This document shows, piece after piece, positions 1 to 64,000 of a stretch of 64,000 nucleotides of DNA. Within the stretch, counting starts at the first letter, position 1. Every line of letters begins with the position of its first letter. The stretch spans positions 1 through 64,000 of the forward strand of contig CACOKN010000001.1 in the NCBI GenBank assembly GCA_902627805.1, in the 5' to 3' direction. Both the position numbers and the translations under genes were made by a program. This stretch comes from an uncultured Pelagibacteraceae bacterium (lineage in GTDB: Bacteria; Pseudomonadota; Alphaproteobacteria; Pelagibacterales; Pelagibacteraceae). The notes under the pieces were generated by a model. The model saw only the letters and a list, made by a program, of their open reading frames with translations, ran no database searches and was not told where the DNA came from.

Positions 1-926
1 CATGGAAAGCTTAAAGCTAAAGTATTATTATCTAAAAAAAACTGAATAACTGAAAAAATAATTGACGTAAAACCGAAAACTAAAAAAGTTATGAAAAATT
101 TTTTTTCCTTATAAATTATTATGAGAGATATTAGATAAATCAAAATTGACAGGAGATCTTTATAAGAAAACCAATTTTGAATAACCGCATGATGTACAGC
201 TCTATCTAATAAAATTTTTTGTCCTATTAATATTAAGTTCTTATCTACAAAAAAGAAATTGAGTATTATGTATAAAGTTATTGGTAATATCAAAATTGAA
301 TAGATAATAGTTATTTTAAATGTTTGTGCATATTCCTTTTTAAAAATATAGTATGAAAATATTCCTAACATCAAAAAACCAGAGTGAAGAATATAGGTTG
401 GGTGAAAGGATGCCGCTAAACAGATAAATAAAATAGAAAAGAAATTTTTATTTATTAAAAAGAGGTATATTCCCACAAAAAATAAAACACCAAAACTTGA
501 GGGTTGATATCCTTCATTAATAACATCTTGACCAGCAACACCTCCGAACAAACTATTTTCATGATAAATTATTATGAATAAAGAGAACCATACTAATGAT
601 AAAAATGGACTCTTTAATTCCTTAAATTGAGTTTTGCAAATAAGAAATAAAAAAAGTGAGCATAATGACAATAGGCAAAGATGAATTAAATATAGAATTT
701 TTAATGAGAAAAATTTAATTAAGAAATGATTAAATATTGTAAATAATGGTAGATGGTTGGTTGTGTTGGCAATCCAATCATTTTGTAATTTATTAAATTC
801 GAAATTTTTTATTGCGTGAATTAAGTGTAAAGAATTGCCTTTGAAAAATGGAAATTGTTGAACGGTTATTGCAAATAAAATACTTAAAGCAATATAAATA
901 AAGATATTTTTTTTTATCAATTCCAT
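1..926 (-). CDS. Polytopic membrane protein, partial (3' end outside window)
   Basis: An open frame starts at the ATG at 926-924 and stays open to the left edge, giving about 308 residues without a stop. The protein is strongly hydrophobic, with many predicted membrane helices separated by short charged loops. Landmarks are NDWIANTTNHLPLFT near residue 50, YQPSSFGVLF in mid-protein and ASFHPTYILHSG after it. The style recalls integral membrane proteins of surface-polysaccharide regions, and the pattern is reminiscent of proteins annotated DUF6798; that is a weak inference. It lies 29 bases downstream of a sugar-methyltransferase-type gene on the same strand, so it is probably part of the same glycan cluster. 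Function unknown. Confidence 0.6.
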   Translation of the reverse strand, partial: MELIKKNIFIYIALSILFAITVQQFPFFKGNSLHLIHAIKNFEFNKLQNDWIANTTNHLPLFTIFNHFLIKFFSLKILYLIHLCLLSLCSLFLFLICKTQFKELKSPFLSLVWFSLFIIIYHENSLFGGVAGQDVINEGYQPSSFGVLFFVGIYLFLINKNFFSILFICLAASFHPTYILHSGFLMLGIFSYYIFKKEYAQTFKITIIYSILILPITLYIILNFFFVDKNLILIGQKILLDRAVHHAVIQNWFSYKDLLSILIYLISLIIIYKEKKFFITFLVFGFTSIIFSVIQFFLDNNTLALSFP

Positions 927-955
927 AATTCTTTATTTGATATTTAATAATGTAT

Positions 956-2212
956 TTAGTTTAAAATTCGAGGTTTCGGTAAAGGCATAATAAATTTTCC
1001 CTTATATCCTTTATTTCTTAAATTTTTCATAACATTTTTTCCATAATGCCAAGATAGGATAAGTGCATAATCAGGCTGATTTTTAATCATATACTTCTCA
1101 TCAATAATTTTAATGTGTGTGCTTGGTGTAAACATATTCAACTTTAATGAGCTAGCTTGTTCAGCAATATAATCGATCAATTGGCTAGTTATATTACAAT
1201 ATGCCAATAAAGTTATACTTCTTCCTGGACAACCGACTCCAACAATTTTTTTTCTTTTTAATTTAAGTTTCCATAACATTTCACTTAAATTTTTTCTAAC
1301 TAAGATTACTTTTTTAGCATATTGCTTATATTTTTTTTCAGAATAAAAACCACGCTTTTTTTCTTGATCCATTATCTTTTTTACATTTTTTTTGGGTTTT
1401 ATATTTTTATTTAGAGTTGCTGTTACTCGAATTGAACCAGCATAATTTGGTATTCTAGATGCATCAATTACTTTAAAGCCATATTTATTTAAGAGATAAA
1501 TTAAAGGTTTTAATAAGTAAAATCTTAGATGTTCATGGTAAATTGAGTCAAATTGCATTTCGTCTAAAATGTTAACAGCATAATGAGACTCGGTTATAAA
1601 AATTCCATTTTTTGAGTCAATTAAACTCTTTACTCCATTCATTAGACTATCAAGTTTATTTATGTGGGCAAAAATATTTGTTCCAGTAATTACATCAGCT
1701 TTTTGATATCTTTTTTTTATAAGCCGAGTGGTTTTGTTATCAAAAAATTTTTGAATTGTCTTAATACCTTTTTTATTTGCTAATTTTGCAATATTTGTAG
1801 GTTCAACACCTAAAACTTTAAAACTTTGATTTTTGAATCCCTCAAGAAGGGTTCCATCATTAGAACCAATATCTATTGCGAGAGGTTTTTTTGAAAACTT
1901 GTAATTTTTTACAGCATATTTGCTTGTGCTATGTAACAAATCTTTTAAGGTTTTTGTTATGCCGCTTTTATAAGGGTAATTTAAATGAAAGACTTCTTTG
2001 TTATCAACGACATAATTTATTTGGAGTAAATGGCAATTTCTACATTTTAAAAGTTTAAGTGGATAACTTTTTTCAAACTTATTTAAATCATTTTTATTAA
2101 GTAAACTATCGCATAAACCTGAATGGCCAAGATCTAGAATTTCATATATTTTTTTAGATCTACAAATCTGGCATTCTTTGATAACTCCAGGTTTTAAATC
2201 AGAAACACTCAT
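956..2212 (-). CDS. SAM-dependent methyltransferase with N-terminal zinc-binding domain (sugar C-methyltransferase type)
   Basis: The protein has 418 residues. Two CxxC pairs (CQIC at 14-17, CRNC at 57-60) form the N-terminal zinc-binding domain of the Methyltransf_13 type. The class I SAM-binding motif AIDIGSNDGT lies at 112-121. The C-terminal third contains GVGCPGRSITLLAYC, typical of the Methyltransf_14 domain. This three-part order is that of NDP-hexose C-3 methyltransferases and relatives that make branched sugars for glycans. Its neighbours (membrane protein, GT2, Gfo/Idh oxidoreductase) support a surface-glycan role. Exact substrate unknown. The ATG at 2212 is followed at once by the zinc domain, so the start is credible. 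Confidence 0.85.
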   Translation of the reverse strand: MSVSDLKPGVIKECQICRSKKIYEILDLGHSGLCDSLLNKNDLNKFEKSYPLKLLKCRNCHLLQINYVVDNKEVFHLNYPYKSGITKTLKDLLHSTSKYAVKNYKFSKKPLAIDIGSNDGTLLEGFKNQSFKVLGVEPTNIAKLANKKGIKTIQKFFDNKTTRLIKKRYQKADVITGTNIFAHINKLDSLMNGVKSLIDSKNGIFITESHYAVNILDEMQFDSIYHEHLRFYLLKPLIYLLNKYGFKVIDASRIPNYAGSIRVTATLNKNIKPKKNVKKIMDQEKKRGFYSEKKYKQYAKKVILVRKNLSEMLWKLKLKRKKIVGVGCPGRSITLLAYCNITSQLIDYIAEQASSLKLNMFTPSTHIKIIDEKYMIKNQPDYALILSWHYGKNVMKNLRNKGYKGKFIMPLPKPRILN

Positions 2213-2268
2213 ATTTATTGAATAATAAATACCTTTATATTAGATAATAACAAGTCATTTAAATTCAA

Positions 2269-2967
2269 ATGAAATATGATTTAGATATTATAGTTCCAGT
2301 TTTTCGAGAAGAGGGAAATATCTCAAAAACAATAGAGGAAATATTTAAAATTCCAGAAATTAATTTCAGAGTGCTGGTAGTGTATGATTTTGATGAGGAT
2401 CCAACAATTCAAGTAATCAAAAATAATTTTGACAAAAGTGAAATAATTTGTATTAAAAATAAATACCATGGACTCAATGGAGCTATAAAAACAGGTTTTG
2501 AGAATATTCAATCTAAAGCAACATTGTTATATCCTGCAGATGATCACGAAAATTTTAATTTAATTTCTAAAATGTTTTATAAGTTTTGTGAAGGTTATGA
2601 CATAGTTTGTGCAAGTAGATTTATAGATGGTGGAAGTTATGAAGGAGCACCACTAATAAAACGATTAATTGTAAAATTCGTATCCTTTACATTAACTAAT
2701 TTTACATCGTTACCCACAAAAGATGCAACCAACGGCTTCAGATTATTTTCAGAATCAATTGTTGAAAAATTTCCAATTGAGTCAAAGAAGGGTTTTACTT
2801 TTAGTATAGAATTGTTAGCTAAAGCATATAGATATAATTATAAAATTACAGAACTGCCTGAAAAATGGCCAGTAAGAACAAGTGGTGAAAGTAAATTTAG
2901 TTATTTTACAATTCCATTTTATTTTAAATGGTACTTATACATTTTAATGTCTACTTTTAGAAAATGA
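2269..2967 (+). CDS. Glycosyltransferase family 2
   Basis: This 232-residue GT-A fold protein starts with DIIVPVFREEG (6-16), the nucleotide-sugar-binding strand of GT2 enzymes. The metal/nucleotide site is written PADDHEN (DD at 91-92) rather than a plain DxD. ASRFIDGG and DATNGFRLF follow, as in dolichyl- or polyprenyl-phosphate mannose synthase relatives. No long membrane tail is present, so it probably acts at the cytoplasmic face. Its stop overlaps the start of the Gfo/Idh gene (ATGA), so the two are translationally coupled. Likely donor for or assembler of a surface glycan; acceptor unknown. Confidence 0.85.
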   Translation: MKYDLDIIVPVFREEGNISKTIEEIFKIPEINFRVLVVYDFDEDPTIQVIKNNFDKSEIICIKNKYHGLNGAIKTGFENIQSKATLLYPADDHENFNLISKMFYKFCEGYDIVCASRFIDGGSYEGAPLIKRLIVKFVSFTLTNFTSLPTKDATNGFRLFSESIVEKFPIESKKGFTFSIELLAKAYRYNYKITELPEKWPVRTSGESKFSYFTIPFYFKWYLYILMSTFRK

Positions 2968-3923
2968 AAAAAATCAATGTAGGAATAATAGGAAAAAATT
3001 TTGGTTATAAACTTATTTATAATGTAATCCAAAGAATAAAAGAATTTAACACAATTGCTTTCTGTTTTAAAAATCATGGTGATTTCAAAACTATTAATAA
3101 AATTAAGATATATACAGACTGGAAAAAAATGCTAAGAAACAAAAAAATCAATGCGATAGTAATATCTTCTCCACCAGAAACACATCTAGAAATAATTAAA
3201 ACAGCTATTAAGAAAAAAATTCATATTTTTTGTGAAAAACCAGTAACTAAATCCTACAAACAAGTCATAAAAGTAACTAATTTATTAAAAGATAAAAAAT
3301 TATTCCATATAGTCAATTATGAATTCCCAAAAATAGCAGCATTTAAATTTTTTAAAAAAAATATTTTAAAAAAAATTTATATTAAAAAAATTCAAATAAA
3401 TTGGACAATCAAAATTTCTCAACAAAGAAGATCTTCATGGAAAAATTTCCACAATAAAGGTGGTGGTATCTTTTATAATTACATATGTCATACCATATAT
3501 TATTTGCAGGACTTATTTGGTGATTTTATTATTGAAAATTTAGATAAAAACAGAAAAAAAAACCCCATGACTCTAAAAATTAAATTAAGAAATATTAAAA
3601 AAAATTTTATGATTTATATAAATTTTAAAATTTTATCATTAAAATCTAAACAAAAACCTATCCATCAAATTAAGATTTTCAGTAAAAAGAGTAATTTTGA
3701 ATTATTTTCAAAAACAGAGAGTTTAAGTGATAAATTTATATTAAAAAAATCAAATAAAGTTATTTTTAAACCAATAGATAACAAAAAAGATTTTAGATTT
3801 TATCCTGTCTTTGAAAACCTAAAAAATTTTCAAAAAAGTATTAATGAAAAAAAAATATTAAAACCGAATTTTTTTGATGCAAAAAAAGTTCATTTAATAA
3901 TTAATGAGTTATCATCAATTTGA
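2964..3923 (+). CDS. Gfo/Idh/MocA family oxidoreductase
   Basis: The protein has 319 residues with a Rossmann start VGIIGKNFGYK (6-16) and the family motif CEKPVTKS (EKP 91-93), whose lysine takes part in catalysis in this family. The C-terminal half is very rich in lysine and asparagine, as is common in the AT-rich polysaccharide islands of these genomes. Overlap with the GT2 start suggests a two-gene operon for making a modified sugar nucleotide or pseudaminic/legionaminic-type sugar; the substrate is unknown. The last 9 bases overlap the 3' end of the convergent GGCT-like gene. Confidence 0.85.
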   Translation: MKKINVGIIGKNFGYKLIYNVIQRIKEFNTIAFCFKNHGDFKTINKIKIYTDWKKMLRNKKINAIVISSPPETHLEIIKTAIKKKIHIFCEKPVTKSYKQVIKVTNLLKDKKLFHIVNYEFPKIAAFKFFKKNILKKIYIKKIQINWTIKISQQRRSSWKNFHNKGGGIFYNYICHTIYYLQDLFGDFIIENLDKNRKKNPMTLKIKLRNIKKNFMIYINFKILSLKSKQKPIHQIKIFSKKSNFELFSKTESLSDKFILKKSNKVIFKPIDNKKDFRFYPVFENLKNFQKSINEKKILKPNFFDAKKVHLIINELSSI

Positions 3924-4316
3924 TAAAGCTTTTAACAAATATTTTTTATCAAGTTTACAATCATTGTAGCCTCTTTTTACTACATTGAGATATCTTTCGG
4001 TGGGAAATCTGAAAGGTGTTTTTTTTGTCATTGTATAGGTCATAACTTTTTTTCCATAATATAAAAAATAATACTTTTTATATAAAATAGGAAAGTCTTC
4101 ATAAATATCGAGTTTTTTTTCATCACTTTTAGATATTTCAAATAATGCACCTGGAACAATAGAATTCTTTTTTGGCTCTATGTCTGCAGCTCTATATTTG
4201 CTTCTAAAGGTTAATCTAAAATCTTTTAAATTTATTTTTTTTAAAAAAATACTATCTTTACATCTCCTTTTCATTTGAAAATGATGAAGATTACTACCAT
4301 AAGCAAAATAAAGCAT
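3915..4316 (-). CDS. Gamma-glutamylcyclotransferase-like (AIG2/GGCT fold) protein
   Basis: This 133-residue protein opens with MLYFAYGSNL, the hallmark YGSNL loop of the GGCT/AIG2 fold. VPGALFEIS follows mid-way and a conserved acidic residue sits in LDIYEDFP (E73, the expected catalytic glutamate). The family releases 5-oxoproline from gamma-glutamyl compounds or acts on related amides; the substrate cannot be told here. The start codon abuts the stop of the upstream CinA-like gene (4316/4317), so they form an operon. The C-terminus overlaps the convergent oxidoreductase by 9 bases. Confidence 0.8.
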   Translation of the reverse strand: MLYFAYGSNLHHFQMKRRCKDSIFLKKINLKDFRLTFRSKYRAADIEPKKNSIVPGALFEISKSDEKKLDIYEDFPILYKKYYFLYYGKKVMTYTMTKKTPFRFPTERYLNVVKRGYNDCKLDKKYLLKALSN

Positions 4317-5066
4317 TTACCGATCTACTATTTCAATTTTTTTTTCTTTTATAAAATCTAAAATTTGAGAACTACAATCATCAATTTTTGATTGGTGCTC
4401 AGATCGAAGAACTATGGAAACTCCAAGTTTTCCCGCATGAAAAAAAGGATAGCTTCCAATTTCAACATCTTTATTTTGGTCTTGAACCTTTGATAAAGAA
4501 TTTGCAATTTCACTTTCTACAGTTCTTAAACTGATTGTATGGCTCAGTATCGGATCACCACCCACAATTTTTGGTTTCAAACTACCTAACATTGATTTTA
4601 GTATTGATGGAACACCTGGTAAACAAAACACATTCTCAACACTAAATCCTGGTGCCCCACTTGTAGGATTTAAAATTAATTTTGCATTATGTGGCATCCA
4701 GACCATTTTCTGTCTACCTTCATTGAATTCTCCTGGTTTATAATAACTTTCTAATATTTTATAAGCTTCTGGATGTATTTCATATTTTAATCCGAAAGCA
4801 TCTGAAACAGACTCAGCAGTGATGTCATCATGTGTTGGACCAATACCACCAGTTGTAAAAACATAATCATTATTTTTTCTCAAAACGTTTAAATTTTCAA
4901 TTATAGTTTTTTTTGTATCTGGTATAACTCTTACTTCATTTACCTGAACTCCAAGTGAATTTAGCCATACAGCTAAGGTGCTCGTATTTGTATCTTGGGT
5001 TCGGCCTGAAAGAATTTCATTTCCAATTATTAATATAGCAGCATTAACTTTTGTATTTTTTTTCAT
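4317..5066 (-). CDS. CinA N-terminal-type molybdopterin-binding domain protein
   Basis: This 249-residue protein begins with NAAILIIGNEILSGRTQDTN and has TTGGIGPTHDDITAE, the MoaB/MogA-like (MoCF) fold of CinA proteins. The usual C-terminal nicotinamide-nucleotide amidase domain (about 160 residues) is absent, so it is the short stand-alone form. Related COG1058 proteins have ADP-ribose or FAD pyrophosphatase-like activity; the role here is not determined. It is divergent from sfsA with only 18 bases between start codons, so its promoter probably lies inside sfsA or overlaps that start. Confidence 0.82.
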   Translation of the reverse strand: MKKNTKVNAAILIIGNEILSGRTQDTNTSTLAVWLNSLGVQVNEVRVIPDTKKTIIENLNVLRKNNDYVFTTGGIGPTHDDITAESVSDAFGLKYEIHPEAYKILESYYKPGEFNEGRQKMVWMPHNAKLILNPTSGAPGFSVENVFCLPGVPSILKSMLGSLKPKIVGGDPILSHTISLRTVESEIANSLSKVQDQNKDVEIGSYPFFHAGKLGVSIVLRSEHQSKIDDCSSQILDFIKEKKIEIVDR

Positions 5067-5084
5067 ATTATCTATAATTTGAAT

Positions 5085-5783
5085 ATGGAATTTACCAAGT
5101 CTTTAATAAAAGGCAAATTAATCAAAAGATATAAACGTTTTTTTGTAGATGTAAAAATAAATAAAGAAGTTGTTACAGCTCATTGTCCAAATACAGGCTC
5201 AATGAAAGGTCTGCTAGATGAGGGAAATGAAGTATACTTGCTCAAAAATGATAATCCAAAAAGAAAACTAAAATATGGTTTAGAGTTGATTAAAGCCAAT
5301 AACAATCTAGTTGGTGTAAATACTCACATGGCAAACAAAATTGTTGAAGATGGACTAAATACTAATTTAATAAATGAATTAAAAAACAATGAGAGCATTA
5401 AGTCAGAAGTTTTTTACAACAAAGAAACCAGATTTGATTTTTTAATTGAGAAAAAAAATCAAAAAAGTTTTGTTGAAGTGAAAAATGTTACTCTTTTTAG
5501 AGAGAAAAAAACTGCCGAATTTCCTGATGCAATTACTACAAGGGGTTCAAAACATCTTCTTACCCTTATTGATGCCATAAAAAAAGGTTATAAATCATAC
5601 TTGATCTTCTTAGTTCAGATACAAAATATGAAAAATTTTAAAATTGCGAAAGATATTGATGAAGAATACTATAAAAACTATCTTATTGCAAAAAAAGCTG
5701 GTGTTAATTTTCTTGCTTATAGGTGCAAACTAAATTCAAAAGAAATAAAAATAGAAAAAAAGTTAAAGATAATAAATGAATAG
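5085..5783 (+). CDS. sfsA: Sugar fermentation stimulation protein homolog
   Basis: Recognised from MEFTKSLIKGKLIKRYKRFFVDV, TAHCPNTGSMKGLL and the nuclease-like EVKNVTLF and FPDAITTRGSKHL segments that define SfsA. The fold resembles restriction-endonuclease cores and E. coli SfsA binds DNA, but its cellular role remains unclear. I prefer the ATG at 5085 (MEFTKSL) over an in-frame TTG at 5079, because family members start at this methionine. The stop overlaps the start of map by 8 bases, placing it at the head of the map-pur operon. Confidence 0.9.
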   Translation: MEFTKSLIKGKLIKRYKRFFVDVKINKEVVTAHCPNTGSMKGLLDEGNEVYLLKNDNPKRKLKYGLELIKANNNLVGVNTHMANKIVEDGLNTNLINELKNNESIKSEVFYNKETRFDFLIEKKNQKSFVEVKNVTLFREKKTAEFPDAITTRGSKHLLTLIDAIKKGYKSYLIFLVQIQNMKNFKIAKDIDEEYYKNYLIAKKAGVNFLAYRCKLNSKEIKIEKKLKIINE

Positions 5784-6549
5784 TTATTCAGAAAAATTTG
5801 AAAAAATGAGAATTGCAGGGAAACTTGCGGCTCAGACCTTAGATATGCTTACTGAAAATATAAAAGAAGGTATTTCAACTGCCCAAATTGATAAACTTGG
5901 TTACGAATTTATTAGAGACAACGGAGGTTACTCTGCCCCACTTTATTACAGAGGCTTTACCAAATCATTATGTACATCCTTAAATCATGTTGTTTGTCAT
6001 GGAATTCCCTCTGAAGAAAGAATTTTAGAAGAAGGTGATGCTGTTAATGTGGATGTCACCGCAATCATTGATAACCACTACGGAGATACAAGTAGAATGT
6101 TTTGTATAGGTAAAACTTCTGTCAAATTAAATAATCTTATAAATGCGACTCACGAGTCAATGATGAGAGCTATAAAAATTTTAAAACCCGGAAAAAAACT
6201 TGGAGATATTGGTCACGAAATTCAAACATATGTAGAAGAAAAAGGTTTTTCAGTTGTCAGAGATTTTTGCGGACATGGTATAGGCACAACTTTTCATGAA
6301 TCACCAAATATTTTACATTATGGAACTAAAAATACAGGGATAGAACTAAAACCAGGAATGACATTTACGATCGAACCTATGATTAATGCAGGTAAATTTG
6401 CCACAAAAATGCTTAATGATGGTTGGACAGCAGTAACAAAAGATAAATCTTTGTCTGCGCAATTTGAACATACAGTTGGTATAACAGAAAATGGTTATGA
6501 AATTTTTACAGAATCTGCTAAAGGTTATTCAAAGCCTCCATATTTATAA
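5776..6549 (+). CDS. map: Methionine aminopeptidase, type I
   Basis: Removes the N-terminal methionine from new proteins in the cytoplasm. All expected active-site residues are visible in the 257-residue chain: H75 (HVVCHG), metal ligands D93 (NVDV), D104 (GDTSR), H167 (GHGIG), E200 (TIEPM) and E231 (QFEHT). Length is normal for the bacterial type I enzyme. The start overlaps the end of sfsA by 8 bases and the stop lies 3 bases before purB, so expression is tied to both. Confidence 0.97.
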   Translation: MNSYSEKFEKMRIAGKLAAQTLDMLTENIKEGISTAQIDKLGYEFIRDNGGYSAPLYYRGFTKSLCTSLNHVVCHGIPSEERILEEGDAVNVDVTAIIDNHYGDTSRMFCIGKTSVKLNNLINATHESMMRAIKILKPGKKLGDIGHEIQTYVEEKGFSVVRDFCGHGIGTTFHESPNILHYGTKNTGIELKPGMTFTIEPMINAGKFATKMLNDGWTAVTKDKSLSAQFEHTVGITENGYEIFTESAKGYSKPPYL

Positions 6550-6552
6550 TTG

Positions 6553-7845
6553 ATGATTAAAAGATATTCGAGAAAAGAACTTACTGATATTTGGTCAGAA
6601 GAAAATAAATACAAAATTTGGTTAGATGTAGAGATAGCTGCAGCACAAGCTATGGAAAAGTTAAATCAAATTCCTAAAGGTGTCTCCTCAATTGTAAGAA
6701 AAAAAGCGAAAATTAATGTTAAAAGAATTCACCAAATTGAGTCTCAAGTTAAACACGATGTCATAGCTTTTTTAACTTCTGTGACAGAAAAAGCTGGAAT
6801 TAAAGCAAGATACCTTCATCAAGGAATGACATCATCGGATGTTTTGGATACGAGTTTCAATATTCAACTAGTTCAATCAGGAAAAATAATTCTCAAAGAC
6901 ATTGACCAAATTTTAAAAATATTAAAAAAACAAGCATACAAATATAAATTTACACCATGCATCGGAAGAAGTCATGGCATACATGCTGAACCCATTACCT
7001 TCGGTTTAAAACTTGCTTCTTTTTACGCAGAATTTAAAAGAAATAGAAAAAGATTAGTCGATGCAATAGACGAAGTTTCGACATGTGCTATTTCAGGTGC
7101 AGTTGGAACATTTGCTAATATAGATCCAAATGTAGAAAAACATGTTGCAAAAAAACTTGGCTTAAAAGTTGAACCAATTTCAACTCAAGTTATTCCAAGA
7201 GATAGACATGCTTTTTATTTCTCAATTCTTGGAATTATTGCAGGTTCTGTGGAAAGAGTAGCTACAGAAATGAGACATTTGCAAAGAACTGAAGTTTACG
7301 AATTACAAGAATTTTTTTCAAAAAAACAAAAAGGTTCATCTGCCATGCCACATAAAAAAAACCCTATCTTGAGTGAAAATTTGACGGGTCTTTCAAGAAT
7401 GGTTCGAAGTACAGTAATTCCTGCACTTGAAAATATAGCTTTATGGCACGAAAGAGATATTTCACATTCAAGCGTAGAGAGAAACATCGGTCCAGATGCT
7501 AATATAACTATTGATTTTGCTCTAGTAAGATTAACAAATATTTTAGATAATATGATTGTTTATCCGAAAAAAATGTTAGAAAATTTAAATATAACAAAAG
7601 GGTTAATTTTTTCACAAGAGTTAATGCTTGAACTTACAAAAACCGGATTAACTAGAGAAAAATCATATCGGATGGTTCAAAATTTATCAAAAAAGTGTTT
7701 TACTGAAAATTTAAATTTATTTGATGTAGTACAATCTGACAGATATATAATGAGCAAAATTTCAATTAAAAAATTGAAATCAATATTTAGCTATTCAAAA
7801 CACATGAAAAATGTCAATTTTATCTTCAGGAGAGTAGTAAAATAA
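6553..7845 (+). CDS. purB: Adenylosuccinate lyase
   Basis: Catalyses two fumarate eliminations in purine synthesis: SAICAR to AICAR, and adenylosuccinate to AMP. The fumarase/aspartase signature SSAMPHKKNP lies at 262-271 and the catalytic-His region GRSHGIHAEP at 138-147. Length is 430 residues from the ATG at 6553; a TTG three bases upstream is less likely. It heads a tight run purB-purC-purS-purQ-purL whose genes overlap by one base or are separated by 3 bases, giving five steps or subunits of IMP/AMP synthesis in one transcript. Confidence 0.96.
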   Translation: MIKRYSRKELTDIWSEENKYKIWLDVEIAAAQAMEKLNQIPKGVSSIVRKKAKINVKRIHQIESQVKHDVIAFLTSVTEKAGIKARYLHQGMTSSDVLDTSFNIQLVQSGKIILKDIDQILKILKKQAYKYKFTPCIGRSHGIHAEPITFGLKLASFYAEFKRNRKRLVDAIDEVSTCAISGAVGTFANIDPNVEKHVAKKLGLKVEPISTQVIPRDRHAFYFSILGIIAGSVERVATEMRHLQRTEVYELQEFFSKKQKGSSAMPHKKNPILSENLTGLSRMVRSTVIPALENIALWHERDISHSSVERNIGPDANITIDFALVRLTNILDNMIVYPKKMLENLNITKGLIFSQELMLELTKTGLTREKSYRMVQNLSKKCFTENLNLFDVVQSDRYIMSKISIKKLKSIFSYSKHMKNVNFIFRRVVK

Positions 7846-8627
7846 TGAAAAAAGGAAAAAAACTATACGAAGGAAAAGCTAAAATTATTTATGCAACTTC
7901 TGATAAAAATCTAGTTATTCAATATTTTAAAGATGATGCAACCGCATTCAATAATCAAAAAAAAAGCACTATTGAGGGCAAAGGTGTCCTTAATAATAGA
8001 ATTTCAGAGCATATACTCTCAAACCTAAATCAAATTGGAATTAAAAATCATTTAGTAAAAAGATTAAATATGAGAGAACAACTTGTGAAACTTGTGGATA
8101 TTATTCCTATTGAGTTCATTGTAAGAAATATTGCAACTGGATCTTTAACAAAAAGATTGGGTATTGAAGATGGAACTATACTTGAATATCCATTAATGGA
8201 GTATTGTCTTAAAGATGATAAGTTGGGTGATCCAAATATAAGTAGAGAGCATATTCTTGCATTTAATTGGCTTAACGATATTCAACTTGATTTGATTGAT
8301 GAAAATTTAAAACGACTGAATGATTTTTTGTTAGGTTTATTTCGAGGAGTTGGAATAAAATTAGTTGATTTTAAAGTAGAATTTGGCTTCACTCATGAAA
8401 GTGGAAAAAATAAAATTATTTTAGCAGATGAAATCAGCCCCGATACTTGTAGATTGTGGGATACAATTACTGACAAAAAACTAGATAAAGATAGATTTAG
8501 AAAAGATTTGGGAGATTTGATACCAGCTTATACTGAGGTAGCAAAACGACTTGGTATTCTTCATGAACAATCAAACGTGTCCGCGGTTAATGTAACAAAA
8601 CTCTCGTCTATAAAAAAAAAGAGTTAA
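7845..8627 (+). CDS. purC: Phosphoribosylaminoimidazole-succinocarboxamide synthase
   Basis: SAICAR synthetase: joins CAIR and aspartate using ATP, the step before PurB. The 260-residue chain shows LYEGKAKIIY at the N-terminus (ATP-binding), VRNIATGSLTKRLG mid-chain and ADEISPDTCRLWD, all family signatures. The start codon shares one base with the purB stop (TAATG) and the end shares one base with purS, so translation is coupled. A short C-terminal extension rich in Ser/Lys is unremarkable. Confidence 0.97.
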   Translation: MKKGKKLYEGKAKIIYATSDKNLVIQYFKDDATAFNNQKKSTIEGKGVLNNRISEHILSNLNQIGIKNHLVKRLNMREQLVKLVDIIPIEFIVRNIATGSLTKRLGIEDGTILEYPLMEYCLKDDKLGDPNISREHILAFNWLNDIQLDLIDENLKRLNDFLLGLFRGVGIKLVDFKVEFGFTHESGKNKIILADEISPDTCRLWDTITDKKLDKDRFRKDLGDLIPAYTEVAKRLGILHEQSNVSAVNVTKLSSIKKKS

Positions 8628-8869
8628 TGAAAGTTTCAGCAATAATAACTTTAAAAAAGGATGTTTTAGATCCACAGGGTAAAGTCATCCATCAAGCCTT
8701 AGATGGAATGGGTTTTGAAAATATAAGTGAAGTAAGACAAGGTAAATATTTTGAAATAGATGTAAATGAAAATGATCCAAACAAAGCAAAAGCTATTGTT
8801 GAAGATATGTGTAAAAAACTTTTAGCAAACCTAGTAATCGAAAACTTTAAAATTATTGAAACACAATAA
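8627..8869 (+). CDS. purS: Phosphoribosylformylglycinamidine synthase subunit PurS
   Basis: The 80-residue protein matches the small PurS subunit: it begins KVSAIITLKKDVLDPQGKVIH and carries the GFENISEVRQGKYFEI strand. PurS bridges PurQ and small PurL in the three-subunit FGAM synthase, helping ammonia pass from glutaminase to synthetase. Its presence agrees with the 729-residue PurL, which is too short to contain PurS- and PurQ-like domains. It lies between purC and purQ with a 3-base gap to the latter. Confidence 0.95.
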   Translation: MKVSAIITLKKDVLDPQGKVIHQALDGMGFENISEVRQGKYFEIDVNENDPNKAKAIVEDMCKKLLANLVIENFKIIETQ

Positions 8870-8872
8870 TTA

Positions 8873-9556
8873 ATGAAGTCATCTGTAATAACTTTCCCAG
8901 GTTCAAATTGTGATAGAGACATGGATGTTGCGCTCAAGAAATTTGGTTTTAACAACAAGATGGTTTGGCATAATAATAATGAACTCCCTAAAAGTGATTT
9001 AGTTGTGCTTCCAGGTGGCTTTTCGTATGGGGATTACTTACGATGTGGAAGTATGGCATCAAAGTCTAGGATTATGCAATCAGTAATAAATTTTGCAAAA
9101 TCTGGAGGATTGGTCTTGGGAATATGTAATGGATTTCAAATACTAGTTGAAACAGGCTTAGTGCCAGGAGTTTTATTGAGGAATAAATATTTAGAATTCA
9201 TATGTAAAAATGTCTTCGTGAAATTGGACAACAAAGAAAATGCATATTTTAAAAATCTTAATAAAGATGTTATGGAATTTCATATTGCCCATAATGAGGG
9301 AAATTTTTTTTGTACCAAAGATCAATTGAAAGAAATTAAGGATAATAATCAAATAGCAATTTATTATTGTAATAGTGAGGGCAAGATAGAAGATCAATAT
9401 AATCCGAATGGTTCAATTAAGAATATAGCAGGTATTTTTAATAAAGAAAAAAATGTTTTAGGGATGATGCCTCATCCTGAAAGAATGATAGATCAAAGTT
9501 TATCTGGGGAAGATGGTTCAATTTTTTTCAAAAACCTTATTAATAATATTAAATAA
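8873..9556 (+). CDS. purQ: Phosphoribosylformylglycinamidine synthase, glutaminase subunit PurQ
   Basis: Class I glutamine amidotransferase of FGAM synthase, 227 residues. The nucleophile is C85 in LGICNGFQ, the oxyanion region is [15 protein letters not shown], and the His-Glu pair is in MMPHPERM near the C-terminus. It supplies ammonia to PurL through the PurS-containing complex. It starts 3 bases after purS and ends sharing one base with purL. Confidence 0.97.
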
Positions 9557-11745
9557 TGATAGTTAATGAACAAATTGCGATAGAACATGGTCTAAAGTCT
9601 GAAGAGTATAAAAAAATTTGTCAATTACTTAAAAGAACTCCAAATATTACTGAACTTGGGATTTTTTCAGCAATGTGGAATGAACATTGTTCATATAAGT
9701 CTTCACGACTTCACTTAAAAAAGCTACCAACCAAGGGAAAAAAAGTAATTCAAGGTCCAGGAGAAAATGCAGGTGTTATTGATATTGAAGATGGTGATGC
9801 AATCGTTTTTAAAATTGAAAGTCATAATCATCCTTCATTTATAGAACCTTATCAAGGAGCTGCAACTGGGGTTGGAGGAATCATGAGGGATGTATTTACT
9901 ATGGGAGCTAGACCAATAGCAAATTTAAATTCAATACATTTTGGATCACCACAACATAAAAAAACAAAAAATCTTTTACGGGGGGTTGTGCATGGCATTG
10001 GTGGTTATGGAAATTGTATAGGTGTGCCAACTATAGCAGGACAGACCTCATTTGATAGTTCTTACAATGGAAACATTTTGGTTAATGCAATGACACTTGG
10101 TCTTGTTAAAAAAAATAAAATTTTTTACTCAAAGGCTGCAGGTTTAAACAAACCTGTGATTTATGTGGGTTCTAAGACTGGTAGAGATGGAATTCATGGT
10201 GCAAGTATGGCTTCAGCAAGTTTTGATGAAAAGATTGAAGAAAAGAAACCAACTGTACAGGTTGGCGACCCTTTTACAGAAAAGCTTTTATTGGAGGCGT
10301 GTTTAGAATTAATGGCTGGTGATTCAATTATTGCCATTCAAGATATGGGGGCTGCAGGTCTTACTTCTTCAAGTATTGAAATGGCATCAAAAGGAAATTT
10401 AGGCATTGAAATTGATTTAAATAAAGTCCCATGCAGAGAGACTAGAATGACTCCATACGAAATTATGTTATCTGAAAGCCAAGAAAGAATGTTGATAGTT
10501 TTAGAAAATGGCAAAGAGGAAATTGCAAAAAAAATATTTGATAAATGGAATTTAGATTTTGCGGTCATTGGAAAAACAACAAACTCAAAAAATATTGAAT
10601 TGTTTTTTAATCAAGAGCAGGTAGCAAAAATACCTATTAATATTCTTGTTGAAAATTCTCCAATGTATGATCGTAAATGGAAAAAATCAAAGTTACCCAA
10701 AAAAAATAAAATTAAAAATGAAGTTTTAAATAAATTGAAAATAAAAGATGTGCTTAAAAAAGTTTTATCTAATCAAAATATCTGTAGTAAAGAATGGATC
10801 TGGCAACAATACGATCATACAGTTATGGGTGATACTATTCAAAAACCAGGTGGAGATTCTGGTGTTGTGAGAGTACATGGAACAAATAAAGCTGTAGCAG
10901 CATCAGTGGACTCCTCAGCAGTATATTGTTGGGCCCACCCATTGACGGGAGGTAAACAAGTTGTCGCTGAAAGCTGGAGAAATTTAATTTCAGTTGGAGC
11001 AAAGCCAATCGCTATTACAAATTGTTTAAACTTTGGAAGTCCAGAAAAAGAGGAGAACATGGGTGAATTTGTTGAATGTGTCCAAGGTATTGGAGAGGCA
11101 AGTAAATATTTAAATTTTCCAGTCGTGTCCGGTAATGTATCTTTTTATAACCAAACCAAAGAAATTGGGATCAAGCCAACTCCAGCAATTGGAGGTGTGG
11201 GTCTCATTAAAGATTACAAAAATATGATTTCGATGGATTTAAAAGAAGTTGATAATTTGATTTTAATAATTGGTAAGACTGAAGGGCATATTGACCAAAG
11301 TTTATTTGCAAGAATAATTTTAGATGAAAAAAATGGACCTCCACCAGAAGTAAATCTTTTTAATGAAAAAAATAATGGAGAGTCAATTTTAAATTTAATT
11401 GATAAAGGATACGTGAAAAGTGCTCATGATATATCTTTAGGAGGTCTATTGGTTGCGATAAGTAAAATGTGTATTAAAGGTAATAAGGGAATTAAGATTA
11501 ATAAGTCAAAGAATTTAATTAATGAAATTGAGTATTTTTTTGCAGAAGACCAAGGTAGATATTTAATAGAGGTGAATAAAGAAGATTTAATAGAAGTTAC
11601 AAAAATTTTAAACAAAAACTCTGTACATCATGAGGAATTAGGTATTATCACACAAAACGATATAATTATTAATGAAAAGACAAAACTTACAATTGACGAA
11701 TTAAAGTCTTATTATACAAATTGGCTAGCAAAGTATATGAGTTAA
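9556..11745 (+). CDS. purL: Phosphoribosylformylglycinamidine synthase subunit PurL (small type)
   Basis: Converts FGAR to FGAM with ATP and ammonia. The 729-residue chain is the small, PurS/PurQ-dependent type. It shows NEHCSYKSS (about residue 43), GPGENAG, the Mg/ATP segment [23 protein letters not shown] and the internally repeated AIRS-like halves (second copy around [10 protein letters not shown] and [10 protein letters not shown]). It closes the pur block; the next gene, bolA, starts 3 bases after the purL stop. Confidence 0.97.
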
Positions 11746-11747
11746 AA

Positions 11748-11978
11748 ATGGCAATGGATTTAAAAGAAATTGAAAAATATATAAAAGAAGCAATGCCAGA
11801 TGCTATAATAGATATTCAAGATCTAGCTGGAGATGGTAATCATTATTCAGCGACTATAACCTCTTCTCAATTTGCAGGTAAAAGTAAAATTGAACAACAT
11901 AAAATGGTTTATAATTCATTAAAAGGTAAGATGGGAAATGAACTACACGCTTTAGCAATTAAAACAAAGGAACAATAA
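11748..11978 (+). CDS. BolA family protein
   Basis: A 76-residue BolA-fold protein from the ATG at 11748 (MAMDLKEIEKYI). A longer frame reaching into purL is not needed and the family normally starts here. The motif GNHYSATITSSQFAGKSKIEQHKMVY and the later ELHALAIKT match BolA/IbaG proteins. BolA proteins pair with monothiol glutaredoxins to coordinate [2Fe-2S] clusters; the next gene, sharing one base, is just such a glutaredoxin. Likely role: iron-sulfur trafficking or iron sensing. Confidence 0.9.
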   Translation: MAMDLKEIEKYIKEAMPDAIIDIQDLAGDGNHYSATITSSQFAGKSKIEQHKMVYNSLKGKMGNELHALAIKTKEQ

Positions 11979-12310
11979 TGGATGATCAAACAAAAAGTTT
12001 AATTCAAAATCATATTGATACTAATGATGTGTGTCTTTTTATGAAAGGTACTCCAGATCAGCCACAATGTGGTTTTTCAATGACTGTCTCAAATATACTT
12101 AAAATGTTAGAAATAAATTTTAAGGGTGTAAATGTATTAGAAGATCAATCTTTGAGAGATGGAATTAAAGTCTTTAGTGATTGGCCAACAATCCCTCAAC
12201 TTTATATCAAAAAAGAATTTATAGGTGGATGCGATATCATCAAGGAAATGTATGAGAGTGGAGAATTAAAAAAAGTATTTGATGATAAACGTATTAACTA
12301 TAAAAAATAA
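11978..12310 (+). CDS. grxD: Monothiol glutaredoxin (Grx4/GrxD type)
   Basis: A 110-residue protein with the FMKGTPDQPQCGFS motif, active cysteine C31 in CGFS, and WPTIPQLYIKKEFIGGCDI, the classic monothiol glutaredoxin sequence that binds glutathione and a bridging [2Fe-2S] cluster. It is translationally coupled to the BolA gene, a conserved pair in proteobacteria. It is the last gene of the sfsA-map-pur operon and converges on rpsD with 3 bases between stops. Confidence 0.95.
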   Translation: MDDQTKSLIQNHIDTNDVCLFMKGTPDQPQCGFSMTVSNILKMLEINFKGVNVLEDQSLRDGIKVFSDWPTIPQLYIKKEFIGGCDIIKEMYESGELKKVFDDKRINYKK

Positions 12311-12313
12311 TTA

Positions 12314-12931
12314 TTATCTAGAGTAATATTCAATTACTAAATTTGGCTCCATAACAACTGGGTATGGTACTTCCTCAAATTTTGGAATTCTAACAAACTT
12401 AAATTTTTTATTTTTTTCATCCATCTGAATATATTCTGGAGCTTCTCTTTCTTTGCTGGCTAATGCAATATCTATTATTGCAAGCTGTTTAGATTTATCT
12501 CTAATTTCTATAGTATCCTCTTCTCTAACAGAATAACTAGATATGTTTACTTTTTTTCCATTAACTTTCACATGTCCATGGTTGATTAATTGCCTTGCAG
12601 AAAAAATTGTAGTAGCAAACTTTGCTCTATATATCACTGCATCTAATCTTCTTTCCAATAAACCAATTAGGTTTTCACTGGTATCACCTTTAAGCATGCT
12701 AGCTTTTTTATAAATATTTCTAAATTGTCTCTCATTAATATTTCCATAATAAGCTTTTAGCTTTTGTTTAGCTTGTAACTGAATTCCATAATCAGAAAGT
12801 TTTGAAGTTTTCGTTTGACCATGTTGACCTGGTCCATAGGCTCTTGTATTAAACGGGCTTTTAGGTCTTCCCCAAAGATTTACTTTTAATCTTCTGTCAA
12901 CTTTATGTTTAGAGTTTAATCTTTTTGTCAT
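12314..12931 (-). CDS. rpsD: Small ribosomal subunit protein uS4
   Basis: 205 residues, the normal size for bacterial S4. The N-terminus is [25 protein letters not shown] and the S4 RNA-binding domain runs from about 95 to 155 ([34 protein letters not shown]). S4 is a primary 16S rRNA binder. The zinc-finger cysteines seen in some S4 proteins are missing, so this is the C-minus form. It is not in the spc/alpha operon here but alone, downstream of the TrmJ-like gene with a 40-base gap in which I see nothing distinctive. Confidence 0.97.
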
Positions 12932-12971
12932 TTAATAGAGGGCTTTATAAACTTACTCATTATTTTGTCAA

Positions 12972-13685
12972 TCAACGTTTTTTACCCAAACTTGCAAATA
13001 CACCAGATAATATACGTGTTTCTTTATCAGATAAGTCCATTTTGTAAAAAATGTTTCTTAGGTTTTCTTGCATTTTTGGTCTCTTCTCTTTAGGTCTAAA
13101 AAAATTTATTTCATCTAAATTTTTAATGCAAAGACCTAACATTGATTGAATTTCTTTTTTACTTGCAGATTTAACCTTTTTTGATTTTTTAAATGGAATA
13201 TTTTTTAATTTGATAAGACTGGCTACATATTGAGCAATTATGATTAAACTATGAGATAAATTTAATGACTTGAACTCAGGATTAGTAGGTATTTGTAAAG
13301 TGTAATTTGCATAGCTAATCTCATCATTTGATAAACCAGACGCTTCTGACCCAAATAAAAACCCAACTCTCTTCTTAAAATTAATCTTTTTCAAGTCCTC
13401 TAAATTAATATGTTTTATATTCTTATTTCTAAATCTTGCTGAGGTAGCAATTAAAATATCAATCTTTCCCAAAGCGTTTTCTAAATTATCATATTTTTTA
13501 CTTTGATTAATGATGTCTTTTGCACCAACAGATGTGGCTAAGATTTTATCATTTGGAAAAATAGGTTTTGGATTGATTAAAACTAGTCTTTTAAAACTAA
13601 AATTCTTTATTGCTCTAGCACATGCACCAATGTTTTCTGATAATTGAGGTTTATGTAAGATAAATGAGATATTATTTTTACTCAT
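12972..13685 (-). CDS. SpoU-family RNA methyltransferase, TrmJ-like
   Basis: A 237-residue SPOUT (trefoil-knot) methyltransferase. The N-terminal motif FILHKPQLSENIGACARAIKNF, central GFLFGSEASGLSNDEI and LNLSHSLIIIAQYV are motifs 1-3 of the TrmH/TrmJ family. TrmJ puts the 2'-O-methyl on residue 32 of several tRNAs; this is the best match but other SpoU targets remain possible. The start abuts the cimA stop (13685/13686), so the genes are co-transcribed. Confidence 0.88.
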   Translation of the reverse strand: MSKNNISFILHKPQLSENIGACARAIKNFSFKRLVLINPKPIFPNDKILATSVGAKDIINQSKKYDNLENALGKIDILIATSARFRNKNIKHINLEDLKKINFKKRVGFLFGSEASGLSNDEISYANYTLQIPTNPEFKSLNLSHSLIIIAQYVASLIKLKNIPFKKSKKVKSASKKEIQSMLGLCIKNLDEINFFRPKEKRPKMQENLRNIFYKMDLSDKETRILSGVFASLGKKR

Positions 13686-15287
13686 CTATTTACTGGCTGG
13701 GGCATTATCCTTAAATAGTTTGTAATCTAAGCTATCAATTAATGCTTTGAACGAAGCTTCAATAATATTTGTAGATACACCAATAGTAAACCAATTCTTT
13801 CCTTTAGAATCTGTGCTTTCAATAGACACTCTAGTAACAGCCTCTGTTCCTGTATTTAAAATTCTTACTTTATAATCAACAAGTTTTAAATCTTTAAGAT
13901 ATTTTGAATATTTTGCTAGTCTATCAACGTTCTGTCTAATAGCATTATCTAGTGCATTTACTGGTCCATTCCCTTCTCCTTCACACATAATTTTTTCACC
14001 ATCAACTTCTAATTGAGCTTTTGCAGAAGAGACTATTTCCCCAGACTTATTTTTTTTAACGGAAACATCATATTCATTAATTGAAATATACCTTGGTATT
14101 TCTCCAATTATTCTTCTAGCTAATAATTCAAACGAGGCATCAGCTCCATCATAGCTATAACCAATAAATTCCCTATCTTTTACTTCATCAAGTAATTTTT
14201 TAATTTTTGGATCACTTTCCTCGATATTAATTTTGATACTCTTTAATCTAGATATGATATTTGATTTTCCAGACTGGTCTGAAACAACAATATTTCTAGT
14301 GTTACCAACATCCTCTGGATTGATGTGTTCATAAGTTTTTGGATCTTTTTGTACAGCAGATACATGTAATCCTCCTTTATGTGAAAACGCTGCAGCACCA
14401 ACATAAGGTAAATGCTGATTAGGTTTTCTGTTTAAAATTTCATCTAATAATCTTGAGCATTCAGTTAAATTTTTAATGTTTTCTGATTTGATACTGATTT
14501 CAAATTGAGATGAAAAATCTTTTTTTAAAAAAAATGTTGGGATCAATGACATTAAATTTGCATTACCACATCTTTCACCTAAACCATTAATTGTTCCTTG
14601 AATTTGTCTAACACCAGATAATACTGCAGCTAAAGAATTGGCAACAGCATTGCCAGTATCATTATGTGCATGAATACCTAAGTTCTTACCTGGAACAACT
14701 TTAGAAACTTCGGAAACTATCTGTGTGACTTCATGAGGAAGTGTTCCTCCATTCGTGTCACATAAAACAATCCACCTTGCACCTTGGTCATATGCAGCCT
14801 TTATACAAGACAATGCATATTTTGGATTTGCTTTGTAACCATCAAAAAAATGCTCTGCATCAAACATGAATTCTTTTTTTGCTTTTACAAAAAGTTTGGC
14901 ACTTTCGGAAATATTATCTAAATTATCATCATTTGTTATTCCTAAAGCTACACTAACATGAAAGTCCCAGGACTTTCCTACCAAACAAACAGCAGAGGTA
15001 TTTGAATTCATGAGTGCTGACAAACCGGTATCATTTTCTGCACTTCTTCCAGATCTTTTGGTCATACCAAATGATGTAAGCTTTGAGTTTTTAAAATTAT
15101 GTTTCTTTTGAAAAAATTCTGTATCTGTTGGATTAGCTCCAGGCCATCCTGCCTCAATATAATCAACACCTAAATTATCTAAAGCTAAGGCAATTTTTTC
15201 TTTATCCTCTAAAGAAAAGTCAACACCCTGAGTTTGAGCTCCATCTCTAAGAGTTGTATCAAATATGTATAATCTTTCTTTGCTCAT
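13686..15287 (-). CDS. cimA: (R)-citramalate synthase
   Basis: Condenses pyruvate and acetyl-CoA to citramalate, opening the threonine-independent route to isoleucine. The 533-residue protein has the DRE-TIM start FDTTLRDGAQTQGVDFS, metal ligands in IHAHNDTGNAVANS and a C-terminal LeuA-type allosteric dimer domain. AEHFFDGYKANP and GGTLPHE are typical of the CimA branch rather than 2-isopropylmalate synthase, but substrate choice is an inference. The start overlaps the cysS stop by 4 bases. Confidence 0.9.
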   Translation of the reverse strand: MSKERLYIFDTTLRDGAQTQGVDFSLEDKEKIALALDNLGVDYIEAGWPGANPTDTEFFQKKHNFKNSKLTSFGMTKRSGRSAENDTGLSALMNSNTSAVCLVGKSWDFHVSVALGITNDDNLDNISESAKLFVKAKKEFMFDAEHFFDGYKANPKYALSCIKAAYDQGARWIVLCDTNGGTLPHEVTQIVSEVSKVVPGKNLGIHAHNDTGNAVANSLAAVLSGVRQIQGTINGLGERCGNANLMSLIPTFFLKKDFSSQFEISIKSENIKNLTECSRLLDEILNRKPNQHLPYVGAAAFSHKGGLHVSAVQKDPKTYEHINPEDVGNTRNIVVSDQSGKSNIISRLKSIKINIEESDPKIKKLLDEVKDREFIGYSYDGADASFELLARRIIGEIPRYISINEYDVSVKKNKSGEIVSSAKAQLEVDGEKIMCEGEGNGPVNALDNAIRQNVDRLAKYSKYLKDLKLVDYKVRILNTGTEAVTRVSIESTDSKGKNWFTIGVSTNIIEASFKALIDSLDYKLFKDNAPASK

Positions 15288-16627
15288 TTAAATTTCCAAA
15301 GTGTTTTACCATCTTTGTCTTCTATTAAAACACCTTTGTCTAAAAGCTCATCTCTAATTCTATCTGCCTCTTTATAATTCTTATTTTCCCTAGCTTTATC
15401 TCTTAAACTAAGCATATTTTCAATTTCAGATTCCGTTAGAGAGACTCTTTTCTTTTTAAATTCATTCCATTCCTTGTTATTTTCGTTCATCAAACCAATA
15501 AATTTACATGCTGAAATAAATAAATCTACATTTTCACCTTTATTAGCTTTTTCGAATAACTTATGAAGATTTGCAATATATCCAGGGGTATTTAAATCCT
15601 CATACAATGGTTTTAAAATTTCATCTGAAACTTTTACAGACTTTAAACTTGATGAATATACTTTATACCATTTATCTAAAGTACTTTCGCAATCACTTAA
15701 TAGTTTATCGTTCCAATCTAATGGTTGTTTATAATGTGCACTCATCAAAGCTAATCTAATTACTTGACCACTAATCTTATTTCTAAAATCTTTAATCTTC
15801 AAAATATTACCTTGAGACTTAGCCATTTTCTCATTTGACATTGTAATAAATGCGTTGTGGATCCAATAATTTGCAAAAACTTTTGTATCATTTGCACATC
15901 TAGATTGTGCTATTTCATTTTCGTGATGAGGAAAAATTAAGTCTATACCTCCACCATGAATATCAAATTCATTGCCTAAGAATTTTTTGGACATTGCAGA
16001 ACATTCTAAATGCCAACCTGGTCTGCCTTTACCCCAAGGGGAATCCCAGGCTGGTTCATCATTAATTGATGGTTTCCATAATACAAAATCCTCAGAATTT
16101 TTCTTATTTTCACTTATTTCCACTCTTGATCCAGCAACTAAATCCTCTAAATTTTTATTTGATAATTTTCCATAGTCAAAAAATTTTTTAACTTCAAAAT
16201 AAACATGTTTTTTATTTTCATATGCAAATCCTTTTTTTATTAAATCATCAATCATCTCAATCATTAGATCAATATGTTCAGTAGCTTTTGGCTGATGAGT
16301 AGGATTTTCACAATTTAAAAACTCACAATCTCTCAAAAAACTTGAGGTTACTTTTTCTGTGAGTTCTTTTGTTGAGATTCTTTGTTCCTGAGAAGATTTG
16401 ATAATCTTATCATCGATATCTGTAATATTCCTTACATAAGTAACTTTTGGAAAATTATTTTTTAATAATTTAAATAAGATATCAAAAATTACTAATGGCC
16501 TTGCGTTTCCTATGTGTGGATCATCATAAACTGTGGGTCCACAAACATACATCCTTACATTTGCTTTTTCTATAGGAGCAAAATGTTCTTTTTTATTACT
16601 TAAATTATTTGTTAAAAAAATATCCAT
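15284..16627 (-). CDS. cysS: Cysteine--tRNA ligase
   Basis: 447-residue class I synthetase. The HIGH-type motif is in CGPTVYDDPHIGNAR (its Cys is a zinc ligand), further zinc ligands lie in WHLECSAMS and FPHHENEIAQ, and the KMSKS loop is present as KMAKSQGN, a common CysS variant. Length is close to the bacterial norm. The 4-base overlap with cimA makes a cysS-cimA-trmJ-like transcript. The 51 bases upstream before nadE hold nothing I can name. Confidence 0.97.
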   Translation of the reverse strand: MDIFLTNNLSNKKEHFAPIEKANVRMYVCGPTVYDDPHIGNARPLVIFDILFKLLKNNFPKVTYVRNITDIDDKIIKSSQEQRISTKELTEKVTSSFLRDCEFLNCENPTHQPKATEHIDLMIEMIDDLIKKGFAYENKKHVYFEVKKFFDYGKLSNKNLEDLVAGSRVEISENKKNSEDFVLWKPSINDEPAWDSPWGKGRPGWHLECSAMSKKFLGNEFDIHGGGIDLIFPHHENEIAQSRCANDTKVFANYWIHNAFITMSNEKMAKSQGNILKIKDFRNKISGQVIRLALMSAHYKQPLDWNDKLLSDCESTLDKWYKVYSSSLKSVKVSDEILKPLYEDLNTPGYIANLHKLFEKANKGENVDLFISACKFIGLMNENNKEWNEFKKKRVSLTESEIENMLSLRDKARENKNYKEADRIRDELLDKGVLIEDKDGKTLWKFK

Positions 16628-16678
16628 ATTAGTTGATTAAGAAATATACCTTATTTGATGATTTGTTAATCTAATTGA

Positions 16679-17416
16679 TTAACTAGGAATCTTGCAAACT
16701 GGAATTGGCTCCATTTTATGCAAGTTTTGATTTCTAATTTTTTCGTACTGTTCTCTGTGGGGTGAATTTGGGTTACTCATTGCATCTTCAAGTTCTGAAT
16801 ATTTAAATCCTAATTGACCCTCATCTGTTCTTCCATCGTCCCACAAACCATCAGTAGGTGGAGCATCGATAATTTCTTTTAAAATACCTAATTCTTTGCC
16901 TAATTCCCATACTTCAGTTTTGTTACAATCTGCTATAGGAGATATATCAACACCACCATCTCCATATTTTGTATAAAAACCTACTCCAAAATCCTCTACT
17001 TTATTACCTGTTCCAACTACAATTCCTTTGTTTGCAGCTGCAACCTGATAAAGAGTGGTCATTCTCAATCTGGCTCTTGAATTAGCAAAACCATGTTCAT
17101 TATCAAATTTTTTTAGTGTTGTAGAAAATGTCTCAAAAAGTTTATCTAAACTTAAAGTATGAGCTTCAACATTTTTGAAGTTTTTTACTAGCCATTGTTG
17201 ATGCTTTAAACTTAAATCGTGTTGATTTTCTTTTTGCTTTATAGGCATTGTTAACACAATAGTTTTTAAACCCGTCATTGCACTTAATGTACTCGATACA
17301 GACGAATCTATACCTCCAGAAATTCCAATCACTAATGATTGAGCTTTATTTGGCATCTTTTCAACATAGGACTTAATCCAATTTGATATGTATTTCACTT
17401 TTTCTGAAGGACTCAT
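16679..17416 (-). CDS. nadE: NAD+ synthase (short, ammonia-type)
   Basis: Amidates nicotinic acid adenine dinucleotide to NAD. The 245-residue chain carries the PP-loop VIGISGGIDSSVSS near residue 27 and NKVEDFGVGFYTKYGDGGVDISPIADC, typical of NadE. The nitrilase-like glutaminase domain found in long NadE proteins is missing, so it either uses free ammonia or takes it from another protein. It sits between the DAHP synthase and cysS genes on the same strand. Confidence 0.93.
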   Translation of the reverse strand: MSPSEKVKYISNWIKSYVEKMPNKAQSLVIGISGGIDSSVSSTLSAMTGLKTIVLTMPIKQKENQHDLSLKHQQWLVKNFKNVEAHTLSLDKLFETFSTTLKKFDNEHGFANSRARLRMTTLYQVAAANKGIVVGTGNKVEDFGVGFYTKYGDGGVDISPIADCNKTEVWELGKELGILKEIIDAPPTDGLWDDGRTDEGQLGFKYSELEDAMSNPNSPHREQYEKIRNQNLHKMEPIPVCKIPS

Positions 17417-17454
17417 AATACTTATTAAACAATCTACATTATTATAGCAATAGC

Positions 17455-18834
17455 TTAAGATGCCGCTTGAATAGCATTCTTAGAATAGCTGCTATTCTTT
17501 TTTATCTCATCTGAAATTAAAAAAGCTAATTCTAAAGCTTGATCTGCATTAAGTCTTGGATCACAATGGGTGTGGTACCTACTTGATAAATCTTGATCTT
17601 GAATATTTTTAGCACCGCCAGTGCATTCAGTTACATTTTGACCAGTCATTTCAATATGTAATCCACCAGCATAGGATCCTTCACTTTGATGAACTGCGAA
17701 TACATCTTTAACTTCTTTTAAAACATTATTGAAACGTCTTGTTTTATAACCTGTTGTTGATTGAATTGTATTACCGTGCATAGGATCACAAGACCAAATC
17801 ACATTAACACCTTCTTTTTTGATTCCCCTTATGAGTTTTGGTAAAAATTTACCCACATTGTCATGACCAAATCTCGAAATTAATGTAATTTTACCTTTTT
17901 CATTTTTAGGATTTATCAAATTACAAATTTTTGCTATTTCATCTGGTTTTGATGTTGGCCCACATTTAATTCCAATTGGATTTTCTATCCCTCTACAATA
18001 TTCAACATGACCTCCATCTAATTGTCTAGTTCTATCACCTATCCAAACAAAATGAGCTGATGTTGCATGATATTCACCAGTTGTGGAATCTATTCTAGTC
18101 ATACTTTCCTCAAAAGGTAGGTGCAGAGCTTCATGAGAGGTCCAAAAATTGACTGTTTTCAATCTTCGGTTAAATTCTGAGTTTATTCCACATGCATCCA
18201 TGAATGCTAAAGCATCTGCAATTTTATCTTCTAACTCTTTGAATTTTTTGGCTTGAGGACTTTTCTTTATATAGCCCAAGTTCCATAAATGAACTTTTTT
18301 TAGGTCTGCAAATCCTCCGTGTGAAAATGCTCTAAGTAAATTTAAAGTTGCCGCTGACTGAGAATAAGCTTTAAAAAGCCTCTTTGGATCATGCCTCCTC
18401 GCTTTCTCAGAAAATTCTATCCCATTTACATTGTCACCAAGGTAACTTGGTAATTCGTTATCACCTTGTTTTTCTGTTGGCGCACTCCTTGGTTTTGCAA
18501 ATTGACCTGCTATCCTTCCAAGTTTAATTACTGGTAATGAAGCTGAGTAAGTCAGTACTAAAGACATCTGAAGAATTACTTTAAAATAATCTCTTATATT
18601 ATCTGGGTTAAATTCTGCAAAACTTTCTGCACAATCTCCACCTTGAAGTAAAAATGCTTTACCATCTGATACTTCTGATAGCTGTTTTTTTAAGTGTCTT
18701 GTCTCCTCGGCAAAAACAAGAGGAGGAAATGTTTTAATCTTATTTAATACCTGATCTAATTCTTTTTTATCCTGATATTCAGGAATATGTTTGACAGGAT
18801 ATTTTCTCCAACTATTTGTTTTCCAATTTTTCAT
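17455..18834 (-). CDS. 3-deoxy-7-phosphoheptulonate synthase, class II
   Basis: First enzyme of the shikimate pathway: condenses PEP and erythrose-4-phosphate. The 459-residue chain from the ATG at 18834 begins MKNWKTNSWRKYPVKHIPEY, the usual class II (plant-like/AroH-II) start; a TTG six bases upstream is rejected. Other marks are FLLQGGDCAESFAEF, VKLGRIAGQFAKPRS and CDPMHGNT. Class II enzymes are the normal type in alphaproteobacteria. It lies between glmS and nadE on one strand. Confidence 0.93.
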   Translation of the reverse strand: MKNWKTNSWRKYPVKHIPEYQDKKELDQVLNKIKTFPPLVFAEETRHLKKQLSEVSDGKAFLLQGGDCAESFAEFNPDNIRDYFKVILQMSLVLTYSASLPVIKLGRIAGQFAKPRSAPTEKQGDNELPSYLGDNVNGIEFSEKARRHDPKRLFKAYSQSAATLNLLRAFSHGGFADLKKVHLWNLGYIKKSPQAKKFKELEDKIADALAFMDACGINSEFNRRLKTVNFWTSHEALHLPFEESMTRIDSTTGEYHATSAHFVWIGDRTRQLDGGHVEYCRGIENPIGIKCGPTSKPDEIAKICNLINPKNEKGKITLISRFGHDNVGKFLPKLIRGIKKEGVNVIWSCDPMHGNTIQSTTGYKTRRFNNVLKEVKDVFAVHQSEGSYAGGLHIEMTGQNVTECTGGAKNIQDQDLSSRYHTHCDPRLNADQALELAFLISDEIKKNSSYSKNAIQAAS

Positions 18835-18869
18835 ATTCAACTCAAGATTGTTGTATCAGAATTTTTCTG

Positions 18870-20690
18870 TTATTCAACGGTTACTGACTTTGCTAAATTT
18901 CTAGGTTTATCAATATCATAACCTTTTTTTAGTGCTGAATAATAAGCTAATTTTTGCAAAGGTATGGTTAAAAGAAAAGGTAATAGATCTTCATTGGTAC
19001 TTTCAACTTCGATTTTCTCCCAAATATTTTCTGAAATTACTTCATCTTTACTTTTATTGGTAATTAATAAAACTTTAGCCCCCCTCGCAATTACCTCCTG
19101 CATATTCGAAATTGTTTTTTTATAATAATTATCTCTTGGAGCCAAAACTACAACTGGCATACCCTCCTCTATTAACGCAAGAGGTCCATGTTTCATTTCT
19201 CCTGCTGGATAACCTTCGGCATGAATGTATGATAATTCTTTCAGTTTTAAGGCACCTTCAAGAGCAATTGGATAAGAAAAACCACGTCCCAAAAACATAG
19301 AGCCTTTTGCCTCATTAAAAGTATTTGAAATTGTTTGTATTTTGTTATCAATCAATAATGTTTTTTCAACAAGTTTTGGTAAATTTTTAAGATCATCAAT
19401 TTTTTTATCAAAATTATTCTTTTCGATATCTTTTCTCAATAAAGCAAGTTTCAAGGCAAGAATATATAAAATTAATATTTGTCCAAGAAAAGCTTTTGTT
19501 GAGGCAACACCTATTTCAATTCCACAATGAATTGGTAAAACAAACTCAGAGTCTCTTGCAATTGAGCTTTCTACTACGTTTACAACTGCACACGTTTTAA
19601 CACCACTTTGTTTACAAAGATCTAAAGCTGCATAAGTATCTGCTGTTTCTCCAGATTGTGAGACAAATACATAAAGTGTGTCTTTTTTAAATCTATTTTT
19701 TCTGTATCTAAATTCTGATGCTATATCTATATTTACATCCAATGATGTTATTTCCTCAAACCAATATTTTGCCATTAAACATGAATGATATGCTGTTCCA
19801 CATCCAATCAAAGTTATTGATGATATCTCATCACTTTTCCATGGAAAGTTGTAAATATTAATATCTTTATTTGACATATCTATATACTCATTAATTCCAT
19901 TTTTAATTGTGTTTGGTTGTTCTTCAATTTCTTTAACCATAAAATGTTTGTAATCACCTTTGTCATATTTTTCTTCAGTAGAGGACAATTCTAAAACTTT
20001 TTTATTAATTTTAGTTCCTTCCTCACTAAAAAATTCCACGTGATCTTTTTTAATAATGCAAAACTCACCATCATTTAAATAGGTAATCTTATTTGTCATC
20101 GATTTAAGCGCATAAGAGTCTGAACCAAGATAATTTTCATTAGGACCGTAACCAACAGCTAATGGAGAACCTCTTCTTGCACCAACAATTAAATCTGGTT
20201 GATCTTTAAAAATTATTCCAAGTGCAAAGCTTCCATGTAACGACTTCAATGTTTTTTGAATTGAATTAACAATATTTTCTGTTTTCAGATTTTCAGTGAT
20301 TAAATGGACTATTACCTCTGTATCAGTTTGAGATTTAAATTTGTGACCTTTTCCAATTAAAAATTTTTTTAATATTGTTGAGTTTTCAATAATTCCATTA
20401 TGAACAACAGAAACATTTTGGGAAGAATGTGGATGGGCATTAATACTATTAGGAAGTCCATGTGTTGCCCATCTCACATGACCAATACCAATAGTTCCCT
20501 CCATGTTTTGAACTAAAGAATTTTTTTCCAAATTTTCTACTCTTCCCTCAGATTTTACCTCATTTATCAACCCATTATAAAGAGTTGCCATACCAGCTGA
20601 GTCATAACCTCTATACTCTAATTTTTTTAGAGAATTAATTATAGTTGCTGATACAGGTTTATTACTATTAATTCCAATTATTCCACACAT
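18870..20690 (-). CDS. glmS: Glutamine--fructose-6-phosphate aminotransferase (isomerizing)
   Basis: Makes glucosamine-6-phosphate for peptidoglycan and LPS. The 606-residue protein starts MCGIIGINSN, so Cys2 is the N-terminal nucleophile after Met removal. The class II glutaminase domain (about 1-220; HVRWATHG, HNGIIEN) is followed by two SIS domains (GCGTAYHSC, SQSGETADT; then GRGFSYPIALEGALKLKE and EMKHGPLALI) and the tail DKPRNLAKSVTVE. It lies 2 bases downstream of the GlmU acetyltransferase-domain gene. No glmS ribozyme is possible in that gap. Confidence 0.97.
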   Translation of the reverse strand: MCGIIGINSNKPVSATIINSLKKLEYRGYDSAGMATLYNGLINEVKSEGRVENLEKNSLVQNMEGTIGIGHVRWATHGLPNSINAHPHSSQNVSVVHNGIIENSTILKKFLIGKGHKFKSQTDTEVIVHLITENLKTENIVNSIQKTLKSLHGSFALGIIFKDQPDLIVGARRGSPLAVGYGPNENYLGSDSYALKSMTNKITYLNDGEFCIIKKDHVEFFSEEGTKINKKVLELSSTEEKYDKGDYKHFMVKEIEEQPNTIKNGINEYIDMSNKDINIYNFPWKSDEISSITLIGCGTAYHSCLMAKYWFEEITSLDVNIDIASEFRYRKNRFKKDTLYVFVSQSGETADTYAALDLCKQSGVKTCAVVNVVESSIARDSEFVLPIHCGIEIGVASTKAFLGQILILYILALKLALLRKDIEKNNFDKKIDDLKNLPKLVEKTLLIDNKIQTISNTFNEAKGSMFLGRGFSYPIALEGALKLKELSYIHAEGYPAGEMKHGPLALIEEGMPVVVLAPRDNYYKKTISNMQEVIARGAKVLLITNKSKDEVISENIWEKIEVESTNEDLLPFLLTIPLQKLAYYSALKKGYDIDKPRNLAKSVTVE

Positions 20691-20692
20691 AA

Positions 20693-21316
20693 CTAAGTAG
20701 ACTTTCTTTTATAGTTTTTAATTTCAGTCTGTAAACTTCTCGTTAATGCTAATGATTTTTTCTTTACATTTTTTGTTATAACCGAACCAGCCCCAACCAC
20801 ACTATTCTCCTCGATTGTAAGTGGGGCTACTAATGACGAATTTGAACCAATAAATACATTATCTTTTATTTTAGTTTTACTTTTTTTTACTCCATCATAA
20901 TTACAAGTAATTGTTCCAGCACCAATGTTGACCGATTTACCAATCTGACTATCACCGATATATGTCAAATGGTTTACTTTTGAATTTATACCCAAAATAC
21001 TTTTTTTGATTTCAACGAAATTTCCAATTTTTGAACCACTTTTTAAAACTACACCTGGTCTTATTCTGGCATATGGCCCAATATCAACTTTATTTTCTAT
21101 TTTACAATTTTCCAAATGCGAAAAAGATTTTATTGTAACATTGTTTCCAATCTTTACTTTTGAACCAATTACAACATAAGGCTCTATGGTAACATTCTTT
21201 CCTATCTTGGTATCTTTTGAAAAAAATATTGTTTCAGGACCAATCATTTTAACACCCATTTCTAAAAATTTTTTTCTAAGATTACTTTGAAGCTTTTCTA
21301 AATTTAATTGTTTCAT
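20693..21316 (-). CDS. GlmU C-terminal acetyltransferase domain protein (stand-alone)
   Basis: 207 residues that align with the linker and left-handed beta-helix of GlmU. It begins with the LEMGVKMIGPETIFFSKDT linker region, then hexapeptide repeats, HLTYIGDSQIGKSVNIGAGTI, CNYDG and NVFIGSNSSLVAPLTI. In GlmU this half transfers acetyl from acetyl-CoA to glucosamine-1-phosphate. The N-terminal pyrophosphorylase half (about 230 residues, GxGxRM motif) is missing and no trace of it lies in the 71 bases upstream. Its position directly before glmS supports amino-sugar synthesis. The uridylyltransferase would have to be encoded elsewhere. Confidence 0.85.
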   Translation of the reverse strand: MKQLNLEKLQSNLRKKFLEMGVKMIGPETIFFSKDTKIGKNVTIEPYVVIGSKVKIGNNVTIKSFSHLENCKIENKVDIGPYARIRPGVVLKSGSKIGNFVEIKKSILGINSKVNHLTYIGDSQIGKSVNIGAGTITCNYDGVKKSKTKIKDNVFIGSNSSLVAPLTIEENSVVGAGSVITKNVKKKSLALTRSLQTEIKNYKRKST

Positions 21317-21387
21317 TTATAAAATCCTTTATATTAAGTCTACATGTTTCTTAATTCACATAATATTTCTTAAAAAAACTTTTAATT

Positions 21388-22071
21388 ATGCAACAAAATT
21401 TTACAATTCTTTTCGATTTAGATGGAACTTTAGTTGATACAGCACCAGATTTGATGCGTGCCCATAATCATGTGATGAAGAAATTTGGTTACCCTACTAA
21501 GTCAACCGAGGAAATAAGAAATCTTGTTGGTCAAGGTGCTGGAGCAATGCTTGGTAGATCAATTTGGGGTCAGGCTAAAAAAGAGTTTGGAAAAGTGCAA
21601 GATGAAAAAATTAAAAAAGAAATGATAAAAGATTTTACAGACTTTTATGGAAAAAATATTGTTAACGAAAGTACATTAATAAATGGTGTTAAAGAGTTTT
21701 TGGTATGGTCAAAAGAAAATAATATTTCTATGGCTGTTTGTACAAATAAGACTGATTACCTAGCCGTTGATCTTTTAAAAAAAATTGGGATTTATGATTT
21801 TTTTGAATATGTTGCGGGACATAATACCTTTGATTATTGTAAGCCTGATCCAAGACATCTAACTTCTGTAATTGAAATATTACAAGGTGATATAAAAAAA
21901 TCATTAATGATTGGAGATAGTGAAACTGATGCAAATGCAGCGAAAAATGCTGGAATACCAGTTATTCTAATGGAAGATGGATATACCGAAAAAAAAACGA
22001 ATGAAATTTACCATAATCACTTAGTAAAAGACTTTATTGGTATCGAAAAGATTGTATCAAAATATCTTTAA
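21388..22071 (+). CDS. gph: HAD-superfamily phosphatase, phosphoglycolate phosphatase type
   Basis: 227 residues with HAD motif I LFDLDGTLVDTAPDL (nucleophile Asp), the cap domain after it, motif II VCTNK, and motif III/IV KPDPRHL...MIGDSETDANAA. The TAPDL and DSETDANAAKNAG wording is typical of Gph, which clears 2-phosphoglycolate, but other sugar phosphates are possible. It is divergent from the GlmU-domain gene, with a 71-base AT-rich region that should hold both promoters. Confidence 0.87.
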   Translation: MQQNFTILFDLDGTLVDTAPDLMRAHNHVMKKFGYPTKSTEEIRNLVGQGAGAMLGRSIWGQAKKEFGKVQDEKIKKEMIKDFTDFYGKNIVNESTLINGVKEFLVWSKENNISMAVCTNKTDYLAVDLLKKIGIYDFFEYVAGHNTFDYCKPDPRHLTSVIEILQGDIKKSLMIGDSETDANAAKNAGIPVILMEDGYTEKKTNEIYHNHLVKDFIGIEKIVSKYL

Positions 22072-22125
22072 TATTGATTATTTTTTTTTAACTATTAAAA
22101 CCAATCTCGTTAAGTAGGAGTTATT

Positions 22126-23628
22126 TTGATAGTTCATAAAATTAAAGTTTACCCATCTAAAATTCATTTACCAAAAAAAAATCAGCTTGCATGGAAAATT
22201 GCAGAAATTGCAAGTGATAATTCTAAATTAAATAAAGATGCGATTGAAATGTCAATTAATAGGATCATTGACAATGCATCAGTGGCTATAGCTTCACTTA
22301 ATAGAAAACCCGTTGTTTCATCCAGAGAAATGGCCTTGAAACATTCAAGAAGAAATGGTGCAACGTTATTTGGTGTTAATAATAAATTAAAATTTGATTG
22401 TGAGTGGGCAGCATGGTCTAATGGAACTGCTGTTAGGGAATTAGATTTTCATGATACTTTTTTAGCAGCAGACTATAGTCACCCGGGAGATAATATTCCT
22501 CCACTCATAAGTGTTGCTCAGCAAAACAAAAAAAGTGGTTTAGATCTTTTGAGAGGAATAATTACAGCTTATGAAGTCCAGGTTAATTTAGTTAAAGGAA
22601 TATGTTTACATAAACATAAGGTAGATCACATAGCTCACCTTGGTCCAAGCGTTGCAGCTGGTATTGGTTCAATGTTAAGGTTAAAAACTGAAATTATTTA
22701 TCAAGCTGTTCAGCAGGCATTACATACAACAATTTCCACAAGACAATCTAGAAAAGGTGAAATTTCAAGTTGGAAAGCTTATGCTCCCGCACATGCTGGA
22801 AAACTTGCTATAGAGGCTGTTGATAGAGTTATGCGTGGTGAAGGAGCACCAAGTCCAATTTATGAAGGTGAGGATAGTGTGATAGCAAGAATTCTTGATG
22901 GTAAGAAGGCTTTATATAAAATTCCATTACCAAAAAAAGGTGAAACAAAAAAAGCAATTCTTGAAACTTATACAAAAGAATATTCTGCAGAATATCAATC
23001 TCAAGCTTTAATTGACTTAGCAAAAAAACTTAAAAAGAAAGTTCAAAATCTAAATCAGATCAAAAAAATAGATATTTTTACAAGTCACCACACTCATTAT
23101 GTGATCGGAACAGGTGCAAACGATCCACAAAAAATGGATCCTAATGCTAGCAGAGAAACATTAGATCACTCAATAATGTATATATTTGCTGTTGCACTTG
23201 AAGATGGTACTTGGCATCACGTAAAATCTTACACAAAAGCAAGAGCTAAGAGAAAGAGTACAATTAAGATATGGAAATCAATAAAAACTCATGAAGATAA
23301 AAAATGGACTAAAAAATATCATGATCCTAATCCTAGAAAGAAAGCATTTGGTGCAAAAGTAGTAATAACTCTAAATAATGGTAAAAAAATTACTGAGCAG
23401 CAAGGTGTAGCAGATGCTCATCCTTATGGTCTACGACCTTTTAAAAGAAAAAATTATATCAACAAATTCCTAACTTTAACGGAAAATATCTTAGATAAAA
23501 AAGAATCTGGTAGATTTTTAAAAGTAGTACAAAATTTAAAAAAATTAAAGCCAGGCCAATTAGATAAATTAAATATTGAAGTTAAAAAGAATAAATTGAA
23601 AAGAAATTTTAAAAAAGGTATTTTTTAA
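22126..23628 (+). CDS. prpD: MmgE/PrpD family protein, 2-methylcitrate dehydratase
   Basis: Dehydrates 2-methylcitrate in the methylcitrate cycle of propionate use. The 500-residue protein has the MmgE/PrpD landmarks [25 protein letters not shown] and [10 protein letters not shown], and a second domain from about 290. The start is a TTG at 22126; a good Shine-Dalgarno AGGAG at 22116-22120 ends 5 bases before it and supports this choice. It heads prpD-prpB-prpC, whose genes share one base at each junction. Confidence 0.92.
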
Positions 23629-24524
23629 TGCATTTTATTGAAAAAGAGCCAACACAAAAAAGAGAGGATTTTGTTAATAAATTAAAATCTAACAAAATTC
23701 TAAGAGTTCCTGGGGCCTATAATCCTTTAACTGCAAAGTTAATTGAAGAAATCGGTTACGATGCAGTTTATGTATCTGGTGGAGTTATGGCAAATGATCT
23801 TGGATTTCCAGATATTGGTTTAACTACTTTACAGGATGTAAGCACAAGGTCTTACCTTATTTCACGAATGACCAATCTTCCAACTATTGTTGATATTGAT
23901 ACTGGATTTAAATCTTGTAAAGAAACAATTGAAACCTTCGAACAATTTGGAATTACAGCTGTTCATTTAGAGGATCAAATTGAGAGAAAAAGATGTGGAC
24001 ACCTAGACAATAAAGAATTGATATCAACAGAAGCTATGGTTAAAAAAATTAAAGAATGTGTATCGGCAAAAAAAGATGAAAATTTTAAAATTATAGCGAG
24101 ATCTGATGCAAAAAGCGTTGAAGGAATAGATAAGATGATAGATAGATGTAAAGCTTATGTGGATGCTGGAGCAGAAATAATTTTCCCGGAAGCTTTACAT
24201 GACGAAAAAGATTTTGAAAAAGTAAGAAAAGAACTTTCTTGTTACCTACTAGCTAATATGACTGAATTTGGTAAATCAAAATTATTTAATTATAAAGAAT
24301 TAGAAAAATTTGGATACAATATTGTAATTTATCCAGTTACCACTCAAAGACTAGCTATGAAAAATGTTGAAGATGGATTACGAGACATTTATGCAAATGG
24401 ACATCAAAATAATATCATAGATAAAATGCAAACTAGAAAGAGACTCTATGAGCTTGTTGATTATGAAAAGTACAATAGTTTGGACGAAAAAATTTATAAT
24501 TTTAGTACCAAGGGACATGAATAA
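23628..24524 (+). CDS. prpB: 2-methylisocitrate lyase (PEP mutase/isocitrate lyase superfamily)
   Basis: Cleaves 2-methylisocitrate to pyruvate and succinate. In the 298 residues, the substrate loop RVPGAYNPLTAKLIEEIG, metal-binding VDIDTGF (D89, D91), LEDQ and the catalytic loop KRCGH (C123) are all present. KRCGH is the KKCGH-type loop of methylisocitrate lyase, which favours PrpB over PEP mutase or oxaloacetate decarboxylase. Flanked and translationally coupled to prpD and prpC, which fixes the pathway. Confidence 0.93.
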   Translation: MHFIEKEPTQKREDFVNKLKSNKILRVPGAYNPLTAKLIEEIGYDAVYVSGGVMANDLGFPDIGLTTLQDVSTRSYLISRMTNLPTIVDIDTGFKSCKETIETFEQFGITAVHLEDQIERKRCGHLDNKELISTEAMVKKIKECVSAKKDENFKIIARSDAKSVEGIDKMIDRCKAYVDAGAEIIFPEALHDEKDFEKVRKELSCYLLANMTEFGKSKLFNYKELEKFGYNIVIYPVTTQRLAMKNVEDGLRDIYANGHQNNIIDKMQTRKRLYELVDYEKYNSLDEKIYNFSTKGHE

Positions 24525-25648
24525 TGAGTGATGATATTAAAAAAGGTTTACTAGGAATAGTTGTTGATGAAACTGAAGTTTCTAAAGTTATGCCTGAAAT
24601 CAACTCTCTAACATATAGGGGTTATGCGGCTCAAGATTTATGTGAATATTGTAGATTTGAAGAAGTGGCTTATTTAATTTTAAATAAGGATTTACCAAAT
24701 ACAATACAGCTAAGAAAATTCGAAAAAGAGGAAAAAAATAATAGAGAGTTGACCAAAGATCTTTATTCGATAATAAAAAAAATGCCAAAAAAATCTCATC
24801 CAATGGATGTTGCCAGAACGGCAGTGAGCATAATGGGGCTTGAGGATAAAGAAACTACTAACTCCTCAGAGGAGGCAAATATGAGAAAAGCTATAAGAAT
24901 TTTGGCAAAAACCCCAACTGCATTAGCTGCTTTTTATAGAATAAGAAAAGGAAAAAATATTATTAAACCTAAGAAAAATCTTAATATAGCAGAGAATTTT
25001 TTCTATATGTGCTTTGGAAAAGTTCCTCAAAAAGAAATTGTAAAAGCATTTGATGTATCTTTAATTTTATATGCTGAACATAGCTTTAATGTTTCAACAT
25101 TCACAGCAAGAACTATCACAAGTAGCTTATCGGATATTCATGGAGCAATAACTGGAGCAATAGCTAGTTTAAAGGGCCCTCTTCATGGTGGTGCAAATGA
25201 GGAAGTAATGCACATGATGAATAAAATTAAATCTCCGAATAATGCTCTCAAGTGGATAAATAATACATTAGATAAAAAAGAGGTAGTGATGGGTTTTGGG
25301 CATAGAGTTTATAAATCGGGAGACTCGAGGGTTCCAACCATGAGAAAATATTTTGCTAAAGTTGCAAAAATAAAAAAGGATAAAAAATTTGAAAAAATTT
25401 ACGATATTGTTGAAAAAGTAATGATTGAAAGAAAAAACATTCATCCAAATGTCGATTATCCAACTGGTCCCACTTATCATTTGATGGGTTTCGATACTGA
25501 TTTTTTTACACCAATATTTGTAATTTCAAGGATTACAGGTTGGTCAGCACACATAATGGAGCAACATGCCGCAAATAAACTTATTAGACCATTAGCCAGT
25601 TACAAAGGTAACAAACACAGAAAAGTATTACAATTAAATCAGAGATAA
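24524..25648 (+). CDS. prpC: 2-methylcitrate synthase
   Basis: Condenses propionyl-CoA with oxaloacetate. The 374-residue citrate-synthase-fold chain has SLKGPLHGGANEEVM (catalytic His in the LHGG loop), GFGHRVYKSGDSR (second catalytic His) and the C-terminal Arg near LIRPLASYKG. The short length and the N-terminus KKGLLGIVVDETEVSKV fit PrpC rather than the long housekeeping citrate synthase. Operon position after prpD and prpB confirms the role. It ends 4 bases before the convergent FkbM-type gene. Confidence 0.93.
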   Translation: MSDDIKKGLLGIVVDETEVSKVMPEINSLTYRGYAAQDLCEYCRFEEVAYLILNKDLPNTIQLRKFEKEEKNNRELTKDLYSIIKKMPKKSHPMDVARTAVSIMGLEDKETTNSSEEANMRKAIRILAKTPTALAAFYRIRKGKNIIKPKKNLNIAENFFYMCFGKVPQKEIVKAFDVSLILYAEHSFNVSTFTARTITSSLSDIHGAITGAIASLKGPLHGGANEEVMHMMNKIKSPNNALKWINNTLDKKEVVMGFGHRVYKSGDSRVPTMRKYFAKVAKIKKDKKFEKIYDIVEKVMIERKNIHPNVDYPTGPTYHLMGFDTDFFTPIFVISRITGWSAHIMEQHAANKLIRPLASYKGNKHRKVLQLNQR

Positions 25649-25652
25649 TTAT

Positions 25653-26264
25653 TTATTTGCTTGCCAAAATATTCTCTTTATCTATTTGCTGAAGTTTGTA
25701 GCCGTTTGACTTAAGTTTTTTCTCAATCTCTTGTAATTTTTTTCCCTCAACAAAAGTACCATCAAAATGTTTTGATTCAAAAAGTATTTTATTTATCTCT
25801 ACTCTCTGAAAATTTATTGAATTCATAATTTTATATTCCGCACCTTCTACATCTATTTGGAGTTTATCAATTGATTTAATTGAATATTTTTGAATTAAAT
25901 CATTAAAAGTAATGAATTCAATTTGAATAGTTTCTATATCATCTTCTTTTATATCAAATCTTTTATTTTTATGATTAAGAATATGACTTTTATCAAAAGA
26001 TCCTATTTGACTTGCCCAATGCTTTCCAAGTTTAGCTATTGACTCTTTTTTCACATAATAAAAACAATCTTTTTTAGATTTATCTATTATTGCATTTTTA
26101 CAAATTGTGATTTTTGGATCATTTTTGTATTCAGAATCTAATATTTGATAATTATAAGGAACAGGCTCAACTAAAAGTATGTTTCTACCTTGATATTCAA
26201 CTACTAAATCTTTTAAATAAAGTCCCGAATGTGCTCCAATAACTACTAGACCAAAGTCTTGCAC
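25653..26264 (-). CDS. FkbM family methyltransferase
   Basis: A 203-residue SAM-dependent methyltransferase with VVIGAHSGLYLKDLV (motif I), LLVEPVPYNYQIL (acidic strand 2) and QIDVEGAEYKIM, the DxEGxE signature of FkbM-type O-methyltransferases. The usual substrates are hydroxyls of sugars or polyketides; no target can be assigned. It lies 6 bases downstream of nrdB on the same strand, likely by compaction rather than function. Confidence 0.85.
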   Translation of the reverse strand: MQDFGLVVIGAHSGLYLKDLVVEYQGRNILLVEPVPYNYQILDSEYKNDPKITICKNAIIDKSKKDCFYYVKKESIAKLGKHWASQIGSFDKSHILNHKNKRFDIKEDDIETIQIEFITFNDLIQKYSIKSIDKLQIDVEGAEYKIMNSINFQRVEINKILFESKHFDGTFVEGKKLQEIEKKLKSNGYKLQQIDKENILASK

Positions 26265-26270
26265 TTGATA

Positions 26271-27287
26271 TTAACTAAATGCTTCTACCCAAGTTCCTTG
26301 AGTTGATGCTTTAGAATATTCTGTCGCACGACCTTCAAAAAAGTTCATGTGTTCAACAGCATTTAACATGGTATCAAGCCATCCTAGAGGATTTTTTTCT
26401 ACATCATAAATTGGTTCAAGACCTAATTGGACTAATCTTCTATTTCCAATAAATCTAATGTAATCTTTAACCTCTTGTGCAGTTAAACCTTCCATTGGAC
26501 CCATCTCAAAAGCTAAATCAATGAAAGCATCCTCATGAGAAATGATTATTCTACAAGCTTCATAAAGTTCTTTTTTTAATTTAGGTGTCCAGATTTCTGG
26601 ATTTTCTTTTATAAACTCTTTAAAAATTCTTATCATAGAATTACAATGAAGAGTTTCATCTCTAACCGACCAAGTTACTATCTGACCCATTCCTTTTAAT
26701 TTATTATGTCTTGGAAAGTTTAAAAGAATTGCAAAACTTGCAAAAAGTTGTAAGCCCTCTGTAAAGGCACTAAACACAGCAACAGTTTTTGCTATATCCT
26801 CTTTAGAATTCACGTTAAATCCTTGCATGTAATCATATTTATCTTTCATTTCTTTGTACTTCATGAAAGCAGAGTATTCTGACTCCGGCATTCCAATTGT
26901 ATCAAGTAAATGAGAGTAAGCTGCAACATGTACTGTTTCCATTGCAGCAAAAGCTGTCATCATCATTAAAACTTCTGTTGGCTTAAAAACAGTTGTGTAA
27001 TGTCTTAAATAACAATTATTAACCTCAACATCTGCTTGGGTAAAAAATCTAAAAATTTGCGTTACCAAATTTTTTTCTGGCTGAGATAAGTTTTTTTGCC
27101 AATCTCTTACATCATCTCCAAGAGGCACTTCTTCTGGTAGCCAATGTATTCTTTGTTGGGTTAACCAAGCATCATAGCACCAGGGATATCTAAATGGTTT
27201 ATAAACAGGATTCTCCACTAATAATCCCATTTTTTTAGGTTGAATTATTTCTTTCTTTTCTATCTTAATTTTATCTGCTACTGACAT
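26271..27287 (-). CDS. nrdB: Ribonucleoside-diphosphate reductase, beta subunit (class Ia)
   Basis: Holds the diiron-tyrosyl radical used for dNTP synthesis. Iron ligands are visible in METVHVAAYSH (E117, H120), EGLQLFASFA and VRDETLHCNSM. Y124 sits where the radical tyrosine is expected (E-x2-H-x3-Y). I start it at the ATG 27287, preceded by AGGAG at 27300-27296, rather than at a GTG three codons upstream. The start lies inside the 3' end of nrdA (10-base overlap). Confidence 0.95.
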   Translation of the reverse strand: MSVADKIKIEKKEIIQPKKMGLLVENPVYKPFRYPWCYDAWLTQQRIHWLPEEVPLGDDVRDWQKNLSQPEKNLVTQIFRFFTQADVEVNNCYLRHYTTVFKPTEVLMMMTAFAAMETVHVAAYSHLLDTIGMPESEYSAFMKYKEMKDKYDYMQGFNVNSKEDIAKTVAVFSAFTEGLQLFASFAILLNFPRHNKLKGMGQIVTWSVRDETLHCNSMIRIFKEFIKENPEIWTPKLKKELYEACRIIISHEDAFIDLAFEMGPMEGLTAQEVKDYIRFIGNRRLVQLGLEPIYDVEKNPLGWLDTMLNAVEHMNFFEGRATEYSKASTQGTWVEAFS

Positions 27288-29218
27288 GATAAACACTCCT
27301 CATATTCTGGTTGTTCGTTAGTTTGTTGATTTTTAGATTTATATACATTGGCCGTAATATCAGTTGATTTGGCATTATTGATATTTTCAGCTCTTTGAAT
27401 TGATTTCGATCTACAATAGTAAAGGCTTTTTAAACCTTTTTTCCATGCATCAAAATGAATTCTATGTAATTCTCTTTTATGTACGTCTGCGGGTAAAAAT
27501 AAATTAACTGATTGTGCTTGAGAAATATATGGAGTTCGATCCCCACTCAGTTCAATAATCCATTTTTGATTTAATTCAAAAGCAGTTTTAAAAACATCTT
27601 TTTCTAGATCTGTTAAAAAATCTAAATGTGATACAGATCCTTGATTTGTGGTTATTGTAGACCATGTCTCATCATCATTTTTACCATGACTTTCTAGTAT
27701 CTCCTCTAAATATCTATTTCTGACATTAAAGGATCCTGATAAGGTTTTGTGCGTATAACTATTAGCTGCAATTGGCTCAACGCCAGGAGAAGCACCTCCA
27801 CATATAATTGAAATTGAAGCTGTAGGTGCTATCGCTGTCTTGTTAGAAAATCTTTCATTAAATCCATATTCTGCTGCATCTGGACATGCACCTCGCTCTT
27901 CAGCTAATTCTTTTGATGCTTTATTAACCTGTTTATCAATTTGTTTAAATATTTTTTTATTCCAAGATTTGGCCATTACAGACTCAAGTGGAATTCTGTG
28001 TTTTTGTAAGAATGAATGGAAGCCCATAACTCCAAGACCAACGCTTCTTTCTCTCTCAGCAGAATATTTTGCATCTTTGAATTGATCTGGAGCCTTATTA
28101 ATGAAATCTGACAAAACATTATCTAAAAATCTCATTACATCACTAATCATGTTCGGATCATCTTTCCATTCATCATATTTTTCTAGATTTAAGGATGATA
28201 AACAACAAACAGCTGTTCTGTCTCTCCCATCTTTATCAATACCTGTGGGAAGAGTTATTTCACTACAAAGATTAGAAGTTTTTACTGTTAAGTTAGCAAG
28301 TTTATGGTGTTGTGGAATTTGTCTATTAACCGTATCAATATAAATAATATACGGCTCACCAGTTTCAATTCTAGCTGTTAACAATCTAATCCATAAATTT
28401 CTCGCAGATATAGTTTGTTGAATAGATCCGTCAGCTGGACTTTTGAGTGCCCACTGATCATCAATCTCAACAGCACGCATAAACGCATCTGATACCAAAA
28501 CTCCGTGATGCAAGTTTAAAGCTTTTCTATTCGGATCACCTCCAGTTGGTCTTCTCATTTCAATAAACTCTTCTATTTCAGGATGATCAATAGGGAGATA
28601 ACAAGCAGCAGAACCTCTTCTTAAAGATCCTTGACTGATTGCCATAGTCAAAGAGTCCATAACTTTAATAAATGGAATTATCCCAGAAGTTTTTCCTACT
28701 TTACCAATCTTTTCACCAATTGATCTTAAATTGCCCCAGTAACTTCCAATACCTCCACCCTTCGCAGCTAGCCAAACATTTTCACTCCAAAGATCTAAGA
28801 TACCACCTAGACTATCTGAAGCTTCATTTAAAAAACAAGAAATGGGTAATCCTCTTTTTGTTCCACCATTCGACAAGACTGGAGTTGCTGGCATGAACCA
28901 AAGATTGCTAATATAGTTGTAAATTCTTTGAGCGTGTAAATTATCGTCAGCATATGTGCTGGCAACTCTTGCAAATAAATCTTGGTAAGATTCATTGTGA
29001 CCAAGATATCTATCTTTTAAAGTTGCCTTACCGAAATCAGTTAAGTTCGCATCTCGAGAACGATCTATTTTGATTATGATCCCTTTATCATTTTGAAAAA
29101 GTTCGGTTTCATTATTAAGTGAAAAAAGATCTGGCCTATTATTCTTTTCTACTTCTTTAACTTGTGGGCTATATTCAGAGACAGCTTTCTTTAGGGCCTG
29201 CGATAGAATTTTATTCAT
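27278..29218 (-). CDS. nrdA: Ribonucleoside-diphosphate reductase, alpha subunit (class I)
   Basis: Catalytic subunit, 646 residues. Visible features are LPISCFLNEASDSL (first redox cysteine), NLCSEI (active-site thiyl cysteine), CCLSSLNLEKYDE and the C-terminal thioredoxin-accessible pair in ECLSCQ. Only about 55 residues precede the RDANLTDFGKATLKDRYL start of the barrel region, so the N-terminal ATP-cone of E. coli-type NrdA (about 95 residues) is missing. It pairs with the overlapping nrdB. Two NrdR-box-like sites lie upstream. Confidence 0.95.
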   Translation of the reverse strand: MNKILSQALKKAVSEYSPQVKEVEKNNRPDLFSLNNETELFQNDKGIIIKIDRSRDANLTDFGKATLKDRYLGHNESYQDLFARVASTYADDNLHAQRIYNYISNLWFMPATPVLSNGGTKRGLPISCFLNEASDSLGGILDLWSENVWLAAKGGGIGSYWGNLRSIGEKIGKVGKTSGIIPFIKVMDSLTMAISQGSLRRGSAACYLPIDHPEIEEFIEMRRPTGGDPNRKALNLHHGVLVSDAFMRAVEIDDQWALKSPADGSIQQTISARNLWIRLLTARIETGEPYIIYIDTVNRQIPQHHKLANLTVKTSNLCSEITLPTGIDKDGRDRTAVCCLSSLNLEKYDEWKDDPNMISDVMRFLDNVLSDFINKAPDQFKDAKYSAERERSVGLGVMGFHSFLQKHRIPLESVMAKSWNKKIFKQIDKQVNKASKELAEERGACPDAAEYGFNERFSNKTAIAPTASISIICGGASPGVEPIAANSYTHKTLSGSFNVRNRYLEEILESHGKNDDETWSTITTNQGSVSHLDFLTDLEKDVFKTAFELNQKWIIELSGDRTPYISQAQSVNLFLPADVHKRELHRIHFDAWKKGLKSLYYCRSKSIQRAENINNAKSTDITANVYKSKNQQTNEQPEYEECLSCQ

Positions 29219-29251
29219 ATTTTTGTATTATATTTTGTTATTAGTACGAAA

Positions 29252-29299
29252 ACAACTATATGTTGTGTGCGTTAAGTGTTAATACACTATATAAACAAC
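29252..29299 (-). promoter_or_regulatory. Tandem NrdR-box-like sites upstream of nrdAB
   Basis: Two 16-base sites, ACAACTATATGTTGTG (29252-29267) and ACACTATATAAACAAC (29284-29299), share a CTATAT core 31 bases apart, the three-helical-turn spacing known for NrdR. They resemble the NrdR consensus (ACAC-T-ATAT-T-GTGT type). They lie 34-81 bases upstream of the nrdA start in the 160-base divergent gap, so NrdR repression of nrdAB is likely. The nrdR gene itself is not in this window. Confidence 0.7.
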
Positions 29300-29378
29300 A
29301 AATCAATAGAACATTTATAGAACACAAAGAAAATAAATCAATAAAAAAATTAAAAAAAAATGTAAGTAATTAACAATA

Positions 29379-30833
29379 ATGTCAATAAATTTAAAAATCG
29401 ACCCCTATGGATTTAGAGAATATGACGCTCGATGGTTGTATGAAAAAGACATAAATCTCTTAGGGATAACGAATCTTGGTAAAGGATTGGGCACACAAAT
29501 CATAAAACAAACAAATAAAACTAATCCAAAAATAATTGTTGGTCATGATTATCGATCTTATAGCGAAGATATAAAAGCAGCGCTTAAAAAAGGTTTAGTT
29601 TCAACTGGTTGCTATGTCGAAGATGTGGGTTTGTCTTTGTCTCCGATGGTTTATTTCGCACAATTCCATTTTAATTCTGATGCTGTTGCAATGGTAACTG
29701 CGAGTCATAACGACAATGGTTGGACAGGTGTTAAGATGGGAATTAAAAAAGGATTAACACATGCACCTGATGAAATGAGAGAATTAAAAGAAATAACTCT
29801 AAGTGAAAACTTTGTAAACGGACAAGGTCAGGAAAAAAAAATAGAAAATTTTCAAGATATATATAAACAAAGCTTAATAGATAATAATAAAATCAAAAAA
29901 AAAATTAAAGTAGTGGTAGCTTGTGGTAATGGAACTGCAGGAATTTTTGCTCCTGATATTTTGCGTGGAATAGGTTGTGACATAATAGAACTAGATTGTA
30001 ATTTAGATTGGACCTTTCCTAAATATAATCCTAATCCAGAAGACTTAAAAATGTTACATGCAATTTCAGATGCTGTTAAAAAAAATAATGCTGATATTGG
30101 GTTTGGATTTGACGGCGATGGTGACAGAGTAGGAGTAATTGATAATGAGGGTAGTGAGATATTTTCAGATAAAATAGGATTATTAATTGCAAGAAGTTTA
30201 TCAAATAAATATAAAAATTCAGTTTTTGTAGTAGATGTAAAGTCAACAGGATTGTATGCAAATGATAAGTTATTAAATTCTAATAAATGTAAAACAATTT
30301 ATTGGAAAACTGGCCATTCACATATTAAAAGAAAAGTTAACAATGAAAATGCCTTGGCTGGATTTGAAAAAAGTGGACACTTTTTTTTCAATCAACCTTT
30401 AGGTTACGGATATGATGATGGTATTAATTCGGCGATCCAAATTTGTCATTTATTAGATAATCAGAACAAAAAAATGAGTGAGATCATTAAAGAAATTCCA
30501 AAAACATTTCAAACACCTACTATGGCTCCTTATTGTAAGGATGAGGACAAATATGCGTTAGTTGATAAAATTGTTAAAGATATTGAAAAAATGAAAAACG
30601 AAAAAATTAAAATAGATGAACAGGAAATTAATGAAATTTTAACAGTAAATGGAGTCAGATTTTCGTTTAAAGATGGCTCATGGGGTTTGATTAGAGCCTC
30701 TTCTAATAAACCTTCGTTAGTTATTGTAACAGAAAGTCCCACATCTAATGATAGAAAGTTAAAAATATTTAGATTTATAGATTCTTTACTTCAAAAAACA
30801 GGTAAAATTGGTGAATATGACCAAAAAATTTAA
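29379..30833 (+). CDS. Phosphomannomutase/phosphoglucomutase
   Basis: A 484-residue alpha-D-phosphohexomutase. The phosphoserine loop is TASHNDNGW (S109), the metal loop is GFDGDGDRVGVID, the sugar-binding region is GFEKSGHFFFNQ and a phosphate-binding segment RASSNKPSLV closes the protein. The start GFREYDARWLY resembles AlgC/ManB-type enzymes that interconvert mannose- or glucose-1- and 6-phosphates for surface polysaccharides. It is divergent from nrdA and abuts the convergent charged-protein gene at 30833/30834. Confidence 0.92.
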   Translation: MSINLKIDPYGFREYDARWLYEKDINLLGITNLGKGLGTQIIKQTNKTNPKIIVGHDYRSYSEDIKAALKKGLVSTGCYVEDVGLSLSPMVYFAQFHFNSDAVAMVTASHNDNGWTGVKMGIKKGLTHAPDEMRELKEITLSENFVNGQGQEKKIENFQDIYKQSLIDNNKIKKKIKVVVACGNGTAGIFAPDILRGIGCDIIELDCNLDWTFPKYNPNPEDLKMLHAISDAVKKNNADIGFGFDGDGDRVGVIDNEGSEIFSDKIGLLIARSLSNKYKNSVFVVDVKSTGLYANDKLLNSNKCKTIYWKTGHSHIKRKVNNENALAGFEKSGHFFFNQPLGYGYDDGINSAIQICHLLDNQNKKMSEIIKEIPKTFQTPTMAPYCKDEDKYALVDKIVKDIEKMKNEKIKIDEQEINEILTVNGVRFSFKDGSWGLIRASSNKPSLVIVTESPTSNDRKLKIFRFIDSLLQKTGKIGEYDQKI

Positions 30834-31904
30834 TTAATCATTCTTTTCTTCAGGTTCATTCTTATTAGATGAGTTACCACTGTAAAACTTTTTAATTAAT
30901 TCTTCTTCTTTCTTTTTTTGCTCTAAATCAAATTTTTCCTCCCACTCTTTCAATCTTTTTTCTTCCTCTAGAATTCTTTGTTCTTCCTCTAATTTTTGTT
31001 TAATTTCCCTTTCTTTTTCCTCTTCAATTCTTTTTTGCTCTTCCTCTTCTTTCCTTAATTTTTCTGTTCTTTCATGCTCTTCTTTTTGACGTAAAAATCT
31101 CTCCTCTTCCTCTGCTTTAATTTTTTCCTCTTTAAGTCTTAATTCTTCCTCTTTAACTCTTTGTTCTGCTTGCTCTTTTAAAATTTGTCTTTCTATCTCT
31201 TTTTGTCTCTCATTTTCAATCTCTTTTAATCTTATTTCTGACTCTTTAAGTTTTTCCTCCTCATATTTTAATCTTTTAGCGGCTTCTCGTGTTCTTTGCT
31301 CTTCATCTAATCTTTTTTGTCTTTCTATTTCATTAAGTCTAATTTGTTCTTGTCTTTCTCTCTCTTTTTCCTCTCTTAACTGCTGTGCTTTTATCTCCTT
31401 TTCCTTTAATGCTTGCTCTTTTGCTTTTATTTTTTCTTCTCGATCCCTTTGTCTTTCTAACATTCTCAATCTAAGTTCTTCTTCTTTAATCTTTCTAGCA
31501 TCCTCTCTGATTTTTCGAGCCTCCTCGTCTTTAATTTTTTGTTGTTCAATGAATATTCTTTTGGCTTCAATTTTTTTTCTTTTTTCCTCATTTTTTTTAA
31601 TTTGCTTTTCATTTTCAATAATCAGTCTTCTCTGTTCAAGAATTTGTTTTTTTTCCTCTTTTATTTTTTCTTCTTTTTCTCTTTGAGCTTGTTTTTTTTG
31701 GTTCTCATATTCTCTTTTTTCGTTGATAATTCTTTGTTTTTCAGACCTCTCTTTGCTTATTTTTCTTTCTTTTTGGAGTTTTTTATAGAAATTCTCTAAT
31801 TTATTTTTACCTTGTTCAATGAAATTAAATGGGTTCATATCAAATTTACCCTTTTTATTATCTCGACTATAAGATTTATTGTTATCTCTTTTTTTTTGAA
31901 CCAT
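30834..31904 (-). CDS. Very charged Glu/Lys/Arg-rich helical protein
   Basis: About 356 residues from the ATG at 31904; a GTG at 31919 is also in frame. From about residue 45 to 335 the chain is almost only E, K, R, Q, I and L, with endless stretches such as REEKERERQEQIRL and no proline or glycine. It should form a very long continuous helix (coiled coil or ER/K-type single helix). A basic N-terminus with MNPFNFIEQGKNKLENFYKKLQ and a short polar tail (SGNSSNKNEPEE) flank it. No membrane segment, signal or known domain is seen. Function unknown; a spacer, scaffold or RNA-associated role is possible. Confidence 0.7.
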   Translation of the reverse strand: MVQKKRDNNKSYSRDNKKGKFDMNPFNFIEQGKNKLENFYKKLQKERKISKERSEKQRIINEKREYENQKKQAQREKEEKIKEEKKQILEQRRLIIENEKQIKKNEEKRKKIEAKRIFIEQQKIKDEEARKIREDARKIKEEELRLRMLERQRDREEKIKAKEQALKEKEIKAQQLREEKERERQEQIRLNEIERQKRLDEEQRTREAAKRLKYEEEKLKESEIRLKEIENERQKEIERQILKEQAEQRVKEEELRLKEEKIKAEEEERFLRQKEEHERTEKLRKEEEEQKRIEEEKEREIKQKLEEEQRILEEEKRLKEWEEKFDLEQKKKEEELIKKFYSGNSSNKNEPEEKND

Positions 31905-32019
31905 ATTAAAAGGTAACACTATTTTTATTATTTTAAATATAAACCATGTGTTTAAATTGAGGTTTTTTGGTTATTTCACTTTTTACGTGCACAATAAGAT
32001 AATTTTTAAAAAAAAATAT

Positions 32020-32092
32020 TTTGATTCGCAAGGAGAATCGAATAATTTTTAGTTATGGGTGGTAGAGGGAGACTGAAACCACCCTTTTTTTT
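32020..32092 (+). ncRNA. Candidate small structured RNA ending in a terminator
   Basis: In the 186-base gap between two minus-strand genes the plus strand has two successive hairpins. The first is TTTGATTC/GAATCGAA (32020-32027 with 32035-32042, 8 pairs including one G-U, loop GCAAGGA). The second is the terminator at 32057-32092. No credible ORF explains them, though the loop of the first contains AAGGA and an ATG lies at 32055. The RNA could start further upstream in the AT-rich part (31.92-32.02 kb). I do not recognise the family. Confidence 0.35.
32057..32092 (+). terminator. Intrinsic terminator, plus strand
   Basis: Stem GGGTGGT (32057-32063) pairs perfectly with ACCACCC (32078-32084) across a 14-base purine-rich loop and is followed directly by eight T residues (32085-32092). 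This is a textbook Rho-independent terminator. No annotated plus-strand gene ends upstream, since the nearest plus-strand gene ends at 30833 and is cut off by a minus-strand gene. It therefore points to an unannotated plus-strand transcript. Confidence 0.75.
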
Positions 32093-32723
32093 AGTACTTT
32101 TTACTCTTTATAACTTTGTATTCAAAATTTTGAGTTGTTTCATTTACACTAATAAGTTTAGCGCCATTTTTTATATGAAATTTATAAGCCATATCTGTTA
32201 AAGGAGATAAAGTAACTAATCTGTTGAGATAATTTGATTTTTTTATTTTATTAAATACTTCTTTGACAATTAATTTTCCACCACCTTTTTTTTTAGACCA
32301 AACAGTATAAGCTATAGCTATTTTTCCAACATTTTGGTCTCTTTGAGCGCTTTGTAGAAAAGCATCATGACTAAATTTATCTAACTCCTCTACGTTTTTT
32401 GGAATTTTATTAGTATAAGCAAAACACATAACTGCATGAATTTCCCCCATGTATTTTACTCCATAAATCTTTCTTCCATAACTCCTTCTAAAGATATTAT
32501 CTAATTCTGGTCGTACTGGATCTTCATTTGTATTACACTCTTTGAGTTCAACTAATTCTGCTCCCTTAATCCAGTCAAAAAAATTTTTAAAATTTTTATT
32601 TATTGATTGTTTATTTTTTTTAATTTGATTTTTTATTGTTTTTTTAAAACCTTTTTTTAAGCCCATTTTTCTAAGTCTGGCTTTTATTCGAGGCTTATAT
32701 TTTTTTTTAATTATCTTAATCAT
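32091..32723 (-). CDS. Hypothetical protein with basic N-terminus and GNAT-like C-terminal part
   Basis: 210 residues. The first 50 are strongly basic (lysine and arginine rich, with no hydrophobic signal). The rest resembles a GNAT acyltransferase fold: ELDNIFRRSYGRKIYGVKYMGEIHAVMCFAYTN, then AIAYTVWSKKKGGGKLIVKEVFNKI in the acetyl-CoA loop position, then YKFHIKNGAKLI, like the usual late-GNAT helix. The canonical Q/RxxGxG/A is only loosely matched. Function unknown. The stop overlaps the T-run of the plus-strand terminator. Confidence 0.6.
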   Translation of the reverse strand: MIKIIKKKYKPRIKARLRKMGLKKGFKKTIKNQIKKNKQSINKNFKNFFDWIKGAELVELKECNTNEDPVRPELDNIFRRSYGRKIYGVKYMGEIHAVMCFAYTNKIPKNVEELDKFSHDAFLQSAQRDQNVGKIAIAYTVWSKKKGGGKLIVKEVFNKIKKSNYLNRLVTLSPLTDMAYKFHIKNGAKLISVNETTQNFEYKVIKSKKY

Positions 32724-32761
32724 TAATTTATAATGACTTTAAAATTTAATTTTAATTAAAA

Positions 32762-33547
32762 TTATAAACTAGCGTATCTAAATATAAAAATTGTACCAAT
32801 TACATATAAAAATATGCCAAAAAACATCTGCAATCTAGATTTTTCTATTTTGTGAGCTGAATTTGCTCCTACCCTAGCCATAAACATAGTGATTGGTATA
32901 AAAATAAAAAAAGCTGGTAAATTTATAAAACCTATGCTCAGTGGCAAATTAGCATTTAATATTAAACCAGAATACCAAAATCCAATAGCTCCACACAACG
33001 CAATAATAAAACCAATTGTTGCAGCACTACCTATGGCTTTTTTTATTGGATATCCAAAATATTTAAGAATTGGAACATTCATCACAGCACCACCTATCCC
33101 CATGGGTGCTGAAATAAAACCTGAAACTAATCCAAATAAAATCCTAAATTGTATTTTAAAATTTTTACTTCTTTTAGATTGTTGATTGGAAGTAATTAAT
33201 AAATAAGATCCTAAAATAAATACTACTATAGTAAAAAAAATAACAAGTAATTTAGTCTTAGCAACGGCAGCAAAAGTTGTACCAAGCAAAACACCTATGA
33301 TTACGAACAAACCATATGTTTTTATTATATTCGGATCAACAGACTTATATTTATTATGCGTGTAAACAGAAACCATTGATGTAGGAATAATAATTGAAAA
33401 AGAAGTTCCAACAGCTAAGTGCATTAGATAGTTTTTATCAACTCCTAATGCCTCAAAAATAAAAAAAAGAAATGGTACTGTTATTAAACCACCACCAATT
33501 CCAAATAATCCAGCAAAATAACCAACTGGTATAGCAGTAACAACCAT
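32762..33547 (-). CDS. TauE/SafE family (DUF81) anion exporter-type permease
   Basis: 261 residues with about eight membrane helices and the twin glycine motifs of the family: GYFAGLFGIGGGLITVPF near the start and GLVSGFISAPMGIGGAVMNVPIL in mid-chain. Members move sulfite, sulfoacetate or other organosulfur anions; the substrate here is unknown. The frame stays open upstream of the ATG at 33547 back to the dusA stop, so a longer N-terminus from a non-ATG start (for example CTG at 33595) cannot be ruled out. Confidence 0.88.
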   Translation of the reverse strand: MVVTAIPVGYFAGLFGIGGGLITVPFLFFIFEALGVDKNYLMHLAVGTSFSIIIPTSMVSVYTHNKYKSVDPNIIKTYGLFVIIGVLLGTTFAAVAKTKLLVIFFTIVVFILGSYLLITSNQQSKRSKNFKIQFRILFGLVSGFISAPMGIGGAVMNVPILKYFGYPIKKAIGSAATIGFIIALCGAIGFWYSGLILNANLPLSIGFINLPAFFIFIPITMFMARVGANSAHKIEKSRLQMFFGIFLYVIGTIFIFRYASL

Positions 33548-33596
33548 TAATAATATGTATAAAGAATATTGATTGGATATAATTGAATTTATCAGA

Positions 33597-34583
33597 CTAG
33601 CCTACTCTTCTTTCGACATTATTAAATTTAATCTTATCCATAATATGGTTTATTTTCTGAACATCCGCATCACGAACGCACATATTTTCACTTAAATATC
33701 TTTTCCAATAACTAGCTCCAGATTGTCCATGAAATAAGCCAAGTGTATGTCTCATAATTTGATTAAGTTTTGTACCTTTTTTTAATTCATCTTTTACATA
33801 TGGAATAAAATTTTCAATTACCTGCTGTCTACTTAGAACATTTTCATTTTTAAATATTTCTTTTTCAATATCAGCTAATAAATAAGGGGTATGATATGCC
33901 GCTCTTCCAATCATAACACCATCGACTATTTTTAAATGGTTGTTGATTTCATCAGTATTAGTAATTCCCCCATTGATAATAATTTCTTCATTTGGAAAAT
34001 CTTTTTTTAAATTATAAACATAATCATATTTTAAGGGTGGGATATTTAAATTTTGTTTTGGAGTAAATTTACCAAGCATCGCTTTTCTAGCATGGATAAT
34101 GAAAGTTTTTACCCCGGTAGATTTTAAAACAGATATAAATTTATGAAAATTTTCATAATCTTCAACATCATCATAACCAATACGTGTTTTTATTGTGATT
34201 GGAAGTTTTGTAACTGATTGCATTCTGCTTAAGCAATCTGCGACTAGATTTGGCTCTTTCATTAAACAAGCACCAAATTTATTTTTTTCTACTTTTTTAC
34301 TCGGACATCCTAAGTTTAAATTTATCTCATCGTATCCAAAATCCTCACCTATTTTTGTTGCTTTAGATAAAAGTTTTGGAGATGAACCACCTAATTGTAG
34401 TGCTACTGGTTTTTCATTGATATTAAACTCAAGTAATTTTTTTTTATCACCTCTATTGATTGCTTCATCCACTATCATTTCTGTATATAAAAGAGTGTTT
34501 TTAGAAATTAATCTTAAAAAAAATCTTTCATGACGATCTGTACAATCCATCATAGGAGCAATTGAAACTAACCTATTCATCAT
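33597..34583 (-). CDS. dusA: tRNA-dihydrouridine synthase, DusA type
   Basis: 328-residue FMN-dependent enzyme that reduces uridines in the tRNA D-loop. It starts NRLVSIAPMMDCTDRHERFFLRLI, the DusA (rather than DusB/C) wording, then has VALQLGGSSP, INLNLGCPSKKVEKNKFGACLMK with the catalytic Cys in FGACLM, and IIHARKA. Two ATG codons lie side by side at the start (34583 and 34580). It is downstream of rpoZ on the same strand with an 18-base gap. Confidence 0.93.
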   Translation of the reverse strand: MMNRLVSIAPMMDCTDRHERFFLRLISKNTLLYTEMIVDEAINRGDKKKLLEFNINEKPVALQLGGSSPKLLSKATKIGEDFGYDEINLNLGCPSKKVEKNKFGACLMKEPNLVADCLSRMQSVTKLPITIKTRIGYDDVEDYENFHKFISVLKSTGVKTFIIHARKAMLGKFTPKQNLNIPPLKYDYVYNLKKDFPNEEIIINGGITNTDEINNHLKIVDGVMIGRAAYHTPYLLADIEKEIFKNENVLSRQQVIENFIPYVKDELKKGTKLNQIMRHTLGLFHGQSGASYWKRYLSENMCVRDADVQKINHIMDKIKFNNVERRVG

Positions 34584-34601
34584 TTAACTTTATATTTTTT
34601 T

Positions 34602-35129
34602 TTATGAGTTTGAAGTATCTGAATCCTCTGACTCTTGATTTTCACTTTCAGAAACTTCTTCTAAAGAAACTTCTCCTTGATCAGAATCAGTTTCTTCGTC
34701 TGCTGGCATATCAGGTACATCTGGTTTAGCTGTCTCAGATAATTCTGCTAAATCATCTTTAGAAACCTGAATTTTTTCTGGAGCTTTTCGTGCTCTTTTA
34801 GATGGTAGAATAGGTGTTCCACTTTTTGAAATCTCACCTTTGTATAAACTTTCAAAATCATCACCAACATCCTCATCAGCTTCGGCACCATCATCAACTT
34901 GTTCTACATGTTTTCTTAATTTGTAGACAGCGCTTTCAGTTAAATCATCTACTTTGATATTTTCTTCAGCTATTTCTCTTAATGCTATAACTGTATTTTT
35001 ATCGTTATCACGATCCAAGGTTGGTTCTATACCAGTATTGAGTTGAGTCGCTCTCTCCTTTGCAACCAAAACTAATTCATATGGACTATCTACTTTATCA
35101 ATACAATCTTCTACTGTAACTCTTGCCAT
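34602..35129 (-). CDS. rpoZ: RNA polymerase omega subunit with long acidic tail
   Basis: The first 75 or so residues ([19 protein letters not shown], then [11 protein letters not shown] and [16 protein letters not shown]) are the omega subunit that helps assemble beta' into RNA polymerase. The remaining 100 residues are low-complexity and acidic, ending in a run of Glu, Ser and Asp. Standard omega is about 70-130 residues, so 175 is long. Tails of this sort occur in alphaproteobacteria but have no known function. Lies between MFS and dusA genes. Confidence 0.93.
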
Positions 35130-35171
35130 GCCGGTTATCTATAAGCTGTCATTAAAAAAAGCAAGGACTAT

Positions 35172-36380
35172 TTAAACATATTGAGGATTTAACCTATTTC
35201 TAACCACGAATAGAGCAATTAAAGATGAGAAAATATATACAAATGAGATCACTGCTATTTGCTCAATAGTAAAGCCTTTGTCAATTAACAAGCCAAATAA
35301 AGCTGTGCCAAAAGCAGTAGAAAATACCATTAATGCTGTTGTTAATGCTTTAATTGATCCAATGTATTTTACGCCATAAATCTCAGCCCAGGTCGATGAC
35401 CCTAAGACATTGGCAAGCCCATTAGAAATGCCAATTAAACCAAGGAATATGAAAGCAGAAATAGAAATATCTAAATAAAACAAAACCAACATTGAAATCA
35501 ACAAAGGTATATTCATAAAGATCAATAGTTTTCTACTAGTAAATTTATCGATTAAAAAACCAGAGCCTAGTAAAGTAATCACTGATAAGACAGAATAAGC
35601 CATAAATGATTGTGCTATGACAAATTCACCCCACTCTTTTGACTCTGTTATATATGACTGATAAACAAATACACCAGTAGCAATCCAAGGCATTGCTAAC
35701 ATATTCAAACAAACTATATAAAATCTATAATCTTTTAAAACCTCATCACGTGTCCAATTTTTAATTTCTTTTTCAACAAAATTTTGATCATTTACATCTT
35801 CCCTTGAGTCAAAGTTCAGGTTTTTAATTAACGCAAAAGAAATAAATGGTAAAAAAAATATTATAAATACAGAAATAGATAGCCAAATGTTTTGCCACGC
35901 AGTTAAAGTAAGCAAATAGACAATTAAAACTGGTAAAATAAATTCTGCAGTTGATAATCCAAACCAACCAATGCTTAGAGCTTTGCCCCTAGATTTAGTA
36001 AAAAATCTTGAAATCGTTGTAGTTGCAGTATGAGACATTAATCCTTGGCCAGAAAACCTCATTAGAAAAACAGCAATAAATAAAAAAACTATTGATGAAA
36101 TCTTCGAAAAGAAAAAACAAGAAAAAGCTAACAAAAGGTTTACATATAATGCAAATCTAAAAATATTTATGTCATCAATCTTTTTACCAACCCAAATTAA
36201 AAGAAAGCTGCTTAATAATGTTGCCGAGGCATAAATTGAGCCAAATTGTCCATGTGTAATTGAAAGTGTTTCTCTAATACTTGAATTAAATAAACCAAGA
36301 AAAAAACTCTGTCCAAAACTAGAAAAAAATGTAAAGATAAATCCAAATATAATTACTTTTAAACTTAAACTTTTAAACAT
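35172..36380 (-). CDS. Major facilitator superfamily transporter
   Basis: 402 residues with about 12 membrane helices and a central charged loop near residue 200 (NLNFDSREDVNDQNFVEKEI). The pattern GQFGSIYASATLLSSFLLIWVGKKIDD matches the MFS loop 2-3 signature region. The substrate is unknown; oxalate/formate- and monocarboxylate-type MFS porters are similar in layout. Only 8 bases separate its start from the divergent dehydrogenase gene, so the promoters of both must overlap coding sequence. Confidence 0.88.
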   Translation of the reverse strand: MFKSLSLKVIIFGFIFTFFSSFGQSFFLGLFNSSIRETLSITHGQFGSIYASATLLSSFLLIWVGKKIDDINIFRFALYVNLLLAFSCFFFSKISSIVFLFIAVFLMRFSGQGLMSHTATTTISRFFTKSRGKALSIGWFGLSTAEFILPVLIVYLLTLTAWQNIWLSISVFIIFFLPFISFALIKNLNFDSREDVNDQNFVEKEIKNWTRDEVLKDYRFYIVCLNMLAMPWIATGVFVYQSYITESKEWGEFVIAQSFMAYSVLSVITLLGSGFLIDKFTSRKLLIFMNIPLLISMLVLFYLDISISAFIFLGLIGISNGLANVLGSSTWAEIYGVKYIGSIKALTTALMVFSTAFGTALFGLLIDKGFTIEQIAVISFVYIFSSLIALFVVRNRLNPQYV

Positions 36381-36388
36381 AAAAAATT

Positions 36389-37258
36389 ATGAGCTCTAAT
36401 GTTGCTTTCATAGGTCTTGGTGTAATGGGCTATCCAATGGCAGGATATATATCAAAAGCTGGTCATAATGTAACTGTTTTTAATCGTACAAAATCAAAAG
36501 CAGAAAAATGGATTGGAGAATACAAAGGTAAAATGGCTGAAACTCCAGCAGATGCAGCCAAAGATGCTGAATATATTTTTACCTGTGTTGGAAATGATAA
36601 TGACTTAAGAGAAGTAACTTTTGGTGACAAAGGAGCTTTCAAAACAATTAAAAAGGGCGCAGTCTATATTGATAACACTACAGCCTCAGCAACAATTGCA
36701 AGAGAGATTTATGATTATGCAAAGAAAAATGGATTTGGCGCATTAGATGCTCCTGTATCTGGTGGACAAGCTGGAGCAGAGAATGGTGCACTAACAGTTA
36801 TGATCGGTGGTGATCAAACTGACTTTGATAAAGCAAAAGACAAAATTGATTGTTATAGCAAAAAAATGAAATTGCTTGGTAAAGCTGGTTGTGGACAATT
36901 AGCTAAGATGGTTAACCAAATTTGTATTGCAGGATTGGTTCAAGGTCTATCTGAAGGAATAAACTTTGGAATGAAAGCTGGATTAAATATGGAGGATGTA
37001 ATCGAAGTTATCTCAAAAGGTGCAGCTCAGTCTTGGCAAATGGAAAATAGATACAAAACAATGATTGATGATAAGTTTGATTTTGGTTTTGCGGTTGACT
37101 GGATGAGAAAAGATTTAAAGATTGCAATGGATGAAGCAAAAAATAATGGTTCATTGCTACCTGTAACAGAACTTGTAGATAAGTTTTATGGAGAAGTACA
37201 AGGATTAGGAGGTAATCGTTGGGACACTTCAAGCTTAATTAAAAGATTCAGAGAGTAA
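36389..37258 (+). CDS. Beta-hydroxyacid dehydrogenase (3-hydroxyisobutyrate/tartronate semialdehyde reductase family)
   Basis: 289 residues. The Rossmann start VAFIGLGVMGYPMAGYISKAG, the substrate loop DAPVSGGQAGAENGALTVMIGG and catalytic lysine in GQLAKMVNQICIAG define the family, which reversibly oxidises 3-hydroxyisobutyrate, tartronate semialdehyde or similar acids. Arg in FNRTKSKAEKW suggests NADP preference (inference). The next gene, a PNPOx-like flavoprotein, starts 3 bases after its stop, so they are co-transcribed. Confidence 0.9.
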   Translation: MSSNVAFIGLGVMGYPMAGYISKAGHNVTVFNRTKSKAEKWIGEYKGKMAETPADAAKDAEYIFTCVGNDNDLREVTFGDKGAFKTIKKGAVYIDNTTASATIAREIYDYAKKNGFGALDAPVSGGQAGAENGALTVMIGGDQTDFDKAKDKIDCYSKKMKLLGKAGCGQLAKMVNQICIAGLVQGLSEGINFGMKAGLNMEDVIEVISKGAAQSWQMENRYKTMIDDKFDFGFAVDWMRKDLKIAMDEAKNNGSLLPVTELVDKFYGEVQGLGGNRWDTSSLIKRFRE

Positions 37259-37261
37259 TGT

Positions 37262-37861
37262 ATGCAACCGGCATACTATGAAAATTTCGAGGAAATTCAA
37301 AATAAGTATTGGTCTATGCTTGATGATGCTGTGACTAATAGAGGTTCTCCTTTTAGAATTCCTGTCTTTGTTTGTGCTCATCAAGATGAGGTGGATGGAA
37401 GAATTGTTGTTCTAAGAAAATCAGATAGAGCAAATAATATATTACAATTTCATACAGATTTAAGATCTCCAAAAGTAGATATTCTTAAAAAAAATAAAAA
37501 TGCCTCTCTAGTTTTCTACGATAAAGAAGAAAAGATACAATTAAGAATAAAAGTAAAATGTGAGGTAAATAATCAAAATTCTATAACAGAATTGTCTTGG
37601 AAGAAAACTCAGCATATAAGTAGACGTTGTTATTTAACTGATAGCCCACCAGGAACTGCCTCAGTAAATCCAACTTCCGGTATGATATCTAAATTAGAAG
37701 ATTTTGATTACACTATGGAACAAAGTGAAGAAGGTTATAAAAACTTTACAGTTATTAAATGTAATATTAAATCTATTGAGTGGCTTTATCTTGCAGCTAA
37801 AGGACACCGAAGAGCCAAATTTGATTTAGAAACTAATAAAAATTCTTGGCTAGTGCCTTAG
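37262..37861 (+). CDS. Pyridoxamine 5'-phosphate oxidase-like FMN-binding protein
   Basis: 199-residue split-barrel flavoprotein. GRIVVLRKSDRANNILQFHTDLRSPKVDILKKN and SLVFYDKEEKIQLRIKVKCEV match the PNPOx fold, including the RSxK-type FMN phosphate-binding region. It lacks the full C-terminal dimer signature of true PdxH, so I call it PNPOx-like rather than pdxH. Its last 14 codons (KFDLETNKNSWLVP) recur at 38273-38317 after the next gene, a sign of past recombination. Confidence 0.85.
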   Translation: MQPAYYENFEEIQNKYWSMLDDAVTNRGSPFRIPVFVCAHQDEVDGRIVVLRKSDRANNILQFHTDLRSPKVDILKKNKNASLVFYDKEEKIQLRIKVKCEVNNQNSITELSWKKTQHISRRCYLTDSPPGTASVNPTSGMISKLEDFDYTMEQSEEGYKNFTVIKCNIKSIEWLYLAAKGHRRAKFDLETNKNSWLVP

Positions 37862-37879
37862 AATAAGTTATATAGCCTT

Positions 37880-38245
37880 ATGGATTTTCAAACTTCAATA
37901 AAAACTTGTTTTAATAAATATGCAATTTTTTCTGGAAGAGCATCAAGGTCTGAATTTTGGTGGTTCTTTTTGTTTGGATTTCTAGGTGCTATTATTGCCT
38001 GGATTGTTGATGTGATGATATTTGGTTATGCATCTGATGCTTATGGTCCAATGTACTTGATATTTTTGCTTATTACTGCATTGCCTTCGATTGCTGTTGG
38101 AGCAAGACGATTACACGATACTGATAAAACAGGTTGGTGGCAATTACTTTGGATAACTTTTGTTGGTGGTATATTGGTAATCATTTGGCAAGCGACTATG
38201 GGAGAAAAAAAGAAAAATAGATACGGCTCTCCAGTAAAAAAATAG
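37880..38245 (+). CDS. DUF805 family inner-membrane protein
   Basis: 121 residues matching DUF805: KYAIFSGRASRSEFWWFFLF near the N-terminus, three membrane helices, and VGARRLHDTDKTGWWQLLW before the last helix, then a basic tail. DUF805 proteins have no assigned function and often appear in variable gene neighbourhoods. This one lies precisely between the intact 3' end of the PNPOx-like gene and a decayed copy of that same 3' end, so it looks inserted. Confidence 0.88.
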   Translation: MDFQTSIKTCFNKYAIFSGRASRSEFWWFFLFGFLGAIIAWIVDVMIFGYASDAYGPMYLIFLLITALPSIAVGARRLHDTDKTGWWQLLWITFVGGILVIIWQATMGEKKKNRYGSPVKK

Positions 38246-38272
38246 TCAAAAAAAAATTCACATTATAATTAG

Positions 38273-38317
38273 AAGATGGATTTAGAGACAAATAAGAATA
38301 ATTGGTTAGTTCCTTAA
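38273..38317 (+). pseudogene. Remnant of a second PNPOx-like 3' end
   Basis: This stretch encodes K-M-DLETNKNNWLVP and a stop in one frame, against K-F-DLETNKNSWLVP and a stop at the end of the intact gene at 37262-37861. Of 12 residues in DLETNKN(S/N)WLVP, 11 agree, while the codons differ mainly at third positions (GAA/GAG, ACT/ACA, AAA/AAG, CTA/TTA, GTG/GTT, TAG/TAA). That pattern suggests a divergent allele of the same gene, not a recent copy. The frame is closed by TAG just upstream (38270-38272). Confidence 0.75.
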
Positions 38318-38395
38318 TTATTCATTGAAAATTTAATCTTTTCATAAGTCTAAATATCGCATCGATAGTAAAATTTTTATCGCTAATCTAAGTTA

Positions 38396-38512
38396 GTGAA
38401 AAATAAAATCAAAAAGTACTTGTTAATAGGTAGTTTTTCTTTTTTTTTAATTAAAGGAATAATTTGGTTATTGATAATTGTGGGTGCTTTTTTCGGAATA
38501 GGAAAAATATAG
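38396..38512 (+). CDS. Small single-helix membrane peptide (38 residues)
   Basis: A frame from the GTG at 38396 encodes a basic start (VKNKIKKYL), one hydrophobic helix (LIGSFSFFLIKGIIWLLIIVG) and a short tail ending GIGKI. Its stop TAG (38510-38512) overlaps the AGGAG Shine-Dalgarno of the next gene, so it would be translationally coupled to it. The positive-inside layout and clean stop argue for a real microprotein; no Shine-Dalgarno is visible in front of the GTG. I recall similar short 'FFLIKGxxWL' proteins in proteobacteria, of unknown function. Confidence 0.55.
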   Translation: MKNKIKKYLLIGSFSFFLIKGIIWLLIIVGAFFGIGKI

Positions 38513-38520
38513 GAGAAAAA

Positions 38521-38823
38521 ATGTATATCGCAATGAATAGATTTAAAATCGTAAAAGGAAAAGAATCTGAGTTTGAAAATGTTTGGAAAAACAGAGAAAC
38601 TCATTTAGCAGAAGTGCCAGGTTTCAAAAATTTTAATTTAGTTAAAGGTGAAGCTAATGAAGATCACACTCTTTATGCATCTCATAGCATATGGGAGACG
38701 AAAGAAGATTTTTGGAATTGGACAAAATCTGAAGCATTTAGACTCGCTCACAAAGATGCTGGAAAGCATAGAGACTTATATATTGGGCCACCTAATTTTG
38801 AGGGCTTTGAAAAGGTATTGTAA
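38521..38823 (+). CDS. Antibiotic biosynthesis monooxygenase (ABM) domain protein
   Basis: 100 residues from the ATG at 38521, chosen because AGGAG (38511-38515) precedes it by 5 bases; a longer upstream frame is not supported. MYIAMNRFKIVKGKESEFENVWKNRETHL and SIWETKEDFWNWTKSEAF are the dimeric alpha/beta-barrel ABM fold, close to HmoA/IsdG-like proteins in style. Such proteins act as monooxygenases or heme-degrading enzymes; which applies here is not known. The 3' end is followed by hairpin element A. Confidence 0.85.
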   Translation: MYIAMNRFKIVKGKESEFENVWKNRETHLAEVPGFKNFNLVKGEANEDHTLYASHSIWETKEDFWNWTKSEAFRLAHKDAGKHRDLYIGPPNFEGFEKVL

Positions 38824-38843
38824 AAAATAAATAATTATGGATT

Positions 38844-38868
38844 GGGGCACTTGGCAACAGAACGCCCC
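38844..38868 (+). repeat. Hairpin repeat element, copy A
   Basis: Core CAACAGAACGCCCC at 38855-38868 with an upstream G-rich arm: GGGGC (38844-38848) can pair with GCCCC (38864-38868), or GGC (38853-38855) with GCC across the loop AACAGAAC. It lies 20 bases after the ABM stop and 11 bases before the YdjM-like start. Copies B and C share 13 identical core bases in the same orientation. Confidence 0.7.
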
Positions 38869-38879
38869 TTAATTAATAT

Positions 38880-39392
38880 ATGCCATTTACACCGTATCAC
38901 ATAGTTGCTGGAGCATCTGTTAAATCAGTTTTTCCAAAATATTTTAGTTTTTCAACATTTACTTTAACAAATGTTTTAATTGATTGTGAAGTACTCTATT
39001 TCTATTTCACAACTGGTTTTCTTTCACATAAATTTTTTCATACAATCCTTGGAGTTTCAATTGTTGCTATTGTTTGTGCAACGCTGGGAAAACCTATTTG
39101 TGAATTTGGTTTAAGAATTTGGAATAAAACTTTAAAGATGGAAAAGATTAAATGGTTTAAAACTGAAATAAAAATAAATAATTTTTCCTCATGGATTGGT
39201 GCGATTACTGGTGCTTTATCACAGTTAATACTTGATAGTATTATGCATAGAGATATGACACCTTTGTTTCCATTTAGTAATGAAAATATCTTCCTAAGAA
39301 TTGTTTCTGTTGAAAACCTGCATTATATCTGTCTTGGATTATTTGTAATTGCTGTATTTATTTATTTAATTAAGAAAGTTTTTTTTAAATAA
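38880..39392 (+). CDS. YdjM/DUF4184-like inner-membrane protein
   Basis: 170 residues with about four membrane segments. It starts PFTPYHIVAGASVKSVFPKYFS and contains LTNVLIDCEVL, HKFFHTILGV and LDSIMHRDMTPLFPF; the spaced His and Asp residues in or near membrane segments recall the YdjM-type putative metal-dependent membrane hydrolases. No activity is established. It is bracketed by hairpin elements A (upstream) and B (downstream), as if it were a single-gene cassette. Confidence 0.7.
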   Translation: MPFTPYHIVAGASVKSVFPKYFSFSTFTLTNVLIDCEVLYFYFTTGFLSHKFFHTILGVSIVAIVCATLGKPICEFGLRIWNKTLKMEKIKWFKTEIKINNFSSWIGAITGALSQLILDSIMHRDMTPLFPFSNENIFLRIVSVENLHYICLGLFVIAVFIYLIKKVFFK

Positions 39393-39398
39393 TACCAA

Positions 39399-39418
39399 GG
39401 GTGGACAACAGAACGCCC
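39399..39418 (+). repeat. Hairpin repeat element, copy B
   Basis: Core CAACAGAACGCCC at 39406-39418. GGGTG (39399-39403) can pair with CGCCC (39414-39418), with one G-U pair. It follows the YdjM-like stop by 6 bases. Its 3' half also takes part in a competing terminator-like hairpin. Confidence 0.7.
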
Positions 39419-39430
39419 ATTCTGTTTTTT
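39407..39430 (+). terminator. Terminator-like hairpin overlapping element B
   Basis: AACAGAA (39407-39413) pairs perfectly with TTCTGTT (39420-39426) around the loop CGCCCA, followed by TTTT. On the plus strand this would terminate the YdjM-like transcript. It is mutually exclusive with the GGGTG/CGCCC pairing of element B, and is not seen at copies A or C. The stem is short and AT-rich, so strength is uncertain. Confidence 0.5.
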
Positions 39431-39698
39431 AATTTATAATATTAATAAAATTGTATTCATCTAGCGTGTGTAAAATTAAATAAATTATAACTGAAAAAAT
39501 TACACTCCAAAATAAATTCATATAAAATTGAGAATGAACCATTCTAGTCATTCTTTCGTATCTATCATGAATTATGTCAGCACTAATTTTTTTTTTGTTT
39601 TGTAAATCATATGTTTCATTTTGCCATAATATTTGACTCAAAAACAAACAAACACATATTAGTAAAATTATAATTATAAATAAAAGAGCATTGGTCAT
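39429..39698 (-). CDS. Hypothetical two-helix membrane protein
   Basis: 89 residues with helices at about 4-24 and 61-81 and a charged loop between (QNKKKISADIIHDRYERMTRM). I do not recognise a family. AAAGGA lies about 7 bases before the ATG at 39698, a fair Shine-Dalgarno. It follows the Imm-like gene by 11 bases on the same strand, so the two form a pair lying between hairpin elements B and C. Confidence 0.6.
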   Translation of the reverse strand: MTNALLFIIIILLICVCLFLSQILWQNETYDLQNKKKISADIIHDRYERMTRMVHSQFYMNLFWSVIFSVIIYLILHTLDEYNFINIIN

Positions 39699-39709
39699 AT
39701 AAATTCCTT

Positions 39710-39958
39710 TTATTTTTTAATTTTTCTTTTTGATTTTCCTTTTACAAATTCAACGACAGAAACATTTGAAGTTGCATTTGTAAGACTTGCATAGAAAAGT
39801 AAAACAAAAAAACCAATAACAGTCCAACCTAGAAAAAGGTTCAAAAAAAATACAGAAACTTTATTACGAACATCTCTAATCAATGCAATTATAAATGGAA
39901 TAAAATATGCTGCGATGAATAATAATAATATAAATAATTGCCAAAAACCTATACTCAT
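39710..39958 (-). CDS. Superinfection immunity (T4 Imm-like) family membrane protein
   Basis: 82 residues, two membrane helices, matching the Imm superinfection family pattern: AAYFIPFIIALIRDVRN, then FFLNLFLGWTVIGFFVLLFYA. The conserved N-LFLGWT-IGW-type core is clear. T4 Imm, 83 residues, blocks DNA entry of a second phage at the inner membrane. Bacterial homologues are widespread and mostly untested, so a role in phage exclusion is an inference. A basic tail (KGKSKRKIKK) ends the protein. Confidence 0.8.
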   Translation of the reverse strand: MSIGFWQLFILLLFIAAYFIPFIIALIRDVRNKVSVFFLNLFLGWTVIGFFVLLFYASLTNATSNVSVVEFVKGKSKRKIKK

Positions 39959-39980
39959 AAGATTTATTAAACCAAATTTT

Positions 39981-40046
39981 CAACGAAGTTCAAAGGAAAA
40001 TCTTGGACAAAAAGAGTAGATCTCTCAACGAAGTTTTCAACGAAGT
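39981..40046. repeat. Three short direct repeats CAACGAAGT
   Basis: CAACGAAGT occurs at 39981-39989, 40026-40034 and 40038-40046; the last two are in tandem with a 12-base period (TCAACGAAGTTT/TCAACGAAGTGG). They lie in the 150-base gap upstream of the Imm-like gene (minus strand) and before element C. They could be operators for that gene or a decayed repeat; nothing further can be said. Confidence 0.5.
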
Positions 40047-40090
40047 GGTTTTAATAAATAAGCAAATATGCTAATTTCTAATCTAATGCC

Positions 40091-40107
40091 GGGCAACAGA
40101 ACGCCCC
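40091..40107 (+). repeat. Hairpin repeat element, copy C
   Basis: Core CAACAGAACGCCCC at 40094-40107. GGGC (40091-40094) pairs with GCCC (40103-40106) across the loop AACAGAAC. It touches the 3' end of the minus-strand gamma-carbonic-anhydrase-like gene, so here its orientation is opposite to the adjoining gene, unlike copies A and B. Confidence 0.7.
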
Positions 40108-40108
40108 C

Positions 40109-40621
40109 TTAAAAAATTGATTTAGAATATTTTTTCCAATTATCTTGATAGTGCTTTGTGTTTTCAAAAACTGCTTTCTTTTCTTCCTCAGTAACTTCTC
40201 TCACAACTTTACCAGGTGAACCTATTACTAAAGAGTTATCAGGTATCTCTTTGTTTTCAGTAATTAAAGCTTTTGCACCTATGATACAATTTTTTCCAAT
40301 CTTAGCGTTATTAAGAATCACTGCACCAATTCCAATTAAACTATTGTCCCCTATCGTACATCCATGGAGCATAACCATATGACCTATAGTTACATCTTTA
40401 CCAACTTTAATGGGATATCCTGGATCGGTATGCAAAACACATCCATCTTGAACATTTGATCCCTCACCTATATGAATATTTTCAATATCTCCTCTTAGAG
40501 TTGCATTAAACCAAACACTTGTATTTTTTTCTAAAGTAACATCACCTATAACAACCGCATTGGGTGCTACCCAATTTTCGCCAGAGTTTTTTGGTTTTTT
40601 ATCTTTTAAATCGTAAAACAT
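40109..40621 (-). CDS. Gamma-carbonic-anhydrase-like hexapeptide-repeat protein (YrdA/PaaY type)
   Basis: 170 residues forming a left-handed beta-helix, with [39 protein letters not shown] early on. The three zinc-ligand histidines of the gamma-CA fold are at the expected spacing: H64 (CVLH), H81 and H86 (GHMVMLHG). Family members are carbonic anhydrases, thioesterases (PaaY) or untested, so the activity is open. It is divergent from the redoxin gene with a 20-base gap. Confidence 0.88.
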
Positions 40622-40641
40622 AATTTATATATTATTACATT

Positions 40642-41196
40642 ATGCCAATACAAACTCCAATATGTGATTTCGGTCAAAAGGCTCACGACTTTAAGCTTGA
40701 GTCAACTGATAATAAAATTTTATCTTTAGAAGATATTAAAGGTGAAAATGGAACCTTAATAATGTTTATTTGCAACCATTGTCCCTATGTTAAAGCAGTT
40801 ACAAAAGATATAGCCGAGGATACCAAAAAATTGAGAGATTTAGGAATTAACTCTGTAGCAATCTGTGCAAATGATGCTGAGAATTATCCAGAAGACTCGT
40901 TTGAAAATATGATTGAATTTGCAAAAAAAAATCAATTCAATTTTCCATATTTGGTTGATGAAACACAAGAAATAGCCAGAACTTATGATGCTGTATGTAC
41001 TCCAGATTTTTTTGGGTACAACAAAAATTTAGAGCTTCAATATCGAGGCAGATTGAGAGAATTAAAAAATTTAGTTCCTGTAAGAGATGGTGATAGCGAT
41101 CTATTAGTTGCCATGAAACTAATTGCTGAAACTGGTAAAGGACCTGAAAACCAAACTCCTAGTGCTGGTTGTAGTATTAAGTGGAAAACTGATTAA
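40642..41196 (+). CDS. Thioredoxin-fold redoxin (AhpC/TSA-like)
   Basis: 184 residues with the peroxiredoxin/TlpA-like fold: FGQKAHDFKLESTDNKILSLEDIKGENGTLIMFICNHCPYVKAV. The reactive site is C44-N-H-C47-P. The matching segment CTPDFFGYNKNLELQYRGRL follows. The NHCPYVK wording is that of a widespread untested family of thiol proteins near peroxiredoxins. No signal peptide, so cytoplasmic. One base overlaps the following GT4 gene. Confidence 0.87.
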   Translation: MPIQTPICDFGQKAHDFKLESTDNKILSLEDIKGENGTLIMFICNHCPYVKAVTKDIAEDTKKLRDLGINSVAICANDAENYPEDSFENMIEFAKKNQFNFPYLVDETQEIARTYDAVCTPDFFGYNKNLELQYRGRLRELKNLVPVRDGDSDLLVAMKLIAETGKGPENQTPSAGCSIKWKTD

Positions 41197-42278
41197 TGTA
41201 CTTGATTGTCACTAGATCCTTCCCACCAGAGGTGGGTGGTATGCAAAATTTAATGTGGGGACTAGCTAAAGAAATGTCCAAAAACTTTATGACCAAGGTT
41301 TTTGCGGATTACTACGAAAATCATAACCAATTTGATAAAAATGAAAATTTCTCAATAGAAAGAGTTGGTGGAATTAAATTTTTGAGAAAAATAAGAAAAG
41401 CGCAGTTAATTAATGAATATTTAAAAGAAAATAAAGTTCAAGGCATTATTGCTGACCATTGGAAGAGTTTAGAATTAATTAAGACTGATAAAAAAAAATA
41501 TTGTTTAATCCATGGAAAGGAAATTAATCATCCTAAAGGTAGCTCTTTAAATAAAAGAATAAATAAAGTTTTAAATAGTGTAGAAAAAATAATAGCAAAT
41601 TCTGAATTTACTAAAAACTTAGCAGTTGAAAATGGTGCAGAACAAGAAAAAGTTATTGTAATAAATCCAGGAATAAATCCTGCTCAAGAACTTAACAAAA
41701 AATCATTAATTAAAGTTGAGAGTTTGCTCAAAACAAAAACACCACGCTTAATTACTGTTTCTAGATTTGATAAAAGAAAAAATCATGAAAAAGTATTAAT
41801 GGCTTTGAGAAACCTAAAGCAAATATATCCAAATATAGTTTACATTTGTGTTGGCTATGGAGACGAAGAGAAAAATTTAAAAGATTTGGTAAATGAACTT
41901 AATTTAAGTGGGCAAGTAATGTTTTTTAAAGAAATAACCGACGACCTAAAAAATGCTTTAGTGGCAAAATCAAATATATTTGTGATGCCATCTATAAGGC
42001 ATAAAAGCTCAGTTGAGGGTTTTGGAATAGCTTATATAGAGGCAGCGCAGTATGGAATTCCTTCTTTGGGTGGAGCTGATGGTGGTGCTGCAGATGCAAT
42101 TCAACATGATAAAACTGGTTTAATATGCGATGGAAACAATCTTGATGATATTTATTCATCATTAAACTCAATGATTGAAAATAAAAAATATTTACATTTT
42201 GGTAAAAATGCAAAAGAACTATCATCTAAATTCGATTGGTCCAATGCTATTGAACAATATAAAAAAATTTTAATTTAA
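41196..42278 (+). CDS. Glycosyltransferase family 4
   Basis: 360-residue GT-B enzyme. It starts LIVTRSFPPEVGGMQNLMWGLAKEMSK (glycine-rich acceptor loop) and has VSRFDKRKNHEKVL, then SIRHKSSVEGFGIAYIEAAQYGIPSLGG with the E-x7-E of GT4 retaining enzymes. Likely transfers a sugar to a lipid-linked or LPS acceptor on the cytoplasmic side. It overlaps the convergent tctA by 4 bases at its end. Confidence 0.9.
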   Translation: MYLIVTRSFPPEVGGMQNLMWGLAKEMSKNFMTKVFADYYENHNQFDKNENFSIERVGGIKFLRKIRKAQLINEYLKENKVQGIIADHWKSLELIKTDKKKYCLIHGKEINHPKGSSLNKRINKVLNSVEKIIANSEFTKNLAVENGAEQEKVIVINPGINPAQELNKKSLIKVESLLKTKTPRLITVSRFDKRKNHEKVLMALRNLKQIYPNIVYICVGYGDEEKNLKDLVNELNLSGQVMFFKEITDDLKNALVAKSNIFVMPSIRHKSSVEGFGIAYIEAAQYGIPSLGGADGGAADAIQHDKTGLICDGNNLDDIYSSLNSMIENKKYLHFGKNAKELSSKFDWSNAIEQYKKILI

Positions 42279-43777
42279 GGTTTATTTTTTGTAAAAGTTT
42301 TATAGATATGCCAAAGAACAATTAGAATTGTTGTAATCAATATACAAACTGTAAGAGTTCTGTCCCATAAAAACTCCCAAGATCCATTACTTAGAAGTAA
42401 TGATCTTCTTAGATTCTCCTCCATCAATCCACCAAGAACAAAAGCTAGTATTAAAGGTGGCATGGGAAAATCATAAAGTCGTAAAAATGTTGCAACAACT
42501 GCTATGCCGATCATTAAATAAATGTCAAAATTATTAAATGACATTACATAAATTCCTGTAATTGAAAAAAATAATATTAATGGAATTAGATAATTTTTTG
42601 GAACCGCTAGAATCCTGGCGATGTAAGGAATTAATGGTAAGTTTAATATCAATAAGATAACCATTCCAATATACATCGACATTATCACTGACCAAAAAAT
42701 TTCAGGATTGGTCATATAAAGTCTTGGACCTGGCTGAATACCAAAGCCCAAAAGTGCTCCTAGCATCACGGCTGTTGTTCCACTGCCAGGTATACCTAAA
42801 GTTAACATTGGCACAAAAGAACCTGAACATGCTGCATTATTTGCTGTTTCAGGTGCTGATAATCCATTTACACTTCCTTTTCCAAACTTTTCTTTTTCTT
42901 CATCCTTAACTAAATTTCTTTCCATTCCATAAGCTAAAAATGATGCAATAGTTGCACCAGCACCAGGCAATACTCCAATTAAGAAACCAATAACTGAGGA
43001 TCTTGGAATTGTTCGATACATTTTACCCCGCTCCTCTTTGTTAATTTTAATTGATCCAAGCTCGGTTAAAGAGACTTGCTTTGCTGCTGCAGTTGGATCA
43101 TTTCTCTTTAATATAATTGTTAATGCCTCACTCATAGCAAATGTTGACATAACTACTAGGACGAAACTTATACCATCTGTTAAATTCATATTATCGAAAG
43201 TAAATCTGGTGATATCTGAAAGTGAATCTTGACCAACAGACGCTAACATCAAACCAAGCACAACCATCATCATTGCTTTTAAGAATTGACCTTTTGAAGA
43301 AAAAGCTGCAATTGCTGTTAAACCTAAAATCATTAATGCAAAATAATCTGGAGATCTAAATGATAAACTTACTTTTGATAAACTTGGAGCCATAAATAAT
43401 AAATAAATTGCTGATAAAGTTCCACCGGCAAAAGAACTCCAGGCAGCTATCGCTAGTGCTTTACCAGCTTTTCCTTGTTGCGCCATTGGATATCCATCGA
43501 AAGAAGTTGCAACTGTTCCTGGAACTCCAGGAGCATTTAATAAAATTGAAGAAGTTGAGCCACCAAATACCGCTCCATAATAAACCCCAGCCATTAAAAT
43601 TAATCCAGTTGCAGGATCAAAGCCATAAGTAATTGGTATCATTAAAGCAATCGCTGTCATGGGACCTAAACCAGGTAACATTCCAATAATTGTTCCAAAG
43701 AAACAACCAATCATAACCATAAAAATATTTTGAAATGATAATGCTGTAGTTAAACCAATTAATATTCCTTCTGTCAT
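42275..43777 (-). CDS. tctA: Tripartite tricarboxylate transporter, large permease TctA
   Basis: 500-residue membrane protein with 11-12 helices. GTIIGMLPGLGPMTAIALMIPITYG and the repeat GVLPGAGATIASFLAYG are the duplicated TctA signature, and SGSFVPMLTLGIPGSGTTAVMLGAL is also typical. With TctB and the TctC binding protein it drives ion-coupled uptake of citrate or other carboxylates. The start overlaps the tctB stop by 4 bases; gene order is tctC-tctB-tctA. Confidence 0.95.
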   Translation of the reverse strand: MTEGILIGLTTALSFQNIFMVMIGCFFGTIIGMLPGLGPMTAIALMIPITYGFDPATGLILMAGVYYGAVFGGSTSSILLNAPGVPGTVATSFDGYPMAQQGKAGKALAIAAWSSFAGGTLSAIYLLFMAPSLSKVSLSFRSPDYFALMILGLTAIAAFSSKGQFLKAMMMVVLGLMLASVGQDSLSDITRFTFDNMNLTDGISFVLVVMSTFAMSEALTIILKRNDPTAAAKQVSLTELGSIKINKEERGKMYRTIPRSSVIGFLIGVLPGAGATIASFLAYGMERNLVKDEEKEKFGKGSVNGLSAPETANNAACSGSFVPMLTLGIPGSGTTAVMLGALLGFGIQPGPRLYMTNPEIFWSVIMSMYIGMVILLILNLPLIPYIARILAVPKNYLIPLILFFSITGIYVMSFNNFDIYLMIGIAVVATFLRLYDFPMPPLILAFVLGGLMEENLRRSLLLSNGSWEFLWDRTLTVCILITTILIVLWHIYKTFTKNKP

Positions 43778-44244
43778 CCCATCACTCCAATGGTTTTTAA
43801 GAAGGGATCCCTTAAATAAATTTCAAGAACTCCGTGGAGCAAATACATAAATCCAGCAACAAATGGGAATGAAAGTAAAAACATTAAGACCCACCTTCTC
43901 TCACCTAAAAAGTAATAAGAGGCAAATAAAAACAAAGATGTAGTTAAAAAGTAACCCACTTTTAAAATTGTTGCTCCGTAGATAATTGCAATAACAATTA
44001 ATAATGCCGTTTTTTTATATTCTAATGTTCTATGTTCAACTTTTATAGTATCTGGATCTGGCAAGATTAATTTTAATCCAGAAAAAAATAAACCAGAATA
44101 TCCTAAATAGATTGGAAATGTTCTTGCATTAAATGGTGCGTTTTCATCGAAAGCAAAAACTTGAATTTGATAAGCTGTATATAAATAAAATGCTGAGAAA
44201 ATAAAAAAGAGCAGTGATATAATTTTTGTCGTATTTATATTCAC
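43774..44244 (-). CDS. tctB: Tripartite tricarboxylate transporter, small permease TctB
   Basis: 156 residues with four membrane helices and the TctB pattern FNARTFPIYLGYSGLFFSGL after the first periplasmic loop. Family conservation outside this segment is weak, so the call rests on size, topology and its place between tctC and tctA. Its 3' end overlaps tctA by 4 bases; a short hairpin lies between it and tctC. Confidence 0.9.
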   Translation of the reverse strand: MNINTTKIISLLFFIFSAFYLYTAYQIQVFAFDENAPFNARTFPIYLGYSGLFFSGLKLILPDPDTIKVEHRTLEYKKTALLIVIAIIYGATILKVGYFLTTSLFLFASYYFLGERRWVLMFLLSFPFVAGFMYLLHGVLEIYLRDPFLKTIGVMG

Positions 44245-44260
44245 TGCTCTTTAAATTAAT

Positions 44261-44275
44261 TAATCCCGAGGATTA
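44261..44275 (-). other. Intercistronic hairpin tctC/tctB
   Basis: TAATCC (44261-44266) pairs with GGATTA (44270-44275) around a 3-base loop. It overlaps the tctC stop codon and lies 16 bases before the tctB start. No clear U-run follows on the minus strand. A similar but stronger hairpin follows the other binding-protein gene in this window; such hairpins can protect the abundant binding-protein mRNA from 3' decay (inference). Confidence 0.45.
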
Positions 44276-45253
44276 AATAACTCCTAGTTTTTTCATAAGA
44301 GCTGTCATTTCTTTTGTTTGAGTCTTTAAAAACTTAACAAACTTTTTGTCTGGGTTATAAATATTTACCCAAGCATTTCTTGCTCTTACAGCTTCCCACT
44401 CAGGAGTTTTTTGTACATCGCCTAACATTTTAGCAATAGCTTTTTTATCTTTGCTACTCATGCCTGGAGGACCAAAAAATCCTCTCCAGTTAACGAATTG
44501 TACATCATATCCCTGTTCTTTAAGTGTAGGTGCATCAGGTGCATCACCAACCCTATCAGGTGCAGTAATACCAATAATTCTTACTTGGTCTCTTGCTCCC
44601 ATAAGTTCACCCAAACCTGTAGAAATAATTTGAGTTTCTCCAGATAAAAGTCCAGCTAATGCTTTTCCACCTGCATCATAAGGGATGTAAGCTACAGCAT
44701 TAGGATCTGCACCAGCAGCTTGAAATGCTAGAGCACCAATTAGATGGTCCATACTTCCTCTAACAGATCCACCAGCCATTTTAATTGAACTTGGGTTTGC
44801 TTTGTATGCATCAACAACATCTTTGAAGTTTTTGTAAGGTGAGTCTTTTGCAACTGCAATTGCACCATAATCACCAATTACCCCAGCAATTGGCACAACA
44901 TCTTTATAAGATAAAGTTCCACTTCCACTGACATAACCTTTGTGTCTTGTAATTGATCTCAAAACTAGTGGTGTTGATTGAACTAAGATTGTATTTTCTG
45001 GCTTAGTATTAATCATGTAAGCAAGAGCTTTTCCACCACCACCACCTGACATATTTTCAAATGATGCGCTTTTTAAAAATCCAGCTTTTGTCAAAGCTTC
45101 TCCAGTACCTCTAGCAGTTCCATCCCAACCACCACCAGCACCACCACCAATTACAAAGTGTATTTTATCAATTGCAATTGAGTTAACTGTAGTTGTTGAT
45201 AATAAAAGAGCGGCAGAGAATAAAACTGAAAAAAAAGATTTAATTAGTTTCAT
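44273..45253 (-). CDS. tctC: Tripartite tricarboxylate transporter, periplasmic binding protein TctC
   Basis: 326 residues with a signal peptide of about 27 residues (MKLIKSFFSVLFSAALLLST...). The mature part begins DKIHFVIGGGAGGGWDGTARGTGEALTKAG, the Bug/TctC binding-loop signature, and later has YIPYDAGGKALAGLLSGETQIIS. It captures a carboxylate in the periplasm for TctAB; the exact ligand is unknown. GAGAGGA is a good Shine-Dalgarno before the ATG. Confidence 0.94.
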   Translation of the reverse strand: MKLIKSFFSVLFSAALLLSTTTVNSIAIDKIHFVIGGGAGGGWDGTARGTGEALTKAGFLKSASFENMSGGGGGKALAYMINTKPENTILVQSTPLVLRSITRHKGYVSGSGTLSYKDVVPIAGVIGDYGAIAVAKDSPYKNFKDVVDAYKANPSSIKMAGGSVRGSMDHLIGALAFQAAGADPNAVAYIPYDAGGKALAGLLSGETQIISTGLGELMGARDQVRIIGITAPDRVGDAPDAPTLKEQGYDVQFVNWRGFFGPPGMSSKDKKAIAKMLGDVQKTPEWEAVRARNAWVNIYNPDKKFVKFLKTQTKEMTALMKKLGVI

Positions 45254-45342
45254 TATTTCCTCTCGTTGTTATAGTTAATTAGACAGATTAAACATACTTT
45301 TTGTAATGTAGTCAACAAGCAAAGCAAGCGAAGATAGAGCAA

Positions 45343-46422
45343 ATGCAGAACATAATTCCCTTTAACCGAGAAAGTTTAAACCAATTATTCTCCAAAAAAT
45401 TTTTCATTGTAATCATTATTTCTATCCCAAGTGCGATTGTTGCTGATTTCTTTAAAATTCCTCTCGCCTGGATGATCGGTCCAATGATAGCAACTTCTTT
45501 GACTGCTTTAAAAGGTTTCCAAATAATAATGCCTAGATTAGCACTTAGCTCAATATTAATTATTTTAGGTTTACACATTGGAAACTACATAGATCAAAAT
45601 TTACTTAATCAGATGGTTAATTGGATTTGGACCACAATTATAATGTTTTTTTATATTATTATTAGCATTCTAATTGTTTCTAAATATTTACAAAAATTTT
45701 CTGATTACAAAGAAAAAACGTCTATATTTTCTGCAGCCCCAGGTGCTTTAGGACCATTAATGATTTTAGCAGAGTATGAAAAATCAGATTTATCTCAAGT
45801 AGCTACAGCTCATTTAATTCGATTAATAATTATAATAACTTTATTCCCTTTTATAATAGTAAGTCTTTACCCAGCTGAAGCTTTAGAATTAGAAAAATTT
45901 GATTACATGTCTCAAAATCATTGGGAATTAATTATATTAATTATTGTTTCATTAGTGTTCATATTTTTTTTTGATAAATTTAAAGTTCCAGCTGCACTAT
46001 TATCTGGAACACTAGTTGCAAGTGGAGTTTTACAAATATCTGACATCGCGTCATACAAATTACCTGATGCATCAATAAATTTTTGTTTATTAATTTTGGG
46101 AGCTTCTGTTGGATGTAGGTTTACAAATAAAACATTTAAAGAAGTGGCAAATAACTCTTTTCATGGATTAGTCGCAACCATACTTTTAGTTTTATTAGGT
46201 CTGATAGCAGCATACGTTGCTACATTTTTTGTAGATAATAACATTTTATCACTGATCTTATCCTTTTGCCCCGGAGGTATTTATGAGGTAGCAGTAATAG
46301 CGATTGCTTTTGACCTTGAGCCAGATTTTGTTGCTTTTCATCATATTATAAGATTGTTATTTATACTTTTTGTCGTGCCAGTGATTTTAAGAATAATTGA
46401 AAAAACTAGGTTAAAGAATTAG
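45343..46422 (+). CDS. AbrB-type membrane protein (duplicated AbrB family permease)
   Basis: 359 residues, about ten membrane helices in two similar halves: IPLAWMIGPMIATSL early and VPAALLSGTLVASGVLQ late, each followed by a regulator-like LGASVG/GAL segment, with FSAAPGALGPLMILAE and LSFCPGGIYEVAVIA. This is the AbrB (E. coli b0715-like) membrane family, unrelated to the AbrB transcription factor. These proteins often sit beside tripartite transporters, as here (divergent from tctC). Function unproven; transport is likely. The 3' end overlaps the GT9 gene by 17 bases. Confidence 0.82.
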   Translation: MQNIIPFNRESLNQLFSKKFFIVIIISIPSAIVADFFKIPLAWMIGPMIATSLTALKGFQIIMPRLALSSILIILGLHIGNYIDQNLLNQMVNWIWTTIIMFFYIIISILIVSKYLQKFSDYKEKTSIFSAAPGALGPLMILAEYEKSDLSQVATAHLIRLIIIITLFPFIIVSLYPAEALELEKFDYMSQNHWELIILIIVSLVFIFFFDKFKVPAALLSGTLVASGVLQISDIASYKLPDASINFCLLILGASVGCRFTNKTFKEVANNSFHGLVATILLVLLGLIAAYVATFFVDNNILSLILSFCPGGIYEVAVIAIAFDLEPDFVAFHHIIRLLFILFVVPVILRIIEKTRLKN

Positions 46423-47347
46423 ATAATCTTTCAAAAACTCTTTCAGCACTTAAGTTTTTTAGATCCGTAACTTCAATTGGTTTAAAATTTTCTCTTTCAA
46501 TACTTACTTTGTACGCTGTTGTATGTTTACCGAATAATGTAAGACCTTTGGCTCCTACATGAGCAGCTATGTGCGCAGGACCAGTATCATTTGCAACAAC
46601 AAATGAACTATCTTTTATCAAGGCAGTAAGTTGAGAAATATCTAGCGCTCTTCCATTATCCAGTAAAGCTAATGCATTAATATTTTTTGCTTCACTGATT
46701 TCAGTTGGTCCAGGAGCTGTAATAACTTTATATTCTTCACCATACTTATTCGATATTAAATCAATAAGCTTGTTGTAATAAGGCCATTTTTTAATCGTTA
46801 AATGAGGTGAACAGAAAGGAAATAATAAAATATATTTTGTTATTTTATAAAAGTTTTTAATTTCACTTATGTCTGAAGCAGCCCAATTAAAATCTGGCTT
46901 TAGTGTATTCAATGTACTTAATCCTGAGTCTTTCAATTGATATTCAAATCTTTCGAGAACAGAATTTTTGTCAAATTCACTTTTATTTTTTCCTGCTGGT
47001 AAAGTCGTTGCTGAGCTCGACCATATTTCCTTACCTGCTTTTGGAAAAAGAATATTCTTATAAAAATTAGTTCTAGATGAATTTTGCAAGTCAAAAACTT
47101 TAGAAAAGTTATGTTTTTTTATTTCACGCATTAAAAAATATAAATATATTAAATTAAACCTAGGTAGTCTTTTGTCTAAAATAACATTATGAATAAATGG
47201 ATTTTTTTTGAATAAATCAATAAATGGTTTTGTAGTAAGAAGATGAATTTGATCATTTTTATGATTTTCAGATATGTCTTGAATAGCACCACTAGCTTGA
47301 GATATATCTCCTAAAGATCCATGTTTGATAATTAGTATATTAGACAT
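46406..47347 (-). CDS. Glycosyltransferase family 9 (heptosyltransferase-like)
   Basis: 313-residue GT-B protein. It starts ILIIKHGSLGDISQASGAIQDI, the GT9 hallmark, and has DLQNSSRTNFYKNILFPKAG, FCSPHLTIKKWPYYNKLI and VANDTGPAHIAAHVGAKGLTLFG. WaaC/WaaF enzymes of this family add heptose to lipid A inner core; since no ADP-heptose genes are seen here, the sugar is left open. It is divergent from DUF6165 with a 32-base gap. Confidence 0.9.
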   Translation of the reverse strand: MSNILIIKHGSLGDISQASGAIQDISENHKNDQIHLLTTKPFIDLFKKNPFIHNVILDKRLPRFNLIYLYFLMREIKKHNFSKVFDLQNSSRTNFYKNILFPKAGKEIWSSSATTLPAGKNKSEFDKNSVLERFEYQLKDSGLSTLNTLKPDFNWAASDISEIKNFYKITKYILLFPFCSPHLTIKKWPYYNKLIDLISNKYGEEYKVITAPGPTEISEAKNINALALLDNGRALDISQLTALIKDSSFVVANDTGPAHIAAHVGAKGLTLFGKHTTAYKVSIERENFKPIEVTDLKNLSAERVFERLSNSLT

Positions 47348-47379
47348 ATTTATAACAAGATAACATAGTATTAAATTTT

Positions 47380-47769
47380 ATGAATAAAATTATAGTAGAA
47401 GTTTCAGTTGGAGAACTTTTAGATAAAATTTCAATTTTAGAGATTAAAAAAGAAAAGATTAAAGATGCTGAAAAATTAAAATTCATTAATAACGAACACT
47501 CTATTCTTAAAAATCAGTTAGATGAAAATATCAAATCTGATGAAAAGCTGAATAACCTTTACCAATCTCTTAAAGTAATTAACTCAAAACTTTGGGTTAT
47601 CGAGGATGATAAAAGACAATGTGAGAAAGAAAAGGATTTCGGGGAAAAATTTATTAAGCTTTCAAGAGATGTTCATTTTCTAAATGATGATCGGGCAAAA
47701 ATTAAATTAGAGATTAACAATCACACTGGATCAACTATCAAAGAAATAAAAGAATACACCAGTTATTAA
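47380..47769 (+). CDS. DUF6165 family protein
   Basis: 129 residues, mainly helical and charged: EVSVGELLDKISILEIKKEKI near the N-terminus, LWVIEDDKRQCEKEK in the centre and LNDDRAKIKLEIN later. This is the pattern of DUF6165, small proteins often next to LPS sugar-transferase genes; the function is unknown. It lies between the GT9 gene and the M24-fold gene, 7 bases before the latter. Confidence 0.8.
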   Translation: MNKIIVEVSVGELLDKISILEIKKEKIKDAEKLKFINNEHSILKNQLDENIKSDEKLNNLYQSLKVINSKLWVIEDDKRQCEKEKDFGEKFIKLSRDVHFLNDDRAKIKLEINNHTGSTIKEIKEYTSY

Positions 47770-47776
47770 ACCATTA

Positions 47777-48928
47777 ATGGGACTTCATTTTTCAAAAGAG
47801 GAATTTAGAGTTAGAAAATCGAAAGTTTTAGACTCCATGAAAGATCAAAACATTGATGCTTTATTAATGTTTAGACAAGAGTCTATGTATTGGTTAACTG
47901 GTTATGACACATTTGGATATGTTTTTTTTCAAACATTAATTTTAGATAAAAAAGGAAACACAATATTACTGACTAGAGCTCCAGATTTAAGACAGGCACA
48001 AAATACATCCAATATAAAAGACATTAGAATTTGGGTTGATAAAGATGGATCAAACCCAACCGATGATCTTAAAGTTATTTTGGATGAGCTAAATCTTAAA
48101 GGAAAAAAATTAGGAATTGAATATGAGGCTTATGGATTGACTGGAAAAAATACATTGAAGCTTAATAAGTCTTTAGAAAATTATTGTTCTGTTGAAGATA
48201 AATCAGACTTAATCACAAAGTTAAGAGTAGTGAAATCCAAAGAGGAAATTGTTTATGTAAAAAAAGCTGCAGAACTAGCTGATCAAGCTTTAGATGAAGT
48301 TTGGAAATATGCCAAAGCAGGTGTCAATGAGTCTAAGATTTTAGCTGAAATGAATAAAGTTATATTTGAAGGAGGTGGAGATTATCCTGCAAATGAATTT
48401 ATTATTGGTTCAGGAAAAAATGCTCTTCTTTGCCGTTATCAATCAGAAAAACAAACTTTAAATGATCAAGATCAATTGACTATAGAATGGGCTGGTACTT
48501 ATAGACATTACCATTCAGCAATGTTTAGAACAATTCCTATAGGTAAAGCAGATCCTAAACATCATAAAATGCATGAGGCGTGTGTTGAAGCATTAAAAAA
48601 TTGTGAAAATAAATTAAAACCTGGAAATAAAATTGGAGAGGTTTTTGATGTTCACGCAAAAACTTTTGATGATCTTGGTTTTAATAAAGCAAGAATGAAT
48701 GCATGCGGTTATTCTTTAGGTACTACTTTTGCTCCAAATTGGATGGATTGGCCAATGTTATATACTGGAAATCCATATGTGATTGAGCCTGGAAATGTTT
48801 TTTTTATGCATATGATATTAATGGACTCGGAAAATCAATTAGCAATGAACCTGGGTGAAACTTATTTAGTCACTGAGCAAGGTAATCAAAGACTTGGCAA
48901 GCAAAAAATTGATTTAGTTGTACTTTAA
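47777..48928 (+). CDS. M24-fold (pita-bread) hydrolase lacking most metal ligands; ectoine-hydrolase/creatinase-like
   Basis: 383 residues, with a creatinase-type N-domain (1-150) and a pita-bread C-domain. Of the five metal ligands of M24 peptidases (Asp, Asp, His, Glu, Glu) only the last two remain, E337 (VIEPGN) and E361 (LGETYLV); the others are E237 (IEWAG), A248 (HSAMFRT) and Y312 (CGYSLG). Creatinase and ectoine hydrolase (DoeA/EutD) are known family members that do not need metal. GGGDYPANEFIIGSG resembles that group. Amidohydrolase on a small solute is more likely than proline dipeptidase. It converges with an amino-acid ABC transporter. Confidence 0.75.
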   Translation: MGLHFSKEEFRVRKSKVLDSMKDQNIDALLMFRQESMYWLTGYDTFGYVFFQTLILDKKGNTILLTRAPDLRQAQNTSNIKDIRIWVDKDGSNPTDDLKVILDELNLKGKKLGIEYEAYGLTGKNTLKLNKSLENYCSVEDKSDLITKLRVVKSKEEIVYVKKAAELADQALDEVWKYAKAGVNESKILAEMNKVIFEGGGDYPANEFIIGSGKNALLCRYQSEKQTLNDQDQLTIEWAGTYRHYHSAMFRTIPIGKADPKHHKMHEACVEALKNCENKLKPGNKIGEVFDVHAKTFDDLGFNKARMNACGYSLGTTFAPNWMDWPMLYTGNPYVIEPGNVFFMHMILMDSENQLAMNLGETYLVTEQGNQRLGKQKIDLVVL

Positions 48929-49599
48929 TTAAAGCTGTATTTCTTTTCTAAAAACTTAATCACATTATGGATTATAAACGTCATAAATAGATAAATACCA
49001 CCAGCAACAATAAATACCTCAATTGGTTTAAAAGTTGTTGAAATTATATATTTTGCTACACCTGTAAGATCCATTATGGTGACCGTACTTGCTAAAGAAG
49101 TTCCTTTCATCATTAAGATAATCTCATTTCCATAAGCTGGTAAAGATTGTCTAATAGCGATAGGAATTTGAATTTTATAAAAGATTACTTTATTTGAGAT
49201 ACCCAAACTCTTACCTGCCTCTATTATTCCAGGTTTAATGGTTTGAAATGCTGATCTCAATATCTCTGAAGTGTAAGCACCCGTGTTTAGAGCAAAAGCA
49301 ATTATTGCGCACCAATATGGTTCTTTTAAAATTGACCATAAAATTGTCGATCTTAAATATTCAATCTGACCCAATCCAAAATAAATAATGAATATCTGTA
49401 CTAAAAGGGGTGTACCTCTAAAAACATACGAATATCCATAAGCAAATCTATTGATAAATATATTTTTATTTAATCTTAGAATTGCAAAAAATAAGCCAAT
49501 GAATAATCCAATTATTAAAGAAACTGAAAGAAGTTTTAAAGTTATTACAGCAGCATTTAGTAACTTTGGGAGACTATTAATCATTAATTCAAGATCCAT
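48925..49599 (-). CDS. ABC transporter permease, polar amino-acid (HisM/OccM) type
   Basis: 224 residues, five membrane helices, and the EAA loop EAGKSLGISNKVIFYKIQIPIAIRQSLPAYGNEIILMMKGTSL typical of the His/Glu/Arg/opine permease family. Its start shares one base with the partner permease stop. It forms the channel with the next gene; the substrate would be set by the binding protein at 50336-51166. No ATPase gene adjoins. Confidence 0.92.
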   Translation of the reverse strand: MDLELMINSLPKLLNAAVITLKLLSVSLIIGLFIGLFFAILRLNKNIFINRFAYGYSYVFRGTPLLVQIFIIYFGLGQIEYLRSTILWSILKEPYWCAIIAFALNTGAYTSEILRSAFQTIKPGIIEAGKSLGISNKVIFYKIQIPIAIRQSLPAYGNEIILMMKGTSLASTVTIMDLTGVAKYIISTTFKPIEVFIVAGGIYLFMTFIIHNVIKFLEKKYSFN

Positions 49600-50291
49600 T
49601 AGTACCCCCTACTATATTTAACTTCTAATCTGTTAATTAATTTCATGCTCACAAAAGTAAGTAGTAAATACAAAACTGCAGCAAATGAATAAAAGAATAA
49701 TGGATCTCTCGTTGATCCAGCGGCAATATAAGATTGTCTCATGATTTCAACTAAACCTGTTACTGAAATTAGAGAAGTGTCTTTTAGAGTTATCTGCCAA
49801 ACATTACTTAGATTTGGAATTGCTAATCTTAATGTTTGAGGTAAAATAATTTTAAAAAATTTTCCAAATTTATTTAAACCTAATACATTGGCAGCTTCGA
49901 ACTGACCTTTATCAATTGATTGAATTGCTCCCCTAAAAACTTCAGTTGAATAAGCACCAGAAATTATTCCAATTGCAAATGCACCTGTGATAAATGCATT
50001 TATTTCAATGTACTCATTATAACCAAATATTGATGCAACAAACATAACTGCACCAGTTCCACCAAAAAAGAAAAGGTAAATTACTAATAATTCTGGAACA
50101 CCTCTTATTATAGTTGTGTAAGAATTAGCTATGAAATTTAAAAACTTATTTTTAGATAATTTTAATGGAGTAAAGATTAACGCAAAAAGAAAACCTATAA
50201 TCATTGCTGAAATTGAAACAGCTATCGTCATTAGAGTGGCACGAAATAACTCGTCACCCCATCCAGTATCTCCAAATGCAAGAAGTTCCAT
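49599..50291 (-). CDS. ABC transporter permease, polar amino-acid (HisQ/OccQ) type
   Basis: 230 residues with the matching EAA loop GQFEAANVLGLNKFGKFFKIILPQTLRLAIPNLSNVWQITLKDTSLIS. With the 224-residue permease it forms the heterodimeric membrane part of an amino-acid importer. It is separated from the upstream binding-protein gene by a strong hairpin, which could lower permease expression relative to the binding protein. Confidence 0.92.
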   Translation of the reverse strand: MELLAFGDTGWGDELFRATLMTIAVSISAMIIGFLFALIFTPLKLSKNKFLNFIANSYTTIIRGVPELLVIYLFFFGGTGAVMFVASIFGYNEYIEINAFITGAFAIGIISGAYSTEVFRGAIQSIDKGQFEAANVLGLNKFGKFFKIILPQTLRLAIPNLSNVWQITLKDTSLISVTGLVEIMRQSYIAAGSTRDPLFFYSFAAVLYLLLTFVSMKLINRLEVKYSRGY

Positions 50292-50294
50292 ATA

Positions 50295-50326
50295 GATTGG
50301 CGACTATACATTATAGTCGCCAAATC
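50295..50326 (-). other. Strong intercistronic hairpin between binding protein and permease
   Basis: GGCGACTATA (50299-50308) pairs perfectly with TATAGTCGCC (50312-50321) around a CAT loop, and the flanking GATT/AATC can extend the stem past a bulge. It lies within 10 bases downstream of the binding-protein stop on the minus strand. No T-run follows, so it is not a clear terminator; it is the kind of structure that stabilises the upstream mRNA segment. Confidence 0.7.
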
Positions 50327-50335
50327 TAAAATTAA

Positions 50336-51166
50336 TTACATAGAGGCATCAAAACCGAACCATTTTGTAGCTATTCTACTAATGTCTCCGTTTTTTCTAG
50401 CCTTCTCTATTGCTTTGTTAAATGCTTTTAATAATTCAGTGTCGTCTTTTCTAATTCCAACTCCAACACCATTACCAAATGCTCCTCCTGAAAAAGTTGG
50501 ACCTACAAGAACAACTGGTTTACCAGATTTTTCAGCATAATCTGTAAAAGCGACTGCAGCTGCTAATGCAACATCGCATCTTCCTGATGCTAAATCTAAG
50601 TTGACTTCATCTTGAGTTTTGTAAGTTCTTAGATTTATTTTTCCAACATCACCAGATTCTAAAAAGTTTTGGTGAATAGTTGCCGTTTGTGTACAAACAG
50701 TTTTACCAGCAAGTGCACCCGTTAAAGTTTTTAAAGTTTTTTTAACACCTGAACCACCTAAAGTAAGATTGATCCCCTCTGGAGTATCCATACCTTCAAG
50801 GTCAGAACCTTTCATAACTGCTAAAGATGCAACCTCATCTGCATAACCTTGAGAAAAGCTAATAGCTTTCTGTCTTTCAGCAGTAATAGACATACCTGCC
50901 ATAATTGCATCAAATTTTCTCATAATTAAAGCTGGTATCATTCCATCCCAATCTTGTTCAACTATCTCACATTGTTGTCCAATATATCTGCAAAGTGTGT
51001 AAGCTAATTCGACTTCAAATCCAATTAATTTACCTGATGCATCTTTAGAATTCCATGGAGGATAAGCACCTTCTGTTCCAATTTTAATTTTATCAGCATT
51101 AACATTTCCAATAATCAATAATGAAAATAAAACTGAAAAAATAGTTTTTTTAAATATATTCATCAT
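50336..51166 (-). CDS. Periplasmic amino-acid binding protein (Lys/Arg/Orn/opine type)
   Basis: 276 residues with a signal peptide cleaved after about NVNA. The mature start DKIKIGTEGAYPPWNSKDASGKLIGFEVELAYTLC and QDWDGMIPALIMRKFDAIMAGMSITAERQKAISFS are the family-3 binding protein signatures; the aromatic and acidic pocket residues fit cationic amino acids or opines. Two ATGs lie side by side; the second (51163) is better spaced (6 bases) from AGGAG. Confidence 0.92.
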   Translation of the reverse strand: MMNIFKKTIFSVLFSLLIIGNVNADKIKIGTEGAYPPWNSKDASGKLIGFEVELAYTLCRYIGQQCEIVEQDWDGMIPALIMRKFDAIMAGMSITAERQKAISFSQGYADEVASLAVMKGSDLEGMDTPEGINLTLGGSGVKKTLKTLTGALAGKTVCTQTATIHQNFLESGDVGKINLRTYKTQDEVNLDLASGRCDVALAAAVAFTDYAEKSGKPVVLVGPTFSGGAFGNGVGVGIRKDDTELLKAFNKAIEKARKNGDISRIATKWFGFDASM

Positions 51167-51223
51167 TCTCTCCTTTAATAAAAAAATATTATTTCACAAA
51201 TCAGAGACTTTAAAAAGAAAAAA

Positions 51224-52264
51224 CTAATGATTTATTGAAGACGAGAAATTCCAAGAACAATCAAAACTGGGTACATAAACCCTAGATAATTTGGTATTTC
51301 CAAAATGATGATGAAAAACATTCATCCAATTTTCAACTTGAAGAGGTTTTTTATCTTGGCTGCCAACTTGTGCTGTGATCACACCCTTTGGTTTTAATAT
51401 TCTTACTAAAGAGTCCATATTTTTTGCGGCCAAATCTATACAAAACTGATCATCATTTAAATCTACAAAGATATGATCGTATGTATCGTCTTTTACTGAT
51501 TTAATACTATGAAAGGCATCTCCCCAAACACATTTAACTGAATTTTTCTCTGTAGCTTTTTTTCCAATGTCCCCTAAATGTTTATTACAAACTTCAACTA
51601 CCTCAGGATCAAGCTCATACCAATCGATAAAATTAAATTTTTTAGATATGCATTCTCTAGCAACTCCTCCATCACCACCACCAATGATTGCAGCTCTTTC
51701 ATTGTTTTTATTTAACTTCAACCCTGCTCCCACAAATGTTGAGCTGTACAAATGTTCATCAGATTCAGCTACTTGAATTTCACCATCAATAAACAATGAT
51801 TTACCGAATTGCTCTAACTCTAAAATTTCGATGTGTTGACCCACTTTTGATTTAAAATCTTCCAGAACTTCATTTACAACATATGATTTTTGTAAACCTG
51901 GAGAGCTGTAAATATCGTGATAGAGAGATCTTGTATCTCTGTTAAATTCTTTTTTTACAATTCTTTTGTGCTTAAATTCTTTTTTAACAATATCAATCGC
52001 TACTGAGGGACTAATTTTTCCACAAGTAAAGAAATCAAAACTTATAATTCCTTTTTCAGGAAATGTATGAAAACTGATATGACTTTCAGCTAATAATGCA
52101 AGAATTGTAAAGCCCTGCGGTTCAAACTTGTATTTTGATATATTTAAGATTGTAACTTTAGCTACTTTAGCAATCTCTTTGATAACTTTTTCATAAACCG
52201 ATGGATCATATTCTTTATCAGTGCCAATTATATCTAAAGTAATGTGCTCCCCTACTTTTATCAT
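51224..52264 (-). CDS. Fused SpeD-like pyruvoyl decarboxylase and SpeE-like aminopropyltransferase
   Basis: 346 residues. Residues 1-120 are SpeD-like: the self-cleavage site is E60-S61 in LLAESHISFHTFPE (Ser61 becomes the pyruvoyl group), with H66 and C81 (FFTCGKISP) at expected positions. Residues 125-346 are SpeE-like: QHIEILELEQFGKSLFIDGEIQ, GGGDGGVAREC (195-205), DWYELDPEVV and D258 (FVDLN). The substrate region DEHLYSSTF lacks the HEM/QEM of classical SpeE. The fusion would make decarboxylated SAM and spermidine, or the SpeD half may decarboxylate ornithine or arginine, as reported for some fused homologues. It is part of an MTA-salvage cluster. Confidence 0.85.
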   Translation of the reverse strand: MIKVGEHITLDIIGTDKEYDPSVYEKVIKEIAKVAKVTILNISKYKFEPQGFTILALLAESHISFHTFPEKGIISFDFFTCGKISPSVAIDIVKKEFKHKRIVKKEFNRDTRSLYHDIYSSPGLQKSYVVNEVLEDFKSKVGQHIEILELEQFGKSLFIDGEIQVAESDEHLYSSTFVGAGLKLNKNNERAAIIGGGDGGVARECISKKFNFIDWYELDPEVVEVCNKHLGDIGKKATEKNSVKCVWGDAFHSIKSVKDDTYDHIFVDLNDDQFCIDLAAKNMDSLVRILKPKGVITAQVGSQDKKPLQVENWMNVFHHHFGNTKLSRVYVPSFDCSWNFSSSINH

Positions 52265-52265
52265 A

Positions 52266-52922
52266 TTACCCTTTTTTATAATTTTTAGCTTTTTCCAAAA
52301 CTTTTTTCATTTCTTCTAATGAAAGAATCTTTGGGTCTCCTAACTTTAGTGCAATAGTGTATTGATGACAAATATTTTCTATCTCTTGTGCTAGTTCAAA
52401 TGCTTGATCTAGATTTTTTCCAAAAGCAACCTGTCCGTGATTAGACATCAAACAAGCACTTCTATTTTCTAAAGCTTTAATTACATTTTGTGAAAGTTCT
52501 TTTGTCCCAAAAGTAGCGTATTCAGCACATTTAATGTCTTCTCCTCCTGCTAGAGCAATCATGTAATGAAACGGCGGTATAGATTTTCTGAGTGAAGATA
52601 CAGCTGTTGCGTGTGGAGAATGTGCATGAACAATTGCTTGGGCATCTTTTTTATTAACATAAATATCTCTATGAAATCTCCATTCGGAGGAGGGTTTGTT
52701 CACTGAGACGTTATTTTCTGCTTCTTCATTTAAACTCATAAAAACAATATCTTCTGGCTTTAATGTTTCATATTTTTTTCCTGATGGAGTAATTAAATAA
52801 CCTTGAATATTATCTTGTTCTGCTCTCAAAGATATATTTCCTGATCGTAGCGGTGAAAGATTCGTAGAGTTCAATTTTAGAGAATGCTCAATAATTTGAT
52901 TTCTTTGGTCTAAATTCTTCAT
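52266..52922 (-). CDS. Class II aldolase/adducin family protein (methylthioribulose-1-P or fuculose-1-P aldolase type)
   Basis: 218 residues. Zinc ligands H99, H101 (HAHSPHATAV) and H161 (SNHGQVAFG) and the acid/base E80 (PSSEWRFHRD) are all present, as is the SGNISLR loop. In this operon (mtnP-mtnA upstream) it should act on 5-methylthioribulose-1-phosphate: either cleavage to DHAP and methylthioacetaldehyde (DHAP shunt, Ald2-type) or dehydration (MtnB). The lack of mtnC, mtnD or mtnK nearby favours the shunt. One base separates it from the SpeD-SpeE gene. Confidence 0.82.
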   Translation of the reverse strand: MKNLDQRNQIIEHSLKLNSTNLSPLRSGNISLRAEQDNIQGYLITPSGKKYETLKPEDIVFMSLNEEAENNVSVNKPSSEWRFHRDIYVNKKDAQAIVHAHSPHATAVSSLRKSIPPFHYMIALAGGEDIKCAEYATFGTKELSQNVIKALENRSACLMSNHGQVAFGKNLDQAFELAQEIENICHQYTIALKLGDPKILSLEEMKKVLEKAKNYKKG

Positions 52923-53989
52923 TTAAATAATTCTTTTAGTCCTCTTTCTGATGCTTCACATATACCTTTTTCCGTAATTAATCCCGTAACGTATTTTGCT
53001 GGGGTTACATCAAAAGCTAAATTCATAGCCTTACTATTTTTTGGATAAATTTGTATTTTCTTTATATTTCCTTTTTCATCTAAACCTTCCGCATGAGATA
53101 ATTCCTCTGAATTTCTCTCCTCAATTGGAATATCTTTATGATCTTTTATATTCCAATCAATTGTTGAACTTGGTAGTGCAACATAAAAAGGAATTTTGTT
53201 ATCATGAGCTGCTAGTGCTTTTAGATAAGTTCCAACTTTATTACAAACATCTCCATTGGCTAGAGTTCTGTCTGTTCCAACAATACACATATCAACCTCT
53301 CCTCTCTGCATCAAAATTCCACCTGTGTTATCTGCAATAATTGTGTTTTTAATTCCTTCCTCATTTAATTCATAAGAAGTAAGATTTGCTCCTTGATTTC
53401 TTGGTCTAGTTTCATCTGCCCATACATGAACAGGAATTCCTTTTTTGTGTGCATGATAAATTGGAGAAGTTGCGGTCCCCCAATTTATTGTTGCAAGCCA
53501 ACCTGCATTACAATGAGTTAATATGTTAACTGTATCTTTTTTTTTATTATAAATTTCCTCTATTATTTTAAGACCATTTAATCCTATATTTTCACAAAAT
53601 TTTATATCTTCTTCGCATATATCTTTTGCTTCATTAAGAGCTATTTCTAAAATTTTATCACTATTTAAACCTGATAATTTATTCATCATTCTATCAACAG
53701 CCCATTTTAGATTTATTGCTGTTGGTCTTGAACTTATTAATTCATCTGCAGATTTTTTTAAAAATGATTGATCATTATTTTCAATAATTGCCAAAACTAG
53801 TCCATAAGCTGCTGTAGCACCTATCAAAGGTGCCCCTCTTACTTCCATAATTTTTATAGCATTAATTGCATCTTTAACTGATTTTAGATCCTTTATGATA
53901 AATTGATGTGGTAGTTTTGTTTGATCAATAATTTTTACAACATTATTTTCAAACCAAATAGTACGATACTCTTTTCCTTCTATTCTCAT
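52919..53989 (-). CDS. mtnA: S-methyl-5-thioribose-1-phosphate isomerase
   Basis: 356 residues of the eIF2B-like fold. Markers are MEVRGAPLIGATAAYGL, the catalytic Cys in LTHCNAGWLAT and the catalytic Asp region GTDRTLANGDVCNKVGTYLKA. It converts methylthioribose-1-phosphate to the ribulose form. Both ends overlap neighbours by 4 bases (mtnP upstream, aldolase downstream), so the three act as one unit in MTA disposal. Confidence 0.94.
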   Translation of the reverse strand: MRIEGKEYRTIWFENNVVKIIDQTKLPHQFIIKDLKSVKDAINAIKIMEVRGAPLIGATAAYGLVLAIIENNDQSFLKKSADELISSRPTAINLKWAVDRMMNKLSGLNSDKILEIALNEAKDICEEDIKFCENIGLNGLKIIEEIYNKKKDTVNILTHCNAGWLATINWGTATSPIYHAHKKGIPVHVWADETRPRNQGANLTSYELNEEGIKNTIIADNTGGILMQRGEVDMCIVGTDRTLANGDVCNKVGTYLKALAAHDNKIPFYVALPSSTIDWNIKDHKDIPIEERNSEELSHAEGLDEKGNIKKIQIYPKNSKAMNLAFDVTPAKYVTGLITEKGICEASERGLKELFK

Positions 53990-54858
53990 TTATTTAAAAC
54001 TCTACCCGCAACTGTTTTAAGTTTATCTATAGTTTTTTTTGTTCTTTTTTCTGGAGTTGTAATAATTGCAACATCTAGACAATTATTAGTTGGATCTTTG
54101 GGATCAATATGATTTTCAAAATTTTCTATCAGATTTTTTATCATATTTTTTGCTTTCGCAGCATTTCCTAAAAGAACTTTTATTACTTGTTGCACGTCCA
54201 CATTTTCATGATCTGGATGCCAACAATCATAATCAGTTACCATTGAAACAGATGCATACCTAATTTCTGCTTCTCTAGCTAATTTAGCCTCTGGCATATT
54301 TGTCATACCAATCACATCAGCTTTCCAAGATTTATAAAGATTGGATTCAGCTAAAGTTGAAAATTGTGGCCCTTCCATTACTACATAAGTTCCACCTCTT
54401 TGATATTCTATTTTTTCTTTTTTAATAGACTCTTCACACGCATTCATCAGACCATTAGATGTTGGATGAGCCATAGAAACATGGGCAACGATTTCATCAT
54501 CAAAAAAAGTTTTATTTCTTGCAAAAGTTCTATCTATAAATTGATCAACAATTACAAATTTACCTGGTGGTAAATTTTCTTTTAAAGATCCAACAGCTGA
54601 TACCGAAACAATGTCAGAAACACCTAATTGTTTTAATGCATCAATATTAGCTCTAAAATTTATTTTTGAAGGTGAAATAAAATGCCCCCTTCCGTGTCTC
54701 GGTAAAAAATAAACCTCTTTATTTTTATATTTTGTCTTTAAAATTTGATCTGAGGGTTTCCCCCAGGGAGTTTCTAAATCAACTAACTCTCGATTTTCAA
54801 ATTCCTCAACATCATATAAACCGCTTCCACCAATGATCGCTAATTTATTTATTGTCAT
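53986..54858 (-). CDS. mtnP: S-methyl-5'-thioadenosine phosphorylase
   Basis: 290 residues with the MtnP start LAIIGGSGLYDVEEFENRE, RHGRGH, NFRANIDALKQLGV and GTYVVMEGPQFSTLAES; SxxNMPEAKLAREAE (here TNMPEAKLAREAE) and the Asp in DYDCWH specify 6-aminopurine nucleosides. It splits MTA, the by-product of spermidine synthesis, into adenine and methylthioribose-1-phosphate. Heads the mtnP-mtnA-aldolase-speDE operon, divergent from apt, which takes the adenine. Confidence 0.95.
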   Translation of the reverse strand: MTINKLAIIGGSGLYDVEEFENRELVDLETPWGKPSDQILKTKYKNKEVYFLPRHGRGHFISPSKINFRANIDALKQLGVSDIVSVSAVGSLKENLPPGKFVIVDQFIDRTFARNKTFFDDEIVAHVSMAHPTSNGLMNACEESIKKEKIEYQRGGTYVVMEGPQFSTLAESNLYKSWKADVIGMTNMPEAKLAREAEIRYASVSMVTDYDCWHPDHENVDVQQVIKVLLGNAAKAKNMIKNLIENFENHIDPKDPTNNCLDVAIITTPEKRTKKTIDKLKTVAGRVLNK

Positions 54859-54900
54859 CTTAAAATATTTTAATTAATTATTAATATATAATTTACTCTT

Positions 54901-55428
54901 ATGAATTTAAAAGATTTTATTAGATCAATTCCAGATTATCCAAAAAAAGGGATATTATTTCGAGATATAACAACATTAATTAAAAATGAAAAAGCATTTT
55001 CTGAAACAATAAATCAGATAGTTGAGAGGAGCAAAAAAGTAAAATTTGATAAAATTGCAGCAGTTGAGTCAAGAGGCTTTGTCTTTGCTTCTGCTGTTTC
55101 ATACATATTAAAAAAACCATTTGTAATGCTTAGAAAGAAAAATAAATTACCAGCTGATGTTCACTCAATAGATTTTGAACTTGAATATGGTACTGCAACA
55201 ATAGAGGTGCATAAAGATTCTATAAATGAAAATGATGAGGTTTTAATTATTGATGATTTAATTGCAACTGGTGGTACTGCTGAGGCAGCAGCTAAGTTAG
55301 TTGAAATTTCAAAAGGAAAAGTTGCTGCTTTTATTTTTGTTATTAATTTGTTTGATCTCAATGGTACGGACAAATTAGTAAAAAAAGGTTATAAAGTTGA
55401 AAACTTAATTGATTTTCCAGGTCATTGA
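54901..55428 (+). CDS. apt: Adenine phosphoribosyltransferase
   Basis: 175 residues. IPDYPKKGILFRDITTL near the start, VESRGFVFASAVSY and the PRPP loop VLIIDDLIATGGTAEAA (about 117-133) are the Apt signature. It turns adenine and PRPP into AMP. Its divergent placement 42 bases from mtnP joins adenine release to salvage, and the shared gap probably holds both promoters. Confidence 0.96.
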   Translation: MNLKDFIRSIPDYPKKGILFRDITTLIKNEKAFSETINQIVERSKKVKFDKIAAVESRGFVFASAVSYILKKPFVMLRKKNKLPADVHSIDFELEYGTATIEVHKDSINENDEVLIIDDLIATGGTAEAAAKLVEISKGKVAAFIFVINLFDLNGTDKLVKKGYKVENLIDFPGH

Positions 55429-55431
55429 AAA

Positions 55432-56109
55432 ATGGAAAAGTTAAATAAAATTTCAAAATTATTTAATAAGATTTATTACAATCTTTTCGTCGAAAGTTTT
55501 AGAGGTAAACTTAATTATAATTTTCCACCAAATTATTTTCGTTGGGATCTTATTGAATATTTGATTAACAAATACGGATATTCTGATTACTTAGAAATTG
55601 GTTGTGATCAAGATCAGTTATTTTCAAAAATTAAGGTACAAAATAAAGTTGGTGTAGACCCAAGTAGTGGTGGGAATGTGAGAAAAACAAGTGATGAATT
55701 TTTTAAGGAAAATAAGAAAAAATTTGACATAGTTTTCATAGATGGCCTGCATACTTATGATCAAGTAAAAAAGGATATTTTAAATTCAATAAACTGTTTA
55801 AAAGAAAATGGTATTGTCTTAGTACATGATTGTATGCCCGATAGTCTAAGTAAACAGGCCGTTCCTAGATATAGAATGATATGGAATGGTGATGTTTGGA
55901 AAGCAATAGTTGACTTGAGGCAAAAAGAAGATTTAGAAATTTTTACATGTGAAATGGATCAAGGTATAGGAATAATTAAAAAAGAAAAAAATACCTCTAT
56001 CTTAGAAATTAAAAAACCAGCAAGAAATCTTAAATTTAAAGATTACTATGCCAATTACAAAAGTTTTCTTAGAGTAATAAGTGTAGAAGAATTAAAAGAG
56101 AAATATTAA
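55432..56109 (+). CDS. Class I SAM-dependent methyltransferase (Methyltransf_24 type)
   Basis: 225 residues with YLEIGCDQDQLF (motif I), GVDPSSGG, and FDIVFIDGLHTYDQVKKDILNSINCLKENGIVLVHDCMP, the IDG-HxYxxVxxD...HD pattern of Methyltransf_24 enzymes in polysaccharide clusters. The target is probably a sugar or glycan hydroxyl. It starts 3 bases after apt and its end overlaps the convergent epimerase gene by 4 bases. Confidence 0.83.
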   Translation: MEKLNKISKLFNKIYYNLFVESFRGKLNYNFPPNYFRWDLIEYLINKYGYSDYLEIGCDQDQLFSKIKVQNKVGVDPSSGGNVRKTSDEFFKENKKKFDIVFIDGLHTYDQVKKDILNSINCLKENGIVLVHDCMPDSLSKQAVPRYRMIWNGDVWKAIVDLRQKEDLEIFTCEMDQGIGIIKKEKNTSILEIKKPARNLKFKDYYANYKSFLRVISVEELKEKY

Positions 56110-57119
56110 ATTTCTTTGTTTTTCCAAGTATCTGGAGTTAAATCATTTTCAATCTCAATTGTTAAACGATAATTGAAATCTTTAGTTCCTCTTTTTTTTA
56201 TATAATCATAAGTTTTTTTAACACCATCGCTCAAACTTACTTTTGTCTCGTAATTTAGTAATTTTCTTGCTTTATCAGCGGAACAGGTAGCATGCTTCAC
56301 CTCTCTTGGTCTGTCCTCTTTATAAACCGCCTCAAGGTTTGAACCAGTTATGTTAGAGCAAATTTCAACCACTTTGTTAACAGTCACAAATTCTTCATCA
56401 GGTCCTATGTTGATTACTTGTTTGTTTAAGTTTTTTTGATCTAACATAGGAATTAAACAGCTTAAACAATCATCAATATATGAAAAGCATCGTTTTTGTT
56501 TGCCATCACCATAAACTATTGGAGGTTTTCCTTGTAGCATTCTATTTAAAAATATGGAGACCACATTTCTATATGGATCAGTATAAATTTGTCTGGGCCC
56601 AATGATATTATGGGGTACAGCAATTACCCACTCTATATTGTTTAAATCACAAAGATTCTTTAGTACATCCTCAGCTGCAACTTTAGAAATACCATAGGGG
56701 TCAACTGGTTTGGGTATCATATCTTCTGTAAAGGGTGTTTGTTGTTCTCCATATCTTGCCATGGAAGAACAAAAAATTATTCTTTTTACTTTTTCATTAA
56801 CTGCTGCAGAAAAAATTGAAACTGAAGCAAGGTAATTATTTTTTGTGATTTCATACGGTGAGAATACTGACAAACCCTCATGAGCTGTTGCTGCACAATG
56901 ATAAACAACATCAATATTTTTCATAATTTTTTTAACTTTCGAAAAGTCACTGCAATCCAAATTATGAAACTCTATATCTTTATGTATATTATCCTCATAA
57001 CCACCAATCATATTATCTACACCAATGACTTTATGCCCAAGATCTAATAATTTTTCTGACAAATGTGAACCTAAAAAACCCGCTACACCAGTGATTAAAA
57101 TATTGTATTTAGTTGTCAT
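56106..57119 (-). CDS. NAD-dependent epimerase/dehydratase (UDP-sugar epimerase type)
   Basis: 337-residue extended SDR. The NAD loop is TGVAGFLGSHLSEKLLDLGH, then FHNLDCSD, a Ser in CSSMARYG and the catalytic pair YGISK (Y-x3-K). RCFSYIDDCLSCL and EDRPREVKHATCSADKARKLL are typical of UDP-glucose/UDP-GlcNAc 4-epimerase or dehydratase relatives. It supplies activated sugar to the neighbouring GT2; exact sugar unknown. Confidence 0.9.
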   Translation of the reverse strand: MTTKYNILITGVAGFLGSHLSEKLLDLGHKVIGVDNMIGGYEDNIHKDIEFHNLDCSDFSKVKKIMKNIDVVYHCAATAHEGLSVFSPYEITKNNYLASVSIFSAAVNEKVKRIIFCSSMARYGEQQTPFTEDMIPKPVDPYGISKVAAEDVLKNLCDLNNIEWVIAVPHNIIGPRQIYTDPYRNVVSIFLNRMLQGKPPIVYGDGKQKRCFSYIDDCLSCLIPMLDQKNLNKQVINIGPDEEFVTVNKVVEICSNITGSNLEAVYKEDRPREVKHATCSADKARKLLNYETKVSLSDGVKKTYDYIKKRGTKDFNYRLTIEIENDLTPDTWKNKEI

Positions 57120-57142
57120 TAAAAATCATTATTATTATACAT

Positions 57143-57985
57143 TTAAAGCTTAGGTCTATACCATGATTTTTTTAATAAAACAGAATTAATAATACCTGAT
57201 AATCTGTGTTTATAAATTTTGCTTTTATACTTTTGAAATGTAATTAAAAAAAATATGAATTTTAATAAAGATGAAGATAATTTTGGTAAAATTTTTATCA
57301 TTGCAATTAAATATCCGTAATGTTTTTTGTGAAAATAAAATGTTGACCACATCCAGTGCCAATTTCTAGAAAGCTCCATGGGTTTATCAATTTCTGAATT
57401 ATGTGATGTGCCACCTAAATGGCTTACTTTGATTGTGGGATCTATAAATATTTTTGAATTATTTTTTTTTAATCTTTTACATAAGTCTATTTCTTCAAAA
57501 TAAAGGAAAAAATTATCATCAAAAAAATTAATTTGCTTGAGATTTTTCATATTCAAAAACATTGCAAAACCTTTAACATTATCTACCTCTTTAATTTCTT
57601 TATCCTCATTTATATTAAAATTATTGTATTTTTCATTTTGAGATATAGGAGCGATAATTCCAAAATCACCTAAATTATTGATGCTTAAAAAAAATTTATT
57701 CACTGCGTCATTATCTAAAGTCACATCAGGGTTAACTATTAAAGCATAACTAGTTTCAACCTTTGATAGACCTAGATTATTTCCTGCTCCATACCCTAAA
57801 TTTTCTTTTGACAAAATACATTCCACATTTTGATATTTAGAGTGAATTTCCTTCTTTAATTTTTCATCATTTGAATTTTCAATAATGATGATTTTAATAC
57901 TTTTTTCAATTGACTCTATACAACTAAAAATTTTATCCCTGCTATGAAATGAAGTGATTATGACAGTTAAATCGAAAGTTTTCAT
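57143..57985 (-). CDS. Glycosyltransferase family 2 (rhamnosyltransferase-like)
   Basis: 280 residues. VIITSFHSRDKIFSCIESI, ENSNDEKL, SKENLGYGAGNNLGLS, NPDVTL (the DxD-type site) and FFDDNFFLYFEEIDLCKRL with VSHLGGTS follow the order of WbbL/RfbN-type rhamnosyltransferases. Likely adds a deoxyhexose or similar to a surface glycan. It is in line with the epimerase gene 23 bases downstream; the tRNA-Met gene lies just upstream. Confidence 0.87.
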   Translation of the reverse strand: MKTFDLTVIITSFHSRDKIFSCIESIEKSIKIIIIENSNDEKLKKEIHSKYQNVECILSKENLGYGAGNNLGLSKVETSYALIVNPDVTLDNDAVNKFFLSINNLGDFGIIAPISQNEKYNNFNINEDKEIKEVDNVKGFAMFLNMKNLKQINFFDDNFFLYFEEIDLCKRLKKNNSKIFIDPTIKVSHLGGTSHNSEIDKPMELSRNWHWMWSTFYFHKKHYGYLIAMIKILPKLSSSLLKFIFFLITFQKYKSKIYKHRLSGIINSVLLKKSWYRPKL

Positions 57986-57997
57986 ATAATATTAATA

Positions 57998-58074
57998 TGG
58001 TAGCGGGAAGTGGGATCGAACCACTGACCTCGGGCTTATGAGTCCCGCGCTCTAACCAACTGAGCTACCCCGCC
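57998..58074 (-). tRNA. tRNA-Met (anticodon CAT)
   Basis: A 77-base tRNA read from 58074 to 57998, starting GGCGGGGTAGCTCAGTTGG and with the T-arm GTGGTTCGATCCCAC; CCA is encoded. The anticodon loop CTCATAA gives CAT. The D-arm TAGCTCAGTTGGTTAGAGC and the G1-U72 end pair fit an elongator tRNA rather than the initiator. The anticodon stem CGGGA/GCCCG leaves an A31-G39 mismatch. A CAT tRNA could also be tRNA-Ile with lysidine, but the body is Met-like. Confidence 0.93.
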
Positions 58075-58167
58075 TTTTGATGAGATTTATAATAGTTTAA
58101 TAATTTGATTCAATATTTATTAATTAAGTAAAAGTTATAAATTTAGAGAAAATTTACTAATATTTTC

Positions 58168-58374
58168 TTAGAAAATGATTAGACCAAATAAAATCAACCC
58201 TGTCGAAGCAGCTGCTGAAAAATACAATTTTTTTCTGTTTTCATTTTTTTTATTAACTGCAATTCTATTTAGAAGAACGTTTATGTTGCTACTTTTTGAT
58301 TGAGTTGATGGTGGATCTTTTTCAAGGTATCTTGCTATAAGCTTTTCTTTGACGTTAATACCTGAATTTTTCAT
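58168..58374 (-). CDS. Small hypothetical membrane protein
   Basis: 68 residues: a polar, charged first 45 (INVKEKLIARYLEKDPPS, then NRIAVNKKNENRKK) and one C-terminal membrane helix (LYFSAAASTGLILFGLIIF). A tail-anchored layout. I do not recognise a family. It follows the next small membrane-protein gene by 40 bases on the same strand, with a similar design, so they may be a pair. Confidence 0.55.
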   Translation of the reverse strand: MKNSGINVKEKLIARYLEKDPPSTQSKSSNINVLLNRIAVNKKNENRKKLYFSAAASTGLILFGLIIF

Positions 58375-58414
58375 ACAAACATTTAATCACGTATAATTGA
58401 TTTTTGCAAATTTG

Positions 58415-58636
58415 TTAGAAAGAAAGATAAATCCCAAAGGATCCAACACAAATTATCAGCAATGATAAAATTAATATATTTTTTTTAAGTTCCTTAGCCT
58501 CTGTTTCCTCTAGCTTCAATTTGAGGATGTTTATATCAACTCTTTTCTTAAATGATTTTAAAGGCTTTTCAGCAACATTAACATCATTTGGGGTCTCGAT
58601 ATTAGTATGTGTCTCTGCAAAGCCTTTATTATTCAT
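58415..58636 (-). CDS. Small hypothetical tail-anchored membrane protein
   Basis: 73 residues from the ATG at 58636; a TTG two codons upstream is in frame but less likely. A polar N-terminus (MNNKGFAETHTNIETPND) leads to a charged helix (VDINILKLKLEETEAKELKKN) and a C-terminal membrane helix (ILILSLLIICVGSFGIYLSF). No family recognised. Its start lies 46 bases from the first operator-like repeat of the divergent regulator, so it may share control with it. Confidence 0.55.
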   Translation of the reverse strand: MNNKGFAETHTNIETPNDVNVAEKPLKSFKKRVDINILKLKLEETEAKELKKNILILSLLIICVGSFGIYLSF

Positions 58637-58681
58637 ATCCAAATTAATACATCAAAAAGCTTATTGAACAATTTATGTAAA

Positions 58682-58733
58682 GTTCAATTTGGGTCACTAT
58701 AAGATTGACATGTGTTCAATTTGGGTCAATATT
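58682..58733 (+). promoter_or_regulatory. Sigma-70 promoter with two operator-like direct repeats
   Basis: GTTCAATTTGGGTCA occurs twice, at 58682-58696 and 58714-58728, 32 bases apart (about three helical turns). A perfect -35 TTGACA sits at 58705-58710 and, after 17 bases, AATATT at 58728-58733 can serve as -10. The second repeat therefore fills the spacer between -35 and -10 and the first lies just upstream, an ideal place for repression. The regulator start follows at 58750. Confidence 0.7.
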
Positions 58734-58749
58734 CTTCAAATCAAATTTT

Positions 58750-59718
58750 ATGAGCTTACGTCAAATCGATTTTTCAAAGGTTCTAAATGATGATCAAGTT
58801 TACGATCACATGATGGCAAATTACGAACAGCTTGGTAGAGATTGGATTGTCCATCAATGGAACTGGATAAACAATACTTATGCAGCGTTTAAAGATCATT
58901 ATAAATACTTAATTATTATTTCTTTAGTTGAAAAGACTTTGCAGTTTTATGATCAAATGAATATCCAATATACCTTTGATCAATTTTATTCCAAATCAAA
59001 TCTTCAAATAGATAAATTTAGTATAACCGAGCTTTGTGACAAACTTCAATTACCGAAAGAAACTGTAAGACGAAAAGTTTTAGAGCTTGAAAAATTAGGT
59101 GTTTTAAAAAGACAAAAAAAACAAATTATAATTGATCGTTCAATATTTCCTCAAATCAAGCCTGAAAGACAAGTAAAATCATCTGCAAAATATATCAATT
59201 TAGTATCTGGGGTTTTTAATAGCGAAAAAATTTATTCAAAAAAACTAGATATCAAATTAATTGAAAATACAATTAAAAAAAACTTTAGTATTTGCTGGAG
59301 ATGGTTTTATCGAATGCAGATCCCAATAGTAATAGGTTATCATGATATGTTCGAAGATGTTGCTACTTTTCATGTCTGGGGGACTATTGCTATGAACCAA
59401 GCGTTTAATTATAAAAGTACAAATGTTGAATTTTTAACTCCAGATTATGTAAATTTTAATAAAGGTTTAATTGAAGGTAAGGGATCAGAGTCCGGGGTTA
59501 GTGCTATGTCAATATCAGATATGACAACTATCCCTAGGGCAACAGTTATAAGAAAATGTAAATATCTAATGAAAAATAATTACATTAAGTTGAATGAAAA
59601 AAAGCAATATGTTCTTACTGGTTTTAATACAAGAGCGGTTTTGCCCTATCAAAGAGAAATATTTAAAAATAAAGCAAAATTTTTGCGTAAAATACTCAAT
59701 CTTATTACTATTTCCTAA
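58750..59718 (+). CDS. Putative transcription regulator with two winged-helix domains
   Basis: 322 residues from the ATG at 58750. An upstream in-frame TTG at 58705 is the promoter's -35, not a start. Two winged-helix motifs are visible: FSITELCDKLQLPKETVRRKVLELEKLGVLKR (90-121) and SAMSISDMTTIPRATVIRKCKYLMKNNYIKL (251-281). The parts before each (about 15-85 and 165-245) are helical, aromatic-rich and look like a duplicated unit. I recognise no named family. Tandem DNA-reading heads match the tandem operator in its own promoter, suggesting autoregulation; other targets may be the small membrane gene and the BASS transporter next door. Confidence 0.75.
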   Translation: MSLRQIDFSKVLNDDQVYDHMMANYEQLGRDWIVHQWNWINNTYAAFKDHYKYLIIISLVEKTLQFYDQMNIQYTFDQFYSKSNLQIDKFSITELCDKLQLPKETVRRKVLELEKLGVLKRQKKQIIIDRSIFPQIKPERQVKSSAKYINLVSGVFNSEKIYSKKLDIKLIENTIKKNFSICWRWFYRMQIPIVIGYHDMFEDVATFHVWGTIAMNQAFNYKSTNVEFLTPDYVNFNKGLIEGKGSESGVSAMSISDMTTIPRATVIRKCKYLMKNNYIKLNEKKQYVLTGFNTRAVLPYQREIFKNKAKFLRKILNLITIS

Positions 59719-59766
59719 AATTAATTTTTTTGTTACAAAGTAAAATATTTTTTTTGGGGGAAAATT

Positions 59767-60615
59767 ATGGATATAGTAACGTCTATTGCACCAATTGCAT
59801 TAGCTTTGATAATGTTAGGACTTGGACTTGGTTTAACTTTAACAGACTTTAAAAGAGTAATTACATCTCCAAAAGATTTTTTTATAGGAATTATTTGTCA
59901 ATTAATTCTTTTACCAATAGTTGCATATATCATAGTTTTAGTTTTAAGGTTGCCAATCGAAATAGCTTTAGGTTTGATGATTATTGCTGCTGCCCCTGGA
60001 GGAGTAACCTCCAATGTTTTAACAAAATTTGCAAATGGTGATGTTGCACTATCAATTTCTTTAACAGCAGTTGGTAGTTTAATAAGTATTATTTCTGTAC
60101 CCTTCATCGTCTTTACTTCTGCAAATTTAATGGGGGTTGATGAGATTTCTAAAAATATAAGCATGACAGGCATTGCATTAAAAATGGCATTAGTCGTAAC
60201 TGTGCCAGTTATCATAGGTATGATTATAAGAAAATTAGCAGATAATTTTATTTCATCTAAAATAAATATAGTAAACAAAATTACCGGATTTTTATTTTTA
60301 ATTGTCTTTGCTGCTATTTGGATTGAAGAAAGAGAAAATATTTTCTCATATCTTGCTCAAGCTGGAATAGCTGTTTTAATTTTAAATGTATCAATGATGA
60401 CTTTAGCATATTTTATAGCTCAAAGTTTTGTAACCGCCACTGCTCAAAAAAAATGTATTTCCTTAGAATGTGGGCTACAAAATGGAACTTTAGCTGTATT
60501 TGTTGCAACTCAAATTTTTAATGATGTTGCATATGTAGTACCTACTGCTGCTTATGCCTTAATAATGTATATTACTGGTTTTATCTTTATTTACATTTTA
60601 AAAAATCAATCTTAA
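59767..60615 (+). CDS. Bile acid:sodium symporter (BASS) family transporter
   Basis: 282 residues, eight to ten membrane helices. LALIMLGLGLGLTLTDFKRV and the core ALGLMIIAAAPGGVTSNVLTKFANGDVALSISLTAVGSL are the BASS sodium-site motif (AAxPGGxxSN), and LECGLQNGTLAVFVA is the second conserved helix crossing. In marine bacteria such proteins carry organic anions such as pyruvate or keto acids; the substrate here is unknown. GGGGG just upstream of the ATG acts as Shine-Dalgarno. It converges on the dehydrogenase gene with no gap. Confidence 0.9.
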   Translation: MDIVTSIAPIALALIMLGLGLGLTLTDFKRVITSPKDFFIGIICQLILLPIVAYIIVLVLRLPIEIALGLMIIAAAPGGVTSNVLTKFANGDVALSISLTAVGSLISIISVPFIVFTSANLMGVDEISKNISMTGIALKMALVVTVPVIIGMIIRKLADNFISSKINIVNKITGFLFLIVFAAIWIEERENIFSYLAQAGIAVLILNVSMMTLAYFIAQSFVTATAQKKCISLECGLQNGTLAVFVATQIFNDVAYVVPTAAYALIMYITGFIFIYILKNQS

Positions 60616-63060
60616 TCAGGAATTTTTAAAATCTGTCCGTTTTAGGGGCTTTGATTGAAATAATATAGGATATTTTTTTTTCTCAACTTCGATAAACAAA
60701 TTTTTAGAGTTGAGTTCGTCGTCTTTAAAATCATTTTTAATATAGCCGAAAACTAAATTTTTTTTAAAATTGAATGAATAGTTTCCAGAAGTTGATCTTC
60801 CTATAATTTTATCCTCCATGTAAATTGGTTCATCATGAAGCAATAATGGTTCTCCTGGTTTACTTTCTTTAAGTGTAAACATTGCAAATCTACTTTTAAT
60901 TTTATTATTTTTTATTTTCTCTAATGATTTTTTACCAACAAAATCTATTTTTTTGTTATAGCTAATTGCAAAAGATAAACCAGCTTGATACTGGTTTTCT
61001 TCTGGTGAGATATCATGACCCCAGTGTAAAAATCCACTTTCCATTCTCATAATATCCATGGCATGCATACCACAATTAGAAAGATTAAAATTCTTGCCTT
61101 TTTCAATTAGCGACTCGTATATTTTTTTTGACTGATTGAATTTTACATATAATTCATAACCTAATTCACCAACATAAGATAATCTTTGTGCCCAAATATT
61201 TATTCCATTGATTTGAATATATTTTGCAGTGCCAAATTTAAATTCTTCATTATCAAAGTTATTATTGCTTAATGTTTTCATTAAATCACGACTTTTTGGC
61301 CCAAATAAACCAAAAACACAATAATCATCAGTTACATCAATTAAATCAATATCATCCGCAAGGTGTTTTCTTATATGAAACTTATCTCTTTCTCTTGTTG
61401 CTGCTGAACTAATAATTCTAAAATGATTATCATCAATACAAACTACTGTCAGGTCGGTCTCAATACCCCCGTCAGTATTTAGCATATGTGTATAAGTACA
61501 TTTTCCAATTTCTTTTTTAATATTAGCCGTACAAATTTTTTGTAATTCTTGATGTGCCTTGTCTGATTTAATTTCAAATTTTGAGAAAGGTGTAAGATCA
61601 AATAAACCTACATTTTTTATCGTATTACTAGTCTCATACTCTGCAGATGGATACCAATTTTGATAGTTATAACTATATTCATAGTTGGAAATTTCACCAT
61701 CAAGTGCAAACCACATTGGTCTTTCATAACCACCTGAAACCCCAAAGCATGCCCCAAAACTTTTTAATTCATCATGATAAGGGAGTATTTTAACATTTCT
61801 AGAAGTCTTGTGCTGCTTAAACGGCCAGTGCATTCCATACAAGTCACCTAACGACTCAGTAATTCTTTTTTTTATGAATCCCAATTCTGAATGGAATTTT
61901 TGAAATCTTTTAATATCATAACAAAAAATATCCTCATTAATATGTCCTGTCATGAGCCATTCTGCTGTAACTTTACCAACACCACCCCCACTACCTATTC
62001 CAATACTATTTAAACCACAGCATACAAAAAAATTTTTGATCTCTGGCACTTCTCCTAATAATGTATTTGTATCAGGAGTAAAAGACTCTGGACCTGAAAA
62101 AAATTTTCTAATTCCTGCCTTTTCTAAAACTGGAAATCTTTTAATGGCTGATGCTAAATAGGGCTCAAAATGCTCAAAATTTTCTTGAAATTCACCAAAA
62201 GAAAAGTCTTCTGGAACTTTGTTTGTTTTATCCCAGGCAGGAATTGAATGTCCTTCAAATATACCAACTAGTATCTTTCCAGCGTCTTCTTTAATATATG
62301 TTCTGTTATCAAAATCTCTCACTACTGGTAAAGTTTTTGATAAATTTTCTATTGGCTCTGTTATTATATAAAAATGCTCCGCTGGATAAAGCGGTATACT
62401 TACTCCAGCTTTTTCTCCTATTTGTCTTGACCACATTCCTGAGGCTAAAACAATATATTCACAATCAATTTTTTGACCATTTACTTTTACACCAGAAATT
62501 TTTCCATCTTTAGTCAAAACTTCCTCAACCGGTGACTTCTCAAAAATTTGTGCACCCTCTTGTCTTGCTGCTTTAGCTAACATGTGAGTTACTCCTGAGG
62601 GATCAGCTGCACCATCACCTGGCATTAAAATTCCACCAATAACATTTTCGGTATTTACAATTGGATAATCTTTTTTAATTTGATTTTTATCTAAAATTCT
62701 TACATCAACATCATAAAGCTGAGCTGTTGTTGCTTGTCTTTGTAGTTCTTGCCATCTACCTTTTGTTTCCGCTATTGAAAGAGCGCCGTTTAATCTTAAT
62801 CCAGCTGAATGATCAACTTTTTTCTCAAGCTCTTTATATAAATCTAATGTGTATTTTCTAATTTTAGTAATTGCTGCTGAAGGACCTAATTGACTAACAA
62901 GTCCTGCTGCATGCCAAGTTGTGCCTGATGTTAATTGATCTCTCTCTAAGAGAACTGTGTCTTTCCATCCAAATTTAGCTAAATGATAAGCAACAGAGCA
63001 ACCTACCACTCCACCTCCTATCACAACAACTTTGGTGCTACTTGGAAGTTTTTTTTCCAT
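60616..63060 (-). CDS. Dimethylglycine/sarcosine dehydrogenase-like FAD enzyme with GcvT domains
   Basis: 814 residues. The FAD domain starts VVVIGGGVVGCSVAYHLAKFG (11-31), with H50 in SGTTWHAAGL at the place of the covalent-FAD histidine of DMGDH. After the DAO and FAO_M parts (to about 430) come GcvT and GcvT_C domains (YTHMLNTDGGIETDLTV, YVGELGYELYV, MDIMRMESGFLHWGHDI), which bind tetrahydrofolate and capture formaldehyde. It demethylates an N-methyl amine such as dimethylglycine or sarcosine, fitting methylated-amine use in SAR11. Exact substrate not determined. It follows ald by 4 bases. Confidence 0.9.
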   Translation of the reverse strand: MEKKLPSSTKVVVIGGGVVGCSVAYHLAKFGWKDTVLLERDQLTSGTTWHAAGLVSQLGPSAAITKIRKYTLDLYKELEKKVDHSAGLRLNGALSIAETKGRWQELQRQATTAQLYDVDVRILDKNQIKKDYPIVNTENVIGGILMPGDGAADPSGVTHMLAKAARQEGAQIFEKSPVEEVLTKDGKISGVKVNGQKIDCEYIVLASGMWSRQIGEKAGVSIPLYPAEHFYIITEPIENLSKTLPVVRDFDNRTYIKEDAGKILVGIFEGHSIPAWDKTNKVPEDFSFGEFQENFEHFEPYLASAIKRFPVLEKAGIRKFFSGPESFTPDTNTLLGEVPEIKNFFVCCGLNSIGIGSGGGVGKVTAEWLMTGHINEDIFCYDIKRFQKFHSELGFIKKRITESLGDLYGMHWPFKQHKTSRNVKILPYHDELKSFGACFGVSGGYERPMWFALDGEISNYEYSYNYQNWYPSAEYETSNTIKNVGLFDLTPFSKFEIKSDKAHQELQKICTANIKKEIGKCTYTHMLNTDGGIETDLTVVCIDDNHFRIISSAATRERDKFHIRKHLADDIDLIDVTDDYCVFGLFGPKSRDLMKTLSNNNFDNEEFKFGTAKYIQINGINIWAQRLSYVGELGYELYVKFNQSKKIYESLIEKGKNFNLSNCGMHAMDIMRMESGFLHWGHDISPEENQYQAGLSFAISYNKKIDFVGKKSLEKIKNNKIKSRFAMFTLKESKPGEPLLLHDEPIYMEDKIIGRSTSGNYSFNFKKNLVFGYIKNDFKDDELNSKNLFIEVEKKKYPILFQSKPLKRTDFKNS

Positions 63061-63064
63061 TTAA

Positions 63065-64000
63065 TTAATTTCTGATTGCTTCTCCTGGATTAACATATTC
63101 ATGTCCAAAAACATCTGCAACCGCTTTATAAGTCACATGACCCTTGTGAACATTTAGTCCCGCTAGAAAGTTTTTATCTTCACCAAGAGCTTTTTGATAA
63201 CCTTTGTTAGCTAATTTTACCAAATATGGAAGTGTTGCTTTATTTAATGCGATAGTTGACGTTCTTGGAACTCCACCTGGCATATTAGCTACACAATAAT
63301 GAATAACATTATCCACTATAAAAGTTGGATCATTAAAAGTTGTAGGTTTACTTGTTTCTACACACCCACCTTGATCGATTGCAACATCAACAATTACAGA
63401 GCCTCTTTTCATTAATTTAAGCATATCTTTAGTAACCAACTTTGGCGCCTCTGCACCAGGAATTAAAACTCCACCCACAATTAAATCAGCTTCAGCCACT
63501 AACTTTTTTAAGTCTATCTTGTCACTTTGTTCTGGAATAATTTTATCTCCAAACATTTCGACTAATTGTTTTAATCTTGCCTCTGATTTATCGACAACAT
63601 GAACTTTTGCCTTCATACCAGTTGCAATAGTTGCTGCATTCTCACCAACAACTCCTCCACCTAAAATCAAAACATTAGCTGGTTCTCCACCAGGAGCACC
63701 TCCAAGTAATATTCCTCTGCCCTTTTGATTTTTTTCTAAACAATGTGCTCCAGCCTGGACAGACATACGACCTGCTACAGCACTCATAGGAGCAAGCAAT
63801 GGAAGTCGACCATTATCATCTGTTACAGTTTCATAAGCAATATTTATACTTTTTGTTTTTACTAAACCCTCAGTTAATTCTTTTGCTGCAGCTAAGTGAA
63901 GATAAGTGTAAACAATTTGATTTTCTCTAATCATTTCAACTTCGACTTTTTGGGGTTCTTTAACTTTGACAATTATCTCAGCATCATTAAAAATGTCTGA
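63065..64000 (-). CDS. ald: Alanine dehydrogenase, partial (5' end outside window)
   Basis: The frame is open from the right edge, so 311 C-terminal residues are seen. The first include DAEIIVKVKEPQ, with the catalytic Lys of Ald, then YTYLHLAA with the catalytic His, VLILGGGVVGENAATIATGM (NAD loop), and VDVAIDQGGCVETSKPTTF and NMPGGVPRTST. It interconverts alanine with pyruvate and ammonia. Only about 60 residues are missing at the N-terminus. Ending 4 bases before the DMGDH-like gene, it may channel nitrogen with it. Confidence 0.95.
   Translation of the reverse strand, partial: SDIFNDAEIIVKVKEPQKVEVEMIRENQIVYTYLHLAAAKELTEGLVKTKSINIAYETVTDDNGRLPLLAPMSAVAGRMSVQAGAHCLEKNQKGRGILLGGAPGGEPANVLILGGGVVGENAATIATGMKAKVHVVDKSEARLKQLVEMFGDKIIPEQSDKIDLKKLVAEADLIVGGVLIPGAEAPKLVTKDMLKLMKRGSVIVDVAIDQGGCVETSKPTTFNDPTFIVDNVIHYCVANMPGGVPRTSTIALNKATLPYLVKLANKGYQKALGEDKNFLAGLNVHKGHVTYKAVADVFGHEYVNPGEAIRN

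Follow-up and report, generated by a model that had tools for sequence, protein, structure and literature searches.

What is the short repeat that occurs three times within about 1.3 kb of a SAR11 genome, always in one orientation, and what does it do to the small genes lying between its copies? The window analysed here, a stretch of 64,000 nucleotides from an uncultured Pelagibacteraceae bacterium, gave rise to an original prediction that offered two answers: a recombination site delimiting exchangeable units of one or two genes, or a family of structured 3′ RNA elements. The core CAACAGAACGCCC is present on the plus strand at each of the claimed positions (38855, 39406 and 40094; sites A, B and C), and a search of the 64 kb at up to two mismatches returned these three matches only (chance mean 0.29; 0 of 100 shuffles reach three), in agreement with the impression by eye that there is no copy elsewhere in the window. 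Folding recovered the G-rich upstream arms proposed for all three sites. Site A forms a 5-bp GGGGC/GCCCC stem enclosing a 3-bp helix and a GCAA loop, site B a 5-bp stem including one G-U pair, plus one isolated pair, and site C a 4-bp stem, with modest fold z-scores (−1.3 to −1.9). The fullest copies, GGGGCAYYTGGCAACAGAACGCCCC, have the 5-bp stem, the inner 3-bp helix and the GCAA loop, with a single short stem in B and C, and the left arms aligned poorly when the first seven copies were compared with MAFFT. The bacterium's own genome (1.14 Mb in 24 contigs) contains six exact copies of CAACAGAACGCCC, the three of the window and three more, and no copy with one mismatch; a search for the 11-mer AACAGAACGCC found one further copy, on contig C4.

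Site A (38844–38868, plus strand), with the station core GGGGCACTTGGCAACAGAACGCCCC, lies to the right of an ABM-domain gene (38521–38823, plus). Sites A and B enclose, as had been claimed, a YdjM-like gene, which takes up most of the unit (38880–39392, plus) and encodes a 170-aa YdjM/DUF4184-like membrane protein (DUF4184 above cut-off, YdjM just below). Site B (39399–39418, plus) consists of the core with the left arm GGGTGGAC, and site C (40091–40107, plus), with the left arm GGGC, is the right end of unit B–C. An immunity-like gene pair had been proposed between B and C; one member is indeed a superinfection-immunity-like protein of 82 aa (39710–39958, minus; PF14373, phrog_1039), which matches a phage superinfection-immunity family, whereas the other is an 89-aa ORF with no family over cut-off (39429–39698, minus). 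Only about 10 nt separate the end of this ORF from core B (region 39428–39418), too little for a left arm. The arm-like repeat CAACGAAGT occurs three times to the left of site C, at distances of 114, 69 and 57 nt from its core (39981–39989, 40026–40034 and 40038–40046, all plus), and the left flank of C belongs to a family recurring in several other units. Unit A–B contains no arm repeats, and none were seen, by reading, at the left end of unit B–C, which may have lost that end. To the right of C lies a gene for a hexapeptide-repeat protein (40109–40621, minus).

The end of the tmRNA gene

An exact copy of the core elsewhere in the bacterium's own genome (G000:C1:251645) ends a tmRNA gene, which ARAGORN identified as a permuted tmRNA with the tag ANESYAIAA and which RF01849, the alphaproteobacterial two-piece tmRNA, matched over its whole length at 221 bits; the consensus 3′ end of RF01849 is GgcACCuGGCAACAGAAacCuc. 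From these two matches, the element can be identified as the hairpin that terminates the tmRNA coding piece, and the core ACAGAACGCCC is the end of the 3′-terminal hairpin in the coding piece of the two-piece SAR11 tmRNA (ssrA). At site A, RF01849 scored 13.6 bits, under the cut-off of 50, and the window copies are therefore ends of tmRNA rather than tmRNA genes. Rfam found one tRNA in the window at gathering score and, at E ≤ 10 on 1.35 kb, sub-threshold matches only, among them that of alpha_tmRNA at site A.

The exact 25-mer hairpin is intact in 28 of 30 tmRNA sites and in 21 of 68 other sites, and the structured 3′ RNA idea of the original prediction fits one copy, the tmRNA itself. A GGG within 14 nt to the left of the core was found at 57 of the 68 non-tmRNA sites compared with 20 of 816 background windows; these 68 sites come from loci not picked for a left arm, the core being part of the site definition. 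The G-rich arm and the GCCC end may represent inverted half-sites of a recombination core, a role that is uncertain for the left arm because its spacing varies.

Units between cores in related genomes

The 11-mer AACAGAACGCC is present in 34 of 61 genomes, and the 12-mer AACAGAACGCCC in 334 of 399 genomes of the same genus, including all 58 near-complete ones, 23 of which have at least two copies (hand count, among the matches listed). The reversed AACAGAACGCCC pattern, used as a control, gave 11 matches across the 399 genomes (likewise a hand count among the matches listed). Copies of the core cluster in one orientation with gene-sized spacing, and many such arrays begin at the tmRNA gene. 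Among the matches listed, 162 loci contained 290 cores, which delimit 126 distinct units of 135–6246 nt (cores included), with 148 of the 170 unit ORFs of at least 80 aa lying opposite to the core and 22 in the same direction. Comparison of these loci thus revealed units of about 0.13–6 kb, with a direct copy of the core at either end and arranged head to tail after ssrA and after a few other gene ends, an arrangement in which direct att repeats flank units in tandem at one target, as in accretion arrays of cis-mobilizable elements. Cores away from the tmRNA gene were located at the rnhA end, behind an M23-peptidase-like gene, in the gap separating sodB from a 65-aa gene, and close to an ABM-domain gene. 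The names thyX, mrp, rnhA, sodB, M23 peptidase and fumC are those that we take these genes to have from reading their sequences. At least 119 loci were fetched with a pattern containing GGCACCTGGC, and statistics on the left half of the site were taken from other loci because this pattern biases them, while arm statistics use all loci. Units were deduplicated by exact sequence only, with some contigs occurring under two names (G412:C1, JACWDT010000001.1), and genes were called by a longest-ORF scheme.

A second genus of the window's family has arrays as well (G435). Two very short units (L043:6190-6319, 129 bp; L195:5784-5910, 126 bp) have nothing between their left and right ends and resemble empty mini-elements. 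A 74–80-aa gene with an SCPMMA motif stands directly before the core at the tmRNA gene in L042 and at the ABM-side station in L048, L051 and L308. Two contigs of MAGs titled Rhodobiaceae (L222, L284) carry the same GGCACCTGGCAACAGAACGCCCC stretch, with no second copy in 8 kb. In viral contigs, AACAGAACGCCCCT was found at 96 loci, whose left flanks are, by reading, unlike the tmRNA arm. A search with the 37-nt tmRNA end returned two weak Gordonia matches.

A relative, AH-321-E06 (L308, CACOGI010000009.1, titled MAG), has one core between the ABM-side genes and the hexapeptide gene, where the window has site A, the YdjM-like gene, site B, two ORFs and site C. On the right side, homology between the two begins at the core and extends over 1454 bp at 83% identity, while on the left side core A aligns with the single core (67 bp at 81%). 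The left side of L308 varies too, with an extra 77-aa gene left of the core and another gene in place of the DUF805 gene that lies left of the array in the window; the latter is possibly an older cassette. This DUF805 gene (37880–38245) has relatives inside cassette units L186 and L315, and a DUF805-like gene is also found in L379. Differences of the same kind were observed at the sodB-side station, with one core in L050 and two in L047 and L199, where the cassettes differ. The same flanks and units recur in different positions: in four groups of related right flanks, 3 of 7, 2 of 6, 3 of 4 and 1 of 3 members are located at the tmRNA gene and the rest after a unit end, and a 342–343-bp unit follows the tmRNA gene in G014 and another unit in G019. 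A 110-aa gene is present in six units with six different right ends. The first proposal, a recombination site that bounds exchangeable units of one or two genes, is supported by these comparisons. Of the two outcomes that would have spoken against it according to the original prediction, a fixed order of the bracketed genes in all strains is contradicted by AH-321-E06, where they are absent at the core, and a random placement of cores inside genes by other genomes, where cores recur as boundaries of gene-sized units. The tmRNA origin, the att-type arm repeats, the rare integrase and the secondary stations lay beyond what reading by eye could show. We infer that the units would move by insertion and excision.

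The cargo comprises 148 protein clusters, 25 of which have more than one member. Searches with a single protein of 100 aa or more from each cluster, which covered 120 of the 148 clusters, identified restriction-modification, trypsin-like, adhesin-like and other Pfam families (among the 25 of 66 families listed), and the 25 PADLOC families listed are mainly restriction-modification.

A sister family of the same order (f2) provides a comparison with a different tmRNA end, as its tmRNA ends in gggaggcaccgggcaACAGAAGTCTCCc or close variants. The search returned 30 tmRNA loci (25 of f2, 4 of the window's family without the motif and 1 of the same genus). The altered core recurs downstream within about 1.5 kb in 6 of the 25 f2 loci, forming 7 units, and neither opposite-strand copies nor a reversed core were found in these 25 loci. 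Right-end repeats were observed at −65 to −71 in 5 of the 7 units and left-end repeats at +58 to +60 in 2 of the 7. The docking core follows the local tmRNA, since the downstream repeats of f2 have changed along with its tmRNA end, and the arms keep their distances from the core.

Arm repeats and integrases

At fixed distances from the core, the right ends of the units show 9-nt direct repeats in pairs, spaced 11 or 12 bp. In the CAAYGAAG family the pair is found around −57 and −69 and a third copy somewhere between about −110 and −122; other arm families have repeats near −90 and −101, and the sequence of the arm motif varies between families. Among units of at least 420 nt (n = 104), repeats were found in 58 right and 35 left ends, compared with 2.8 and 4.6 in dinucleotide shuffles; the same layout occurred in 39 of 692 interior windows. 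Units of related genomes are not independent, and with one unit per right-end similarity group (n = 32 from the 104 right ends) repeats were found in 9 right and 8 left ends, against 1.1 and 1.6 when shuffled, with any repeat in 12 of the 32 groups. A unit's own right-end motif is present on the same strand in its own left end in 36 of 58 units, compared with 15% of foreign left ends; on either strand, the values are 38 of 58 for own left ends, 23% for foreign left ends and 90 of 281 for interior 200-nt windows within the unit concerned. Right-end repeats were absent from 49 of the 107 units assessed, a further 19 units being too short or having no 60-aa gene. Part of the units have arm-type repeats on both sides of the core, as tyrosine-integrase att sites do, and the layout of repeats and core is, judged by sequence, that of phage-type tyrosine-integrase att sites.

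None of the 209 ORFs of at least 45 aa in the 126 units matched a 15-sequence integrase profile or one HVR2-type recombinase, i.e. the units are without an integrase as far as these profiles reach; other recombinase types were covered by the Pfam scan of the 120 cargo proteins, with 25 of 66 families listed. An integrase directly after the tmRNA core was found in 2 of the 399 genomes (G185 and G266). In G185, a 6.2-kb element after the tmRNA core encodes a 343-aa tyrosine recombinase and a DUF5906/primase-like protein and has a right end of a common type. The integrase of G266, 52% identical to that of G185, occupies the same place on a contig that stops before the right end. Over 49 nt from the core, the left end of the G266 element is identical to that of an integrase-less unit of L201 (in G393), and a tandem TGGCGTCA is common to the G266 left end and the right end of the L201 unit. 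Att sites are thus shared between an integrase-bearing element and an integrase-less unit in the case of G266 and L201. The arm link between G185 and the cassettes is weaker, with one TTTGGTCG per end and no tandem pair; TTGGTCGG occurs in the ends of four units other than the G185 element. In the structural model of the G185 integrase, whose mean pLDDT is 88, core-binding and catalytic parts follow an N-terminal part of three strands and a helix; the best matches of the model among solved structures are the Tn1549 integrase and lambda integrase.

Integrase matches in 18 other genomes are relatives of about 30% identity or fragments, and no core was found in the 11 of these genomes examined with wide flanks (L356–L366) or in G211. 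For most arm families no integrase was found. The cassette core is likewise absent from 29 of 30 loci of 3.5 kb around PF00589 matches, the exception being the G185 element, and no core stands beside the gene of the HVR2-type recombinase, a conceivable cassette integrase, in the loci examined. Many SAR11 genomes have a conserved tyrosine recombinase of 317–319 aa next to glycosyltransferase-like genes (G000:C2:118172-118711; L058–L072 and others), with no core adjoining it in the loci examined. In G229, an integrase fragment with a stop lies in the mrp-like/thyX-like gap, about 7 kb from the tmRNA core (L355:4892-5107, reverse). The integrase elements of G185 (at tmRNA) and G211 (in a tRNA-Met region) have related small ORFs and primase-like or AAA proteins (L322/L325). 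These two are possibly members of a SAR11 satellite family. No relative of the G185 integrase or primase-like protein was confirmed in viral contigs by a search that reaches close relatives only; in phage records, the best integrase matches listed are 31–32% identical, and 22 Pelagibacter phage records were among 608 weak matches.

Competing explanations and known systems

Taken with the comparison of sequences, sites A, B and C are probably integrated att sites of integrase-less, att-flanked mini-islands that dock at ssrA and at secondary sites and are moved in trans by lambda-type integrases. The 3′ end of ssrA would be the primary docking site, and lambda-type integrases, rarely resident or supplied by satellites or phages, would bind both the arms and the core, inserting a unit at ssrA or at a core left earlier, or excising it from there. 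Every insertion would restore the tmRNA end and leave a further core for the next unit. In the window, station A would have gained unit B–C, with its arm repeats beside C, and the gene-only unit A–B. A broader reading, which we offer tentatively and would not quite back, is that SAR11 maintains an integron-like cassette economy built from phage att sites, in which a universal tmRNA-end core is combined with family-specific arm barcodes, different integrases, seldom resident, each move in trans a set of single-gene cassettes that lack an integrase, and the sister lineages of the order have altered core and tmRNA in step.

The main rival to mobility in trans is that the units are fossils, inserted once by an integrase and now fixed, which are gained, lost and shuffled only where repeated cores and flanks undergo ordinary homologous recombination or deletion. 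The rarity of integrases at ssrA, the 49 assessed units with no right-end repeats and the decayed integrase piece in the tmRNA neighbourhood of G229 all agree with it, and the tandem cores of 12–25 nt, short as they are, could nevertheless recombine. We consider it unlikely, although it deserves to be taken seriously, given that one cargo was found with different ends and at different stations, that the spacing and position of arm repeats are kept in many units, and that units occur at stations with no sequence kinship beyond the core. Another possibility, that copies of the tmRNA hairpin were placed after other genes to serve as transcript ends or stability elements, would fit the stem of some kind that is possible in all copies, the conserved loop region and the gene ends that A and several other copies follow; the predominance of unit ORFs opposite to the core, the loss of the full hairpin at most sites other than tmRNA genes, and precise presence or absence and arm repeats, which this explanation leaves unaccounted for, make it very unlikely.

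One-gene units, arrays in the same orientation and boundary sites that form hairpins recall the attC gene cassettes of integrons, moved by IntI. Integron attC sites carry a GTTRRRY box, however, and the reverse complement of the core, GGGCGTTCTGTT, has by reading no such box; the genes lie mostly opposite to the core with an upstream region of their own, the profiles tried found no integrase in the units, and the arm repeats are of the phage-site type, so that an integron origin is extremely unlikely. For chance repeats or an assembly artefact, to which we give next to no credence, nothing speaks beyond the small size of the repeat. Chance is rejected by the window shuffles, the copies in the bacterium's own genome and the counts in 399 genomes, and an artefact is at odds with a pattern seen in many separate assemblies, many of them with single-cell-style isolate names and part of them titled MAG, and seen again with another core in the sister family.

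The reading as att-flanked, integrase-less mini-islands has precedents. The nearest published case that we found is that of Dehalococcoides, with tandem ssrA-specific islands, 15 of 31 of which are described as lacking an integration module and suggested to be cis-mobilizable elements (PMC3146451, in the part consulted). According to the same part of that source, the Dehalococcoides islands use serine recombinases, insert at the T-loop with a 20-bp repeat and are large (about 12 kb for the vcr islands), whereas the SAR11 units are associated with a tyrosine integrase, the hairpin of the permuted-tmRNA coding piece, sizes of 0.13–6 kb, arm repeats and further stations. Like cis-mobilizable elements in accretion arrays, a concept that appears there (PMC3146451), the SAR11 units are att-flanked, integrase-less and placed in tandem at a single target, whether or not elements with an integrase are present; they differ in carrying mostly single genes, in their many arm families and off-target sites, and in a helper that is rarely resident. 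Additive flexible genomic islands of Methylopumilus, with tRNA-Lys end repeats, sizes from 330 bp to 42 kb and mostly unknown genes, are a further parallel from a streamlined aquatic bacterium in which the repeats are the last 20 nt of an RNA gene, although host and target are different and arm repeats are unmentioned in the sections consulted (PMC10872708).

Tycheposons and phage satellites are similar in being integrative cargo elements at RNA genes of marine bacteria (PMC10872708 and PMC11389934, each in part), and the 6.2-kb G185 element, with its integrase and primase-like gene, resembles a satellite, whereas the cassettes have neither recombinase nor replication genes. A tycheposon, which by the sections consulted has its own tyrosine recombinase and a tRNA target (PMC10872708), was considered and rejected as a class for units that are recombinase-less and dock at tmRNA and other gene ends. 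Integron cassettes and CALINs share one-orientation arrays, one-gene units and an integrase from elsewhere (PMC11389934, in part), but the SAR11 units have a phage-type core and arms instead of attC, no integrase by the profiles tried, and genes mostly opposite to the site. A 2007 study of SAR11 reported no attC sites at hypervariable regions, and the word tmRNA is absent from its main text (PMC2217521), as it is from that of another SAR11 paper (PMC7318151); judged by titles and abstracts, no published tmRNA cassettes in SAR11 were found. Within this literature search, the kind of system is already known, and the tyrosine-integrase, arm-coded and mostly single-gene version in SAR11 appears to be new.

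The gain and loss of single genes in the genome-streamlined SAR11 bacteria is poorly understood. If the reading is correct, a cassette system that acts at specific sites and counts restriction-modification genes among its cargo would provide a concrete route of gene exchange in very abundant marine bacteria, whose core and arms can be searched for in any metagenome, and ocean bacteria with small genomes could by this means swap single genes.
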